Positions 1 to 52,858 of a DNA stretch of 52,858 nucleotides are shown here, one piece after another. The notes under the pieces were generated by a model, which was given only the letters and a program-made list of their open reading frames with translations, was not told the DNA's origin and searched no databases. The number at the start of each line of letters is the position of its first letter. The first letter of the stretch is position 1. Origin of the DNA: Flavonifractor sp. An112 (lineage in GTDB: Bacteria; Bacillota; Clostridia; Oscillospirales; Oscillospiraceae); the NCBI RefSeq assembly GCF_002161085.1, contig NZ_NFLU01000014.1, positions 1 to 52,858 on the forward strand, written 5' to 3'. The position numbers and the translations under genes were made by a program.

Positions 1-942
1 GTCCTGGGGGGCACGGAAATCGAAGGGAGTCCAGTCCGTGCAGGGGGAGGGGAGGGTCAGCTCCGCCCCGTCCTCGGTCTGGCCGTGGCAGAAGGCTTCC
101 TTTTCACCGGCGGACAGATGGAGGTCACCTATCCCCAGCTCAACCTGGACCCTGCCGGTTTCATCGGCGGTAAGGGCGGCAATGGGGCAGAAGCGAGACT
201 CGTTGAGGACTTCCAGCGTAATGGTCTCCCCCGGCTCGGCCCGGAAGGTATACATCTTGGTGTGGGCGTAGCGGGCTGTCTGGTTGTGGTACAGGGCCTG
301 TCCCTGCCTGCCCAGAGGGGCGCCGTGGAGGGCCAGGTCGGCCACCGGGCCGAAGGTGCGGCTGTGGACCAGCATGGCCCGGGAGGCGGCGGTGTTGAAC
401 CAGCCCCGGTCCAGCACCGGCTCCGGCTCGCAGGCTCCCAGGAAGCGCCACCTGCCCTCACATAGCACCTCCACCCAGGCGTGGTTGTCGTCGCAGTGGG
501 ACCAGCGGGGGGCGTACACCTGCCGGGCGGCCAGACCCACAGCGCGCAGGGCGGACACCAGGAAGGCGGACTCCTCCCCGCACCGGCCGCTGCCGCAGCG
601 GTATACCGTCAGGGGGGAGGCGGTGCGGTCGTCCTGGGCCTGATAGCTGGCCTGCTCGTGGCACCAGCGGTTGACCTCCAGGGCGGCCTCCTCCTGGGAC
701 AGGTCCTTCACCCGGTTCCACAGATGGCTGTAAAACAATGCCCGGTGGTCGGACAGATCCTCGTCGTTGACCCGGGGGCAGAGGACGTACTGCTCGTAGG
801 CCTCCCGGCTGAGAGAAGCGCACCAGGGGACGGTCTGGCGCAGCATATGGCTGTGGGCGGCGAAGGCCTCAAACAGGGACTGGGGGTAGCTGTCCCAGTC
901 CTCCGGCAGGGCCTGCCGGATAAAAGTCAGTTCCTGATCCAT
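1..942 (-). CDS. Transglutaminase-like superfamily protein (3' end cut by window edge)
   Basis: The frame stays open from the ATG at 942 to the window edge, so at least 314 residues are present and the C-terminus is missing. The start is supported by a GGAG site at 951-955. The catalytic Cys sits in CGEES (C121), followed by DDNHAWVEV (H154) and GACEPE at 169-174. Those three blocks in that order mark the transglutaminase-like cysteine fold. The usual third Asp is not obvious here; the ACEPE block takes that place, which I recall from clostridial members. No signal peptide is visible, so it is probably cytoplasmic. The substrate is unknown; bacterial relatives include peptidases and amidases. 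It is divergent from cutC across a long palindrome (962-1003). Confidence 0.75.
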   Translation of the reverse strand, partial: MDQELTFIRQALPEDWDSYPQSLFEAFAAHSHMLRQTVPWCASLSREAYEQYVLCPRVNDEDLSDHRALFYSHLWNRVKDLSQEEAALEVNRWCHEQASYQAQDDRTASPLTVYRCGSGRCGEESAFLVSALRAVGLAARQVYAPRWSHCDDNHAWVEVLCEGRWRFLGACEPEPVLDRGWFNTAASRAMLVHSRTFGPVADLALHGAPLGRQGQALYHNQTARYAHTKMYTFRAEPGETITLEVLNESRFCPIAALTADETGRVQVELGIGDLHLSAGEKEAFCHGQTEDGAELTLPSPCTDWTPFDFRAPQD

Positions 943-961
943 ATGATCCACTCCTTTGGAA

Positions 962-1003
962 TGGGGCTATGATATCACATTTCTTTGTGGTATCATAGCC
1001 CCA
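962..1003. promoter_or_regulatory. 17-bp inverted repeat in the divergent transglutaminase/cutC intergenic region
   Basis: Arms 962-978 and 987-1003 are complementary with one G-T type mismatch and an 8-nt spacer (979-986). Each arm contains TATGAT on the outward-reading strand (968-973 on plus, 992-997 on minus), so the same palindrome could supply a -10 element to both divergent genes. No good -35 is visible. It could instead be an operator, or a hairpin in either leader. Confidence 0.6.
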
Positions 1004-1025
1004 GATAAGAAAAGAAGGTGTTGCC

Positions 1026-1760
1026 ATGATTCTGGAAGTGTGCTGCGGCTCGGCAGAGGATGTGCTGATTGCCGCACAGGCTGGAGCCCACCGGGTGGAG
1101 CTGAATTCCGCTCTGTTTCTGGGGGGACTGACTCCCTCCATCGGGGCCATGACAGTGGCCCGGCAGGTGTCCATCCCCATTATGGCCATGGTGCGGCCCC
1201 GGGAGGGGGGCTTCTGCTACAGTGAGGCGGAGTTTGCCGCCATGCTGGCCGATGCCCGCGCCCTGCTGGCGGCGGGGGCGGACGGCATCGTGTTCGGCTG
1301 CCTCCACCCCGACGGCAGGATGGACAGGGCCCGGTGCGCCGCCATGCTGGAGGTCATTGGGGAGAAGGAAAGCGTGTTCAGCCGGGCCATCGACGTGGTG
1401 CCCGACTGGCGGGAGGCTCTGGACGTGCTGATAGAGCTGGGGGTGACCCGGGTGCTCACCAGCGGTCAGGCCAGTTCCGCCCCGGCGGGGGCGGACACCA
1501 TCCGGGCCATGAGGGAGTATGCCGCGGGGCGCATCCAGATCCTGCCCGGCTGCGGCGTGAAACCGGACAACGCCGCCGCCTTGCTGGCGGCCACCGGCTG
1601 CCATCAGCTCCACGGCTCCTTCAAGACCAGCCGGACCGACATCTCTGCCACCCACAACCCGGCAGTGTCCTTCTCCGGCGGGGTATGTCCCCCGGAGGAG
1701 CAGGTGCCGGTCACCGACGCCGCTGCCGTCCGGGCGGCAGTGAGTGCCATGGGCAAATAA
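1026..1760 (+). CDS. cutC: CutC family protein (copper homeostasis)
   Basis: The 244-residue product has the full CutC TIM-barrel pattern: N-terminal LEVCCGS, AGAHRVELN, LGGLTPS near residue 37, MVRPREGGFCY, GADGIVFGCL, and the late LTSGQ and LPGCGV blocks. Length matches the family. CutC was linked genetically to copper tolerance in E. coli, although its biochemical role is not settled. It is convergent with a CsoR-type copper repressor gene across one shared terminator, which gives independent support for a copper theme. No RBS better than an AGAAGG stretch (1012-1018) is visible. It appears to be monocistronic. Confidence 0.9.
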   Translation: MILEVCCGSAEDVLIAAQAGAHRVELNSALFLGGLTPSIGAMTVARQVSIPIMAMVRPREGGFCYSEAEFAAMLADARALLAAGADGIVFGCLHPDGRMDRARCAAMLEVIGEKESVFSRAIDVVPDWREALDVLIELGVTRVLTSGQASSAPAGADTIRAMREYAAGRIQILPGCGVKPDNAAALLAATGCHQLHGSFKTSRTDISATHNPAVSFSGGVCPPEEQVPVTDAAAVRAAVSAMGK

Positions 1761-1762
1761 AA

Positions 1763-1798
1763 AAGAGGTGTGCCCCATGTCTGTGGGGCACACCTCTT
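1763..1798. terminator. Bidirectional terminator between cutC and csoR
   Basis: A perfect 14-bp stem (1763-1776 with 1785-1798) has an 8-nt loop and an A/T tract on the cutC side. It overlaps the csoR stop codon (1797-1799) and can serve both convergent genes. Confidence 0.85.
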
Positions 1799-2072
1799 AG
1801 CTCATACGGGAAAAATGCTCGATGGCCTTGGCGAATTCAGCAATGGTGCGGTCGGCGTCGCCGTGCTCGATGCCGTCCCGGACACAGTGGTTGAGATGAC
1901 CCTCCAGCACCACCTGACCCACCTTGTGCAGGGCACTTTTGGCGGCGTTGATCTGCATCAACATCTCCTCACAGGGCACGTCCTCGTCTACCATCCGGTC
2001 AATGGCGTTGAGCTGGCCGATGATTTTCTTTAAGCGGCGGTGCAGATTGTCGGCGTCCATACACTGTCTCAT
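1797..2072 (-). CDS. csoR: CsoR-type copper-sensing transcriptional repressor
   Basis: This is a 91-residue all-helical protein of the CsoR/RcnR/FrmR family with the LxRRLKKIIGQLNAI signature at its start. The putative ligands are C34, H59 and C63. The spacing (25 and 29 residues) equals the Cys-His-Cys Cu(I) set of CsoR (C36/H61/C65 in the Mycobacterium protein), whereas formaldehyde-sensing FrmR lacks the last Cys. The expected role is to bind operator DNA and release it on Cu(I) binding. The neighbouring cutC fits this. No copper ATPase is nearby. A strong hairpin lies only 25 nt upstream of the start codon with no promoter after it, so transcription probably reads through from the upstream zinc-ribbon gene. 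Confidence 0.88.
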   Translation of the reverse strand: MRQCMDADNLHRRLKKIIGQLNAIDRMVDEDVPCEEMLMQINAAKSALHKVGQVVLEGHLNHCVRDGIEHGDADRTIAEFAKAIEHFSRMS

Positions 2073-2097
2073 GGGCGCTCCCCCTTTCTGTGATGAA

Positions 2098-2126
2098 AAG
2101 GGCTGCTGCGTCCGGCAGCAGCCCTT
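2098..2126 (-). terminator. Hairpin between the zinc-ribbon gene and csoR
   Basis: A perfect 12-bp stem (2098-2109 with 2115-2126) with a 5-nt loop is followed on the minus strand by a CTTTTC tract. It lies after the zinc-ribbon gene and immediately before the csoR ribosome site, so it is either a terminator with read-through or an attenuator. Confidence 0.75.
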
Positions 2127-2134
2127 GACTGGAT

Positions 2135-2530
2135 TCAGCTACGTTCCTCAAAACTGGCGCCGCAGTTGCGGCAGTTGACGGTGATCTTCCCTTTGCCCCG
2201 GGGCACCCGCAGATACTGCCCGCAGTTGGGGCATTTGAAATAGCGGTGATCTTTGTCCCGGTGGATGGTGCGCCGCATTTTGAACCAGCGGATGAACGGC
2301 CCAAACAGGGCCAGAAACCGGGCGTTTTCCGCCCGACGGCGGTCAATGCGGCGGGAGAACATCCGAAACAGGTCCCACAGCAGCACGGCCAGTGCCAGCC
2401 AGGAGATCCATGCCATATGGGGCAGTGCCGATATAAAAATCAGCACCACATACAGGAAAAGCAGGAAAAAGGAGAGGTGATCGCTGCCATACCGTCCGTA
2501 CATCAATTTTCGCAAAAAATTCATGAGCAT
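2135..2530 (-). CDS. Small membrane protein with C-terminal zinc ribbon
   Basis: The 131-residue product has two hydrophobic segments (about residues 20-36 and 39-56), a basic stretch (SRRIDRRRAE), then a CPNCG...CRNCG zinc ribbon near the C-terminus (about residues 100-125). I recognise the type (zinc-ribbon membrane protein of clostridia) but not a function. AAAGGAG at 2544-2550 is 13 nt from the first ATG, and a second ATG lies at 2524. A strong promoter (2584-2612) precedes it, and csoR follows after a hairpin. The ribbon could bind nucleic acid or be structural. Confidence 0.75.
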   Translation of the reverse strand: MLMNFLRKLMYGRYGSDHLSFFLLFLYVVLIFISALPHMAWISWLALAVLLWDLFRMFSRRIDRRRAENARFLALFGPFIRWFKMRRTIHRDKDHRYFKCPNCGQYLRVPRGKGKITVNCRNCGASFEERS

Positions 2531-2583
2531 GAAATACGGTCGTCTCCTTTGACGTAAGAATTGGGTGCACTTTTGATGTCTAT

Positions 2584-2612
2584 ATGATAGCGCCTGCGGC
2601 TTTTTTCGTCAA
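2584..2612 (-). promoter_or_regulatory. Promoter for the zinc-ribbon gene (and csoR)
   Basis: On the minus strand, TTGACG (2607-2612), a 17-nt spacer and TATCAT (2584-2589) give a near-consensus sigma-A promoter. Confidence 0.75.
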
Positions 2613-2664
2613 GGATACAACCGTAAACATTTCATGAACGATGGACCGGCGGAGAAGGCGGTAC

Positions 2665-2693
2665 TTGCGGTTTGGAGAAAAAACCGCTATACT
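2665..2693 (+). promoter_or_regulatory. Promoter of the dCMP deaminase gene
   Basis: TTGCGG (2665-2670), a 17-nt spacer and TATACT (2688-2693), about 40 nt before the start codon. Confidence 0.7.
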
Positions 2694-2732
2694 GACGGTA
2701 TCAAATGAGAAGTGACACAAAGGAGGGTCCCC

Positions 2733-3212
2733 ATGGGCCGCATCGACAAGGAAAATTACTATCTGGACATCGCCCAGACTGTGGCCGAGCGGGCCACCTG
2801 CCTGCGCCGCTGCTACGGCGCGATCCTGGTAAAGAGCGACGAGATCATTGCCACCGGCTACAACGGGGCTCCCCGGGGCCGGAAAAACTGCGTGGATCTG
2901 AACTACTGTACCCGGGAGGCCCTGAATATCCCCTCCGGGGAGCGGTATGAACTGTGCCGCTCGGTCCATGCCGAGGCCAACGCCATCATCTCCGCCGCCC
3001 GCAGCGAGACCATCGGGGCCACCCTGTACATGGCCTGTGTGGATCCCGCCACCGGGGAGCTGATCCCCAACTCCACCTCCTGCTCCATGTGCCGGCGGCT
3101 CATCATCAACGCAGGCATCCAGCGGGTGGTCATCCGCAACACCAAGACCGACTATTCCGTGGTCCATGTGGAGGACTGGGTTCGGGAGGACGACTCCCTG
3201 CCCCAGACCTGA
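2733..3212 (+). CDS. dCMP deaminase / ComEB-type cytidine deaminase
   Basis: The 159-residue product is a deoxycytidylate deaminase family enzyme. Zinc and catalytic motifs are HAEANAI (H79, E81) and SCSMC (C117, C120), the H-x-E and CxxC pair of the cytidine deaminase fold. Such enzymes convert dCMP to dUMP for dTMP synthesis in the cytosol. The ATG at 2733 is chosen because AAAGGAGG at 2718-2725 sits just upstream; an earlier in-frame GTG (2712) would place that site inside the gene. A dUTPase, which also supplies dUMP, lies elsewhere in this window. The gene is single, with its own promoter and a terminator shared with the convergent gene. Confidence 0.88.
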   Translation: MGRIDKENYYLDIAQTVAERATCLRRCYGAILVKSDEIIATGYNGAPRGRKNCVDLNYCTREALNIPSGERYELCRSVHAEANAIISAARSETIGATLYMACVDPATGELIPNSTSCSMCRRLIINAGIQRVVIRNTKTDYSVVHVEDWVREDDSLPQT

Positions 3213-3236
3213 GGAGGAAAGGGAATATGGACAGGC

Positions 3237-3270
3237 AAAGGGCCTGCTGCAATGGTGCAGCAGGCCCTTT
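3237..3270. terminator. Bidirectional terminator
   Basis: A 15-bp perfect stem (3237-3251 with 3256-3270), a 4-nt loop and T/A tracts on both sides. It lies between the convergent dCMP deaminase gene and the 3287-4408 gene. Confidence 0.85.
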
Positions 3271-3286
3271 TTAACGGAACAGACGG

Positions 3287-4408
3287 TCAGCTCTCTTCTT
3301 CCGGCGGCTCCACAGTCATGTAAATGTAGGAGGAGCTGTAGTCGTTGTAGTCCTCCTGGCTCTCCGTATAGTAGCCGATGAACAGGCCCTCTTCATCATA
3401 ATAGGACCGGCAGTTCTCATAGTAGGAGTTCTGTTGGAAGAGGGCGATAAAGTCCTCCCTGAGGGTGTGCTCTTCCCCCAGATTGGGGGACAGGAAGGGA
3501 ACATCCGCCGAACGGAGGGCCTGGTTCAGGCGGGCCAGATCTGCCTTTGCCTGAGCGATGTTGTCCTCCTTGGAGGCATTGACGTCGATGTCCAGGGAGT
3601 AGGTAATGTCCTCCACCACGCCGTCGTTGTTCACCGTGGCGGACAGGTAGGACTGGGTGTCGTTGTCCTCGTGTTCCAGGTAACCCGTTACGCGGTACCC
3701 GTAATCCTTGTAATACTCCATGGGGTCGTCGGCATACGCACGGTCACAGGAGACCTGGAACACCCGCTCCAGCTCATCAATCACCACCGCCGCCCGGGCC
3801 GCGCCCTCCCTGCTCTCCCGGACTGCCTGCACATAGTACGGCGTCGCCACAGCCAGCTGCAGGGCCAGCGGAACCAGGATGATGACCGCCACCCGCAGCT
3901 TGACGGAGGGCAGCTTCATGCCCAGGGCGTCTGCAATGCGCTTGGCGCTTTTCCGGATCTCAAACAGGATGCTCACAATGGCGTGCAGTCCGATCAGTCC
4001 GCCCACGGCAGTGCTGATGTCACCCGCAGTCTTCACTCTGTCGTCGTCGGAGCGGGACATGAGCCGCCCGGCGGCGATGGCGGTGTTGGCGGCCAGTACC
4101 TCCGCCGAGCGGTCGGTGTAGGATAGATAGGTGTGGGCCTTTTCCTGAATGACCTCCCACTTTTTTCTTCTGACTCCCCATATGACGCTGACACCCTGAA
4201 ATAAAAACAGGACCATATAGATCAGAAGAATGGCAATTGCCACATAGGCTACCTCCATGCTGGAACCGGACAGGTGAAACACCACGCTTCGGATCATGTC
4301 CAGAAAGATCCAGATAAACATGGACAGCAGGCCTGTACACAGATAGGCCGCCGCCGTCACAGGGCGGGTATAGTACTTCTTGATGGTGCGGATTTCTTTT
4401 TCCGTCAT
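3287..4408 (-). CDS. Multi-pass membrane protein of unknown function
   Basis: The product has 373 residues from the ATG at 4408, preceded by GAGG about 8 nt upstream. An upstream extension overlapping trmO is less likely. Four hydrophobic segments occur: residues near 18-45 and 55-80, a weaker one near 130-150, and one near 170-190. They are followed by a roughly 180-residue hydrophilic, acidic, Tyr-rich C-terminal region ending in EPPEEES. I do not recognise a family. The start lies 5 nt before the trmO stop end, so it is probably translated as the last gene of the GTPase-NYN / trmO operon. The C-terminal region may face outside the cell, but topology is a guess. Confidence 0.7.
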   Translation of the reverse strand: MTEKEIRTIKKYYTRPVTAAAYLCTGLLSMFIWIFLDMIRSVVFHLSGSSMEVAYVAIAILLIYMVLFLFQGVSVIWGVRRKKWEVIQEKAHTYLSYTDRSAEVLAANTAIAAGRLMSRSDDDRVKTAGDISTAVGGLIGLHAIVSILFEIRKSAKRIADALGMKLPSVKLRVAVIILVPLALQLAVATPYYVQAVRESREGAARAAVVIDELERVFQVSCDRAYADDPMEYYKDYGYRVTGYLEHEDNDTQSYLSATVNNDGVVEDITYSLDIDVNASKEDNIAQAKADLARLNQALRSADVPFLSPNLGEEHTLREDFIALFQQNSYYENCRSYYDEEGLFIGYYTESQEDYNDYSSSYIYMTVEPPEEES

Positions 4409-4412
4409 AAGT

Positions 4413-5114
4413 TCACATCCTCGTTTCGGCGGGGGAGGCGTGTTTGACGGAACGGACGGTGAGGGTCTCTCCATCTACCGAAAAGCCCACCTCCACCCCG
4501 CCGAAGGCCATGCCGTACACCCGGTCGGGGTCGTGCTGGTAGGAGGGCCTGGGGTCCCGGGACAGCACCCCGATGAGAGCCTCCCGCTTGTCCTCCGGTA
4601 CCTGGGAGAGCAATTCCGGGGGGAACTCCACCTCCAGCACCTTGCCCCCCACGTTGCCGGTAAAGCCGCCGGTGGCCTCCGGATGGGAATCGGCGTAGGG
4701 CAGATAGGGCTTGATGTCCAGGATGGGGGTGCCGTCCATCAGGTCGGCCCCCGACACCACCAGCACGGTACCCAGTTTGGGGTCCTTCTGGATGGACTCC
4801 AGTTTCACGCAGGACAGGCCGATGGCGTTGGGCCGGAAGGGGGAGCGGGTGGCAAATACCCCCATACGGGTGTTGCCCCCCAGCCGTGGAGGCCGCACCG
4901 TGGGGGACCACTTGTCCCGCACCGCCTCAGAAAACTGCCAGATGAGCCAGATGTGGGAGAATTCCTCCAGTCCCCGCAGGGCGTCCGGGTTGCGGTACTC
5001 GGGCTCAAAGATGATGGTGGCCTTCAACTCCTCCACCAGCCCGCTCTGCCGGGGAATGCCGAACTTGGTGGGGAAGTCGCTGCGGATGCGGGCGATGATA
5101 TGCATGGGGATCAT
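4413..5114 (-). CDS. trmO: tRNA m6t6A37 methyltransferase TrmO
   Basis: The 233-residue product matches the TrmO (TsaA/YaeB) family. It has a start of the form IARIRSDFPTKFGIPRQ, then the LEEFSHIWLIWQF block, RLGG...GVFATRSPFRPNPIGLS-like motif, and GADLMDGTPILDIKPY. TrmO N-methylates t6A37 in ANN-decoding tRNAs using S-adenosylmethionine through a beta-barrel fold. The start codon overlaps the stop of the upstream GTPase-NYN gene by 4 nt (ATGA), which points to translational coupling. Pairing a tRNA-modifying enzyme with a ribosome-acting GTPase supports a translation-related operon. Confidence 0.9.
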   Translation of the reverse strand: MIPMHIIARIRSDFPTKFGIPRQSGLVEELKATIIFEPEYRNPDALRGLEEFSHIWLIWQFSEAVRDKWSPTVRPPRLGGNTRMGVFATRSPFRPNAIGLSCVKLESIQKDPKLGTVLVVSGADLMDGTPILDIKPYLPYADSHPEATGGFTGNVGGKVLEVEFPPELLSQVPEDKREALIGVLSRDPRPSYQHDPDRVYGMAFGGVEVGFSVDGETLTVRSVKHASPAETRM

Positions 5115-7735
5115 TTGCTTCCCTCCTGTGCCTTTTTCAGGGCGGCGGCCACCGGCCGGGACGGGGTAGACCGGTTGTTGCGGGCCAGGATGGCGGCGAT
5201 CTGCCCGCCTACCTGCTCCACCTCCGCCTTGAAGGCGGTGGCGGACAAACGCAGGGCTCCGTGGCCCAGGATGATGAGCTGCTCCGCCCCGTCGGAGGTG
5301 GCTACCCGGACCTGGTGGTGCCTGCCGATCTCATAGGTGGCCCGCTCGATATAAGTGTCCGCTGTCTCCGCCTCTTTGGTATACACAACGTAAATATTAT
5401 GGTATTTGAATACATCCTGTACATTGCGGGGCACCTTGTAGGCGTCAAATACCAGGATGACCACGCATTTTTTAAAGCCCTGGTAGTTGCTCAGCAGATC
5501 CATCAGCAGCTGCCGGGCGGCGTCCAAGTTGGTCTGGGCCACCGCCTTCAGTTCTTCCCAGGCAAAGATGATGTTGTAGCCGTCCACCAGCAGGTACTCC
5601 GGTCCCTTGTTCTGGGCCTGGACGTTGTACTTCCCCTCGTCCAGGCTGGTGCGGGCAGGTTTGGGCTGGGGGCGGAAGGAGTTGCGCTCCACCTTGCCGT
5701 AGGTGCGCTCGTAGATGGCCAATAACTCCTTGTCCTGCTCCAATGACAGGCCGGGGTTGGAACTGCTCCGCCGTGCGGGGGCGGAGGGAGTCTCAGGCTC
5801 CTGGGGTGCGTCCAGGGACAGGCCGCTGTCCACATGGGCCATCTCCTTCACCTGGTCCCACTTCACGTTATACCCCGCCCCGTGGGCGCAGAACACCGAG
5901 CCGGTGGGGTTGTCCACGTCACGCTCCGGGTCGTAGCCCAGCGCCTCCACCACGGCCTGCTGGTCGTGGCAGGGGTAGTAGCCCTTCAGGGTGCAGCTGA
6001 GCCGCCCCATGCCTCTGGTGTAGGCGGCCACCTCGCTGCCGTAGTCCCGCAGCCCGGCCACCGGGGCGGAGCCGGTGAGGATGGTCAGCTCCCCCGCCGT
6101 CTCTGGGGGATCGCAGTCGCCACCCATCCGCTGGAGGTCGCTCATGGCCCGGCCCACCTGGGCGGCAGGCACCTCCAGCCGGAAGGAATACCAGGGCTCC
6201 AGCAGGATGTTCTCCGCCTCCATGAGCCCCTGGCGCACCGACCGGTAGGTGGCCTGCCGGAAGTCGCCCCCCTCGGTGTGCTTCAGGTGGGCGCGGCCAG
6301 CCAGCAGAGTGATTTTTACATCGGTGAGGGGGGAGCCGGTGAGGACGCCTGGGTGGGCCCGCTCGGCCAGATGGGTGAGAATGAGCCGCTGCCAGTTGCC
6401 GTCCAGCACGTCCTCCGGACAGGCGGTATCCAGCACGATGCCGCTGCCACGATCCCCCGGCTCCAACAGCAGATGGACCTCGGCGTAGTGGCGGAGAGGC
6501 TCATAGTGGCCCACGCCGATGACGGGAGAAGCGATGGTCTCCCGGTACACGATGCCCCCCTGTCCGAAGGTCACGTCCATGTTAAACCGCTCGGCAATGA
6601 GCCGCTGCAAAATCTCCAGCTGGACCTGGCCCATGAGCTGAATATGGATTTCCTTCAACCGCTCGTTCCACACCAGATGGAGCTGGGGGTCCTCCTCCTC
6701 CAGCTGGCGCAGCTTCTGCAGGGCGGTGACCGGGTCCTGACCGTCAGGCAGGATCACCTGATAGGTGAGTACCGGCTCCAGAGCGGGGGGCGCACCCTCA
6801 GCCTCAAAGCCCAGGCCCTGCCCGGCGGCTGCGGAGCCCAGACCGGTGACCGCCACCACGGACCCCGCCGGGGCCATGTCCACCGGCTGGAATTTCAGGC
6901 CGGAGTATACCCGCAGCTGGTCGGCCTTGTCGCTCCAGCCGGGGCCATCCAGCACCGTCTTTACCTTCAGGCTGCCGCCGGTGATCTTCATCCAGGCCAG
7001 CCGGTTGTTCTGAGTGTCCCGGGAGATCTTGAAGATGCGGGCGCCAAACTCCTCGCCGTACACCGGACGGGGGGCGTAGCGCTCCAGGCCCCGGAGGAAG
7101 TCCTCCACCCCCTCCAGCTTTAAGGCCGAGCCGAACCAGCAGGGAAAGAGCTTCCGCTGGGCGATGAGGGCGGTGAGGACGGCGTTGGCAATGCTCCCTG
7201 TCTCCAGGTAGTCCTCCAGTAGAGACTCGTCACACAGAGCGGCCTGCTCACAGAGAGCCTCTTTGTCCCCCATATCCACGCAGCCCTCATTCAGCTTGCT
7301 TTTCAGCTCACCAAGCAGAGCGGCCTTGTCCGCCCCCGCCAGGTCCATTTTGTTGACAAAGAGGAAGGTGGGCACATGATAGCGCTCCAGCAGCTTCCAC
7401 AGGGTATGGGTGTGGCCCTGGACCCCGTCGGCTCCGCTGACCACCAGAATGGCGCAGTCCAGCACCGACAGGGTGCGCTCCATCTCGGCGGAGAAGTCCA
7501 CGTGGCCGGGGGTGTCCAGCAGGGTGATCTCCATCTGTTCCAGGGGGAGCAACGCCTGTTTGGAGAAGATGGTGATGCCCCGCTCCTTCTCCATAGGGTC
7601 AGTGTCCAGAAAGGCGTCCCCGTGGTCCACCCGGCCCAGCTTTTTCAATTTTCCGCAGGTGTAGAGCAGTCCCTCGCTGAGGGTGGTCTTGCCTGCGTCC
7701 ACATGGGCCAGAATGCCCACGACTAATTTTTCCAT
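5111..7735 (-). CDS. TetM-like ribosomal GTPase fused to C-terminal NYN (Rae1/YacP-like) nuclease domain
   Basis: The product has 874 residues. Residues 1 to about 640 form an EF-G/TetM-type translation factor: AHVDAGKTT (10-18), RGIT (52-55), DTPGH (74-78) and NKMD (128-131) are intact, so GTP hydrolysis is expected. After a linker of about 60 residues rich in Pro/Ser/Ala, residues about 714-850 form an NYN/PIN-like domain. Its acidic residues are in LVDGYNII, VFDAYK, ETADTYIE and TSDGAEQ, the pattern of YacP/Rae1, which in Bacillus cuts mRNA in the ribosomal A site. The ATG at 7735 follows the promoter at 7765-7793. Annotation pipelines would likely call it tetracycline-resistance-like. A resistance role is not shown; the fusion suggests GTPase-guided delivery of a nuclease to the ribosome (inference). 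Confidence 0.85.
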   Translation of the reverse strand: MEKLVVGILAHVDAGKTTLSEGLLYTCGKLKKLGRVDHGDAFLDTDPMEKERGITIFSKQALLPLEQMEITLLDTPGHVDFSAEMERTLSVLDCAILVVSGADGVQGHTHTLWKLLERYHVPTFLFVNKMDLAGADKAALLGELKSKLNEGCVDMGDKEALCEQAALCDESLLEDYLETGSIANAVLTALIAQRKLFPCWFGSALKLEGVEDFLRGLERYAPRPVYGEEFGARIFKISRDTQNNRLAWMKITGGSLKVKTVLDGPGWSDKADQLRVYSGLKFQPVDMAPAGSVVAVTGLGSAAAGQGLGFEAEGAPPALEPVLTYQVILPDGQDPVTALQKLRQLEEEDPQLHLVWNERLKEIHIQLMGQVQLEILQRLIAERFNMDVTFGQGGIVYRETIASPVIGVGHYEPLRHYAEVHLLLEPGDRGSGIVLDTACPEDVLDGNWQRLILTHLAERAHPGVLTGSPLTDVKITLLAGRAHLKHTEGGDFRQATYRSVRQGLMEAENILLEPWYSFRLEVPAAQVGRAMSDLQRMGGDCDPPETAGELTILTGSAPVAGLRDYGSEVAAYTRGMGRLSCTLKGYYPCHDQQAVVEALGYDPERDVDNPTGSVFCAHGAGYNVKWDQVKEMAHVDSGLSLDAPQEPETPSAPARRSSSNPGLSLEQDKELLAIYERTYGKVERNSFRPQPKPARTSLDEGKYNVQAQNKGPEYLLVDGYNIIFAWEELKAVAQTNLDAARQLLMDLLSNYQGFKKCVVILVFDAYKVPRNVQDVFKYHNIYVVYTKEAETADTYIERATYEIGRHHQVRVATSDGAEQLIILGHGALRLSATAFKAEVEQVGGQIAAILARNNRSTPSRPVAAALKKAQEGSK

Positions 7736-7764
7736 AGCTGCCGTCCTTTGCGGTATGATAGGAT

Positions 7765-7793
7765 AGTATATCATGTCCGGGGGAGCGGGGCAA
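7765..7793 (-). promoter_or_regulatory. Promoter of the GTPase-NYN / trmO operon
   Basis: Minus-strand TTGCCC (7788-7793), a 17-nt spacer and TATACT (7765-7770), about 30 nt before the start codon. Confidence 0.65.
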
Positions 7794-7796
7794 ATA

Positions 7797-7820
7797 AAAA
7801 GGGCCCCGAAGGGCCCTTTT
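7797..7820 (-). terminator. Terminator of the SDR gene
   Basis: A 10-bp stem (7797-7806 with 7811-7820) has, on the minus strand, a TTCG tetraloop and a following TTTTT tract, 12 nt past the SDR stop. Confidence 0.85.
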
Positions 7821-7832
7821 GGGAAGTTGGAA

Positions 7833-8633
7833 TCAGCCTTTGGCGCCGTCGCCCATATAGGAGCTGTACAGCGGAGTGGGCAGGCCGAAGCCGCCGGCCA
7901 CGGGCAAAATCTCGCCGGTGATGAAGGCGGCCCGGTCGCTGGCCAGGAAGGCCACGGCGTCGGCAATGTCCTCGGGACGGCCGGGACGGTTCAGGGGGAC
8001 GTTTTTCAGGAACAGGTCCAGGAAGGCCTGGGACATATTGTTCAGGGCCGCGTCGGTGGCGGTGAAGCCGGGAAGTACCGCGTTGCACCGCACCCCCTGC
8101 CGGGCGTACTGCACGGCGATGTCCTTGGTGAGGAAGTGGATGGCGGCCTTGCTGACGCCGTAGGCGGTGCGGCTCAGGTCGGGATAGAGGCCGCCCACCG
8201 AGCCGATGTTGATGATGGAGCCGCCGCCGTTCTTGGCCATGACGGGCACCGCTGCCTTGCTGGGCAGGTACACGCTCTTCAGGTTGGTGTTGACGATGCG
8301 GAAGAAGTCGTCGGTGTCGCCGGTCACCACGTCCAGGTCGGTCTTGACGTCGGTGGCGCCGAAGTTGTTGACCAGAATGTCCAGCCGGCCCTCCTTCTTG
8401 GCCACCTCTTCCACCATACCGGAGTAACTCTCCTCGTTGGCGGCGTCAAAGTAGACCACCCCGGCCCGCCCGCCGGCGGCGATGATCTCGTCGGCGATCT
8501 GCTGACCGGCGTCCATACGGCGCACGCCCAGATAGACAGCAGCGCCCTGGGCGGCCAGAGCCTTGGCGCAGGCCAGGCCGATGCCCCGGGTGGAGGACGA
8601 GACCAGCGCGACCTTTTGTTCCAGTTCTTTCAT
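7833..8633 (-). CDS. SDR oxidoreductase, probable 7-alpha-hydroxysteroid dehydrogenase type
   Basis: The 266-residue product is a classical short-chain dehydrogenase: SSTRGIG cofactor loop (12-18), NN at 89-90, and the catalytic S145, Y158 and K162 in SRTAYGVSK. R38-R39 after the second strand suggests NADP(H). From memory, several stretches closely follow clostridial 7-alpha-HSDH: VVYFDA, GDTDDFFRI, the SVYLPSKAA block, QYARQGVRCNAVLPG, NVPLNRPGRPEDIA and the VAGGFGLPTPLYS tail. That enzyme oxidises the 7-alpha hydroxyl of bile acids. The start has AAAGGAG about 8 nt upstream. The gene is single, with its own terminator. A generic FabG-like reductase is the alternative; substrate cannot be proven from sequence. 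Confidence 0.7.
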   Translation of the reverse strand: MKELEQKVALVSSSTRGIGLACAKALAAQGAAVYLGVRRMDAGQQIADEIIAAGGRAGVVYFDAANEESYSGMVEEVAKKEGRLDILVNNFGATDVKTDLDVVTGDTDDFFRIVNTNLKSVYLPSKAAVPVMAKNGGGSIINIGSVGGLYPDLSRTAYGVSKAAIHFLTKDIAVQYARQGVRCNAVLPGFTATDAALNNMSQAFLDLFLKNVPLNRPGRPEDIADAVAFLASDRAAFITGEILPVAGGFGLPTPLYSSYMGDGAKG

Positions 8634-8727
8634 GATGATTCTCCTTTTTAAACCATATGGTATGATTAAGATACTATGATAATAGCACCATCCGCCGTTG
8701 GGCGCAAGCATTATTTTTTGGAGCGGA

Positions 8728-8756
8728 TGCAACAAAAGTGCCCCCTCAGGGATGTT
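8728..8756 (+). promoter_or_regulatory. Possible ECF-type promoter before the sigma factor gene
   Basis: TGCAAC (8728-8733) resembles -35 elements of extracytoplasmic-function sigma promoters. It is followed by a 17-nt spacer and GATGTT (8751-8756). The -10 match is weak. It would fit autoregulation. Confidence 0.35.
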
Positions 8757-8778
8757 AGGGGCGAAAGGGGGGAGGGCA

Positions 8779-9252
8779 ATGGCAGAGGAAACCGGCCTGC
8801 GGCAGGTGGTGGAGACCTATGGGAACATGGTGTACCGCCTGGCCCTGGCCCAGACCCACAGCGGCCACGACGCCGACGACGTATTTCAGGAGGTCTTTCT
8901 CCGCTATCTCCGCGCCGCCCCGGACTTTCGGGAGGAGGAGCACCGGAAGGCCTGGCTGCTGCGGGTGACGGTAAACTGCTGCAAAAAATTCCACACCTCC
9001 TTCTGGCGGCGGCATACCACGGCCCTGTCCGAGGCCATCCCCGCCCGGACGGAGGAGGAGGGGGAGCTGCTCCAGCTGATAGAGGGCCTGCCGGAGAAGT
9101 ACCGGGCGGTGCTCCACCTCTACTACTACGAGGGCTACGCCACCGGGGAGATTGCGGCCATCCTGGGCCGCAGTCCCAACACCGTCCGCAGTCAGCTGGC
9201 CCGAGGCAGGGCCTTGCTGCACGACGCATGGAAAGGAGCGGAAGAGCTATGA
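8779..9252 (+). CDS. ECF-type RNA polymerase sigma factor
   Basis: The 157-residue product is a compact two-domain sigma-70 protein. Region 2 reads NMVYRLALAQTHSGHDADDVFQEVFLR and region 4 carries the helix-turn-helix near YEGYATGEIAAILGRSPNTVRSQLARGR. Both the size and the lack of regions 1 and 3 fit group 4 sigma factors. The ATG at 8779 follows GGGGGGAGGG. Its stop overlaps the next start (ATGA at 9249-9252), so it is translationally coupled to a membrane protein that is most likely its anti-sigma factor. Confidence 0.9.
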   Translation: MAEETGLRQVVETYGNMVYRLALAQTHSGHDADDVFQEVFLRYLRAAPDFREEEHRKAWLLRVTVNCCKKFHTSFWRRHTTALSEAIPARTEEEGELLQLIEGLPEKYRAVLHLYYYEGYATGEIAAILGRSPNTVRSQLARGRALLHDAWKGAEEL

Positions 9253-10325
9253 CGGAAGAGAACTATCGGGCGCTGTTTGACCGGGCGTCCCCCAGCCGGG
9301 ATCTGGTGGAGGATACCCTGGCGGCGGCGGAGCGGCCCCGGCGGAGGGGCATCCCCGCCAAGCGGCTGGCGGCCGCCCTGGTGTGTCTGGCCCTGGTGCT
9401 GGGGGTGGGCAACTATCAGGCCCTGGCGGCGGGGGTCCAAAAGATCATCCGGTTCTTTGCCGGTACCGGGGCGTCGGAGACCCCCGTCATGGTGGTGGAG
9501 GAGGCCGACCAGTGGACTGAGGGGGATTGGCTGTGCCAGCTGGACGGGGTGAGCCAGGGGGAGTGGCTGCTGCTGGAACTCTACCTGGTGAGCCCGGAGT
9601 TGGAAGAGCATCAGCTGGCCACCCGGAAGCTCCAGGTCTACGCCGGGGACACCCCCCTGGAACAGGGGTGTCTGGTCTACTCGGAGTGGCTGCCCTACAA
9701 CGGCTTTGCTCCCCAGGGCCAGGCGTGGGTGTCCCTCTCTGGCCTGGACTGTGGGCCGGAGGTGGCCTGGCGGGAGGATGGTTACCAGTCCCGGGTCCAC
9801 ATGGCCTTCCTCTATCGGCTGCCGGAGGAAACGCCCCGGGAGGTGACCTATGAGCTGCTGGATCTGGAGGCGGGCGGGTCCCGCACCGGATTGCTGGAAC
9901 TCACCTCGGCGGAGACCCTGGCTGCCCACACGGACAGCCGGACCTTTGAGGAGGGCACGGTTACTGCCCTGGTCAGCCAGGATGGACGGCAGCTGTCGGT
10001 ATACGCCCACCAGGAGGAGAACGACGACGGCCTGCTGCTGACGGGGGCTGCTCTCTTCCACCATCAGGTCACCTTTATCGGGGCCTCCGGGGAGCGTTAC
10101 CCCGACGCGGGAGAGGGCTTCCGCAGTTTCACTTCCGGCCATGTGAACGTCCAGCTGGCCTCTGCCCCCGACTGGGTGGAGGAACCCATTGTGGCGGTGG
10201 AGATCGGGGCGATCAGGCTGGTCTATGAGCATGATACCTGGTGGGACGGTCCAGGAGGAGGCATCGTCCGAACCCAGGATGACGTGGTCTATGGGGACCT
10301 GAACTGGGTCATTGATCTAATATAA
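9249..10325 (+). CDS. Membrane-anchored anti-sigma-like protein (DUF4179-like)
   Basis: The product has 358 residues. A short cytoplasmic N-terminus (1 to about 36) ends in basic residues (RPRRRGIPAKR), then one transmembrane helix spans about 38-60. The roughly 300-residue extracellular part contains predicted beta-rich segments. The coupled ECF sigma gene and the single-pass topology fit the clostridial sigma/DUF4179 anti-sigma arrangement. I see no zinc anti-sigma motif (HxxxCxxC) in the short cytoplasmic part, so sigma binding would have to use a different short helix. The signal it senses is unknown. Confidence 0.7.
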   Translation: MTEENYRALFDRASPSRDLVEDTLAAAERPRRRGIPAKRLAAALVCLALVLGVGNYQALAAGVQKIIRFFAGTGASETPVMVVEEADQWTEGDWLCQLDGVSQGEWLLLELYLVSPELEEHQLATRKLQVYAGDTPLEQGCLVYSEWLPYNGFAPQGQAWVSLSGLDCGPEVAWREDGYQSRVHMAFLYRLPEETPREVTYELLDLEAGGSRTGLLELTSAETLAAHTDSRTFEEGTVTALVSQDGRQLSVYAHQEENDDGLLLTGAALFHHQVTFIGASGERYPDAGEGFRSFTSGHVNVQLASAPDWVEEPIVAVEIGAIRLVYEHDTWWDGPGGGIVRTQDDVVYGDLNWVIDLI

Positions 10326-10328
10326 ACC

Positions 10329-10362
10329 AAACGGGCCTGCTGCAGTTGCAGCAGGCCCGTTT
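10329..10362. terminator. Bidirectional terminator
   Basis: A nearly loop-less 16-bp palindromic stem (10329-10344 with 10347-10362), flanked by A/T. It serves the anti-sigma gene and the convergent GH13 gene and shares its GGGCCTGCTGCA core with the hairpin at 3237-3270. Confidence 0.85.
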
Positions 10363-10368
10363 CAGATT

Positions 10369-12216
10369 TTATCGGGTCCCCGGCCGGTAGGGGGTGAGCA
10401 GCCAGCCGGTCATGGGAGGCAGAGCCACCTGCCCGGCGGGCAGCTCCATGCCGGTCATCCAGTCTTTGGCGGCCCAGGGCAGAGTGATGAGCTCAGGAGC
10501 TTTGCCGATGTTGACGGCGGTGAGCACCGGCTGACCCTCCCCCTCCCGCAGGAAGGAGAGCAGCTTGCCCTCCGCCTTCCACCAGCGGATGCTCCCCCGG
10601 CGCAGGGCAGGCAGCTCCCTCCGGGCCTTGCCCAGGCTGGCGTACCAGCGGCGGAGCACGTCGTCCGCCATCTCCCAGCGGTAGGTCCGGCGGTTGAAGG
10701 GGTCCTCAAAGCCCTCGATGCCCGCCTCGTCCCCGTAATAGATCATGGGGGAGCCGGGGAAGGCGAAAAGCACCAGAGCCCCCAGCATCAGCTTGGACCG
10801 GCCCAGCAGATATTGCTCCGGGGTAAGGAAGTAGGAGGAACGCCAGTCCTTGTCGTGGTCCTGGCCGTCCCCGCCGTAACCCAGCAGGGTGAGGATGCGG
10901 GGGGTGTCATGGGTGCCCAGAAAGTTCATGGCGGAGTGGAAGGCAAAGGGGGGATAGTTCTCCCGGATGGCCTCCATGGTGTTCTTGAAGTGGACGGCGT
11001 CGCCCCCCATCAGATAGCCCAGCAGGCTGTTGCGGAAGGGGTAGTTCATCAGGCCGTCGCAGTGGCCCCCCAGGATGTGCTTGCGGCGGACGCCGTAGGC
11101 AATCTTGGTGGAGCCGTCCTCCCACACCTCGCCGATGACCACCGCCTCAGGGTTGGTTTCCCGGACGGCCTGGTGGATGCCGTGGACAAAGTCGTCGGGC
11201 AGCTCGTCAGCCACATCCAGACGCCATGCGTCCGCCCCCGCCCGCAGCCAGCGGCGGACGATGCTGTTTTCATCCCCGAAGATATAGTCCCGGTAGGAGG
11301 GCTCCCCCTCGTTGACGGCGGGCAGGGAGTAGATTCCCCACCAGGAGTCATATTTATCCGGCCAATGGGAGAAATGGTACCACTTGTAGTAGGGACTGTC
11401 CTGGGACTGGCAGGCTCCGTTTTCCGGATAGGAGCCGTCCCCGTTAAAATAGCGGCTCACATAGCCCTGGTGGTTGAACACACCGTCCAGCATGATCTTC
11501 ATGCCCAGCTTGTGGGCGGCGCCGCACAGGGCCTTGAAGTCCTCCTCGGTGCCCAGCATGGGGTCGATTTTCTCATAGTCGCCGGTGCCGTAGCGGTGGT
11601 TTTCCGGCGCTTCAAAGATGGGGCAGAAGTAGATGGTCTCCACCCCCAGGTCGTGGAGGTAGGGGAGCTTTTCCATAACGCCCTTCAGGTCGCCTCCGAA
11701 GAAGTCCCGGTTGCGGACCTCGCCGTTCTGGTCGGGCCGGTACTCCGGCTCTTCCCGCCAGCTGGTGTGGACGGTGCGGCCCCCGGGCATCCCGGTGGGA
11801 TCGGGCACTCTGGTGCGGCGGAACCGGTCGGGGAAGATCTGATAGGTGACCCCCTCCCCGAACCAGCCGGGCACCTGGTCGGTGCCGTCGTACACTGTCA
11901 GCTGATAGGGGCCCAGCTCCTCCTGGCGGCCGTCCAGCCCTTCCAGACGGAAGGAGTACCAGATCAGCCCCACATGGTCCCCGGTGTCCAGGATGACCTT
12001 GAGCACGTCCCGGTCCCCATCAATGCCGTCCCAGGCCATGGGCAGCTCCAGCCGTCGCTCCTGAGAGGACTCAAAGTAGGCGATGAGCACCGCCTGGGAG
12101 AAGCCCTCCGTCCGGAGTGGGCGCAGGGTGAGGGATACCTGAGTGCCCGAGGGCACCGCGCCATAGGGCTGTTTATACCGGCTGTCCCGGCTGTCAAAGG
12201 TCATTGCATCCAGCAA
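10369..12216 (-). CDS. GH13 alpha-glycosidase (neopullulanase / cyclomaltodextrinase type)
   Basis: The 615-residue product has all four GH13 regions: DGVFNH (244-249), WRLDVADE (nucleophile D334), IGEVWED (acid/base E363) and NFLGTHDTPR (D437). An N-terminal beta-domain of about 120 residues precedes the barrel, as in CDase/neopullulanase enzymes. There is no signal peptide, so it should act on imported maltodextrins or cyclodextrins in the cytoplasm. The TTG at 12216 is chosen because AGGGAG (12225-12230) lies 8 nt upstream; the internal ATG at 12204 would be 20 nt away. It is the last gene of the zapA-pbp2 run, 14 nt after the pbp2 stop, an unusual partner for cell-wall genes. Confidence 0.88.
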   Translation of the reverse strand: MLDAMTFDSRDSRYKQPYGAVPSGTQVSLTLRPLRTEGFSQAVLIAYFESSQERRLELPMAWDGIDGDRDVLKVILDTGDHVGLIWYSFRLEGLDGRQEELGPYQLTVYDGTDQVPGWFGEGVTYQIFPDRFRRTRVPDPTGMPGGRTVHTSWREEPEYRPDQNGEVRNRDFFGGDLKGVMEKLPYLHDLGVETIYFCPIFEAPENHRYGTGDYEKIDPMLGTEEDFKALCGAAHKLGMKIMLDGVFNHQGYVSRYFNGDGSYPENGACQSQDSPYYKWYHFSHWPDKYDSWWGIYSLPAVNEGEPSYRDYIFGDENSIVRRWLRAGADAWRLDVADELPDDFVHGIHQAVRETNPEAVVIGEVWEDGSTKIAYGVRRKHILGGHCDGLMNYPFRNSLLGYLMGGDAVHFKNTMEAIRENYPPFAFHSAMNFLGTHDTPRILTLLGYGGDGQDHDKDWRSSYFLTPEQYLLGRSKLMLGALVLFAFPGSPMIYYGDEAGIEGFEDPFNRRTYRWEMADDVLRRWYASLGKARRELPALRRGSIRWWKAEGKLLSFLREGEGQPVLTAVNIGKAPELITLPWAAKDWMTGMELPAGQVALPPMTGWLLTPYRPGTR

Positions 12217-12230
12217 AGAAAAGACTCCCT

Positions 12231-14408
12231 TCAGCGGATCAAGGTATTTTCTGTCCCAATGGATTCCATGGTATGCTCGCTGCCGAAGTAATAGTTCACG
12301 ATCTCACCGGCGGCGCTGGCCAGGTTGGCACCGGAGGCGCCGCCCTCCACCACCATGGAGATGACGATCTCCGGATCGTCATAGGGGGCGAAGAGGACGA
12401 ACACGGCGTTGGCGTTTTCATCGGCGGACACCTGGGCGGAACCGGTCTTGGCGCCCACTTCCACCGCCAGATTGCTCAGGTACTGGTCCACGGTGCTCTC
12501 CTCGTCGTTGGCCACCTCCCACATACCCTTCTTCACCGCCTCCACATAGGCGGGGTCCAGGTCCAGGGTTTCCACAGGCTGAGCCTCATACTCATACACC
12601 GTCTCGGAGAAGTCGCTGGATTTCACCGTCTTGAGCAGGTGGGTCTGGTAGCGGTTGCCGCCGTTGACCAGGGTGGCAATGTAGTTGGACAGCTGAAGCA
12701 TGGTGATCTTGGTGTTGTCCTGACCGATGGCGGCGGACAGCAGGTTGCCGCCGTACCACTCCTGGCCCAGCATGGCGCTGGTTTCCGGGCCGGCTACATA
12801 GCCTTCCGCCTCGCTCAGTTCCAGGCCGGTTTTCTGGCCCAGGCCGAACATGGCGGCGTACTCGTCGATCTTATCAATGCCAAGCCGGTGGCCCAGGGTG
12901 TAGAAATAGATGTTGCAGGAGTCCCGCAGGGCGTCGGCCATGTTCTCCCAGCCGTGGGTGCCCCGGTATTGACGGTAGATCCAGCACTGGGGATGGTAGT
13001 CGCCGTAGGGATAGTGCTCCTCCTCGGGCAGCTGGAGCGCACCGGTATCCTGGATTTCCTCGGTGGGGGTCACCAGCCCCTCCTCCAGGGCGGCAATGGC
13101 CACCAGAGGTTTGAAGGTGGAACCGGGGTAATAGATCTCGCTGGTGGCCCGGTTGACAAAGGGGTTGCGGGGATCGTCGGACACCGCTTTATAGGCCTCG
13201 GTGCTGCTGTATACGGTGGACAGGTCGTAGGTGGGGTAGGAGGCCATGGCCAGAATGCCGCCGTCGTTGACGCTCTGCACGATGATGGCGCCCTTCTCCT
13301 TGGTGTCGGCCAGACTCTCGATGGTGTTGGCCAGCACCTCCTCCACCTTCTCCTGGAGCCGCAGGTCCAGGGTGGTCATGACATGGTTGCCCGGCTCGGG
13401 TTCCATAGCCTCGCCGGTCTCATCGTCCACCATCCAGCTCTCGCTGACCACCTTGCCGCTGGTGTTCATCTCCTGGATCAGGGTGCCCGACTTGCCCCGG
13501 AGGTAGTCCTCAAAGGCGGCCTCCATGCCGTCGATACCCACTTTATCATTCATATTATAGCCCTTGGCCTTGTAGGTCTCCCAGTTTGCGCTCTGAATGG
13601 AGCCCACCCGGCCCAGAAGATGGGCGGCGCTGGTGGTGTTGTACTGCCGGACGGTGGTGGCGGAGATATTCACGCCGGTGAGACTCCGCTCTTTCACGGC
13701 TGAGATCACGTCGATATCCACATCCTGGGCAAAGATATACTCGGTCTGCTTCACGTTCTGGCTGCGGAGATTGAGCTCGTACAGCACGCCGATGAGGGCA
13801 CGGGCGTCGGCGTCGGAGAGAGACTCGTCAATGAGGAAGTACTGCCGCAGGCCGTCGATGACCTCTTCCGCCGTGGGGCCCTCTCCCAGGTCAGCCACGC
13901 TGGAGGCGGCGGCCAGGTCGTCGCTGTCCCAGCGGTTGGGAAGAATATCAGTGCCCAGGGGCAGGGCGTTCAGCAGAGATCCCAGGTAGCTGAATTTGAC
14001 TTTCCCCTCGCTGTTGGTATACACCAGGGCATTTTCATCTGTATAGGTGAAGGGGGCGTCCTTGGAGATGGGCAGGGTATCGGTCCACTCCAGGCCGTTG
14101 TCCCGGCAGATGGTGATCAGCTCCATCAAATTGGCGTTGCGCTCCGCCTCCGCCCCCATGAGGGAGGAGTTGAGGGTGATCTCATAGGTGGCACGGTTGC
14201 CCACCAGAGAGCGGCCGTACCGATCCAGGATCTCTCCCCGGGCGGCCTCCACTGTCACCGTGTTGGCGATCTTTACCGTGGAAGCGGCCCGGTATTCATC
14301 GCCCTTAACGATTTGCAGATTGTAAAGGACCATGACAAAGCCAATCAACAGCAATGCCAGAAGGATGGAAATAATCAGGGTACGGATGTTGAATTGCTTG
14401 CCTTCCAC
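12231..14408 (-). CDS. mrdA: Penicillin-binding protein 2 (class B, elongation transpeptidase)
   Basis: The 725-residue product has one N-terminal transmembrane helix (about 10-30), a dimerisation domain, and a transpeptidase domain with S430-T-F-K433, S497-C-N499 and K654-T-G656. It cross-links peptidoglycan outside the membrane as part of the elongasome with MreC/MreD, whose genes lie just upstream in the same operon. The start is GTG at 14408 with AAGGAGA upstream. The region between about residues 130 and 260 is long and acidic, as in other clostridial PBP2 proteins. Confidence 0.92.
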   Translation of the reverse strand: MEGKQFNIRTLIISILLALLLIGFVMVLYNLQIVKGDEYRAASTVKIANTVTVEAARGEILDRYGRSLVGNRATYEITLNSSLMGAEAERNANLMELITICRDNGLEWTDTLPISKDAPFTYTDENALVYTNSEGKVKFSYLGSLLNALPLGTDILPNRWDSDDLAAASSVADLGEGPTAEEVIDGLRQYFLIDESLSDADARALIGVLYELNLRSQNVKQTEYIFAQDVDIDVISAVKERSLTGVNISATTVRQYNTTSAAHLLGRVGSIQSANWETYKAKGYNMNDKVGIDGMEAAFEDYLRGKSGTLIQEMNTSGKVVSESWMVDDETGEAMEPEPGNHVMTTLDLRLQEKVEEVLANTIESLADTKEKGAIIVQSVNDGGILAMASYPTYDLSTVYSSTEAYKAVSDDPRNPFVNRATSEIYYPGSTFKPLVAIAALEEGLVTPTEEIQDTGALQLPEEEHYPYGDYHPQCWIYRQYRGTHGWENMADALRDSCNIYFYTLGHRLGIDKIDEYAAMFGLGQKTGLELSEAEGYVAGPETSAMLGQEWYGGNLLSAAIGQDNTKITMLQLSNYIATLVNGGNRYQTHLLKTVKSSDFSETVYEYEAQPVETLDLDPAYVEAVKKGMWEVANDEESTVDQYLSNLAVEVGAKTGSAQVSADENANAVFVLFAPYDDPEIVISMVVEGGASGANLASAAGEIVNYYFGSEHTMESIGTENTLIR

Positions 14409-14430
14409 GAGTTCAGGTCTCCTTCCGGGG

Positions 14431-15900
14431 TCAGGGGCGAATGCAAACGGTCGTTTTGTGGTAGAAGTTGGCTGCCGCCCGGTTGACCCAGATGGCGGGG
14501 TCTTCCTTCAGGTCGCCGTTGAAGAGCAGATCATTCAGGTTAGCCGGCACGTCCAACGGCTTCAGTACCACATCGGTAACGGTGGGGTCCTCCAGCAGAG
14601 GCAGGCGGTCCACCTGCTGCTGCCAGTAGTATTCTGCCGAGCCGTCGGCCAGGGCGGCGGCGGTCCGGCCGGCGGTGCTCATGTCGTAGTAGTGGTAGTA
14701 AACAGTGGTGAAAGCCAGCAGGGCCAGCAGCACCGGCACGGCCACCCAGGCCCGGCGCAGCACCTTCTCCCCACCGGCCAGCCGGGGCAGCACTGCCCGG
14801 CGAATCCAGCCCAGCCAGTACCACAGGTTGGAGGTCACCAGCCAGAAGAAGAAATAAAACACGATGCTCCGCAGCCGCTCCGGTCCTGCCTCCCCCAGGG
14901 CATAGAAGTGGGGGGCGTTCTGGGCGGCGAAGAGGAGAAAGGTAAAGACCGAAAAGACCACAGGCAGGGGGAAGGTGAACTTCACCTTGCCGGTGAGGGC
15001 CCACAGCAGGGGGATCATCAGCAGGAATACCATCAGAATGGGCCAGCTGAACCACTCCAGCACATCGGCCCATGCCTGTTCAATGGAGCGGCACACCGCG
15101 TCCACCACCCCGATGGGGGGCGCCACGGTGGCCTGCCGGACCTGGTTGCCGGGGGCGACCACGCTGATCAGGAAGCCAGCCACCAGCACCGCCGTGGGAA
15201 TCAGGGCGGGAAGGAACTTTTTCCGATCCTTCCACAGAAACCACAGCAGGAACAGTCCGCACAGCAGGGTGCCCAGCAGCGCGGAGACATAGTTGCTTCC
15301 GCCCACCATCAGGGCGGCCAGTACGCCGGGAATCACCGCCCACAGGGTCTGCCGCCGGGTGGAGGCCAGCTTGAGGGCCACCAGCCGCTCAATCAGCAGC
15401 AAAAAGATGCCGTAGGTAAAGGTGTAATATACCGCGCCGTTCCACCAGTAGAAGGTGTCCTTGGGGGACTCTACAAACTGGATGGACAGCAGCAGAATGG
15501 GAACGGCCAGGAAAATGACCTGCCGCCAGGTCCCCCCCAGAGCCCGGCACACCAGGGTATGGGCCAGCTTAAAGGTGCCGATGCACAGGGAGGCCAGCAT
15601 AACCACCGGGGTGAGCCAGTAGAGAAAGGGGGAGAAGGTGAGGGGGGTGAGGGTCATCATGCCAATGGCGGAGAAGGTGCCCTGCCACCCCTTGTAGCAG
15701 TTTAAAATATACTTCCAGCTGCCCACCAGAGGAAATTCTCCCTTGAGCAAAGACTCATGAGACAAAAGGGCGTAGCTGTAGTCGTCGGCAGAGGGCCAGT
15801 CGTACCGGCCCAGCAGCAGGATGGGGATCAGGCTGATCGCCAGCAGAGCCAGCAGCAGCCAGGGCCCGTATTTTTTCCAGGCCGAATGGATACCTTGCAT
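14431..15900 (-). CDS. DUF6056-like polytopic membrane protein
   Basis: The 489-residue product has about ten hydrophobic segments. Early features (RYDWPSADDYSYALLS near residue 31, and FYWWNGAVYYTFTYG) match what I recall of the DUF6056 family, thought to be GT-C-like membrane glycosyltransferases. The DD pair after the first helix would be the candidate metal or lipid-phosphate binding site. The start ATG at 15900 has only a weak GAAAGAGAG site. It sits between mreD and pbp2, where no such gene is usual, so it may modify envelope glycans. That role is inferred from location only. Confidence 0.65.
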   Translation of the reverse strand: MQGIHSAWKKYGPWLLLALLAISLIPILLLGRYDWPSADDYSYALLSHESLLKGEFPLVGSWKYILNCYKGWQGTFSAIGMMTLTPLTFSPFLYWLTPVVMLASLCIGTFKLAHTLVCRALGGTWRQVIFLAVPILLLSIQFVESPKDTFYWWNGAVYYTFTYGIFLLLIERLVALKLASTRRQTLWAVIPGVLAALMVGGSNYVSALLGTLLCGLFLLWFLWKDRKKFLPALIPTAVLVAGFLISVVAPGNQVRQATVAPPIGVVDAVCRSIEQAWADVLEWFSWPILMVFLLMIPLLWALTGKVKFTFPLPVVFSVFTFLLFAAQNAPHFYALGEAGPERLRSIVFYFFFWLVTSNLWYWLGWIRRAVLPRLAGGEKVLRRAWVAVPVLLALLAFTTVYYHYYDMSTAGRTAAALADGSAEYYWQQQVDRLPLLEDPTVTDVVLKPLDVPANLNDLLFNGDLKEDPAIWVNRAAANFYHKTTVCIRP

Positions 15901-15917
15901 CGTTATTCTCTCTTTCC

Positions 15918-16430
15918 CTATAGAACGGTTTTCTTGGGGACCCGGTGAAACACCCACAGGAAGAGAGCGTATACCGGAAATACAAATACCATGGACCAGG
16001 CGATCTCCCGCCCGGCCAGGGACAGCATGGCGGGCAGCGTGGCTGTGCCCGCCAGCAGCCGGGAGAGGATGCGCACAGCGTCGATACACACCAGGGCCAG
16101 CAGGGAGCACAGCAGACAGCCCAGCAGGTTCTGCCGCAGCACATACTGGGCCAGCGCCCCGGCGCCGAAGCCCAGCAGACACAGGCCCAGAGTCATGGCG
16201 CCGTCGGGGTTGAAATAGACCGCGTCGCACAGAATGCCCACGCCCAGGCCAAACCCGGCACCGGCCACGGTACCCTCCAGCACCGCCACTGCGATGGCGG
16301 CCAGAGGCAGCAGCATGGGGGCCACCCCAAACAGGGGAAAGCGGTTGAGGATATAGACCTCACAAAACCACACCGGCAGCAGGGCAAGGGCATATACGCC
16401 CCACTTGATGAAAAAATCCTGTCTGGTCAC
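15918..16430 (-). CDS. mreD: Rod shape-determining protein MreD
   Basis: This 170-residue, very hydrophobic protein has about five transmembrane helices and lies directly downstream of mreC. It carries the typical FNPDGAMTLGLCLLGFGAGAL stretch (split across helices 3 and 4). MreD is the membrane partner of MreC and PBP2 in side-wall synthesis. The GTG start at 16430 has AAGGAGG 10 nt upstream (16441-16447). The assignment depends partly on synteny because MreD sequence is poorly conserved. Confidence 0.85.
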   Translation of the reverse strand: MTRQDFFIKWGVYALALLPVWFCEVYILNRFPLFGVAPMLLPLAAIAVAVLEGTVAGAGFGLGVGILCDAVYFNPDGAMTLGLCLLGFGAGALAQYVLRQNLLGCLLCSLLALVCIDAVRILSRLLAGTATLPAMLSLAGREIAWSMVFVFPVYALFLWVFHRVPKKTVL

Positions 16431-16453
16431 AGGGTACGTTCCTCCTTCAGGGT

Positions 16454-17296
16454 CTACTCCACAATGGTAAAGTCCTTGATGACAAAGACCTGCTGGAGGT
16501 TGCCCAGGTCAGTCTCGGGGACGATGACGGCATAGTCGGTCATACCGGAGGCGTCGGTGCGTACCTCCTCCACATGGCCGGCCACCAGCCCGGAGGGATA
16601 GACGCCGCCCCGGCCCGAGGTGGTCACCAGGTCGCCCGACATGAGCTGGCTGTTCTCCGGCAGGTAGGTCAGCTTCAGCTTGCCCTCGCCCATGAGGGCC
16701 AGGTCGCCCTCCAGAATGGCGGCGCCGCCGGTACGGACCAGCTGACCGCCCATCTCGGTGTTGGCGTCAATGAGGGTGCGGACGGTACACCAGTTCTCGC
16801 CCACCTCGGCCACGATACCCACCAGATTCCAGTATTCGTCCACCACGCAGTCATCCACTTCGATCCCCTGAGCAGAACCTTTACTCAGGGTGAGGGTGGA
16901 CTCCCAGTTGGAGGTGGAGCGGGCGGTGACCATGGCGGCCTCCTTGGTGAACTCCTTGCCCTTGGGGGTGAGCTCCAGCAGGTTGTACAGCCGCTCGTTC
17001 TCCTGGATGGCGGCCTCCGCCTCCCGGATCTTGGCCTGCAGTTCGGCGTTCTCCTTCTTCAGGTCTGCCAGCTTGGTCTTCATCTGCTCCAGCTCAAAGG
17101 CGTCGGAATAGCGCTCCTCCGCCCAGTTGGTGACGGCGCTGATGCCGTTGCGGACCGGGGTGGTGATGAAATTGACAAGGTTGGCCACCGGGTTGGCCTT
17201 GCCTCCCAGCAGCATGGAGACTACCGTCGTCACCAGTGCCAGCAGGATGGCGGCGATCAATATCAAAAGTCCGTTACGCCGGAAAAAGTCCTTCAC
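16454..17296 (-). CDS. mreC: Rod shape-determining protein MreC
   Basis: The 280-residue product has one N-terminal transmembrane helix (about 9-29), a coiled coil (about 65-105, heptad-like ELEQMKTKLADLKKENAEL), and the two small beta-barrels of MreC. These contain ARSTSNWESTLTLSKGS, GIVAEVGENWCTVRTLID and the late TSGRGGVYPSGLVAGHVEEV. It is anchored in the membrane and scaffolds PBP2 and MreD outside the cell. The start is GTG at 17296. mreB is not in this window, so it must be elsewhere, as in some clostridia. Confidence 0.93.
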   Translation of the reverse strand: MKDFFRRNGLLILIAAILLALVTTVVSMLLGGKANPVANLVNFITTPVRNGISAVTNWAEERYSDAFELEQMKTKLADLKKENAELQAKIREAEAAIQENERLYNLLELTPKGKEFTKEAAMVTARSTSNWESTLTLSKGSAQGIEVDDCVVDEYWNLVGIVAEVGENWCTVRTLIDANTEMGGQLVRTGGAAILEGDLALMGEGKLKLTYLPENSQLMSGDLVTTSGRGGVYPSGLVAGHVEEVRTDASGMTDYAVIVPETDLGNLQQVFVIKDFTIVE

Positions 17297-17314
17297 GCCT
17301 GCATCCAGCCTTTC

Positions 17315-17905
17315 TTACCGTGCTGCGGCCAGGGCCATACAGTCCATGCCCAGCTGTCCCAGGATCTGACCCAGACGGCACACCGGCAGACCCATCACAT
17401 TATAATAGTCGCCGCTGATGCCCTCAATGAACAGGGCCCCGTAGCCCTGGATGCCGTAGGCCCCCGCCTTGTCCATGGGCTCGCCGGTGGCGATATAGGC
17501 CTCGATCTCCTCAGCGGTCAGGGAGCGGAAGGTGACGGCGGTTTCCTCCCACTGGCTGAACACCTGCTCTCCCCGCAGTACGGTGAGGCCGGTGTATACC
17601 TGGTGCCGGTTGCCCGACAGCAGGGAGAGCATCCGGAAGGCCTCCTCTTTGTCGGCAGGCTTGCCCAGCACCACCCCGTCCAGGGCCACTACCGTGTCGG
17701 CGGCAATGACCACCGTGTTGGGGTCGGCCTGGGCGGCCACCGCCTGGGCCTTTTCCAGGGAGATCTGCCGCACCAGCTCCGCCGGAGGCAGGCCCCGGTC
17801 CATATGCTCGTCGATGTCGGGGGTGACGATGCGGAAATCCCGCACCCCCATCTGCTCCAGCAGCGCCCGTCTCCGGGGGCTTTTGGAGGCCAGAATGATA
17901 TCCAT
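17315..17905 (-). CDS. maf: Maf-family nucleoside triphosphate pyrophosphatase
   Basis: The 196-residue product begins MDIILASKSPRRRALLEQMG, the Maf signature, followed by TPDIDE, the ADTVVALDG catalytic block and a late GAYGIQG motif. Maf proteins hydrolyse dTTP/UTP or modified NTPs and are linked to septum control. The ATG at 17905 is preferred because AAAGGAA (17916-17922) lies 10 nt upstream. An ATG at 17926 overlapping the dut stop (TAATG) would add seven residues. It lies in the usual clostridial position between dut and mreC. Confidence 0.9.
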   Translation of the reverse strand: MDIILASKSPRRRALLEQMGVRDFRIVTPDIDEHMDRGLPPAELVRQISLEKAQAVAAQADPNTVVIAADTVVALDGVVLGKPADKEEAFRMLSLLSGNRHQVYTGLTVLRGEQVFSQWEETAVTFRSLTAEEIEAYIATGEPMDKAGAYGIQGYGALFIEGISGDYYNVMGLPVCRLGQILGQLGMDCMALAAAR

Positions 17906-17925
17906 GCGATTTTCGTTCCTTTCCA

Positions 17926-18375
17926 TTATTGCCCGGTGGACCCAAAGCCGCCGGTCCCCCGGTCGGTCTCATCCAGCTCGGCCATCAGCTCCAGCTGGGG
18001 CAGTACCACCGGGGTCATCACCAGCTGGGCGATCCGGTCGCCGGGGTGGATGGTGTAGGGCTCCTCAGACAGATTGGTGAGCCCCACCATGATCTCACCC
18101 CGATAGTCGCTGTCAATGACACCCACCCCGTTGGACAGGGAGATGCCGTGCTTGATGCCCAGCCCCGAGCGGGCGAACACCAGAGCCACATACTCCGGCC
18201 CCGGCAGGGCGATGGCAATGCCGGTGGGGATCTTCACCAGCTGCCGGGGTGCGATGATGATATCTTCCTCGATGCAGGCAGACAGGTCCATACCGGCGGA
18301 GCCGGCGGTGGCCCGGCTGGGCCAGGGCAGGTCCCGGCCGATTCTGGGGGACACCGCTTTGATTCTCAGCTTCAT
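17926..18375 (-). CDS. dut: dUTP diphosphatase (dUTPase)
   Basis: The 149-residue product shows the five trimeric dUTPase motifs: AGSAGMDL, ARSGLGIKHGISL, GVIDSDYRGEI, PGDRIAQLV and the C-terminal GTGGFGSTG arm. It turns dUTP into dUMP, preventing uracil incorporation and feeding thymidylate synthesis. The start is 6 nt after the upstream U32 gene and its TAA overlaps a possible maf ATG, so the genes are tightly co-transcribed. Confidence 0.95.
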   Translation of the reverse strand: MKLRIKAVSPRIGRDLPWPSRATAGSAGMDLSACIEEDIIIAPRQLVKIPTGIAIALPGPEYVALVFARSGLGIKHGISLSNGVGVIDSDYRGEIMVGLTNLSEEPYTIHPGDRIAQLVMTPVVLPQLELMAELDETDRGTGGFGSTGQ

Positions 18376-18381
18376 CTATGG

Positions 18382-20466
18382 TTACTCCACATCTCGATAA
18401 TAAAGACCACGGGTGTACTCGTTGGGGCTCCAGCTGCCCTGCTCCAGATAGCGCCGGGTCACCTGGACGCACTCGTCAGGGGTTTCGGTGGTGAACAGCA
18501 GCCGCTGGGCCCACAGGCCGATGCGGCGGTAGTCGGCGGCCTTGTCCGCCAGGAAGAGCTTCTGGGAGTTGAGCAGCTCGTTGCGGCAGCCGGGGGCCTT
18601 CACCACCGGGAACTTGGCGCCCTTCCGGTCGGTCAGAATGTTGGTGCCCTGGCAGCCCTGTTTGCAGCCGCCGGTGCGGTTTTGAATGATGCAGTTTTCC
18701 ATGATCATCAGGGGCAGCCGGCCGTAGGTGATGAGCTCGGTGTCCAGACTTTTGGAAATATCCCGGATCTGGGGGAACTTCAGCTCAAAGGACAGGGTGA
18801 GGGAGGAGAAGCCCAGACGTTTATATTCTTTCACAGCCTGAGCGTTATAGACCTCCAGACCGAAATCTCCCCGCAGGGTGAAGCCCAGTTCCTTGGCCAC
18901 CTGAATCATGCCCAGGTTGCCCACCAGGGCATCTTTTACCCCCAGGTCCTTCACCTTTTTCAGGTTCTCCACCATCTGGGGGAACTCCCGATCCCAGGCA
19001 ATACGGGGCAGGATTACCCCGATAGAGGTGCCCGCCGGGGCGTTGGCTTTCTCCGGATGGGCGGCCAGTTCCTCCAGGGGGATGTAGACCAGGGCGGGTC
19101 CCAGGTCCAGCAGCTCCTGGGTGACCTGATCCGCGGAGCGCACCGAAATGGTGAGAGCGGGGGCCTCCCGCCGGTTCTCATACCGGGCGCCGGGGTGGTA
19201 TTCGCCGGTGCGGCGCTGGGGCAGCTGTTCCCGCTGCTTTGTGAGACCGTCCAGGGCATCCCGCCGCAGGGCATTGAGGGTGGACAGCGGCAGGGACAGG
19301 CCGTCCTCCACCAGCACCCGCATCCGCTCCGCCCGATAGGGGGTGCCGCCGGTGCGGGCAAGCTGCTTCTCCACCGCGTCGGCCGTCAGGGGACGGGTGC
19401 GGGCTTCTTCGGGCACCGGACCCTCCACTGTGGATACCCGGCCCTCGGGGTCCTTCACGCCCACATGGGCGGGCTCGCCGGGGCGGAGCATGGCGTAGAA
19501 GGTGACGGGCACCCGCTGGGCCTCGCCGCTCTGGTAGGTGTTGCGGGCGGCGGCGAAGAGCTCCTTGGGCTCGCGGGTCTCCTCCCGTACGCCAAACATA
19601 TGGCTCCCCTGCTGGTCCAGGTAGTAGCCCTGGGTAAAGCCCTGACGGGAGAAGGCCGCCTGAAGCTGCTCCATCTCCTGGGGGGTAGGTTCCCGGTCCT
19701 CATGGATGGCCCGGGAGAAGATGCCGGTGACCACCGCCACATATTCGGGCCGCTTCATCCGGCCCTCCAGCTTGACGCACGTTACCCCCATCTTCCGCAG
19801 CTGGCGCAGGTAACCCGCCAGAGACAGGTCCTTCAGGGACAGGGGATAGGAGTCCGCCTTGCCCTCCCAGCCGTATTTCAGCCGGCAGGGCTGGGCGCAC
19901 AGGCCCCGGTTGCCGGAGCGTCCCCCGATGACGGAGGAGAGGAAGCACTGGCCCGAGTAGCACATACACAGCGCGCCGTGGGCAAATACCTCGATCTCAA
20001 TGGGAGAGCGCTGGCAGATATATTCGATTTGGTCCCGGGACAGCTCCCGGGAGAGCACCGCACGGGTCATGCCCAGATCGGCCACCATTTTGACGCCGTC
20101 CAGATTGTGGACGGTCATCTGGGTGGAGGCGTGGATGGGCAGATCAGGAGCCACCTGGCGGACCATCCGCAGTACGCCCATGTCCTGCACCAGCACCGCG
20201 TCGGCTCCCAGAGTGCTGGCCTCCACGGCAAAGTCGGCGGCCTGAGGCAGCTCCCGGTCGGTGAGCAGGGTGTTCAGGGTCAGATATACCTTGGTTCCCC
20301 GCACATGGCAATAAGAAACCGCCGCCGCAAATTCCTCCCGGGAGAAATTCTTCGCGTTGCGGCGGGCATTAAAATCTCCGTATCCCAAATAGACGGCGTC
20401 CGCGCCGTTCTGTACAGCCGCCGCCACGGCCTCCATGGACCCGGCGGGGGCGAGCAGTTCCAACAT
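18382..20466 (-). CDS. U32 family peptidase-like protein (RlhA/TrhP-like RNA hydroxylation enzyme)
   Basis: The 694-residue product begins MLELLAPAGSMEAVAAAVQNGADAVYLG in the U32 style. It has the EVFAHGALCMCYSGQC signature and further Cys (CAQPC, later CKQGC) that could bind an iron-sulfur cluster. A middle region of about 250 residues fits DUF3656, found in RlhA, which hydroxylates a cytidine in 23S rRNA. The family name "peptidase" is historical for many members. It lies second in the zapA operon, a common clostridial placement. Whether the substrate is rRNA (RlhA) or tRNA (TrhP) is not decided here. Confidence 0.85.
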   Translation of the reverse strand: MLELLAPAGSMEAVAAAVQNGADAVYLGYGDFNARRNAKNFSREEFAAAVSYCHVRGTKVYLTLNTLLTDRELPQAADFAVEASTLGADAVLVQDMGVLRMVRQVAPDLPIHASTQMTVHNLDGVKMVADLGMTRAVLSRELSRDQIEYICQRSPIEIEVFAHGALCMCYSGQCFLSSVIGGRSGNRGLCAQPCRLKYGWEGKADSYPLSLKDLSLAGYLRQLRKMGVTCVKLEGRMKRPEYVAVVTGIFSRAIHEDREPTPQEMEQLQAAFSRQGFTQGYYLDQQGSHMFGVREETREPKELFAAARNTYQSGEAQRVPVTFYAMLRPGEPAHVGVKDPEGRVSTVEGPVPEEARTRPLTADAVEKQLARTGGTPYRAERMRVLVEDGLSLPLSTLNALRRDALDGLTKQREQLPQRRTGEYHPGARYENRREAPALTISVRSADQVTQELLDLGPALVYIPLEELAAHPEKANAPAGTSIGVILPRIAWDREFPQMVENLKKVKDLGVKDALVGNLGMIQVAKELGFTLRGDFGLEVYNAQAVKEYKRLGFSSLTLSFELKFPQIRDISKSLDTELITYGRLPLMIMENCIIQNRTGGCKQGCQGTNILTDRKGAKFPVVKAPGCRNELLNSQKLFLADKAADYRRIGLWAQRLLFTTETPDECVQVTRRYLEQGSWSPNEYTRGLYYRDVE

Positions 20467-20509
20467 ACGATCCCTCCCGGAGCAGGGGGGCAGAACGCCC
20501 CCCGTTTCC

Positions 20510-20824
20510 TTACTTCTTATTCTGCAGCTTGAAGATCTCCCGTTTCGCCTCGGAGAGCTCCATCTTCAGCTTGGTGGCTTCCTCCAGATATTCCTTCAGC
20601 TGGCGGCGCAGGTTTTCCGCCGCCTCCACCTCTTTAAAATATTCATCGGCGATATTGACCGCCGCCAGGACAGCTCCGTCTACCAGGGAGACGCGGGCGC
20701 CCTCCATGACCTCCCGCACCTTTTCGTCCACGTGGGCTGCCACCTTCTCGGTATAGCCGGCGTCCTCGGTGCCAACCAGGGTGTACTCCTGCCCGGCGAT
20801 GGTAACGGCGACGCGGTTTTTCAT
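20510..20824 (-). CDS. zapA: Cell division protein ZapA
   Basis: The 104-residue product has the ZapA layout: an N-terminal beta-rich head (VAVTIAGQEYTLVGTED, HVDEKVREVM) followed by a helical coiled coil (about residues 65-104, ending KREIFKLQNKK). ZapA cross-links FtsZ filaments in the cytoplasm. The start is supported by AGGAGGGG just upstream and an extended -10 promoter at 20857-20865. It is the first gene of the long leftward division/shape operon. Confidence 0.9.
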   Translation of the reverse strand: MKNRVAVTIAGQEYTLVGTEDAGYTEKVAAHVDEKVREVMEGARVSLVDGAVLAAVNIADEYFKEVEAAENLRRQLKEYLEEATKLKMELSEAKREIFKLQNKK

Positions 20825-20856
20825 GCAAACCCCTCCTGACCATAATAATTTATAGT

Positions 20857-20865
20857 ATTATATCA
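20857..20865 (-). promoter_or_regulatory. Extended -10 promoter of the zapA operon
   Basis: The minus strand reads TG-A-TATAAT (20857-20865), about 33 nt before the zapA start. No -35 at the right distance is visible, which an extended -10 can compensate for. Confidence 0.6.
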
Positions 20866-20921
20866 CATCCAGCCCTGGAAGAAAAACAAATTCTTCGTGA
20901 ATTTTCGAGGGCGCGCAAAAG

Positions 20922-20956
20922 GCCCGTGGGCGGAATGATTCATTCCGCCTACGGGC
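20922..20956 (-). terminator. Terminator after the 21028-21879 gene
   Basis: A 17-bp stem (20922-20938 with 20940-20956, one G-T pair) with core GGCGGAAT/ATTCCGCC, followed on the minus strand by CCTTTT. It shares its core with hairpins at 23413 and 23652. Confidence 0.7.
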
Positions 20957-21027
20957 ACCAAAGGGAATCGGGATCATTAAACCACTGTCTTAGTGGGTAA
21001 ACTGAGAACATGGTAAAATAACATATT

Positions 21028-21879
21028 TTAATATTCTGTTAGAATTATAGATGGAGTTGTCTCAAAAATAGAGATAAAATCAGGCCAAGTAGGATACTGA
21101 ACAATGTAAGACTTGGTTGCGCTTTCAATACGGCAAGGTGTAAATATAATTGCAAGTGTCCCATAGCTCTTAACGAAAGCGGTTTCTGATGGGATCCTAT
21201 ATTCAACATGGTGCGTTGTCATACCGGTAATTGGATTATACACATCAAATTCTACCTTATTTATGGATCCCCAGAATGCCCCAACAAGAATACGGTGGGT
21301 TGGATAACTACCATCATGCATTGTTTCGCCAGGGCTCGGGCCGGCAAATTCATATGTTGTTGATTTAGATATACCAGCTGCTATTTCTACAGCACTAATA
21401 AGCTCTCCGGTGGCAATGCCTATAGAAATAGTACCCGAGCGTTCTGAAGTGGCTCCAATTGGCAGATCGCATATATACTTCCCTTTTAGTGCTGAAAATG
21501 CCTGAAAAGGAGTAACAGTACAATTATCTACTAGACTGTTGGGATAGAGCGAGTCGAAATAGGAGGCCATTTCTCTTTCGGTAGCTAGAACAGAAAGTGA
21601 GGTCATAAGACCGGAAAAATCGTAAGAGTCATTATCATAATAATTTATAGCTGTCTCTGCTATTTTTTGAAGAGTAGTTTCGTCCGCTTGAGAGATAGAT
21701 ATATTGCACAGACTTTCCACAAGTTCTATTTCATTAGGGTAGGCATTTATGATAGATTGTGCTCTGTAGTCTGCCATTAATAAATCTTCTTGAATATCGC
21801 TGCTGGAAAGTGCAGAGGCGGGGACTAGTGAGGACAGAACAGCTATAAACAATAATGCAGATATTAAGCGCTTATTCAT
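21028..21879 (-). CDS. Secreted protein of unknown function
   Basis: The 283-residue product from the ATG at 21879 has AAGGAGG 10 nt upstream (21890-21896). A TTG three codons earlier is too close to that site. The N-terminus is a clear signal peptide (NKR, hydrophobic to about residue 20, PASA|LSS). The mature part has four Cys-free thirds, with C in LCNIS, NCTV, YICDL and PCRIE, so disulfides are possible. I recognise no family. The gene is markedly AT-rich compared with its neighbours and lies in an accessory islet, which suggests recent acquisition. Confidence 0.75.
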   Translation of the reverse strand: MNKRLISALLFIAVLSSLVPASALSSSDIQEDLLMADYRAQSIINAYPNEIELVESLCNISISQADETTLQKIAETAINYYDNDSYDFSGLMTSLSVLATEREMASYFDSLYPNSLVDNCTVTPFQAFSALKGKYICDLPIGATSERSGTISIGIATGELISAVEIAAGISKSTTYEFAGPSPGETMHDGSYPTHRILVGAFWGSINKVEFDVYNPITGMTTHHVEYRIPSETAFVKSYGTLAIIFTPCRIESATKSYIVQYPTWPDFISIFETTPSIILTEY

Positions 21880-21894
21880 TGAGTCCAAACCTCC

Positions 21895-22140
21895 TTAATG
21901 AAACGGAGTTTTCCTACTCTTAGCATGGATCAGGATTAGAATAATTCCAATCAAATAGATTACAACAAAGAAAATAAGGAAGTTGTTCAGGCCGGTGTAG
22001 CGCATATTGCCCCACAAATCTCCGTCCCAAGAACCATCAAACGTCAGGAAAAGAGAAATGCCTAAGACCATCATGCTACCAATCAGCCCAGTACAAGCAA
22101 ATATAATATCAAAGATTATTTTATATGGATTCGGTTCCAT
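21895..22140 (-). CDS. Small two-helix membrane protein
   Basis: The 81-residue product has hydrophobic segments at about 10-32 and 51-70 separated by a short polar loop (SWDGDLWGNMRYTGLNN), and a basic tail (HAKSRKTPFH). The start is supported by GGGGGAGGAG about 9 nt upstream. The base composition is AT-rich, like the next gene, whose ribosome site overlaps its end, so the two are probably co-transcribed. The family is unknown. It may be an accessory membrane partner for the downstream secreted protein (inference). Confidence 0.7.
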   Translation of the reverse strand: MEPNPYKIIFDIIFACTGLIGSMMVLGISLFLTFDGSWDGDLWGNMRYTGLNNFLIFFVVIYLIGIILILIHAKSRKTPFH

Positions 22141-22201
22141 TTTTCTGCACTCCTCCCCCTCTGTTTAAATGTTAGATTGCTTGGGTTGAATATTAAAAAA
22201 A

Positions 22202-22354
22202 CTAGCAGGGAATAGCGTTCAAAGCAGAGATATTCCGGTTAGCGTACTTGACAGCAAAGCAGTGATATCCTCCCAGAAAGCGATAGATTAGCCCATCGGC
22301 TTCACCCCTTTCCTGCTGCACGGTAGGCGGGAAGATCCGCCTTCCACCTGCTTC
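22202..22354 (-). repeat. In-frame 50-codon continuation after a stop codon, probable dispersed repeat
   Basis: Directly after the TAA of the upstream secreted-protein gene (22355-22357), the same frame stays open for 50 codons to a TAG at 22202-22204. The text looks protein-like (…GEADGLIYRFLGG…, …FAVKYANRNISALNAIPC). The only internal start is a GTG at 22321 without a ribosome site. A small hairpin (GGCGG/CCGCC) precedes it, and it contains two near-copies of an AAAGCAGNGATAT stretch. I read it as a dispersed repeat or decayed sequence; read-through is a less likely alternative. Confidence 0.35.
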
Positions 22355-22804
22355 TTAATAGTTGACAGAACCGGAAACACCGACCTTATAAGATGCGTTA
22401 TTTCGGATGGCCAGCGTATAGGTACCGGCCTCCGTCATTTCAATTGTTTTGCTGATTTGTCCGCCGGTGACGGTGAAATAGTGGAAGGAGCCGTCTGAAT
22501 AGATCAGTCCCACGTCCAGTTTTGCGGTAGAGGGGGTGTAGGTGGCGTTGATGGTGATGGTTTCTCCCGCAGACATGGAAAAGCTGCTGGAGGCCTTTGA
22601 CAGTGTATTTGCAGAAATTCTAATATTATAGGTTTCAGTCGCTCTGGATTCAATAAGGCTGTCTATTTGATGCTCCAGAAGAGACTTTGCACCCACACCG
22701 TGCGTCATATCACATTGGATCGCAAAAGTCGGGCTTTGCATACTGAGACACCCCAGCAGGGCAACACAAGCCGTTACTGCTTTTAACCTATTTTTACAAT
22801 TCAT
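22355..22804 (-). CDS. Small secreted protein with predicted beta-sandwich domain
   Basis: The 149-residue product from the ATG at 22804 overlaps the stop of the regulator gene (ATGA). An ATG two codons earlier is also possible; neither has a well-placed Shine-Dalgarno site, so coupling is likely. A signal peptide ends near SPTFA. The C-terminal 90 residues (SAGETITINATYTP…, YSDGSFHYFTVTGG…, EAGTYTLAIRNNASYKVGVSG) read as a small beta-sandwich like those of secreted or adhesive clostridial proteins. The function is unknown. Coupling to a membrane-bound Xre regulator suggests that regulator controls this product's expression. Confidence 0.75.
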   Translation of the reverse strand: MNCKNRLKAVTACVALLGCLSMQSPTFAIQCDMTHGVGAKSLLEHQIDSLIESRATETYNIRISANTLSKASSSFSMSAGETITINATYTPSTAKLDVGLIYSDGSFHYFTVTGGQISKTIEMTEAGTYTLAIRNNASYKVGVSGSVNY

Positions 22805-23256
22805 TCCCATGGCACTAAATCAAACTCCTCTCCAACATTTACATTTTCTTCTACTACTAGATCGTCTGAAAACATTTTAGCATCCCCGCTTGTGCCGGCG
22901 ATTCCAAAGCCGATCCAGATTCCCAGGACCAGGATGCCAGCGGCGGCAAAGGCCAGAACCGTCGCCAGCAGAGCTGTCCGCCGCCTGTGGGGCTCCCGCA
23001 CCGCCGGGCACTCCGGCTGCGCCTCCGGTTCCGTCATTTCCTCCCGGGGCTGGGCTGTTTCAGGGCCGTATACCAGCTCGTTCAGGGACACCCCGTACAG
23101 CTGGCTCATCTGGATCAGGCTGTCCAGGGAGGGCGTACCCACGCCGGTCTCCCACCGGGAGATGGCCTGCCTGGACACGTTCAGCCGCTCCGCCGCATCA
23201 GCCTGGGAAAGCCCCATGGCTTTCCGCGCCTCAACCAGTCTCTCTGTCAATTTCAT
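22801..23256 (-). CDS. Xre-family regulator with C-terminal transmembrane segment
   Basis: The 151-residue product has an N-terminal helix-turn-helix (LVEARKAMGLSQADAAERLNVSRQAISRWETG, about residues 7-38, stated in two parts of the same motif), a linker, a basic stretch (REPHRRR) and one transmembrane helix (about 94-114). The C-terminal tail of about 35 residues would lie outside the membrane. This membrane-tethered Xre design is common in clostridia and suggests sensing of an external or membrane signal. It is the first gene of the islet and overlaps the secreted-protein gene by 4 nt. Confidence 0.85.
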   Translation of the reverse strand: MKLTERLVEARKAMGLSQADAAERLNVSRQAISRWETGVGTPSLDSLIQMSQLYGVSLNELVYGPETAQPREEMTEPEAQPECPAVREPHRRRTALLATVLAFAAAGILVLGIWIGFGIAGTSGDAKMFSDDLVVEENVNVGEEFDLVPWE

Positions 23257-23412
23257 CTTTCTTCACCTCAATAGCCTAGCTGATACCTGATTTTTTGTAA
23301 ACATCATCTCCGTTGCACATGAGCAATGAAGCGTTGCGTGCCTCAATTCTACCGCCATTTGCCCGATCCCGCAACCTGTGGTCCATCCAGCCTCCTCCGC
23401 ACATGACAAAGC

Positions 23413-23444
23413 CCGGGGGCGGAATGGATTGATTCCGCCCCCGG
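23413..23444. repeat. Hairpin with GCGGAAT/ATTCCGC core
   Basis: A perfect 13-bp stem (23413-23425 with 23432-23444) and a 6-nt loop. It has the same core as terminators at 20922 and 23652, but no gene obviously ends here. Confidence 0.65.
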
Positions 23445-23566
23445 ACTCTGGAAGGGAATAAGAATAGGGAGCCGCATTTTGCAGACGCGGACATGGCTGC
23501 GTCATCTCTATCCTTAAAAATCAGCTTATCCAATGGAGAAGTTTTTGTAAACCACATATTTGTTGC

Positions 23567-23596
23567 GGAGGGGGCAACGGAACGTTGCCCCTACAT
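23567..23596. repeat. REP-like palindrome ending in GCCCCTAC
   Basis: A GGGGCAACG/CGTTGCCCC hairpin is followed by CTAC. It belongs with the elements at 27793-27867 and 34509-34543 that share the GCCCCTAC terminus. Confidence 0.55.
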
Positions 23597-23651
23597 TTTG
23601 TGCGGTTTTTCAAGGGAAAACAGATTGTCTGCTGAGGAAATGCAAATAAAA

Positions 23652-23689
23652 ATCCCATGAGCGGAATCCATGGATTCCGCTCATGGGAT
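23652..23689 (-). terminator. Terminator of the DUF6199-like gene
   Basis: A perfect 38-bp palindrome (two 19-nt arms, no spacer), followed on the minus strand by TTTTTATTT, 15 nt past the stop of the 23704-23934 gene. Confidence 0.8.
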
Positions 23690-23703
23690 CGAATAGATTG
23701 AGG

Positions 23704-23934
23704 TCAGAAGCGCAAGACCCGGCACAGCCGAAGGACCATGATCAGGTCAAACAGCAGAAAGAGAGCGCCGGAAATGCGGGTGGAAATGAGAAAGAGGTGG
23801 GTAGGTTCCGCCGACTTGATCCAGGGACTGCGGCTGATCCGCCAGAGCTCCCACATTGCGCCCGGACAGATCAGGCTGACCAGACCGGCCAGCGCGAGGA
23901 CGATTACAACCAGCCATTCAAACACGCCCATCAT
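23704..23934 (-). CDS. Small membrane protein, DUF6199-like
   Basis: The 76-residue product has two hydrophobic segments (about 5-24 and 53-70). The intervening motif (CPGAMWELWRISRSPW…SAEPTHLFLISTRISG) resembles, from memory, DUF6199 proteins of Firmicutes. The function is unknown. It follows the zinc-ribbon membrane gene by 13 nt and has a strong terminator, so the two form a small operon. Confidence 0.65.
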   Translation of the reverse strand: MMGVFEWLVVIVLALAGLVSLICPGAMWELWRISRSPWIKSAEPTHLFLISTRISGALFLLFDLIMVLRLCRVLRF

Positions 23935-23947
23935 AGATTCCCCCCCC

Positions 23948-24409
23948 TCATAACCGGGCCCCGCAGTGGGGGCAGATGCCCTCCGCGCCCACGTCCCGCT
24001 CCCGAAGCCGTCCGCCGCAGCGGGGGCAGCGGCAGAAGCGCCAGGCGATGAGTATCATCAGCAGGATCATCACGCCGAGCAGGAGGAACACCGCCCAAAG
24101 GGGCAGCAGATCCTTCAGGAACAGGACCAGCAGCCCAGCCGCGGCCAGAATCCGCAGGCAGGTCCAGCCCACCCGGCAGAGGGGGGCTTTTTGTCCGGGG
24201 GAGGGCGGGGCCTCCACCGCTGGAGCGGCACGGAGGGCGCTCCACAGCAGATAGCCATCCACAGCGATCAGGCAGACCAGCAGGATGGCGTTGGGGAGCA
24301 GGCCAGTCATCCCGCCCGCCAACAGGGTTTTTCCAATCTGGTAAACGCTTCGCAGGGTGAGCAGCAGGCTGACGGCACACAGCAGCCAGAGGTAACTCTG
24401 CCGGGTCAT
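23948..24409 (-). CDS. Membrane protein with C-terminal zinc ribbon
   Basis: The 153-residue product starts at the ATG at 24409 (AAAGGGGG upstream). It has four hydrophobic stretches: near 5-20, 32-50, 80-95 and 102-122. A C-terminal zinc ribbon CPRCGGRL…ICPHCGARL follows (about residues 130-150). The architecture recalls the small gene at 2135-2530, but the two are not obviously homologous outside the ribbon. The function is unknown. A promoter candidate lies at 24456-24483. Confidence 0.75.
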   Translation of the reverse strand: MTRQSYLWLLCAVSLLLTLRSVYQIGKTLLAGGMTGLLPNAILLVCLIAVDGYLLWSALRAAPAVEAPPSPGQKAPLCRVGWTCLRILAAAGLLVLFLKDLLPLWAVFLLLGVMILLMILIAWRFCRCPRCGGRLRERDVGAEGICPHCGARL

Positions 24410-24455
24410 GGCAAGGCCCCCTTTCCAAGGCTTGCAGGTGGATCTCTTCACAATC

Positions 24456-24483
24456 ATTGTACCATTTTTCCTTTGGAATGCAA
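24456..24483 (-). promoter_or_regulatory. Promoter of the zinc-ribbon / DUF6199-like pair
   Basis: Minus-strand TTGCAT (24478-24483), a 16-nt spacer and TACAAT (24456-24461). Confidence 0.55.
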
Positions 24484-24528
24484 TTGATTCCCAAGAAAAA
24501 CACATCTCCGGAAATGTTTACTGCGGGA

Positions 24529-24558
24529 TTGTGCCCAACCCCCGGAATGTGGTATGAT
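24529..24558 (+). promoter_or_regulatory. Promoter of the dnaD-like / loader operon
   Basis: TTGTGC (24529-24534), an 18-nt spacer and TATGAT (24553-24558), with an extended TG motif at 24550-24551. Confidence 0.6.
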
Positions 24559-24595
24559 AACAGGTACGAGATCACGAGGGAAAGAGGGATGCCCT

Positions 24596-25594
24596 ATGCC
24601 GGAGCTGCTGCTGCCGGGCAATATCATATCCATGGACGCCCGGGCCGCCGACCGGCTCACCGCCTGCGGCAACGGGGACGCCGCTCTGCTCTACCTGTGG
24701 CTGCTCCGCCACGGGGGGGTGCTGGACCCCGCCCAGGCTAGGAAGGGACTTAAGTGGGACGGCCAGCGGCTGGAGGAGGCCTCCGCCGCCCTGGTGAATC
24801 TGGGCCTGTCCGACGGCAAGACCCAGGCCGAGGCCCCCCCCATCCCCGCCCCCCAGGGTCCGCCGGACTACACCGCCGCCGACATCACCCGGGAGATCGA
24901 GGACACCACCTCTACCTTCCCCGGTCTGGTGAACGAGGTCCAGCGGCGGCTGGGCAAGGTGCTGTCCACCGCCGATCTGAAGAGCCTGTACACCCTGTAC
25001 GACTACCTGGCTCTCCCCGCCGAGGTGATCTGCCTGCTGGTGAGCTGGTGCGTGGAGGAGTTTGAACGGAAATACGGCGTAGGCCAGAAGCCCCGGATGT
25101 CCCAGGTGCTGAAGGAGGGCTTCGCCTGGAAGCGGCTGGGGGTGGATACCGCCCAGGCCGCCGACGCCCACCTGAAACGCAAGAGCCTCTACCGCACCCG
25201 GGAGGGGGCCATCCTCCAGCTGCTGGGTCTCAAGCCCCGGCCCCTGGTGGAGAAGGAGAAGCGGAAGGTGGCGGCCTGGACCGACATGGGCTTTTCCGAC
25301 GATGTGCTGCGGCTGGCCTACGAAAAGACGGTGTACAAGAAGCAGCAGATGGACTGGGATTACATGAACGGCATCCTGACGGGCTGGCACAAGAAGAACC
25401 TACATACCCTGGCGGAGATCGAGGCGGGGGACAAGCCCGCCCGGACGGCCCAGAGCGCTCCCTCCGCCGGCAGCAGGCCGGCCATGCAGGACCACCCCGC
25501 CGCCCCCGGCGATGTGGACCGGCGTGTGCGGGAGGATCTGGAACGGATGCGGGAATTTCTCCGGCAGGAGAAGGAACGGGACAAGGAGGGATAA
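24596..25594 (+). CDS. DnaD-domain replication protein
   Basis: The 332-residue product starts at the ATG at 24596 with AGAGGG upstream. An N-terminal winged-helix-like region (about 1-85) is followed by two DnaD-type helical domains. One lies near residues 100-190 (FPGLVNEVQRRLGKVLSTADLKSLYTLYDYLALP), the other near 220-285 with the typical KKQQMDWDYMNGILTGWHKKNLHT block. DnaD-like proteins help load the replicative helicase. The next gene encodes a helicase loader, which matches. dnaB is about 8 kb away in another operon. Confidence 0.85.
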   Translation: MPELLLPGNIISMDARAADRLTACGNGDAALLYLWLLRHGGVLDPAQARKGLKWDGQRLEEASAALVNLGLSDGKTQAEAPPIPAPQGPPDYTAADITREIEDTTSTFPGLVNEVQRRLGKVLSTADLKSLYTLYDYLALPAEVICLLVSWCVEEFERKYGVGQKPRMSQVLKEGFAWKRLGVDTAQAADAHLKRKSLYRTREGAILQLLGLKPRPLVEKEKRKVAAWTDMGFSDDVLRLAYEKTVYKKQQMDWDYMNGILTGWHKKNLHTLAEIEAGDKPARTAQSAPSAGSRPAMQDHPAAPGDVDRRVREDLERMREFLRQEKERDKEG

Positions 25595-25597
25595 GCC

Positions 25598-26602
25598 ATG
25601 GGATACGAAGCCAGCGTGCTCTACCGGGCCACCAAACGGCTGGAGGAGGGCCGCCGCCGGCGGGAGGAGGCTCTTGCCCGCCGCAAGACGGAGATCTATG
25701 CCCAGCTGCCCCGGGTCCGGGAGATCGACAAGGAGCTGAAGGGGACGGTGTACCAGATCATCGCCTCCTCTCTGCGGGAGGGGCGGGACCCCGGCCCCTC
25801 CATCCAGGTCATCAAGGACCACAATCTGTCCCTCCAGGCCGAACGCACCCAACTGCTCCTCCAGAACGGCTGGGGGGCCGACGCCCTGGACGAGCAGCCC
25901 GCCTGTCCCAAGTGCAACGACACCGGCTGGGTGGGCGCCCGGATGTGTACCTGCCTGAAAAAGCTGTGCGGTGAGGAGCAAATTAAGGAGCTGTCCAAGC
26001 TGCTGGATCTGGGCGAGCAGTCCTTTGAGACCTTCTCCATGGATTACTACTCCCCTCTGCCCTGGCCGGGGGAGGTCATGTCGCCCCGGGAGAACATGGA
26101 GTTCATCTTCGACCTGTGCTCCAACTACGCCCGGAAGTTCGGGCGGTTCAAGCTGCGCAACCTGTTCCTCTCCGGTGCGCCGGGACTGGGCAAGACCTTC
26201 CTGTCCGCCTGCATTGCCCGCACCGTGTCGGAAAACGGCTTCTCCGTGGTATACGATACGGCGGTCAACGTGTTTGCCCGGTTTGAGGAGCAGAAGTTTG
26301 CCCGGGACAAGCTGGACGCCGACGAGGCCAAAGACGAGACAAAGCGCTACTTGGGCTGCGACCTGCTGATTCTGGACGACCTGGGCAGCGAGCTCACTAC
26401 CCCCTTCGTCCAGTCCGCCCTGTATACCCTGGTCAACTCCCGGCTCATGGCGGGAAAACAGACGGTGATCTCCTCCAACCTGACCATGACCCAGGTGCGC
26501 CAGCGCTACACACCCCAAATTTCCTCCCGGCTGGAGGGGGAGTACCGGGTGCTGCCTTTCTACGGGGAGGACATTCGCCTGCAAAAGAAACGGGATTTAT
26601 AA
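25598..26602 (+). CDS. DnaI/DnaC-type helicase loader ATPase
   Basis: The 334-residue AAA+ protein has Walker A GAPGLGKT (193-200) and Walker B LLILDDLGSE. A Cys cluster (C103, C106, C117, C119) could form the zinc-binding module seen in DnaI. The N-terminal 90 residues are helical and charged, as expected for the helicase-interacting part. It should load the DnaB helicase (dnaB at 33141-34493) onto DNA. The start is 3 nt after the dnaD-like gene, so the two are co-translated. Confidence 0.87.
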   Translation: MGYEASVLYRATKRLEEGRRRREEALARRKTEIYAQLPRVREIDKELKGTVYQIIASSLREGRDPGPSIQVIKDHNLSLQAERTQLLLQNGWGADALDEQPACPKCNDTGWVGARMCTCLKKLCGEEQIKELSKLLDLGEQSFETFSMDYYSPLPWPGEVMSPRENMEFIFDLCSNYARKFGRFKLRNLFLSGAPGLGKTFLSACIARTVSENGFSVVYDTAVNVFARFEEQKFARDKLDADEAKDETKRYLGCDLLILDDLGSELTTPFVQSALYTLVNSRLMAGKQTVISSNLTMTQVRQRYTPQISSRLEGEYRVLPFYGEDIRLQKKRDL

Positions 26603-26626
26603 ACCATTGATAAAGGAGAACTACCA

Positions 26627-27793
26627 TTGAACGAGATCATTCTGCTCAAGCTGGGGGAGCTGGTCCTGAAGGGCCTGAACCGCCGCACCTTTGAGGATAA
26701 GCTGATCGCCAACGCACGCCGCCGCCTGAAACATTATGGCGATTTCAAGGTGTACTGCAAGCAGTCCACCATGTATGTGGAGCCCAAAAACGACGACTGC
26801 GACCTGGACGGGGCCTGGGAGGCCATGACCAAGCTGTTCGGCGTGGTGGGCCTGAGCCGGGCCCGGGCCTGCGAGAAGGACAAGGACGCCATGCTTCAGA
26901 CCGCCATTGAGTATCTGGGGGACAAGCTGGCCGCCGCTCACACCTTCAAGGTGGAGTCCAAGCGGGCCGACAAAACCTTCCCCATGACCTCCATCCAGCT
27001 GTCCCAGTATGTGGGAGGCGAGCTGGACGAGAAATACCCTAACTTGAAGGTGGACGTACACCATCCGGAGCTCACCGTCTATCTTGAAGTACGGGACTAC
27101 GCCGCCTATGTCCACGCCGACCCGGAGCCGGGCGCCGGCGGTCTGCCGGTGGGCGTGGGAGGCCGGGCGGTGAGCCTGCTGTCCGGCGGTATCGACTCCC
27201 CGGTGGCTTCCTGGATGATTGCCAAGCGAGGCATCGCCCTGGAGATGGTCCACTTCTTCTCCTACCCCTACACCTCCGAGGAGGCCAAGCAGAAGGTGCT
27301 GGACCTGGCCAAGCTGCTCACCCCCTGGTGCGGACGGCTCACCGTCCATGTGGTACCCTTTACAGAGATCCAAGAAGAGTTAAGGCGCAAGTGCCCCGAG
27401 GAGCTGTTTACCGTGCTTATGCGGCGGTTCATGATGCGCATTGCCCAGGCGGTGGCCGCCCGGTGCGGCGCCGGGGCCATTGTCACCGGCGAGTGCCTGG
27501 GCCAGGTGGCCAGCCAGACCATGGAGGCCATGCGGGCCACAACCGCCGTGTGCGACCTGCCTATCCTTCGCCCCGTAGTGGGCATGGATAAGGAGGAGAT
27601 CGTGCGGATTGCCCGCAAGATCAACACCTTTGAGACCTCCATCCTGCCCTACGAGGACTGCTGCACTGTGTTCACCCCCCGCCATCCCCGTCTCCGCCCG
27701 GTGCTGGGGGAGCTGGAGCACGCCGAGGAGGCCCTGGATGTGGAGGGCCTGGTGAAGGCCGCCGTGGAGGGCATCGAGCGGGTACAGGTATAA
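26627..27793 (+). CDS. thiI: tRNA 4-thiouridine synthase ThiI
   Basis: The 388-residue product has an N-terminal ferredoxin-like and THUMP region (about 1-165) and a PP-loop ATPase domain with SGGIDSP (186-192). It lacks the rhodanese extension of the enterobacterial enzyme, which is usual for Bacillus-type ThiI; sulfur then comes from a dedicated cysteine desulfurase not present here. It adenylates and thiolates U8 of tRNA. The start is TTG at 26627, supported by AAAGGAG (26612-26618) 8 nt upstream and by alignment of the NEIILLKLGELVLKG start. Confidence 0.93.
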   Translation: MNEIILLKLGELVLKGLNRRTFEDKLIANARRRLKHYGDFKVYCKQSTMYVEPKNDDCDLDGAWEAMTKLFGVVGLSRARACEKDKDAMLQTAIEYLGDKLAAAHTFKVESKRADKTFPMTSIQLSQYVGGELDEKYPNLKVDVHHPELTVYLEVRDYAAYVHADPEPGAGGLPVGVGGRAVSLLSGGIDSPVASWMIAKRGIALEMVHFFSYPYTSEEAKQKVLDLAKLLTPWCGRLTVHVVPFTEIQEELRRKCPEELFTVLMRRFMMRIAQAVAARCGAGAIVTGECLGQVASQTMEAMRATTAVCDLPILRPVVGMDKEEIVRIARKINTFETSILPYEDCCTVFTPRHPRLRPVLGELEHAEEALDVEGLVKAAVEGIERVQV

Positions 27794-27867
27794 GGAATGC
27801 GGGCGACCACAAGGGTCGCCCCTACAATGCAACCAGTAGGGGCGGGCTTTATCCCCGCCCGTTCCCT
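27793..27867. repeat. Composite REP/BIME-like palindromic element
   Basis: Two hairpins (27801-27808 with 27814-27821; 27840-27846 with 27854-27860) face each other around an inverted CCCCTAC…GTAGGGG (27819-27825, 27836-27842). The outer ends GGAATGCGGGC and GCCCGTTCC are also roughly symmetric. It lies between thiI and cinA and is not explained by either gene. Confidence 0.7.
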
Positions 27868-27894
27868 AATTCCAACAAAGGAAGTGTTTGCCTC

Positions 27895-29151
27895 ATGTCT
27901 CATACCGCTGAACTGATCGCGGTGGGCACCGAACTGCTGTTAGGAAATATCGCCAACACCGACGCCCAGATGCTGTCCCAGGGGCTGAGCGCCCTGGGCA
28001 TCAACGTCTACTACCACACGGTGGTGGGGGACAATCCGGACCGGCTGCGCGCCGCCGTGGAGCTAGCCAAGACCCGGGCGGATATCATCATCACCACCGG
28101 CGGCCTGGGTCCCACCTGCGATGACCTGACCAAGAATGTGCTGGCCCAGTGCTTCGGCAAGCAGCTGGTGTTCCATGAGCCCTCCGCCCGGCGGATCGAG
28201 GCCTATTTCCAGCGGCTCCATCCCAACCGCCCCATGACAGACAACAACTACCAGCAGGCCATGCTGCCTGAGGGTTGCACCGTGCTGGAAAACGACTGGG
28301 GCACCGCCCCTGGCGTGGCCTTTGAGGCCGATGGTGTCCGGGTCATCATGCTCCCCGGCCCGCCCCGGGAGTGCAGGGCCATGTTCACCTACCGGGTGGT
28401 CCCCTATCTGAAGGACCTGGCCGACGGGGTCATTGTGTCCCGCACCCTGAAGCTCTTCGGCATCGGGGAGTCCTCCATGGAGGCCCAGCTGCGGGAGCGC
28501 ATGAACGCCATGACCAACCCCACCCTGGCCCCCTACGCAAAAGAGGGGGAATGTGAGCTCCGCATCACCGCCAAGGCTGTCGACGAGGAGGCCGCCCACG
28601 CCCTCATTGACCCGGTGGAGGCCGACCTGAAGGCCCACTTCGGCCCTCTGGTCTACGGAGTGGATATTCCCTCTCTGGAGGCGGCGGTCTTTGCCCTCCT
28701 GAAGGAGAAGGGCCTCACCCTGGGTACCGCCGAGAGCTGTACCGGCGGACTGGTGGCCAAGCGGATGACCGATCTGGCCGGGGTATCCTCGGTGTTCCGG
28801 GGGGGCGTGGTGAGCTACGCCACCGAAGTGAAGCACACCGTCCTGGGTGTGGACCAGGACCTGCTGGACCAGTACGGCGCTGTCAGCGAACCAGTGGCCC
28901 GGGCCATGGCTGAGGGGGCCCGGAAGGTGCTGGGCTGTGACCTGGCTATCTCCACCACCGGCGTGGCGGGCCCTGACCCCGACGAGCGGGGCAACCCGGT
29001 AGGGCTGGTGTTCATCGGCCTGGCCACCCCCGACGGCACCTGGGTCCGTAAGGTGAATCTGTCCATGGGCCGCCAGCGCATCCGCCATATTGCCGCCAGC
29101 CACGGCTTTGACCTGGCCCGGCGATATCTGTCCGGTCTGGAGCTGAAATAA
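27895..29151 (+). CDS. cinA: CinA-family protein (nicotinamide-nucleotide amidase)
   Basis: The 418-residue product has an N-terminal MoCF/COG1058-type domain (AELIAVGTELLLGNIANTDAQ, then TTGGLGPTCDD, then MLPGPPRECRAMF). A C-terminal CinA amidase domain follows, with GTAESCTGGLVAKRMTD and STTGVAGPDPDERGNPVG. Full-length CinA recycles pyridine nucleotides by deamidating NMN, and its N-terminal domain has ADP-ribose pyrophosphatase activity. The ATG at 27895 has AAAGGAAG upstream. It is separated from thiI by a repeat element and ends at a strong terminator. Confidence 0.93.
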   Translation: MSHTAELIAVGTELLLGNIANTDAQMLSQGLSALGINVYYHTVVGDNPDRLRAAVELAKTRADIIITTGGLGPTCDDLTKNVLAQCFGKQLVFHEPSARRIEAYFQRLHPNRPMTDNNYQQAMLPEGCTVLENDWGTAPGVAFEADGVRVIMLPGPPRECRAMFTYRVVPYLKDLADGVIVSRTLKLFGIGESSMEAQLRERMNAMTNPTLAPYAKEGECELRITAKAVDEEAAHALIDPVEADLKAHFGPLVYGVDIPSLEAAVFALLKEKGLTLGTAESCTGGLVAKRMTDLAGVSSVFRGGVVSYATEVKHTVLGVDQDLLDQYGAVSEPVARAMAEGARKVLGCDLAISTTGVAGPDPDERGNPVGLVFIGLATPDGTWVRKVNLSMGRQRIRHIAASHGFDLARRYLSGLELK

Positions 29152-29153
29152 AC

Positions 29154-29196
29154 AAAACACGGTGTATTTTCCGGAAAGGAAAATACACCGTGTTTT
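29154..29196. terminator. Bidirectional terminator between cinA and ftsH
   Basis: A 19-bp perfect stem (29154-29172 with 29178-29196), a 5-nt loop and A/T tracts on both sides. Confidence 0.88.
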
Positions 29197-29208
29197 TATT
29201 TTCGGGGG

Positions 29209-31140
<1,932 letters not shown>

Positions 31141-31178
31141 GGAACAGACACGTCCTTTCCGGGTAGATTTGAGGAGCC

Positions 31179-31733
31179 TTATTCCCCGCCGTACACGGAG
31201 GGCTTCAGCACGCCGATGTAGGGCAGATTGCGGTACTTCTCCGCGTAGTCCAGGCCGTAACCTACCACGAAGTAGTCGGGGATGGAGAAGCCGGAGTAGC
31301 TGACCTCTACTTCCTTCACCCGGCGGGAAGGCTTATCCAGCAGGGTGCACAGCCGCACGGAGGCGGGCTTGCGGGCCTGGAGCAGCTGGAGCAGATAGCT
31401 CAGGGTGTTGCCGCTGTCCAGAATGTCCTCCACCACAATCAGGTCCTTGCCCTCGATCTGCTCGGACAGGTCCTTGATGATCTTGACCTGGCCGGAGCTG
31501 GAGGTGCCGGCGCCGTAGGAGGACACCGCCATGAAATCCACGGTGCAGGGCAGGTGGATCTGCCGCACCAGGTCGGCCATAAAGACGAAGGAACCCCGCA
31601 GCACGCTGACCAGCAGCGGCTCCTTGCCGGCGTAGTCTCTGTCGATCTCAGCGGCAATCTCCGCCACACGGTTTTTCAGTTCTTCCTCAGAAAAAAGGAT
31701 TCGCTCCACGTCTTTGTCCAGCATATGTTCCAT
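31179..31733 (-). CDS. hpt: Hypoxanthine phosphoribosyltransferase
   Basis: The 184-residue product has the type I PRTase layout: LVSVLRGSFVFMADL early, the VVEDILDSGNTLSYL PRPP-binding motif, and the late PDYFVVGYGLDYAEKYRNLPYIG block. It salvages hypoxanthine (and often guanine) with PRPP. Starts at 31733 (AAGGAG only 4 nt away) and 31724 are both possible; 31733 is kept. The tilS-hpt-ftsH order is a standard Firmicutes cluster. A guanine deaminase elsewhere in this window would also draw on purine bases. Confidence 0.93.
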   Translation of the reverse strand: MEHMLDKDVERILFSEEELKNRVAEIAAEIDRDYAGKEPLLVSVLRGSFVFMADLVRQIHLPCTVDFMAVSSYGAGTSSSGQVKIIKDLSEQIEGKDLIVVEDILDSGNTLSYLLQLLQARKPASVRLCTLLDKPSRRVKEVEVSYSGFSIPDYFVVGYGLDYAEKYRNLPYIGVLKPSVYGGE

Positions 31734-31741
31734 AATTCTCC

Positions 31742-33103
31742 TTACCTTTCCTTCCAAAATACCACTTCCCAGGCCGGTTGGCCGGGCTTTGCCATACGCT
31801 CTCTATGGGGGCCCAGACCGGCTGCCGCCAGCACGCCCCGTTCATCCGCCAGCACCGGGATGCGGTCCCGGTCCCGACGAGGAATTTTCTCGTCGATCAT
31901 CCATTTTTTCAGGGTCTTGGTGTCCCGGCCCGGCAGGGCCAGTTCATCCCCCGTCTGACGGGGGCGCAGCACCAGGGGGCCCTGAGCCTCCTGAGATAAA
32001 TACCAGGCGTTGGGCTTTTGCTGCTCTTTGGGGGGACAGGTTACTGCCCGACAGGTGCAGCGCCAGTCGGTGCCCTCCGGGGCGGTCTCCCCGTTAGTGT
32101 TCAGAGGACAGGGGGTCATCGCCGGGTTGTCGCTCTGGGTGGTAATGAGCAGCTCCTTGTACACCCGCTGGGCCAGCCGCCCGTTGGGCAGGAAAGCCAC
32201 CGCCGAGGGATCGTCTCCCACGGCCAGGTCCACCACTGCTTTCAAATGGGCGGCGGAACAGTCGGTGTTGCCGTCCCCCGTCATTTCCAACAGGCGGCGG
32301 GCTGCTCGGGGGGCAATGGCGGCGGGCAGTTCTGCAATGTAGTGGGCCTCGATGACCAGGTCGTCTTCCGCCCAGCGGGCGTGGCTGCAAGCCATAGCGG
32401 CCTGGGCGTTGAGGTAGTCGTTATCAGCCCGGAGATAGCTCATCGTTTCCACAGAGCGCTCGGTCAGCCGGGGATTCAGCTCCCGCAGTACCGGGATCAC
32501 CTGGCGGCGCAACCTGTTACGGGCGTAGCGCTCGTCGGTGTTGGTGCAGTCCTCCACATGGGCCAGGTTATGGGCTTCCAGATAGGCCTCGATGTTCGCC
32601 CGTGGGGTGGTGAGCAGGGGGCGCACCAGTTCTCCCCGGCGGGGCGGGATACCTGCCAGGCCGTGGAGCCCGGCCCCACGGGTCAGGTGAAGCAGCAGGG
32701 TCTCCAGATTGTCGTCGGCGTTGTGGGCGGTGGCGATGCGGTCACAGCCCAGCTGTTCCGCCGTACGGCGGAGGAACTCATACCGCAGTTCCCGGCCGGT
32801 CTCCTCCACCCCCAGGCCGCGGCGGGCGGCTTCACCGTACACGTCGCCCCTCTCCACCACGCAGGGGATGTTCCGCTCTTTGCAGAAGTGTTCCACAAAG
32901 GCGGCGTCAGCATCGGCGGCCTCCCCCCGCATCCCGTGGTGGTAGTGGGCGGCGGCTATCTGAAAACCACCCTCAGCTGACAGGCTGTGGAGCAGGTGGA
33001 GCAGGCAGATGGAATCGGCCCCGCCGGACACGGCACACAGCACCTTGCCCCCGGAGGGGAGCATATCGTATTCGGTTGTGAGGGCCTTGACGGTTTCCAG
33101 CAT
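31742..33103 (-). CDS. tilS: tRNA(Ile)-lysidine synthetase TilS
   Basis: The 453-residue product starts at the ATG at 33103 (GGAG about 9 nt upstream). The N-type ATP pyrophosphatase motif SGGADS is at 26-31, with GLAGIPPRRGELVRPLL and the RNRLRRQVIP signature further on. The C-terminal lysidine-tRNA domain follows (LVLRPRQTGDELALPGRDTKTLKKWMIDEKIPR, read in two parts). It modifies C34 of tRNA-Ile(CAU) so that it reads AUA, and is essential. It lies directly upstream of hpt. Confidence 0.93.
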   Translation of the reverse strand: MLETVKALTTEYDMLPSGGKVLCAVSGGADSICLLHLLHSLSAEGGFQIAAAHYHHGMRGEAADADAAFVEHFCKERNIPCVVERGDVYGEAARRGLGVEETGRELRYEFLRRTAEQLGCDRIATAHNADDNLETLLLHLTRGAGLHGLAGIPPRRGELVRPLLTTPRANIEAYLEAHNLAHVEDCTNTDERYARNRLRRQVIPVLRELNPRLTERSVETMSYLRADNDYLNAQAAMACSHARWAEDDLVIEAHYIAELPAAIAPRAARRLLEMTGDGNTDCSAAHLKAVVDLAVGDDPSAVAFLPNGRLAQRVYKELLITTQSDNPAMTPCPLNTNGETAPEGTDWRCTCRAVTCPPKEQQKPNAWYLSQEAQGPLVLRPRQTGDELALPGRDTKTLKKWMIDEKIPRRDRDRIPVLADERGVLAAAGLGPHRERMAKPGQPAWEVVFWKER

Positions 33104-33140
33104 AAAGGTGTTCTCCTGTGGTGTTCCTGTAGGGGTGATT

Positions 33141-34493
33141 CTAATACTCACTGTGTCTCCGGTCGATGGAAGAGAAGGTGGTGTACTCGGGCAGCCACTG
33201 CAGCTCCACCGTGCCGGTCTCGCCGTGACGGTTCTTGGCGATGATGCACTCGGCCAGGTTGTGGTTCTCACTGGTCTCATTATAGTAGTCGTCCCGGTAG
33301 AGGAACATGACGATATCGGCGTCCTGCTCGATGGCGCCCGACTCACGCAGGTCGGACAGCATGGGCCGCTTGTTCTGGCGGCTCTCGGGGCCACGGGACA
33401 GCTGGGACAGACAGACCACCGGCACGTTGAGCTCCTTGGCCATGATCTTCAGGGCGCGGGAGATGTCGGAGACGATCTGCTGACGGTTGTCGCTGCTGCG
33501 GGTGGGACCGCCGGCGGAGGTCATGAGCTGGAGGTAGTCTATGACCACCAGGCCCAGATTATCCACCCGGCGGCACTTGGCGTTCATGTCGGCCACGGAG
33601 AGGGCGGGGTTGTCGTCAATGAGGATCTGAGTCTGGTTGAGGGCTGCCGAGGCGGCGGCAATCTTGGACCAGTCCTCCTCGCCCAGCTTGCCGGTGACCA
33701 GCTTCTTGTTGTCCACGAAAGCCTCGCCGGAGATGAGGCGCATGGCCAGCTGCTCCCGGCTCATTTCCAAAGAGAAAAAGACCACCGTCTTGCCGGAGAA
33801 CTTGCCGGCGTGGAGCAGCATATTCAGGGCGAAGGAGGTCTTGCCCATGCCGGGTCGGGCGGCCAACAGGATCAGGTCGGACTTGTTCAGACCGGAGATA
33901 GCCATATCCACGTCGGGCAGGCCGGTACTCAGGCCGGGCACGGCGGAATCGCTGGCGGCCAGCTCATTGAGGCGCTCATACACGTTGAGAATGACGCCGG
34001 AGATGTGGGTCAGGCCCTGGGAGGCCCGGCCCTGACGGATGGCATAGATCCGCTGTTCGGCGGCCTCCAGCACCTCCTGACCGGTGCCGGTGCCCTCCTG
34101 CACCAGGGCGGTGAGATCCCCCGCCGTCTCGGCAATGCGGCGAAGCAGGGCCTTGTCCTTGACGATGGCCACATACTCCTTCACGTTGGCCGCCGTGGGG
34201 GTGACCTCCATCAGCTGGAGGATATAGCTGCGGGAGGTGTTCTCGTCGTATACCCCGTTCTGGCGCATATGGTCCAGCACGGTCACCGGGTCAATGGTGA
34301 GGGAGAAGTTGAACATGGAGTAGATGGTTTCGTAGATCTCCCGGTTGGTCCGCAGGTAGAAGTCCTCAGGCTTCAGCTCCTCGATCACATCGGGTACGCA
34401 CCGGGCGTCGATGAGCATGGCGCCCAGCACGCTCTGTTCGGCCTCCACGCTGTGGGGCATCTGCCGCAGCAGCAGTTCCTCTTCGGTTGCCAT
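33141..34493 (-). CDS. dnaB: Replicative DNA helicase DnaB (DnaC in Bacillus nomenclature)
   Basis: The 450-residue product has the N-terminal helical domain beginning PHSVEAEQSVLGAML. The RecA-like domain has Walker A ARPGMGKTS near residue 210 and Walker B LVVIDYLQLM. Conserved SQLSRGPESR and SDLRESGAIEQDAD follow. It unwinds DNA at the fork as a hexamer and would be loaded by the protein encoded at 25598-26602. GGAGGTG precedes the start. Its position after rplI is typical of Firmicutes. Confidence 0.96.
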   Translation of the reverse strand: MATEEELLLRQMPHSVEAEQSVLGAMLIDARCVPDVIEELKPEDFYLRTNREIYETIYSMFNFSLTIDPVTVLDHMRQNGVYDENTSRSYILQLMEVTPTAANVKEYVAIVKDKALLRRIAETAGDLTALVQEGTGTGQEVLEAAEQRIYAIRQGRASQGLTHISGVILNVYERLNELAASDSAVPGLSTGLPDVDMAISGLNKSDLILLAARPGMGKTSFALNMLLHAGKFSGKTVVFFSLEMSREQLAMRLISGEAFVDNKKLVTGKLGEEDWSKIAAASAALNQTQILIDDNPALSVADMNAKCRRVDNLGLVVIDYLQLMTSAGGPTRSSDNRQQIVSDISRALKIMAKELNVPVVCLSQLSRGPESRQNKRPMLSDLRESGAIEQDADIVMFLYRDDYYNETSENHNLAECIIAKNRHGETGTVELQWLPEYTTFSSIDRRHSEY

Positions 34494-34508
34494 GTTCCTT
34501 CACCTCCC

Positions 34509-34543
34509 CTGGACGGGCCGATGTGGGCATCGGCCCCTACGCA
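34509..34543. repeat. REP-like palindrome ending in GCCCCTAC
   Basis: A GGGCCGATG…CATCGGCCCC hairpin followed by TACG, in the 53-nt gap between rplI and dnaB. It has the same terminal signature as 23567-23596 and the composite at 27793-27867. Confidence 0.55.
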
Positions 34544-34546
34544 TAG

Positions 34547-34993
34547 TTACTGCTCGGCCACGACCACCTTCAGGGTGCCGGTGACCTCGTAGCCCAGCTT
34601 CACCTTCAGCTCGTAGGTGCCGAAGGCCTTGATGGGCTCATCCTGAACGATCTTGGTCTTCTGAACGGTAATGCCATGCTGGGCGGAGAGGGCGTCGGCG
34701 ATTTCCTTGGTGGTGACGGCGCCGAAGAGCCGGCCGCCGTTGCCCGCCTTGGCAACAACCTTGACGGAGAGTTCCTTCAGCTTGGCGGCGGTGGCCTCGG
34801 CCTCCGCCTTCTCGGCGGCCATCTGGGCGGCCTTGGCCTTCTCCTGCATCTTCATGGTGTTGATATTCTCCGCGGTGGCCAGAACCGCCAGCTTGCGGGG
34901 AAGAAGGAAGTTGCGGGCGTAGCCGTCGCTGGCCTCGATCATCTGGCCCTTCTTGCCCTGGCCCTTTACATCCTGCTGCAAAATCACTTTCAT
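34547..34993 (-). CDS. rplI: 50S ribosomal protein L9
   Basis: The 148-residue product begins MKVILQQDVKGQGKKGQMIEAS, the L9 signature, followed by GYARNFLLPRKLA, a long central helix (about 41-75) and a C-terminal RNA-binding domain (GRLFGAVTTKEIADAL). The ATG at 34993 is the conserved start; an upstream extension would run into the repeat element. It belongs to the gdpP-rplI-dnaB cluster. Confidence 0.96.
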   Translation of the reverse strand: MKVILQQDVKGQGKKGQMIEASDGYARNFLLPRKLAVLATAENINTMKMQEKAKAAQMAAEKAEAEATAAKLKELSVKVVAKAGNGGRLFGAVTTKEIADALSAQHGITVQKTKIVQDEPIKAFGTYELKVKLGYEVTGTLKVVVAEQ

Positions 34994-35014
34994 AACTATT
35001 ATCTCCTTCCTGTT

Positions 35015-35126
35015 AGGCTTCCCCAGGGGGAAGCTGTCACGCAAAGCGTGACTGATGAGGGAAATGGTATCGGACCCCTCATCCGCCCCCTACGGGGGCA
35101 CCTTCCCCCGAGGGGAAGGCTTTTTT
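35015..35126. repeat. MITE-like element with five hairpins
   Basis: Stems are 35017-35024/35027-35034, 35036-35042/35046-35052, 35054-35061/35076-35083, 35086-35090/35094-35098 and 35101-35108/35112-35119, the last followed by TTTTTT. The left and right ends (AGGCTTCCCC and, inverted, AAGCCTTCCCC) are imperfect inverted repeats. It fills the gdpP-rplI gap. I recall similar elements dispersed in Ruminococcaceae-like genomes. Confidence 0.65.
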
Positions 35127-37119
35127 ATTCATCCTCCAGATACTGATCAATGGCCTGGAGGAGCAGCTTGGTCACCTCGTCCACCGTCTTGCCGGGGACC
35201 TGGGCGCCTGCGGTGGCGGCGTTGCCGCCGCCGCCCAGCTTCTCCAGCACCACCTGTACGTTCACATCCCCCATGCTCCGGGCAGACAGGATGACCCGCC
35301 CCTCATTGTCGGGGAAGAGAACGAAGGAGGTGTCGATGCCCGAGATGTTTAAGAGCTCGTCGGCGGCCTGGGCGGCTGTGATGCGTCCCACGGTGTGGTC
35401 CACACGGGCCACGGCAATGCCGTCCTTGTACATCCGGGCGGTCTGGATGATGTCGTACTTGGCAATGGTGCCGTCCAGATCGTTCTGGAACAGCTTCTTC
35501 ACGTCGCCGGTGTCGGCGCCGGAGCGGCGCAGGAAGGCCGCCGCCTCAAAGGTGCGGCTGCCGGTGCGCATGGTAAACTGCTTGGTGTCCAGTACCATGC
35601 CCGCCAGCAGGGCCTCCGCCTCGATCTTCAGCAGGTCGGCAGGCTCCAGCAGATACTGGGACAACTCGGTGACCAGCTCACTGGCGGAGGAGGCGTAGGG
35701 CTCGTGGAAGTTGAGGGCGGCGTCGGCGATATAGGAGGAGGCGCGGCGGTGGTGGTCGATGACCGCCACCTTGTGGACCGCCTCCAGCAGGTCCTGGCTC
35801 ACCACCTGCTCGGGACGGTTGGTATCCACCACCACCAGCAGGCAGTTGGAGTCGGCCAGCAGAATGGCATCCTGGGGGGAGAGGAACGCGTCCTTGTACT
35901 CGGGAACCTGGCTCAGCCGGTCGCTCATCTCGCTGGCCGGGTTGACGCCCGGCTCCCGTACGATATGGACCGGGGTGCCCTTTTTCCGGGCCATGGCGCA
36001 TACGCCGGCGGCGGCGCCGATACAGTCCAGATCGGGGTACTTGTGGCCCATGACGAACACGGTGGAGGCGTCGGCCATCAGCTCGCCCAGGGCGTTGGCC
36101 ATGACCCGGCTCTTCACTTTGGTGCGTTTCTCCAGCTCCTTGGTGCGTCCGCCGAAGAACTCGAAGTTGAACTTGTTTTTGACCACCACCTGGTCACCGC
36201 CCCGGCTGAGGGCCATTTCCACCGACAGAGCGGCGTACTGGAACAAATCGCCCAGGTTGTCGCCGTCCTTGCCAATGCCGATGGACAGGGTGGCCTGAAT
36301 GCCCGAGGGGCTGGTCACCTGGCGCACGGTGTCCAGGATGGAGAATTTGCCCTCCTGGAACTGGGCCAGGAAGCGCTCCTCAAAGAGGAAGAGGTAGCGG
36401 TCCCGCTCATACCGGGTAAACACACCCTGGGCGGGGGCAACCCACTGGGCCAGCCGGTCGTCGATCTCGCTGCGCATGGCCGACTTGGCGCTGTCGTTGG
36501 CGCCCTTCATTAGCTCCTCGTAGTTGTCCACCGTCAGGATGGCCACCACGGGGCGGGTGGCATAGAACTCGTCCCGCACAGTGGCAAAGTCGGTAACGTC
36601 CACCCAGTAGGTGGTGGCCAGATAGCCTCTGGCTCCCTGCTCCTCGGTGCGGACCAGATGGCCGAACACCAAAAACCGCCGGTCCCCGATGCGCACCTCG
36701 GTGGGGCACTCGGTCTTGCCCTCCATCAGCCAGCGGGAGGAAAAGTCGGGCACCGCCGCCGTGATCTTGGCGTCAAAGAGGTGCTCCCGCTCCCCGGTGA
36801 TCTGGAGGAACCGGTCGTTGGACCAAATGACCTCGTCATTTTCCGGCCGGAAGATGACCATGGGCAGGGGGGCGTTCACCATGGTGTCTTTGGTGGCCGA
36901 GTCCATGTTGCAGGTCACGTTTTCGATGTACTTTAAAATCTCCTTCTGCCGCAGGGCATTGCTGCGGCGGAAGTAGAGGTAGAGAATGACCACCACCGCC
37001 AGCTCCGCCACCGCAGCGGGGACAGAGAAAAAGGCGGTAATGATGGCAAACACCACCAGACAGAGGAAATACAACCTCAGACTGGGCTCTACCAGATGAG
37101 TTAGCTTATTCTTACGCAT
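35125..37119 (-). CDS. gdpP: Cyclic-di-AMP phosphodiesterase GdpP
   Basis: The 664-residue product has two N-terminal transmembrane helices (about 15-50), a PAS-like domain (near 75-150), and a degenerate GGDEF domain ([10 protein letters not shown] instead of GGDEF). The C-terminal DHH/DHHA1 part contains [35 protein letters not shown] and the Gly-rich [12 protein letters not shown] end. GdpP breaks down c-di-AMP and so influences osmotic and cell-wall homeostasis. The ATG at 37119 has GGGAGG 5 nt upstream. It is the first gene of the operon with its own promoter. Confidence 0.94.
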
Positions 37120-37159
37120 AGGGACCTCCCAACTGCGATCAAATACAAGATGACACGTT

Positions 37160-37188
37160 ATTATATCAAACAAGAACGGCAAAAACAA
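37160..37188 (-). promoter_or_regulatory. Promoter of the gdpP operon
   Basis: Minus-strand TTGTTT (37183-37188), a 17-nt spacer and TATAAT (37160-37165), with an extended TG before the -10. Confidence 0.75.
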
Positions 37189-37228
37189 GTGTGGCAGAAC
37201 GGGTTTTCCTGCCTGTATGCCCCGGCGG

Positions 37229-37257
37229 TTGCAAAAAAGACCGGGGCGTGCTATCCT
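37229..37257 (+). promoter_or_regulatory. Promoter of the Crp/Fnr regulator gene
   Basis: TTGCAA (37229-37234), a 17-nt spacer and TATCCT (37252-37257), 21 nt before the start codon. Confidence 0.6.
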
Positions 37258-37278
37258 TGCGGGCAAGGAGGTGGGACC

Positions 37279-37953
37279 ATGGAGGACCGTGAGATCCTGG
37301 CGGGCAGTGTGCTCTTCCGGGACCTGGAGCCGGAGGAGGTAGTGCCGCTGCTGGGCGGGCGGCAGGAGGAGTACCCCGCCAACCGGGTGGTCATTCAGGA
37401 AGGGGAGCGGGTGGACCGGCTGGAGGTGCTGCTCTCTGGTACCATGCGGGCGGTCCGACTGGACGCCGACGGCTCGGAATTTCTTTACCAGCAGCTTTTT
37501 CCCGGCCATCTGGTGGCGGGGGAGGTGGCCTGCACCCCCAGGCGCACCAGCCCCTACTCGGTCTGTACCCTGGAGCGCTGTACCACCTGGAGCGTTCCCG
37601 TGGACCGGCTGAGCGACCCCGCCCTGCCGGCGGAGCTGCGGCTGGCCCTGCTGGGCAATCTGCTCCACTTCGTATCCAACCAGAACATCCGAAAATATTA
37701 TAAAATTGATGCCCTTTCGGTGAAAAGCGCCAGACAGCGGATTTTGAAGTATCTCACCGCCCAGGCCGGACGGTCGGGGAGCACCACCTTTACCATCCCC
37801 TTCGACCGGGAGGCCATGGCCAACTACCTCTGCCTCAACCGCTCAGTCCTCTCCCATACCCTGAAGGAGCTGGAGGGGGAAGGGGTGCTCACCTTTCGCA
37901 AGAATCGGTTTACGCTTTTTCCAGAAAAGTTGTCCGGACAACATACCGGGTGA
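37279..37953 (+). CDS. Crp/Fnr family transcriptional regulator
   Basis: The 224-residue product has an N-terminal cyclic-nucleotide-like beta-roll ([22 protein letters not shown]), a linking helix and a C-terminal winged helix ([34 protein letters not shown]). The Cys residues (C84, C97, C102 by approximate count) are not arranged like the FNR iron-sulfur set at the N-terminus, so the ligand is unknown. It is followed by modA after 43 nt. A perfect palindrome at 37929-37942, in the end of this gene, sits where an activator of modA would bind. It is therefore a good candidate regulator of the molybdate-type transporter. Confidence 0.85.
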
Positions 37954-37970
37954 GGGGATTTTGGTATACT
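37929..37970 (+). promoter_or_regulatory. Palindromic operator plus extended -10 promoter of modA
   Basis: GTTGTCCGGACAAC (37929-37942) is a perfect 14-bp palindrome. TATACT (37965-37970) with TG at 37962-37963 has no proper -35. With a start near 37977, the palindrome centre is at about -41.5, the classical position for Crp/Fnr class II activation. Confidence 0.6.
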
Positions 37971-37996
37971 CGTGGCAAACCTTGGAGGTGTTTGTC

Positions 37997-38818
37997 ATGA
38001 AGAAACTGGTATCCCTGACCCTGTCCGCCCTGCTGGCGCTGTCTATGCTGGCGGGCTGCTCCAACCCTGCCCCGGCGGAGACCACGCCGTCCGCTCCGGA
38101 GACAACCCCCGCCGCTGTGGAGACCACCCCGGCTGTTGCAGATCTCAGCGGCCACACCCTGCTGGTCTTCTGCGGCGCAGGCATGAAGGACCCCTTTGCT
38201 GAGATCGCCCAGGCCTTCCAGGATCAGACCGGCTGTACGGTGGAGGTGACCTGCGCCAACGCCGCTCAGATCCAGACTCAGATCAATACCGCCCAGGAGG
38301 GCGACTTCTTCATCGCTGGTTCCGAGCAGGAGGTCAAGCCGGTGGCCCAGCTGGTGGAGTCCTCCACTCCTCTGGTGCGCCACATCCCGGTGATCGCGGT
38401 GCAGAAGGGCAATCCGCTGAAGATCACCGGCCCCGCCGACCTGGCCAAGGAGGGGGTCCGTGTGGTCATCGGTGACCCGGAGGCTACCCCTATCGGCAAG
38501 ATCGCCGTGCAGCTTTTTGAGGACTTCGGCATTACCAATCAGGTGGATATCGTGTCCAATACCGCCACCGCTCCCGCCATGACCACCGCTCTGGCCGCCG
38601 ACGAGTGCGATGCCATCATCGTGTGGAAGGAGAACGTCAGCGCCGACCAGGGGGAGATCGTGGACAGTGCCGAGATGGAGGCCTATGTCAAGACCATCCC
38701 CGCCGCCCGGCTGACCTGCTCGGCGGACGCTGAGGCTGCCGACGCCTTCGCGGAATTTCTGAACGGCCAGACCGCCCAGGACATCTGGACCAGCTACGGC
38801 TATGAGCTGGCGGGATAA
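37997..38818 (+). CDS. modA: Molybdate/tungstate-type ABC transporter substrate-binding lipoprotein
   Basis: The 273-residue product has a lipoprotein signal with lipobox LAGC (C21), a Thr/Pro-rich tether (22-58), then a ModA-like periplasmic-binding fold beginning [20 protein letters not shown]. The [23 protein letters not shown] and [12 protein letters not shown] blocks fit oxyanion-binding proteins. In this bacterium it would be anchored to the outer face of the membrane. Tungstate versus molybdate cannot be told from sequence. The next gene (permease) overlaps its 3' end by 17 nt. Confidence 0.82.
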
Positions 38819-39602
38819 ACGCCCGTTAAAACCCTTTGAGTGGGGCTTTCTGGTGCTGCTGCTGGCGGTGCTGCTCTATGTGGCGGCCAGCCTGTGGGGG
38901 GTGGTGACCGGGGGCCTGCCCAACCTGGGCCGTGCTCTGGCCGACGGGGAGATCCGGTTTGCCGTGGGGCTGAGTCTGTGGACCACCACCCTGTCCACCC
39001 TGCTGTGCATCCTCATCGGCATCCCCTGCGCCTATCTGCTGGCCTTCACGCCTCTGCCCGGCAAGCGGTGGGCGGAGGCCCTGCTGGAGCTGCCCCTGGC
39101 CTTACCCTATCTGGTGCTGGGCCTGTGCCTGCTCACCCTTTTTTCCTCTCCCTTCGGCAAGGCCCTGAAAGAGCTGGGCCTGCGGCTGGTATTTGACCCA
39201 AAGGGCATTGTGGCGGTCCATCTGCTCATCAACCTGCCCTTTGTGATCCATCTGGCCGCCCAGGCTTTCCGGCAGATCGACCCGGAGCTTCCCCTCACCG
39301 CCCAGACTCTGGGGGCCACCCGGTTCCAGGCCTTTCGCTACATTACCTTCCCCCTGTGCCGCCCGGCCCTGCTGTCGGCCTTTCTGCTGGCCTGGAGCCG
39401 GGGCATGGGGGAGTTCGGCGCCACCCTGATGCTGGTGGGGGTCACCCGGCTGAAAACCGAGACCCTGCCCGCCAGCATCTACCTTAATATCTCTACCGGC
39501 GACAACGGCATGGCGCTGGCGGCGGCTCTACTGCTGCTTTTGCTCTCCCTGGCGGTCCAGGGGGTAAGCCGTCTGGCCGGACGAAAAGGAAGGGATCTGT
39601 AA
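38802..39602 (+). CDS. modB: Molybdate-type ABC transporter permease
   Basis: The 266-residue product has about six transmembrane helices and the permease EAA-type loop ([43 protein letters not shown], read in parts), then a [16 protein letters not shown] end as in ModB. It should pair with ModA. The cognate ATPase gene (modC) is not next to it; a DUF364 gene follows after 1 nt instead. An ATPase encoded elsewhere must be recruited, or the system is atypical. Confidence 0.82.
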
Positions 39603-39603
39603 C

Positions 39604-40359
39604 ATGGACCGGCATACCCTGTACGAGACCCTGCGCGCCGCTCTGGCTGCCGCCCTGGAGGAGCACGGCCTTACCGGCTCGGCGGTGACCATCAAAGCCC
39701 GTGGGCTGACGCCGGAGGAGGCCATCGGCCACACCCAGCGCACCGACTACCCCATCCTCACCGGCAAGGAGGTCATGCTGATGGCCGACTTCCGGGGGGC
39801 GAAGGGCCAGGCCTTCACCGACGCCCCCGCCCAGTTTGAGGGGGCTTTGGACCAGGTGCTGGCTTTGGATCTGGAGGGGGACCCTCACAGCCGGGGGCTG
39901 TTCATCGCCACCCTGAACGCGGTGATGAAGTATCTGGGTCGGGCGGACAACACCGTCCACTGTAAGGACGGCGGGCCGGAGTTCTGCGCCCGCCACATGG
40001 TGGAGTGGGTGGCCGACCACTACGGCGCCCCCAAAATCGCCCTGGTGGGCTTCCAGCCCGCCCTCATCGCCGCACTGTCCCGGCGCTTTTCCGTGAAGGT
40101 GCTGGACCTGAACCCGGACAACATCGGCAAGATGAAGGACGGCTGCCCGGTGCTGGACGGGGAGGCCGACCGGCGGGAGGCGGTGGACTGGGCCGACCTG
40201 GTGCTGTGTACCGGCAGCACCCTGTGCAACGGCACCATTGTGGACTATCTGGATCTGGATAAAGAGGTAGTGTTCTTCGGTACCACTCTGTCAGGGGCCG
40301 CCCCCATTCTGGGGCTGAAGCGGGTCTGCTTTGCCGACCGGAGCCAGGAAGAAGCCTGA
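39604..40359 (+). CDS. DUF364 (putative heavy-metal chelation / Rossmann-like) protein
   Basis: The 251-residue product has an N-terminal DUF4213-like part (about 1-95) and a DUF364 part: DHYGAPKIALVGFQPALIAAL, VKVLDLNPDNIG, and DWADLVLCTGSTLCNGTIVDYL near the C-terminus. The family was annotated as putative heavy-metal chelation from structures. It is often near metal or oxyanion transporter genes. It starts 1 nt after modB ends, so it is in the same operon. A role in sensing or handling molybdate/tungstate after uptake is an inference from position. Confidence 0.8.
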   Translation: MDRHTLYETLRAALAAALEEHGLTGSAVTIKARGLTPEEAIGHTQRTDYPILTGKEVMLMADFRGAKGQAFTDAPAQFEGALDQVLALDLEGDPHSRGLFIATLNAVMKYLGRADNTVHCKDGGPEFCARHMVEWVADHYGAPKIALVGFQPALIAALSRRFSVKVLDLNPDNIGKMKDGCPVLDGEADRREAVDWADLVLCTGSTLCNGTIVDYLDLDKEVVFFGTTLSGAAPILGLKRVCFADRSQEEA

Positions 40360-40373
40360 CAGAGGCAAAAAAC

Positions 40374-40401
40374 AAAACGGCCGCCGAAAGGCGGCCGTTT
40401 T
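40374..40401. terminator. Bidirectional terminator with GAAA tetraloop
   Basis: A 12-bp stem (40374-40385 with 40390-40401) and GAAA loop, with A/T tracts on both sides. It lies between the convergent DUF364 gene and the pyridoxamine kinase gene. Confidence 0.88.
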
Positions 40402-40415
40402 TGGCGCTTTGGGGA

Positions 40416-41246
40416 TCAGTTCAGGTGCTGGACCAGGTAGGGAATGGCGCGCTCAAATTCTACGCCGTACCAGTTGGCGTCGGGAGATTCCAGGGTGCAG
40501 CGGATGGATTCCACCGTGTAGTCGGCGGCCAGGGCCAGGGCATCCCCCAGCTCCAGGCCACGCATGAGGCCGCCCACGCAGGTGGAGGCAAACACGTCGC
40601 CGGTGCCGTGGAAGCTGGCGGGCAGGTGCTGGGTGAAGTAGCTGCCGTACTGGCCGGTGACCTTGTCGTAATACATGACACCCAGCTTGTCCGGCTCAAA
40701 GCTGACGCCGGTGAGGGCCACGTACCGGGGACCCAGGGCGGCCAGGGCCTGGAGCAGCTCCTTGATATAGCCCTCGTCCTGTTCGGTGCGGTAGGGCAGG
40801 CCGGTGAGCAGGCTGGCCTCGGTCAGGTTGGGCAGGATCAGGTCGGCCTTGGCGCACACCCTGGCCATCTGGGCGGGGAAGTCGGGCCCGAAAGCGGGGT
40901 AGAGCTTGCCGTTGTCCGCCATCACCGGGTCCACCACAATGAGGCTGCCCTCCCGCCGGAAGGCGTCAAAGAAGGCGCACACATAGTCGATCTGCTCCGC
41001 GGAGGCCAGATAGCCGGTGTAAACGGCGTCAAAGCCCAGGCCGCTCTCCTTCCAGTGGGCGGCAATGGGCTCAATCTGGTCGGTGAGATCCTTGCAGGTG
41101 AAGCCGGAGAACATGGTGTGGGTGGACAGCACCGCCGTGGGGACGATGGAGCACTCCACGCCCATGGCCGAGATGATGGGCAGGGCTACCGTCAGGGAGC
41201 ATTTCCCCAGGCAGGACACATCCTGAATGCTGACGATCCGTTTCAA
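40416..41246 (-). CDS. Pyridoxamine / pyridoxal kinase
   Basis: The 276-residue product begins KRIVSIQDVSCLGKCSLTVALPI, the hallmark of clostridial pyridoxamine kinases of the ribokinase fold. It has VDPVMADNGKLY, ILPNLTEASLLTG and the anion-hole end HGTGDVFASTCVGG. It phosphorylates B6 vitamers to PLP in the cytosol. TTG at 41246 is chosen because AAAGGAA (41256-41262) is 9 nt upstream; a GTG three codons earlier would touch that site. An inverted repeat (41295-41339) flanks its promoter region. Confidence 0.88.
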   Translation of the reverse strand: MKRIVSIQDVSCLGKCSLTVALPIISAMGVECSIVPTAVLSTHTMFSGFTCKDLTDQIEPIAAHWKESGLGFDAVYTGYLASAEQIDYVCAFFDAFRREGSLIVVDPVMADNGKLYPAFGPDFPAQMARVCAKADLILPNLTEASLLTGLPYRTEQDEGYIKELLQALAALGPRYVALTGVSFEPDKLGVMYYDKVTGQYGSYFTQHLPASFHGTGDVFASTCVGGLMRGLELGDALALAADYTVESIRCTLESPDANWYGVEFERAIPYLVQHLN

Positions 41247-41279
41247 GAACCGCACTTCCTTTCTGGTTTCGTTGGGTGC

Positions 41280-41339
41280 AGTATAACAGAGAAACTGACC
41301 TTATTAAAGTGTCACATATTGCTTTTTTAGTAAGGTCAG
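41280..41339 (-). promoter_or_regulatory. Promoter and inverted repeat upstream of the pyridoxamine kinase gene
   Basis: A minus-strand TATACT (41280-41285) has only a weak -35. CTGACCTTA (41295-41303) and TAAGGTCAG (41331-41339) form a 9-bp inverted repeat separated by 27 nt around the expected -35 area, as an operator might. Confidence 0.4.
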
Positions 41340-41375
41340 ATCTGGGAAAAACTGCGTGAAGTCCGGTTTCTGCGG

Positions 41376-41404
41376 TTGCACATTGACACACAGGCGTATA
41401 TAAT
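41376..41404 (+). promoter_or_regulatory. Promoter of the nucleotidyltransferase/kinase pair
   Basis: TTGCAC (41376-41381), a 17-nt spacer and TATAAT (41399-41404). A closer TTGACA (41383-41388) is only 10 nt from the -10 and is rejected as the -35. A leader hairpin (41410-41418 with 41425-41433) begins at the predicted start of transcription. Confidence 0.65.
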
Positions 41405-41524
41405 AAATAAGATCCGGCGAAAAAGCCGGATCTCAGCAAAAAACCTACTATTGTATCACCATTTCCCCCTCCAGCGTTGTGTTTTGCGGTGCCGGACGGG
41501 GAGAGGAAGGAAGGAAACAGAGGC

Positions 41525-42469
41525 ATGAACAAGCCTGTTCTTGTGGTCATGGCGGCGGGCATGGGCAGCCGCTACGGAGGGCTCAAGCAGATCGACCCCG
41601 TGGGGAGCCACGGCCAGATGATCATTGATTATTCCATCTATGACGCCCGGCGGGCCGGGTTTGAGACCGTGGTGTTTGTCATCAAGCACCAGATCGAGGA
41701 TACCTTCAAGGCTGCCATCGGCGACCGGCTCAGCAAGGTGATCGACGTAAAGTACGCCTATCAGGAGCTGGACGACCTGCCGGAGGGCTACGCCGTGCCC
41801 GTCGGCCGGGTGAAGCCCTGGGGTACCTGCCACGCGGTGCTGGCCGCCGGTCAGGTGGTGGACGGTCCCTTCGCCGTCATCAACTCCGACGACTACTACG
41901 GCCCCCAGGCTTTCCGGGAGATCTATCAGTACCTGGAGAGCCATCCCGACCAGCCCGGCTGCTATGAGTACGCCATGGTGGGCTACCGCCTGGGCAACAC
42001 CGTTACCGAGCACGGCCATGTGGCCCGGGGCGTGTGCGCCGAGGAGGGGGACCACTACCTGAAAGAGGTGGTGGAGCACACCCACATTGAGAAGGACGGG
42101 GCGGACGCCCGCTATACCGAGGACGACGGCCAGACCTGGACCCATCTCAGCGGCGATACCATCGTATCCATGAACCTGTGGGGCTTTACCAAAAGCTTCC
42201 TCACCGAGGCGCAAGCCCGGTTCCCTGCCTTCCTGGACAAGGCCCTGGTGGAAAATCCGGAGAAAGGGGAGTACTTCCTGCCCAGCGTGGTGACCCAGTT
42301 ACTGGAGGAGGGCAAGGCCCGGGTGAAGGTGCTCCGCAGCGCCGATAAGTGGTACGGCGTCACCTACCGGGAGGACAAGCCGGTGGTGGTGGCTGCGGTG
42401 AAGGCCATGACCGAGGCGGGCCTCTATCCCGACGATCTGTGGGGTGTGTGCGACCATGGCGCCTGCTGA
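41525..42469 (+). CDS. Sugar-1-phosphate nucleotidyltransferase-like protein
   Basis: The 314-residue product begins VLVVMAAGMGSRYGGLKQIDPVG, a variant of the GxGTR(x)PLTK nucleotide-binding loop of NTP_transferase enzymes, followed by INSDDYYG (metal-binding DD). It lacks a left-handed beta-helix tail. It should join an NTP and a sugar-1-phosphate. The next gene overlaps its 3' end and encodes a NahK-like sugar kinase, which would make the sugar-1-phosphate substrate. The actual sugar and nucleotide are unknown. GGAAGGA precedes the start. Confidence 0.82.
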   Translation: MNKPVLVVMAAGMGSRYGGLKQIDPVGSHGQMIIDYSIYDARRAGFETVVFVIKHQIEDTFKAAIGDRLSKVIDVKYAYQELDDLPEGYAVPVGRVKPWGTCHAVLAAGQVVDGPFAVINSDDYYGPQAFREIYQYLESHPDQPGCYEYAMVGYRLGNTVTEHGHVARGVCAEEGDHYLKEVVEHTHIEKDGADARYTEDDGQTWTHLSGDTIVSMNLWGFTKSFLTEAQARFPAFLDKALVENPEKGEYFLPSVVTQLLEEGKARVKVLRSADKWYGVTYREDKPVVVAAVKAMTEAGLYPDDLWGVCDHGAC

Positions 42470-43565
42470 GCAGTACTTACAGGAGGCCCTGAATGCCTTT
42501 GACTTTGGAGGAGAAGTGGTGGGCGCGGTGCGGTTTGGCTCCGGCCACATCAACGACACCTTCTGCGTCCACACCCAGCCGGGGGAGGACCCCTGCCGCC
42601 GGTTTATCCTCCAGCGGATCTCCCGCAACGCCTTCCACCACCCGGAACAGGTGATGGCCAACATTGCGGGGGTCACCAACTACCTGAAAAAGGAGATTGC
42701 CGCCGAGGGGGGCGATCCGGAGCGGGAGACCCTCTCCCTGTGCATCGCCCGGGACGGCAGCTACTACCATACCGACCCCGAGGGAGGTGCCTGGCGGGTG
42801 TACCCCTTCCTGGAGGACACCATGTGCCTCCAGTCTGCCGAGACGCCGGAGCGGTTTGCCGCCTCGGCCCGGGCCTTCGGCAAGTTCCAGCGGATGCTGA
42901 AGGACTACCCGGCGGAGACGCTGTATGAGACCATCCCCCACTTCCACGACACCGAGGCCCGGCTGGCCCGGCTGAAGGAAGTGGTGGCTGCCGATCCCGT
43001 GGGCCGGGTGAAGGAGGTAGGCCCCGAGCTGGACTTTGTAGCCGCCCGGGAGGCCGACTGTTCCGTGGTGCTGGAGGCCTTGCGGCGGGGAGAGCTGCCC
43101 CTGCGGGTCACCCACAACGACACCAAGCTGAACAATGTGCTGATGGACCGCAAGACCGGCGAGGCGGTGTGCGTCATCGACCTGGATACCGTGATGCCCG
43201 GCCTGTCGGTCAACGACTTCGGCGACTCCATCCGGTTCGGTGCCAACCACTGCGACGAGGATGAGCGGGATATGAACAAGGTCCACTTCGACCTGAACCT
43301 GTTTGATGCCTACACCCAGGGTTTTCTGGAGGGGGCCGACGGGGCCCTCACCCCCGCGGAGCTGGACTACCTGCCCTGGGGCGCCCGGCTCATCACCCTG
43401 GAGTGCGGCATCCGCTTCCTCACCGACTACCTGGAGGGGGACAAATACTTCCGTATCCACCGGCCCGGCCAGAACCTGGACCGGTGCCGCACCCAGTTCA
43501 AGCTGGTGGCCGATATGGAGGCCTGCTGGGACAAGATGTGCTCCGCGGTAGATAAATATCGATAA
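42456..43565 (+). CDS. NahK-like anomeric sugar kinase (APH fold)
   Basis: The 369-residue product is of the aminoglycoside-phosphotransferase (APH) fold. It has FGSGHINDTFCV near the start, the catalytic THNDTKLNNVLMD loop and the metal-binding VIDLDTVMPGL. These closely follow bifidobacterial N-acetylhexosamine 1-kinase (NahK), from memory. The ATG at 42456 overlaps the upstream gene by 14 nt; a GTG at 42444 is possible. Pairing with a nucleotidyltransferase suggests salvage of a free sugar to a nucleotide sugar. An antibiotic-resistance role is less likely. Confidence 0.78.
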   Translation: MAPAEQYLQEALNAFDFGGEVVGAVRFGSGHINDTFCVHTQPGEDPCRRFILQRISRNAFHHPEQVMANIAGVTNYLKKEIAAEGGDPERETLSLCIARDGSYYHTDPEGGAWRVYPFLEDTMCLQSAETPERFAASARAFGKFQRMLKDYPAETLYETIPHFHDTEARLARLKEVVAADPVGRVKEVGPELDFVAAREADCSVVLEALRRGELPLRVTHNDTKLNNVLMDRKTGEAVCVIDLDTVMPGLSVNDFGDSIRFGANHCDEDERDMNKVHFDLNLFDAYTQGFLEGADGALTPAELDYLPWGARLITLECGIRFLTDYLEGDKYFRIHRPGQNLDRCRTQFKLVADMEACWDKMCSAVDKYR

Positions 43566-43570
43566 GAAAT

Positions 43571-43606
43571 GAGGCGCCTTCCTTCTGGGGAGGCGCCTCG
43601 TTTTTT
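43571..43606. terminator. Bidirectional terminator
   Basis: GAGGCGCCT (43571-43579) pairs with AGGCGCCTC (43591-43599), then TTTTTT. It lies between the convergent kinase gene and the serpin gene. Confidence 0.8.
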
Positions 43607-45062
43607 ATGTGGGCTGGTTGACTACTCCGGCAAAGAGGGGTTGGCCTGCGGCGCTGGTGAGGACAAAGAGGAAGGGACGGTCCAGAGTGAAGTCCACCTC
43701 GTCCTCCGGCATACCGGAACCCCCCATTGCCATGGCGGTGAAGGCGGCGGCGGTGACGCCCTCCTCATCCACCGCCACCCGGGCGGCGTGGGTGGCCTGA
43801 GTGACAGAAATGTCCTCCACAGCTTCCGTCATGGGAGTGAAGTCGGACACCGCCGGGTCAAACACGTCGGTGATCCCCATGGCCTGCAATCCCTCAATCA
43901 GATCCAGCTGGCCGGACACGTCAAATTTGGGCATGGACAGGTTGACTCTGAGGTACTTCTGGTTTTCCCATTCCCCGTTGGAGAGCAGGAACTCCATGAC
44001 CTCCGGGTCGTCCAGCAGCTGATCTACGCTCACTCCTTCGTCGGGCAGGACCATCCACAGGGTACCGCCGTACAGCACGGACTTCCCCACGGCGGAGAAC
44101 TGATCCCCCCAGCAGTAGGTGTTGGAGGAGGAGCTGTGCATGAAGTCACAGGTCACGTCCCCGCCGGGGGCGTGGAACGTTTCGGGGGCGGTGTTGTCCG
44201 GGTTGAACTCCTGGGACCACCGGCCCTGATAGTACACGGTGGTGGCCAGGGCCAGCACCGTCTCCGGGTCCAGGCTCACCTGGTCCGCAGCCTCCTTCAG
44301 CAGCCCGCCGGTCTGGTCGTTGAGCCAGGTCTGGAGGGCCTGGTCCAGCTCCGCCGACCCCATCTCCCCCTGGTAGGAGGAGGCGTAGTAGGTGTCGGCC
44401 AGGGTGTTCAGGGTGGACTGGTTGAAGGGTACGTCCTCATTGAGCCACAGGGAGGAGGCCAGGATACTGGTCACCGCTCCGTCGTGGCAGTAGTTGGCGT
44501 TCCACAGGGCCCTGGCCTGGGTGCGCAGGGCCTCGATACCGTCCTGGCCCAGCAGGTCCAGGATCTGCTGTCGGCTGCTGCCGTCGGTAAGCTCGGCCAG
44601 CATCCCAAGGGCGAAGTAGATGTTCAGGGGGGAGCAGACCTTGTTCTCCGTACCGCTGTCCCCCAGGAACTGGCGCAGGGCGGCGGTATAGTACCCCTCC
44701 AGGCCGCTGTCGTAGCCCTCGGGCTGGTCCAGCCGGGCCTTCTGGTCGGCCCGCCAGGTGTCGTAGTCGGCGCTCCAGCGGTCGGAATCCAGGGAACCGT
44801 CGGGGTTGAGATAGTCCATCTCGCTGGGGTAGGGGGGCACCTCCGGGTACTCCGCCACTGCCAGAGCGTAGGCCTGGCCCGTCAGGGGGCCGCCGCCCGG
44901 CCACAGCACGATGCCGATGACGATGGCGGCGGCTGCCGCCACGGCGGTAAGCCCCATCCACAGGGGGCGGCGGTGAGGCGCTTTTTGGGGCGGTTTGTCT
45001 GCCTGAGCCACCAGCTCCGGGTCTACGTGCTCCAGGCTGTCCAACAGATCATCCGCTTTCAT
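43605..45062 (-). CDS. Membrane-anchored serpin, sigma-factor partner
   Basis: The 485-residue product has a short cytoplasmic N-terminus (1 to about 34, KADDLLDSLEHVDPELVAQA), one transmembrane helix (about 35-54), a linker, then a full serpin domain. Serpin marks include NKVCSPLNIYFALGML, the hinge with G435, and DRPFLFVLTSAAGQPLFAGVV. Aligned to antithrombin numbering, the reactive loop reads EEG-V-T-AAA-F-T-A-M-A-M-G-G-S449 | G-M-P-E, so P1 is probably Ser. P9 is Phe, where small residues are usual. The gene overlaps the upstream sigma gene (ATGA). The position matches an anti-sigma factor whose external domain has become a protease trap (inference). Confidence 0.85.
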   Translation of the reverse strand: MKADDLLDSLEHVDPELVAQADKPPQKAPHRRPLWMGLTAVAAAAAIVIGIVLWPGGGPLTGQAYALAVAEYPEVPPYPSEMDYLNPDGSLDSDRWSADYDTWRADQKARLDQPEGYDSGLEGYYTAALRQFLGDSGTENKVCSPLNIYFALGMLAELTDGSSRQQILDLLGQDGIEALRTQARALWNANYCHDGAVTSILASSLWLNEDVPFNQSTLNTLADTYYASSYQGEMGSAELDQALQTWLNDQTGGLLKEAADQVSLDPETVLALATTVYYQGRWSQEFNPDNTAPETFHAPGGDVTCDFMHSSSSNTYCWGDQFSAVGKSVLYGGTLWMVLPDEGVSVDQLLDDPEVMEFLLSNGEWENQKYLRVNLSMPKFDVSGQLDLIEGLQAMGITDVFDPAVSDFTPMTEAVEDISVTQATHAARVAVDEEGVTAAAFTAMAMGGSGMPEDEVDFTLDRPFLFVLTSAAGQPLFAGVVNQPT

Positions 45063-45628
45063 ACCGTAAATCCCTCCTTAATCAGGTGGTCCCGCAGCCG
45101 CTGCCGGGTGCGGAACAGGGTGGTTTTCACCTTGCTCTGGGTGAGCCCGTACCGCCGGGCGATGGCGGTGATGGAGTCGAAGAACCAGTACCGCCGCAGG
45201 AAAAGGTTCCGGGCCTCCTCAGGCAGGGCCTTGAGAAAGGCGTTCAGGCTCTCGCCCAGGGCCAGCGCGTCCACCAGCGCCTGGGTGTGGTCGGGGCCGG
45301 GAAGGCAGTCCTCCAGCTCCTGAGTGAGAGCGGTGAGCCGGGCCAGCTGCCGCCGGCGGGTGAGGGCCCGGCAGCGGTCCAGCACCGTGTGGCGCATGAG
45401 CCGGGCCAGGAAGGGGAAGAGGTAATCCCTGGGCTGGTGGGGCGGGATGCTGTCCCAGGCCAGCAGGTAGGCGTCGTTTTCGCACTCCTCCACCGTCAGC
45501 CGGTCGGGCAGCAGCCGGAAGCCCAGCTGCCGCAGGCGGCTGCCGTACTTGTCCGATGCCGCCCGGATGCCTCCCTCGTCCCGGGTCAGAAATAAGGTCA
45601 CAATCTGGGCGTCCTCCACGGTACTCAC
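45059..45628 (-). CDS. Sigma-70 family RNA polymerase sigma factor, serpin-linked
   Basis: The 189-residue product has a region-2-like part (SDKYGSRLRQLGFRLL, then NDAYLLAWDSIPP, then LFPFLARLMRHTVLDRCR). Region 4 is a C-terminal helix-turn-helix (LRRYWFFDSITAIARRYGLTQSKVKTTLFRTRQRLRDHL, read in parts). It resembles ECF-like sigma factors. The start is GTG at 45628 with AGGAG close upstream. Its stop overlaps the start of the serpin gene. An ECF-type promoter candidate lies upstream (45668-45696), so it may activate its own transcription. Confidence 0.85.
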   Translation of the reverse strand: MSTVEDAQIVTLFLTRDEGGIRAASDKYGSRLRQLGFRLLPDRLTVEECENDAYLLAWDSIPPHQPRDYLFPFLARLMRHTVLDRCRALTRRRQLARLTALTQELEDCLPGPDHTQALVDALALGESLNAFLKALPEEARNLFLRRYWFFDSITAIARRYGLTQSKVKTTLFRTRQRLRDHLIKEGFTV

Positions 45629-45667
45629 TCCTCTCCTGTGGGCTGGTGAAAAGGCCTTTCACCCCTG

Positions 45668-45696
45668 TCAGCGAGTTGGGAGGGGGAAAGGTTACA
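45668..45696 (-). promoter_or_regulatory. Possible ECF-type promoter of the sigma/serpin operon
   Basis: Minus-strand TGTAAC (45691-45696), followed by CTTT as in several ECF -35 elements, a 17-nt spacer and CGCTGA (45668-45673). The -35 match is good; the -10 is weak. Confidence 0.45.
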
Positions 45697-45718
45697 GTCA
45701 GAACTAATTTTTATGGGA

Positions 45719-45748
45719 AAAAGGGGCCTGCGGCGGCAGGCCCCTTTT
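45719..45748 (-). terminator. Terminator after guanine deaminase
   Basis: A 13-bp stem (45719-45731 with 45736-45748) and 4-nt loop, followed by T's on the minus strand, just past the stop at 45752. Confidence 0.85.
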
Positions 45749-45751
45749 GGT

Positions 45752-47023
45752 TTAAAGCTGGGAGAAGGGCTGAGGAATCAATTCCCCGGCGCAGTAGCGG
45801 GCGGCGATGTTCCGGTCGTCCCCGTCATAGAGGAACTGCTCCAGCCGCTCGAAGGGAGTGCGCTCCACCAGCGCGTCCAGGGCGGAGGGACGGAGCACCA
45901 GGGCGTCAAATGCGAAGCCGGGCAGGAAGGCGCCTACCTGACCGAAGAAGGAGCCCGCGCCCCGGGTGGCCAGATAGAAGGCCTCGGTCAGGGAGAGGGG
46001 GGCCTGGTCGGGGTGGTTCAGCCAGCGCAGCTTGGAGGCCTGCACCGTGGCGGTGACGCTGCGGCTCACGTTGGCGGTGTGGCCTCCGGCCACATCGCTG
46101 GCCACGCAGCACCGCAGCTCCTGCTCCAGATCCTGCCGCAGAGGCATGATGCCGCTGGACAGGTTGGTGTTGGACAGGGCGCAGTGGGCCAGCATGACCC
46201 CCTTGTCCCGGAGCAGGGCCTTCTCCCCGTCGGACAGGTGGATGGCGTGGGCCATGATGGTCTTGTCCTGCCGCAGCAGGCCGAAGTGCTCGTACACCTG
46301 GGTGTAGGTGGGGATATCCGGGTGGAGCTGGGCTACCCAGGCCACCTCACTTTGGTTCTCTGACAGGTGGGACTGGATGGGCAGATCATATTTCTCGCCC
46401 AGCTGACCCAGACCGTCCATCAGCTTTGCCGTAGTGGAGGGGACGAACCGGGGGGTGAGGATGAAGCCGGTGCGGCGCAGCGCTTCCCGGCTGCGGCAGA
46501 TCAGCTCCTCGGTGTCCGCCAGGGAGGCGTCGGTGTCCTCCCGCAGGTCGTCCGGGGAGTTGCGGTCCATGTTCACCTTGCCGATGAGTCCCCGGAGGCC
46601 GGAGGCCTCGGACAGCTCCATAAGACGCCAGGCCGCCTCCTTGTGGATGGTGGCAAAGGCGGAAAAGCGCAAAGTACCCACGGCCCAAAGGCGGTTGAGG
46701 AAGGCCTTCCACGCCCGGTCGGCAAAGGAAGAATCGGCAAAGCGGGCCTCCGCCGGGAAGGTATAGGTCTCCAGCCAGGGCAGCAGCTCCTTGTCGTAGC
46801 CGATGCCCCGGTTAATGATCTGGGGGGCGTGGATGTGCAGGTCGGTAAAGGCAGGGATGATCAGGGCGTCCCCCCAGTCCTCCACCGGCTGGGCGGCGTA
46901 CTCCGGGGGCAGGGTGTCGTACAGCCCCACAATGGTTTCGCCTTCAGAGACCAGATAGGCATTTTGGCGTACCTCCAGTTCCCCCAACGTAGGGGTGTGG
47001 AGGAAGGTTCCTTTCAGGATCAT
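45752..47023 (-). CDS. guaD: Guanine deaminase (amidohydrolase)
   Basis: The 423-residue product carries the guanine deaminase motifs: DLHIHAPQ metal site, PRFVPSTT, QSHLSENQSEV, AHAIHLS and SDVAGGHT. It hydrolyses guanine to xanthine and ammonia in the cytosol. AAAGGAG precedes the ATG at 47023. It is the last gene of a three-gene unit after a DUF815 ATPase and a TraB-like protein. It has no obvious purine riboswitch in the 28-nt gap. A related amidohydrolase is possible, but the motif set is good. Confidence 0.88.
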   Translation of the reverse strand: MILKGTFLHTPTLGELEVRQNAYLVSEGETIVGLYDTLPPEYAAQPVEDWGDALIIPAFTDLHIHAPQIINRGIGYDKELLPWLETYTFPAEARFADSSFADRAWKAFLNRLWAVGTLRFSAFATIHKEAAWRLMELSEASGLRGLIGKVNMDRNSPDDLREDTDASLADTEELICRSREALRRTGFILTPRFVPSTTAKLMDGLGQLGEKYDLPIQSHLSENQSEVAWVAQLHPDIPTYTQVYEHFGLLRQDKTIMAHAIHLSDGEKALLRDKGVMLAHCALSNTNLSSGIMPLRQDLEQELRCCVASDVAGGHTANVSRSVTATVQASKLRWLNHPDQAPLSLTEAFYLATRGAGSFFGQVGAFLPGFAFDALVLRPSALDALVERTPFERLEQFLYDGDDRNIAARYCAGELIPQPFSQL

Positions 47024-47051
47024 ATGGTACTCCTTTCGGGATTAGCGGAGT

Positions 47052-48413
47052 TTAGGGCACCAGTTCTACAGTATAGCCCAGCTCACGCAGACCACTGACA
47101 ATTCCACCCGGGTCCACCATGTGGCCCGCACCCACTGCCATAAAGTAGGTGTGGCTCCCCTCGGTCTCCAGATAGCCTGCGGCGGCCTCGATCATGCCGG
47201 GGTCCCGCTGGGTGAACAGCTTGGAGTTGAGCTCGTCGGTGCTGTTGATGATGGCGGCCTTGTCGTAGACCTTGGAGAAGGCCTCCGGGTCCCGGTCCTT
47301 CCAGGCGGCGAACATGGCGGAGAGCATCTCCTCCTGTGCCTGGAGCGCCTCGTCGATCTCGGGGGAAGTGGCGGCGCCGGACAGGGTGGCCTCAAAACCA
47401 GCCAGAGCGGAGTCCAGATAGGCCTCCTGATACTCGGGGGAGAGACCGTCAAAGATGCCGCCCTGGAAGGCGTAGGTCTCCACCGCGCCGATGGCCTTGC
47501 CGGAATTGACGGCGGCGGCGTTCACATAGAGGTCAATGGCCATGGCGTTGCTGCCGGTGGTGTCGTCCTGCATGGACAGGGTGGAGAAGGTGGAGGCCAG
47601 AGCCCAGGGCTTATAGGCGTCCAGCCCGTTGGGGGCCATGCCCAGGGCGGCAGCGGCGGCCTGTACCCGCTGATAGAGCTCGGGGCTGATGTGGTCGGCC
47701 AGGGTGGTGCCGTCCTGATAGGTCTGCATACTCTGGAGCAGGGCAATGCCCTCCTGGTCGTTGAGATCCAGCTCAAAGATGACCTCCTCGGAGGCCTGAA
47801 TGGCGTCCCGGAGGGACTTGTGGAGGGGATAGACGTTGTCCCGGTCCAGATGTATGGTGCCCAGCAGATACAGGGTATTATCCCCGTTGGTGGCCTTCCA
47901 CAGCAGGCCCTTGGAGCCGGCGTCCTGCCCGTCATAGATGGCCAGAATCAGCCGGTTGGCCATGACCATGGCCTCCTGATAGGTGCAGGTGCGCTCCTGG
48001 GCCAGGCTTGCGCCGTCTCCCTGGACCACGCCCAGCCCGGTCAGAAAGGCCTCCGGGCCCTCCTCCACGCCGGGCAGGTCATAAGTGGCCGCCTCTTGAT
48101 ACAGGGCGTTCATCACGCCGCCCCGGGTGGTGTCTACCACCAGGCCCACGGCGTCTGCCGTCCGGGGTTCCAGCTCCAGCAGGGCCAGCTTGTCGGCCAC
48201 TACCTTGGTCATGGACTCCAACTGCTCCATGGTCACCGGGCTCTGGATGTAGGTGGTGTAGTTGTCGTCCACCAGACCCAGGGCGTAGCTGTCGGCTAGC
48301 TGGCTTACCGCCCAGGGGGAGGGCTGCTGGGGCTCCGCCGCCAGCGTGGGAAGGGCCAGCAGAGCGGCGGAGAGCAGACCGGCCAGTGCTTTTTTCAACA
48401 GATTCCGTCTCAT
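47052..48413 (-). CDS. Secreted TraB/GumN-family protein
   Basis: The 453-residue product has a signal peptide (LLKKALAGLLSAALLALPTLAAEP) and an N-terminal helical part of about 150 residues. A TraB/GumN domain follows, with GLLWKATNGDNTLYLLGTIHLDRD near residue 170 and the C-terminal FMAVGAGHMVDPGGIV. The GxxH motifs of this family (GTIH, GAGH) are thought to form a metallohydrolase site, related to Tiki proteases. It is probably at the cell surface. The substrate is unknown. It lies 28 nt before guaD and 34 nt after the DUF815 gene, so it is part of that operon. Confidence 0.83.
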   Translation of the reverse strand: MRRNLLKKALAGLLSAALLALPTLAAEPQQPSPWAVSQLADSYALGLVDDNYTTYIQSPVTMEQLESMTKVVADKLALLELEPRTADAVGLVVDTTRGGVMNALYQEAATYDLPGVEEGPEAFLTGLGVVQGDGASLAQERTCTYQEAMVMANRLILAIYDGQDAGSKGLLWKATNGDNTLYLLGTIHLDRDNVYPLHKSLRDAIQASEEVIFELDLNDQEGIALLQSMQTYQDGTTLADHISPELYQRVQAAAAALGMAPNGLDAYKPWALASTFSTLSMQDDTTGSNAMAIDLYVNAAAVNSGKAIGAVETYAFQGGIFDGLSPEYQEAYLDSALAGFEATLSGAATSPEIDEALQAQEEMLSAMFAAWKDRDPEAFSKVYDKAAIINSTDELNSKLFTQRDPGMIEAAAGYLETEGSHTYFMAVGAGHMVDPGGIVSGLRELGYTVELVP

Positions 48414-48447
48414 AGAGATGCTCCTTTCCTTGTACGGGGCACTGTGT

Positions 48448-49650
48448 TTATGCCAGACTGAGGCTGGCGATGTACTGTTTGGCGGTTCTGGGGGTTCGGC
48501 CGGGATGTCTCATCTCCCAGCGGTCGGCGCCGGTGCGCAGGGCCTGCCGGTCCATGGTCACCCCGTGCAGCGCGGCCATTTTCTCCACCAGGTCCAGGAA
48601 TTCCACCTTGTTCAGGGCCAGGTAGGGGATACGCAGGCCGAACCGCTCGGCCAGAGAGGTCTTTTCCTGGATGGTCTCGCTGGCATCCACCTCGTCCCCC
48701 GCCCGGTCGGAGAAGGTCTGCCGCACCAGGTGGCGGCGGTTGGAGGTGGCGTAGATGGCCACGTTGGCGGGACGGCGCTCCAGACCGCCCTCCAGGATGG
48801 TTTTCATGACAGAATAGGTGGTGTCGTCCTGATCGAAGGCCAGATCGTCGATAAACAGGATGAACTTGAGCCGCCGCCCGCCCAGCTTCCGGATGAGCCG
48901 GGGCAGATCGGCCAGCCCCTCCTTCTGTACCTCGATGAGCCGCAGGTCCTCAAAGCCGGGCCGGGAGAGCAGGCTCTTCACCGTGGCCGACTTGCCGGTG
49001 CCGCTCTCTCCGAAGAGAAGCACGTTGTTGACGTGGTGACCCTCCAGCATGGCCCGGGTGTTGGCAATGACCTGGTCCCGCTGGAGCTCGTAGCCCAGCA
49101 TCTCGTCGGGGCCGGGACAGTCGGGCTCCTCCACCGGGAAGAGCTGGCCGTCCTCCCACAGGAAGGCACGGCTGCGGGCGAAGAGGCCGGAGCCGTGGGC
49201 GCGGTAGAACTCGGTGAGCCCCTCAAAGGTGAAGGGACAGCCGGCGGGCCACCGGGGCAGGCCCTCCAGCACCGGCAGCAGGGCGGGGGCGGCCTTCCGG
49301 GCTATGGCGGCGATGAGCTGCCCGCAGTCCAGCTCACACAGCTGGGCGAAAATGGCCACGTCCCGGCGGGCGGCCTCCTCCAGGGCGGGGTCTGACCCGC
49401 CCTCCTCGGCCAGCCGGGCGTAGGGGGACTCGGTATAGCGCAGCTGGTCGTACAGCCAGTCCCCCAGGCCGGGATACCGGCCCTCCCGCAGGGTATAGAA
49501 GAGACTGGCGTAAGCTTCTGCCGCTCCGGCGGCGTCCCCTCCGGCCAGCTTGTCCAGCAGCGTGCGTACCAGACCCAGCTCAGGGGTGTCCAGAATATGT
49601 CGATAAGCGGCCACGCCCCCCAGGGCGAAGCGCAGGGTTTCCGTTGTCAT
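48448..49650 (-). CDS. DUF815-family AAA ATPase
   Basis: The 400-residue product starts at the ATG at 49650 with AAGGAGG 8 nt upstream. An N-terminal helical region of about 170 residues precedes an AAA domain with Walker A LLFGESGTGKSA, Walker B ILFIDDLAFD and a YATSNRRHLVRQTFSDR sensor-like block. DUF815 ATPases are widespread with no settled role. The operon with a secreted TraB-like protein and guanine deaminase does not suggest one clear pathway. Confidence 0.85.
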   Translation of the reverse strand: MTTETLRFALGGVAAYRHILDTPELGLVRTLLDKLAGGDAAGAAEAYASLFYTLREGRYPGLGDWLYDQLRYTESPYARLAEEGGSDPALEEAARRDVAIFAQLCELDCGQLIAAIARKAAPALLPVLEGLPRWPAGCPFTFEGLTEFYRAHGSGLFARSRAFLWEDGQLFPVEEPDCPGPDEMLGYELQRDQVIANTRAMLEGHHVNNVLLFGESGTGKSATVKSLLSRPGFEDLRLIEVQKEGLADLPRLIRKLGGRRLKFILFIDDLAFDQDDTTYSVMKTILEGGLERRPANVAIYATSNRRHLVRQTFSDRAGDEVDASETIQEKTSLAERFGLRIPYLALNKVEFLDLVEKMAALHGVTMDRQALRTGADRWEMRHPGRTPRTAKQYIASLSLA

Positions 49651-49713
49651 AATGGGTGCCTCCTTGTCTGTGTCCATTTTATGCGCGGGTGGCCCTGCTG
49701 TCAATGCAAAGGC

Positions 49714-49742
49714 TTGACTTGCGCTCCGGTTTTCCGTATGCT
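49714..49742 (+). promoter_or_regulatory. Promoter of the class II aldolase gene
   Basis: TTGACT (49714-49719), a 17-nt spacer and TATGCT (49737-49742), 35 nt before the start codon. Confidence 0.7.
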
Positions 49743-49777
49743 TGAGGAAACGAGCATGGAGAAAGGAAGTCTTGTTT

Positions 49778-50422
49778 ATGCTGTTACAGGAGCAGCGGGA
49801 GCAGGTGGTGGAGTACGGCAAAAAGCTGGTCACCACCGGCCTCACCGACGGAACCTTCGGCAACCTCAGTGTATTTGACCGGGAGAGCGGCTTCATGGCC
49901 ATCAGCCCCTCCGGTATGGACTATTTTGCCACCACCCCGGAGGACGTGGTGGTGGCCGACCTGGAGGGCAAGGTGGTGGAGGGCAAGCGCAAGCCCTCCA
50001 GCGAACTGGACCTCCACCGGCTGTTTTACCAGCGGCGGCAGGATGTAAATGGGGTGGTCCACACCCACTCCACCTTCGCTACGGTGCTCTCCTGCCTGCG
50101 CTGGAATATTGAGCCGGTCCACTATCTGGTGGCCTACGCCGGGCGGCAGGTGCCCTGCATCCCCTACTATCCCTTCGGCTCTCTGGAGCTGGCCGAGGCG
50201 GCCTGGGAGGGGATGAAGGAGGAGTACAACGCCTGCCTGCTGGGCAACCACGGCCTGCTGACGGTGGGGGGCAGCCTGTCCTTCGCCTTTGACGCCGCCC
50301 AGCAGCTGGAGTTTCTGGCCAAGGTGTACTACTACACCAGGCAGGCCGGGGGCGGCGTGAACCTGACGCCGGAGGAGCTGGAGGCGGTGCTGGGTAAGTT
50401 CCAGAGCTACCGCCAGGCCTGA
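49778..50422 (+). CDS. Class II aldolase / L-fuculose-phosphate aldolase-like
   Basis: The 214-residue product is of the AraD/FucA class II fold. The phosphate-binding GNLS and SPSG loops, the catalytic Glu in SSELDLH (E76), and zinc ligands H95, H97 (VHTHS) and GNHG near 156 are all present. It would cleave a sugar-phosphate (fuculose-1-P, rhamnulose-1-P or related) to DHAP and an aldehyde, or epimerise. GAAAGGAAG precedes the ATG. It has its own promoter and no sugar kinase or isomerase beside it, so the sugar is not known. Confidence 0.85.
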   Translation: MLLQEQREQVVEYGKKLVTTGLTDGTFGNLSVFDRESGFMAISPSGMDYFATTPEDVVVADLEGKVVEGKRKPSSELDLHRLFYQRRQDVNGVVHTHSTFATVLSCLRWNIEPVHYLVAYAGRQVPCIPYYPFGSLELAEAAWEGMKEEYNACLLGNHGLLTVGGSLSFAFDAAQQLEFLAKVYYYTRQAGGGVNLTPEELEAVLGKFQSYRQA

Positions 50423-50425
50423 GCC

Positions 50426-50454
50426 TTGCATTTTAGCCCGGTTCAGAGTACAAT
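50426..50454 (+). promoter_or_regulatory. Promoter of the YheO/DauR-like regulator gene
   Basis: TTGCAT (50426-50431), a 17-nt spacer and TACAAT (50449-50454). Confidence 0.65.
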
Positions 50455-50489
50455 CTGGACTGGAAACCAAGAGAGAAGGAAGTGAACCA

Positions 50490-51143
50490 ATGGATCGGGA
50501 GGAAGCCTTTGAATTTCTGGACCGGACCGCCCGGGGGATCGCGGAGATGTTTGGCTCCACCTGCGAGACGCTGGTCCACGACATGGGGGACCCCAGGCAC
50601 CCCATTTTATCCATTTATAACGGCCATGTATCCGGCCGGACGGTAGGCTCCACCATGGACATCCTGGGCACCGCCAAGGAGCTGGACCAGGACGCCTTGG
50701 TCACCGATTTCGTCAACCTCTACGCCACCACCCCCTCGGGCCAGCAGATCAAGAGCAGTACCTTCCACCTCATCGGGGAGGACTTCAACCTGGCCCTGGG
50801 CATCAACTTTGACTACAGCTCTCTGGTCTATGCCAACCGCATCCTGGTGGATCTGATGAGCGCCGAGGCCGACCTGCAAAGCGCCATGTGGCACGGCGGG
50901 GAGGGCCAGCTGACCCAGATCTTCGAGGAGTGCCTGGCGGCGGTAGGCAAGCCGGTGAACGTGCTGACCAAGCGGGACCGGATGAAGATCATTGCCCTGT
51001 TGGACCAGAAAAACGCCTTTTCCTTCCGCAAGTCGGTGCCCTTTGTGGCCAAGCGGCTCCAGGTGTCCCGGTATACGGTGTACAAGTACCTGGGGGAGCT
51101 GACCGGCGCCGCCGGCGGAGATGAAGAACCCAAGGAGGAATAA
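50490..51143 (+). CDS. YheO/DauR-like PAS-HTH transcriptional regulator
   Basis: The 217-residue product has an N-terminal YheO-type PAS domain (about 8-120, FGSTCETLVHDMGDP…, then TSGQQIKSSTFHLIGED-like block) and a C-terminal HTH_22 helix-turn-helix (about 160-205, FRKSVPFVAKRLQVSRYTVYKYLGEL). In Pseudomonas, DauR of this family controls D-arginine use. It lies 5 nt before an M20 dipeptidase gene, so a link to amino-acid or dipeptide signals is plausible but unproven. Confidence 0.85.
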   Translation: MDREEAFEFLDRTARGIAEMFGSTCETLVHDMGDPRHPILSIYNGHVSGRTVGSTMDILGTAKELDQDALVTDFVNLYATTPSGQQIKSSTFHLIGEDFNLALGINFDYSSLVYANRILVDLMSAEADLQSAMWHGGEGQLTQIFEECLAAVGKPVNVLTKRDRMKIIALLDQKNAFSFRKSVPFVAKRLQVSRYTVYKYLGELTGAAGGDEEPKEE

Positions 51144-51148
51144 GTTCC

Positions 51149-52555
51149 ATGTATCAGGATCAAATCAACGCCTATTTTGACGACCCGGCCCGCCGGCAGC
51201 AGCTGGTGGAGATGATCTCCCGGCTTGTGCGCATCCGCAGCGTCCGGGAGGAGGCTCAGCCCGGGATGCCCTTTGGCCCCGGCCCCGCCGCCGCCCTGGC
51301 GGAGGGCCTGAAGCTGGCGGAGGAGCTGGGCTTCTCCGTCAAGAACTATGACAACTATGTGGGCGCGGTGGACTTCAACGATCAGGAGACCCAGCTGCAC
51401 ATCCTGTGCCACCTGGACGTGGTGGGGGAGGGCACCGGCTGGACGGTGACGGAGCCCTATGAGCCCATCGAGGTGGACGGGATGCTGTACGGCCGGGGCA
51501 CCGACGATGACAAGGGCCCGGTGGCCGCCGTGCTGCTGGCCATGCAGGCCGTCCGGGACCTGGGCGTGCCCCTGAAGAAGAATGTCCGGCTGCTGCTGGG
51601 CACCGACGAGGAGAGCGGCTCTGAAGATATCGCCTATTATTATAGTAAGGAGCCCTACGCCCCCTGCACCTTCTCCCCCGACGGCGAGTTCCCCGTCATC
51701 AACCTGGAGAAGGGCAGCTACAAGCCGGTATTCACCAAGACCTGGGCGGCGGAGAGCGCCACCCCCCGGGTGAAGGAGCTCCACGGCGGGTTCCGCATCA
51801 ACGTGCTGCCTCCCGAGGCGGAGTGTGTGGTGGCCGGCCTGTCCGCCAAAGCGGCGCAGCCCTACTGCGACAAGGCTGCCGGTGAGACCGGCGTCACCTA
51901 TGTGCTTACCGAGCGGGGAGATGACCTGCATATCCTGTGCAAGGGCAAGGGCGCCCACGCCTCCACTCCGGAGGAGGGCGTCAACGCCATCACCGGCCTG
52001 ATCCATCTGCTGTGCGCTCTGCCTCTGGCCAAGGTGGGCTCCACCGCTGCCCTCCATGCCCTGAACGCCCTCTTCCCCCACGGGGACTGCGCCGGTAAGG
52101 CCCTGGGCATTGCTCAGGCCGACGAGATGTCCGGTCCGCTGACCCTGGCCTTCTCTCTGCTGGAATTGAACGACACCGGCCTGTCCGGCCAGTTTGACAG
52201 CCGGGTGCCGGTGTGCGCCAACGAGGAAAACTGCAAGGCCGCGGCTGAGGCCGCCTTTGCCAAGTTCGGCTTTACTGCCGAGGGCGGGATGCAGGCCCCC
52301 CATTATACCCCCGCCGATACCCCGCTGGTCAGCACTCTGCTCAAGTGCTACGAGCAGTACAGTGGCCGGAAGGGGGAGTGCCTGGCCATCGGCGGCGGCA
52401 CCTACGTCCACGATATCCCCGGCGGCGTGGCCTTCGGCTGCGCCATGCCCGGCTTCAATGGCAATATGCACGGCGCCGACGAGCACACCTGCATTGCCGA
52501 CCAGCTCACCGCCGCCAAGATCTTCGCTCAGGCCATCATTGACCTGTGCGGCTGA
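51149..52555 (+). CDS. M20-family dipeptidase (PepV-like)
   Basis: The 468-residue metallopeptidase has the M20 motifs HLDVVGEG, GRGTDDDKGP, LLGTDEESGSEDI and, late, HASTPEEGVNAITG and GGGTYVHDIPGG. The lid-domain insertion and length fit PepV/Sapep dipeptidases. It hydrolyses dipeptides or related acyl-amino acids with two zinc ions in the cytosol. It follows a YheO-type regulator gene by 5 nt and ends at a terminator. Confidence 0.88.
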   Translation: MYQDQINAYFDDPARRQQLVEMISRLVRIRSVREEAQPGMPFGPGPAAALAEGLKLAEELGFSVKNYDNYVGAVDFNDQETQLHILCHLDVVGEGTGWTVTEPYEPIEVDGMLYGRGTDDDKGPVAAVLLAMQAVRDLGVPLKKNVRLLLGTDEESGSEDIAYYYSKEPYAPCTFSPDGEFPVINLEKGSYKPVFTKTWAAESATPRVKELHGGFRINVLPPEAECVVAGLSAKAAQPYCDKAAGETGVTYVLTERGDDLHILCKGKGAHASTPEEGVNAITGLIHLLCALPLAKVGSTAALHALNALFPHGDCAGKALGIAQADEMSGPLTLAFSLLELNDTGLSGQFDSRVPVCANEENCKAAAEAAFAKFGFTAEGGMQAPHYTPADTPLVSTLLKCYEQYSGRKGECLAIGGGTYVHDIPGGVAFGCAMPGFNGNMHGADEHTCIADQLTAAKIFAQAIIDLCG

Positions 52556-52583
52556 TGGAAAACCATTGATTGGGTCAAAAAGA

Positions 52584-52619
52584 CCGAAATCTCCAAACAG
52601 GGGATTTCGGCCTTTTTTT
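52584..52619 (+). terminator. Terminator of the dipeptidase gene
   Basis: An 11-bp stem (52584-52594 with 52600-52610, one wobble pair), then CC and TTTTTTT (52613-52619). Confidence 0.8.
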
Positions 52620-52621
52620 GT

Positions 52622-52657
52622 GGCTACCTGACGGCTACCCGCTGGCTACCAGTAGCC
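52622..52657. repeat. Three GGCTACC direct repeats with 11-bp period
   Basis: GGCTACC recurs at 52622-52628, 52633-52639 and 52644-52650 at exactly 11 bp. The last copy also forms a palindrome GGCTAC-CA-GTAGCC (52644-52657). The block lies about 100 bp before the SLH-type gene and could be a binding site for a tandem-binding regulator, or a decayed repeat. Confidence 0.5.
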
Positions 52658-52754
52658 GGTTAAAAAAGAGGAAAGCCTTGCAGCACAGTCTATTCTTGAA
52701 AAACTCGCAGGATGTCCCCTCCTCATGGTCAAATAAAACAAGGAGGAATTCCAA

Positions 52755-52858
52755 ATGAGAAACCTCAAGAGGACTCTCAGCCTGGCTCTGGCCGCTGTTA
52801 TGCTGATGGGCATGATGGTCGTGGGCGCCGGCGCTGCGAGCAAGGATTTCACTGACGC
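52755..52858 (+). CDS. N-terminus of a secreted S-layer-homology (SLH) type protein, cut by window edge
   Basis: Only 34 full codons are in the window. They show a typical signal peptide (RNLKRTLSLALAAVMLMGMM, VVGAGAAS) and then KDFTDA, the usual start of an SLH domain in clostridia. AAGGAGG (52740-52745) lies about 9 nt before the ATG. SLH proteins attach to cell-wall polymers. The rest of the protein cannot be judged. Confidence 0.7.
   Translation, partial: MRNLKRTLSLALAAVMLMGMMVVGAGAASKDFTD

What the first reader, a model, noticed from the sequence alone, without database searches (positions are those of the whole stretch)
43605..45696. Sigma factor gene overlapping a transmembrane serpin: possible protease-sensing signalling pair
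Directly seen: a sigma-70 family gene whose stop overlaps the start of a gene encoding a short cytoplasmic helix, one TM helix and a complete serpin domain with a recognisable reactive loop (P1 probably S449). Established: such coupled genes are normally sigma plus membrane anti-sigma, and serpins change shape irreversibly when cleaved. Inference: a host or microbial protease attacks the loop, the serpin snaps shut, and that change (or loss of the protein) releases the sigma factor. The ECF-like promoter upstream would then amplify the response. The cytoplasmic part has no zinc anti-sigma motif, so sigma binding would be by a different short element.
Basis: partly seen in the sequence, partly recalled or inferred. 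Interest (0 to 1): 0.82.

Follow-up and report, generated by a model that had tools for sequence, protein, structure and literature searches.

The report
Serpin-tipped anti-sigma switch in gut bacteria
Some gut bacteria appear to have built a gene switch from a protease-trapping protein (a serpin) fixed in their membrane, whose inner end likely holds back the partner that turns the serpin gene on, which would let the cell sense and answer protease attack.

Summary
An ECF-type sigma gene (45059-45619/45628, minus strand) overlaps by ATGA a gene (43605-45062) for a 485-aa protein: about 33 cytoplasmic residues, one TM helix, a full serpin domain with an inhibitory-type hinge. It recurs: of 240 scorable serpin ORFs in the loci I read, 105 follow a sigma gene directly (78 of 192 after thinning). 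A short N-terminal motif occurs in 104 of those 105 and in 3 of 135 others; outside serpins it was hit 8 times, each right behind a sigma. The N-terminus tracks the sigma sequence, the serpin domain does not once the N-terminus is held constant. Two different sigma/N-terminus types carry serpins, both in the window's own genome. A TM-helix XAA motif (77 of 78) and an RseP homologue fit regulated intramembrane proteolysis. Each operon's promoter pattern has one perfect match per genome, at that operon (7 of 7; 12 of 12), suggesting a closed loop: serpin spent, sigma freed, serpin remade. Sigma binding and protease triggering are inferred, not shown. It works like RsiV/sigmaV but is not of that family. 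My paper searches found no description of it.

The parts
45059..45619 (-). ECF-type sigma factor gene (186 aa from GTG 45619; ORF open from GTG 45628, 189 aa)
   Evidence: TIGR02937 above cut-off
43605..45062 (-). transmembrane serpin gene, 485 aa, start overlaps sigma stop (ATGA)
44964..45062 (-). residues 1-33: cytoplasmic N-terminus, proposed sigma-binding element
   Evidence: two short helices at low confidence
44907..44963 (-). residues 34-52: TM helix with XAA motif (VAA 41-43), proposed ClpXP tag after site-2 cleavage
   Evidence: (A40 invariant in 40 rows)
44865..44873 (-). residues 64-66 AYA: weak candidate site-1 in the stalk; may be only structural
43611..44675 (-). serpin domain, residues 130-484
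43686..43766 (-). reactive-centre loop region, residues 433-459; hinge EEGVTAAAFT, presumed P1 S449
45670..45696 (-). conserved promoter TGTAACCTTT-N13-CGCT, proposed autoregulatory ECF promoter
45717..45749 (-). hairpin with U run behind the upstream same-strand gene, so the sigma-serpin pair looks like its own operon
   Evidence: -24.6 kcal/mol, z -5.32
43571..43609 (.). hairpin between the convergent genes at the end of the two-gene operon (T run on the + strand; weak as a terminator for the - strand)

Best explanation
The transmembrane serpin is the anti-sigma factor of the sigma encoded just upstream. Its short cytoplasmic N-terminus holds the sigma at the membrane; its outside part is an inhibitory-type serpin that acts as both sensor and weapon. 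A protease (elastase-like specificity guessed from small P1 residues) attacks the loop; the serpin traps it and snaps into the relaxed form; this exposes the stalk to a first cut, RseP cuts the TM helix near the XAA motif, ClpXP removes the N-terminus and the sigma is freed. The sigma fires mainly or only its own promoter, so spent serpin is replaced until intact serpin again titrates the sigma. Shown by sequence comparison: the gene pair, the sigma-linked N-terminal motif, the hinge, the XAA motif, the promoter pattern. Inferred: sigma binding, protease triggering, the cuts and their order, promoter recognition. My split: anti-sigma role about 0.85; protease on the loop as the signal about 0.6-0.7 given that; closed loop about 0.5 given both.
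For: Motif versus sigma adjacency: genus/family set 50 both, 108 neither, 3 motif only, 0 sigma only; named set 54 both, 24 neither, 0 motif only, 1 sigma only; 15 of 255 ORFs dropped for lack of upstream sequence; the sets share at least 7 identical sigma-linked serpins. After thinning to 192: 77, 3, 1, 111. Scan of 7434 ORFs: 120 motif hits, 117 right behind a sigma, 8 of those not serpins. Partial Mantel, 64 pairs: sigma~N-terminus given serpin 0.46 (p 0.0005); sigma~serpin given N-terminus 0.03 (p 0.28). Two sigma/N-terminus types in one genome. Sigma linkage needs 25 changes on the serpin tree, 15 forced by starred branches. Stop and start overlap in 50 of 52 pairs. Hinge pattern found in 77 of 78 sigma-linked serpins. 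XAA in 77 of 78, shuffled cores mean 32.9, maximum 45. RseP homologue 217.2 bits, cut-off 147.55. One perfect promoter match per genome at the operon: 7 of 7, 12 of 12. RsiV precedent (PMC5014341, passages).
Against: No binding, cleavage or expression data. Sigma and N-terminus are neighbours on the DNA, so joint inheritance alone gives part of the Mantel signal; and the serpin domain also tracks the N-terminus with the sigma held constant (0.30, p 0.001). Hinge and loop are much the same in serpins without a sigma, so nothing in the loop is special to sensing. P14 is Val or Cys in most sigma-linked ones, not the usual Thr/Ser. The AYA stalk motif also occurs in unlinked serpins (12 of 52 with the YP motif, against 41 of 75). 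The promoter patterns were strict, built from these operons and searched only in genomes chosen for having them; a looser pattern found a second site in the own genome and its reversed control found four. The window's promoter type was found in 12 of 87 first-type upstream stretches, ten of them close relatives. Of 10 non-serpin partners of first-type sigmas seen, the motif models caught 7.
Confidence: 0.6

Rival explanations
1. The serpin is an anti-sigma, but its signal is not a protease on the loop: the metastable serpin fold reports another envelope stress (bile, heat, acid, unfolding) or binds a ligand.
For: Sibling sigma partners in the same genome carry other outside domains (RsgI_M in L169 and L181, DUF4179 and DUF5643 in L182, no Pfam match in 6 of 10), so the scaffold is not tied to proteases. 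Serpins are metastable (established).
Against: The inhibitory hinge pattern is kept in 77 of 78 and P1 is mostly a small residue; a pure stress sensor would not need them.
Confidence: 0.22
2. The serpin is only cargo: the sigma drives a membrane serpin, the N-terminus is a plain anchor, and another protein restrains the sigma.
For: Eight loci have sigma, then another TM protein, then a lipoprotein serpin, where the serpin looks like output (L034, L040, L048, L057, L060, L132, L138, L152).
Against: In those loci it is the middle protein that carries the N-terminal motif (6 of 8 above 8 bits), not the serpin. Five serpins with what looks like a TM anchor and no sigma (L208, L214, L232, L261, L268; my reading) score under the motif line. 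The N-terminus tracks the sigma. No further gene lies in the window's operon.
Confidence: 0.13
3. Chance neighbours or mere translational coupling with no functional tie.
For: ATGA overlaps are common in bacterial operons (established).
Against: 105 cases, repeated changes of linkage on the tree, motif association.
Confidence: 0.02

Closest known systems
RsiV / sigmaV of Bacillus subtilis (lysozyme receptor; PMC5014341, passages seen)
   Same: ECF sigma with a TM anti-sigma whose outside part binds and inhibits the very enzyme it senses; the sigma raises transcription of its own operon; release by regulated intramembrane proteolysis. For the present pair these are predictions.
   Different: Outside domain here is a serpin, an irreversible single-use trap, with no Pfam match to any other outside domain; trigger and cuts untested.
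RsgI / SigI of Clostridium thermocellum (PMC12203970, passages seen; PMC3413522, passages)
   Same: A cytoplasmic end and TM helix joined to varied sensor domains; XAA motifs in the TM helix read by ClpXP after RseP.
   Different: No RsgI family among this protein's Pfam matches (RsgI_M is found in siblings L169 and L181); the sigma is ECF-type, not SigI. In the passages seen, sensor types named are CBM, glycosidase, peptidase-like, PA14 and unknown, not serpin.
Gut and cellulosome serpins: siropins of Eubacterium siraeum (PMC5127057, passages); Clostridium thermocellum dockerin-borne serpins (PMC12484212, passages)
   Same: Serpin fold in anaerobic Clostridia; siropins inhibit neutrophil elastase and proteinase 3, cellulosome serpins subtilisin-like proteases.
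   Different: The passages seen name no sigma partner. A 2021 survey (PMC8233489, sections 12 and 15 read) already classed some prokaryotic serpins as membrane anchored, but found no systematic trend of location and says nothing of sigma factors (0 occurrences of 'sigma').
Short-N-terminus sigma partners in the same genomes (grouped here: L048, L057, L060, L071, L132, L138, L152, L178)
   Same: Directly behind a sigma, similar N-terminal motif at 8 bits or more, one TM helix.
   Different: Outside parts are not serpins.

Membership tests
Serpin (PF00079) | full-length domain above curated cut-off | tested here: met
   206.4 bits, cut-off 27; fold match
Serpin (PF00079) | hinge of an inhibitory serpin (E-x-G-x-x-A-A-A-x-T) | tested here: met
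   EEGVTAAAFT; P14 Val instead of Thr/Ser; consensus recalled
Serpin (PF00079) | covalent protease trapping with loop insertion | not testable with these tools
   needs purified protein
ECF sigma factor | sigma70-ECF superfamily score above cut-off, regions 2 and 4 | tested here: met
   TIGR02937 48.2 vs 42.9; region 4 passes, region 2 below its Pfam cut-off
Zinc / class I anti-sigma domain | zinc-binding His/Cys motif in a multi-helix anti-sigma domain | tested here: not met
   residues 1-34 hold no cysteine; only two short helices; definition recalled
RsgI | RsgI N-terminal and central domains | tested here: not met
   no RsgI family among Pfam matches to E 0.1
RsgI | XAA motif in TM helix for ClpXP | tested here: met
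   VAA 41-43; 77 of 78 relatives; function not tested
RsiV | RsiV-type lysozyme-binding domain | tested here: not met
   Pfam matches to E 0.1 are Serpin and a sub-threshold DUF3040 over residues 8-53
RsiV | sensor is inhibitor of the sensed enzyme | not testable with these tools
   suggested by the serpin hinge
Regulated intramembrane proteolysis substrate | site-2 protease present in genome | tested here: met
   G000:C5:10683-11753, 217.2 bits
Sigma-adjacent short-N-terminus partners (grouped in this report) | N-terminal motif hit directly behind a sigma gene | tested here: met
   (the window protein was itself in the training set)

The most novel reading that the evidence does not exclude
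A bacterial signalling class in which a suicide inhibitor is its own sensor and its own product: the serpin's single-use chemistry is read as a gauge of protease load, its consumption frees a sigma that fires only the sigma-serpin operon, and the pool is restored. It was put together repeatedly, on two clearly different sigma/N-terminus types, in one group of gut Clostridia. To my knowledge it would be the first serpin-based signal transduction in a prokaryote.
Probability: 0.35. Interest if true: 0.9.

Novelty: new variant of a known kind. Interest (0 to 1): 0.8.

Why it matters
[quoted passage not shown] A serpin wired to a sigma factor would be a direct counter-example and gives a testable role: sensing proteases in the gut, such as elastases. 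It would extend RsiV's 'sensor equals inhibitor' logic to proteases and give a natural, irreversible protease biosensor.

Tried and rejected
Zinc anti-sigma domain: rejected (no cysteine in residues 1-34). RsgI or RsiV membership: rejected. Own subtilisin as target: no S8 match in the own genome; two Trypsin_2 (HtrA-type) matches over cut-off are present, so an own target is not excluded. Natural sigma-serpin fusion ORF: none among the 255 serpin ORFs. My automatic lipobox rule misfiled 13 sigma-linked TM serpins as lipoproteins; I replaced it by the motif test. The window's promoter pattern across 87 first-type upstream stretches: 12 hits, ten in close relatives, two doubtful, so that promoter is not general; the second type's pattern was found in 17 of 21. 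L027 (motif 6.5 bits, no sigma): tblastn found no sigma remnant. L229: sigma but no motif within 90 residues of the TM helix. AYA as signal-peptidase site: not specific. Sliding windows of the sigma: the N-terminus tracks region 4 (partial up to 0.45) more than the first stretch (0.20), only a hint. Start codons were picked as those nearest to a four-base overlap, so the 41 of 52 at exactly -4 is biased upward; 30 of these are ATG by my count of that output. Second structure job not used. Paper searches listed no paper on a serpin-sigma pair; in most only listings and abstract starts were seen; passages or sections were seen.

Full report
WHAT IS THERE. On the minus strand of the window an ECF-type sigma gene (45059-45619, or from 45628) runs by an ATGA overlap into a 485-codon gene (43605-45062). 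The second protein has about 33 cytoplasmic residues, one TM helix (34-52 in the model) and a serpin domain from residue 130 to 484. The 50 fold matches shown are serpins. The hinge EEGVTAAAFT is of the inhibitory type; counting gives P1 S449. A hairpin with a U run lies behind the upstream same-strand gene and the downstream gene is convergent, so this looks like a two-gene operon.

HOW COMMON. Serpins were found in 19 of 20 genomes of the genus, 133 of 250 sampled of the family and 165 of 391 sampled of the class. I read 160 loci of the genus and family (30, 100 fetched; one search's list was cut and not every listed place was fetched) and 80 named loci (the best 80 of 413 relatives, found through the loop motif). 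In the genus and family set 52 serpins follow a sigma gene directly; in the named set 56; at least 7 are the same gene in both sets. Stop and start overlap in 50 of 52; 41 by four bases, a figure biased upward by how I picked starts. The own genome has two such pairs of different type (window and L002). Named carriers include Flavonifractor, Pseudoflavonifractor, Oscillibacter and Evtepia records, and records titled Lachnospiraceae, Blautia or Acetatifactor whose naming I did not check. In 50 class-level loci (30 top-scoring, 20 hand-picked, so not a random sample) none of 52 serpin ORFs had a sigma directly upstream; two start too near a contig end to tell (L289, L295), three had weak sigma-like hits 565-694 bases before the TM segment, and only my two sigma models were used.

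TWO KINDS OF SERPIN. By an automatic rule 95 of 112 unlinked serpins of the genus and family set with enough upstream sequence have a lipoprotein signal. Those behind a sigma have a cytoplasmic end of roughly 30-45 residues and an uncleaved TM helix. The N-terminus of the first sigma type reads roughly L-x2-AIG-x-IDD-x-LIE-x-A, that of the second M-x2-YKRAND-x-L-x-P-x4-VERAV. Models of these, trained on the genus and family pairs, gave: genus/family 50 motif and sigma, 108 neither, 3 motif only, 0 sigma only, 9 dropped; named 54, 24, 0, 1, with 6 dropped (drops have too little upstream sequence). Of the three motif-only cases two are second serpins of a tandem behind one sigma (L070, L093) and one (L027) is a weak hit with no detectable sigma. 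After thinning at 78% identity: 77, 3, 1, 111. Five serpins with what looks like a TM anchor but no sigma (L208, L214, L232, L261, L268) score under the motif line.

THE MOTIF GOES WITH THE SIGMA, NOT WITH THE SERPIN. Across 7434 ORFs of the loci then held and the window, the models hit 120 at 8 bits or more: 109 serpins behind a sigma (most of them training sequences or their kin), 3 serpins not, and 8 non-serpins, all 8 behind a sigma. Eight loci carry sigma, then another TM protein, then a lipoprotein serpin (in L152 with some further space between). The middle protein passes the motif line in 6 of these 8; L034 and L040 do not, nor does the partner in L233, so 7 of 10 first-type partners pass. 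In the own genome one search listed 45 sigma-like matches (some are pieces of one gene); of 28 loci looked at, 15 by my reading have an overlapping or abutting TM partner, the two serpins included. Of 10 partners scanned, two match RsgI_M, one DUF4179 and DUF5643, one DUF4179 below its cut-off, and six nothing in Pfam at E 0.01. In 64 thinned first-type pairs (84 before), distances of sigma and N-terminus agree (r 0.49; 0.46 with the serpin held constant, p 0.0005, the least 2000 permutations allow), while sigma and serpin do not once the N-terminus is held constant (0.03, p 0.28); the serpin also tracks the N-terminus with the sigma held constant (0.30, p 0.001). Closeness on the DNA may add to both. 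On a FastTree tree of 192 serpin domains the label 'unlinked' needs 25 changes, 15 of them forced by starred branches; the two tandem second serpins count as unlinked there and may add two. So serpins have moved onto or off the sigma scaffold repeatedly.

HOW IT LIKELY WORKS. (a) Anti-sigma: inferred from the above. (b) Inhibitory serpin: my hinge pattern was found in 77 of 78 sigma-linked serpins and 99 of 114 others; P1 is mostly Ala, Gly or Ser. Small P1 residues suggest elastase-like proteases; this is a guess. Siropins, serpins of another gut Clostridium relative, inhibit neutrophil elastase and proteinase 3 (PMC5127057, passages). (c) Proteolytic release: the TM core has an XAA motif in its first 15 residues in 77 of 78 sigma-linked serpins, against a mean of 32.9 and a maximum of 45 in 500 shuffles of the same cores, and 44 of 114 unlinked ones. 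In RsgI such motifs are read by ClpXP after RseP (PMC12203970, passages). The own genome has an RseP homologue. The first cut is unknown; AYA at 64-66 is a weak candidate. (d) Output: upstream of the window-type operon TGTAACCTTT and CGCT keep their spacing while the spacer differs. With one mismatch allowed, each of 7 genus genomes chosen for having the operon shows the pattern there, perfect in all seven, and there is one further one-mismatch hit. A looser pattern gave two hits in the own genome, one of them the operon, and four for the reversed control. For the second type GCAACC-N16-GGTATKAT has exactly one perfect match in each of 12 genomes chosen likewise, at that operon; nine one-mismatch hits elsewhere compare with eight for the reversed control. 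GGTATKAT also resembles an extended -10 of the housekeeping sigma, so this second promoter may be mixed. So each sigma's clearest target is its own operon, and the simplest circuit is a closed loop that remakes a single-use inhibitor as it is spent.

WHAT IT RESEMBLES. RsiV of Bacillus is the best functional match: an anti-sigma that binds and inhibits lysozyme and thereby frees sigmaV, which raises its own operon (PMC5014341, passages). The present protein is not of that family. Cellulosome papers that mention both serpins and anti-sigma factors treat them apart in the passages seen. In the searches made I found no description of a serpin paired with a sigma factor; the library lacks most subscription papers and the 2021 ECF reclassification paper.

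CONFIDENCE. Gene pair and motif association: very high. Anti-sigma role: high, by comparison only. Protease trigger: more likely than not. Closed loop: open.

Noticed in passing
window 8797-10325 (+) (L176): A second sigma with an overlapping TM partner in this same window; partner of 358 aa with no Pfam match at E 0.01.
   Followed up: partly
own-genome loci L172, L173, L176, L178, L179, L183: Six of ten sigma partners scanned match no Pfam family: a set of unmapped outside domains on similar scaffolds.
   Followed up: no
L162: A sigma followed by a protein with a Cys/His N-terminus like a classical zinc anti-sigma, so both kinds live in this genome (likeness recalled).
   Followed up: no
L034, L040, L048, L057, L060, L132, L138, L152: Sigma, another TM protein, then a lipoprotein serpin, suggesting serpin as output of a sigma circuit.
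   Followed up: partly
L070 and L093: Two TM serpins in tandem behind one sigma, both with the N-terminal motif.
   Followed up: no
L033/L122 and L036: Serpins in tandem: more than one domain in a long ORF with repeats that look like S-layer homology (L033, L122; likeness recalled), and neighbouring serpin ORFs (L036).
   Followed up: no
L301-L307, L313-L320: Class-level serpins with about 210-290 residues before the serpin domain that I did not identify.
   Followed up: no
L294, start of the ORF: DLNGDG-like stretch resembling a dockerin repeat before a serpin (resemblance recalled).
   Followed up: no
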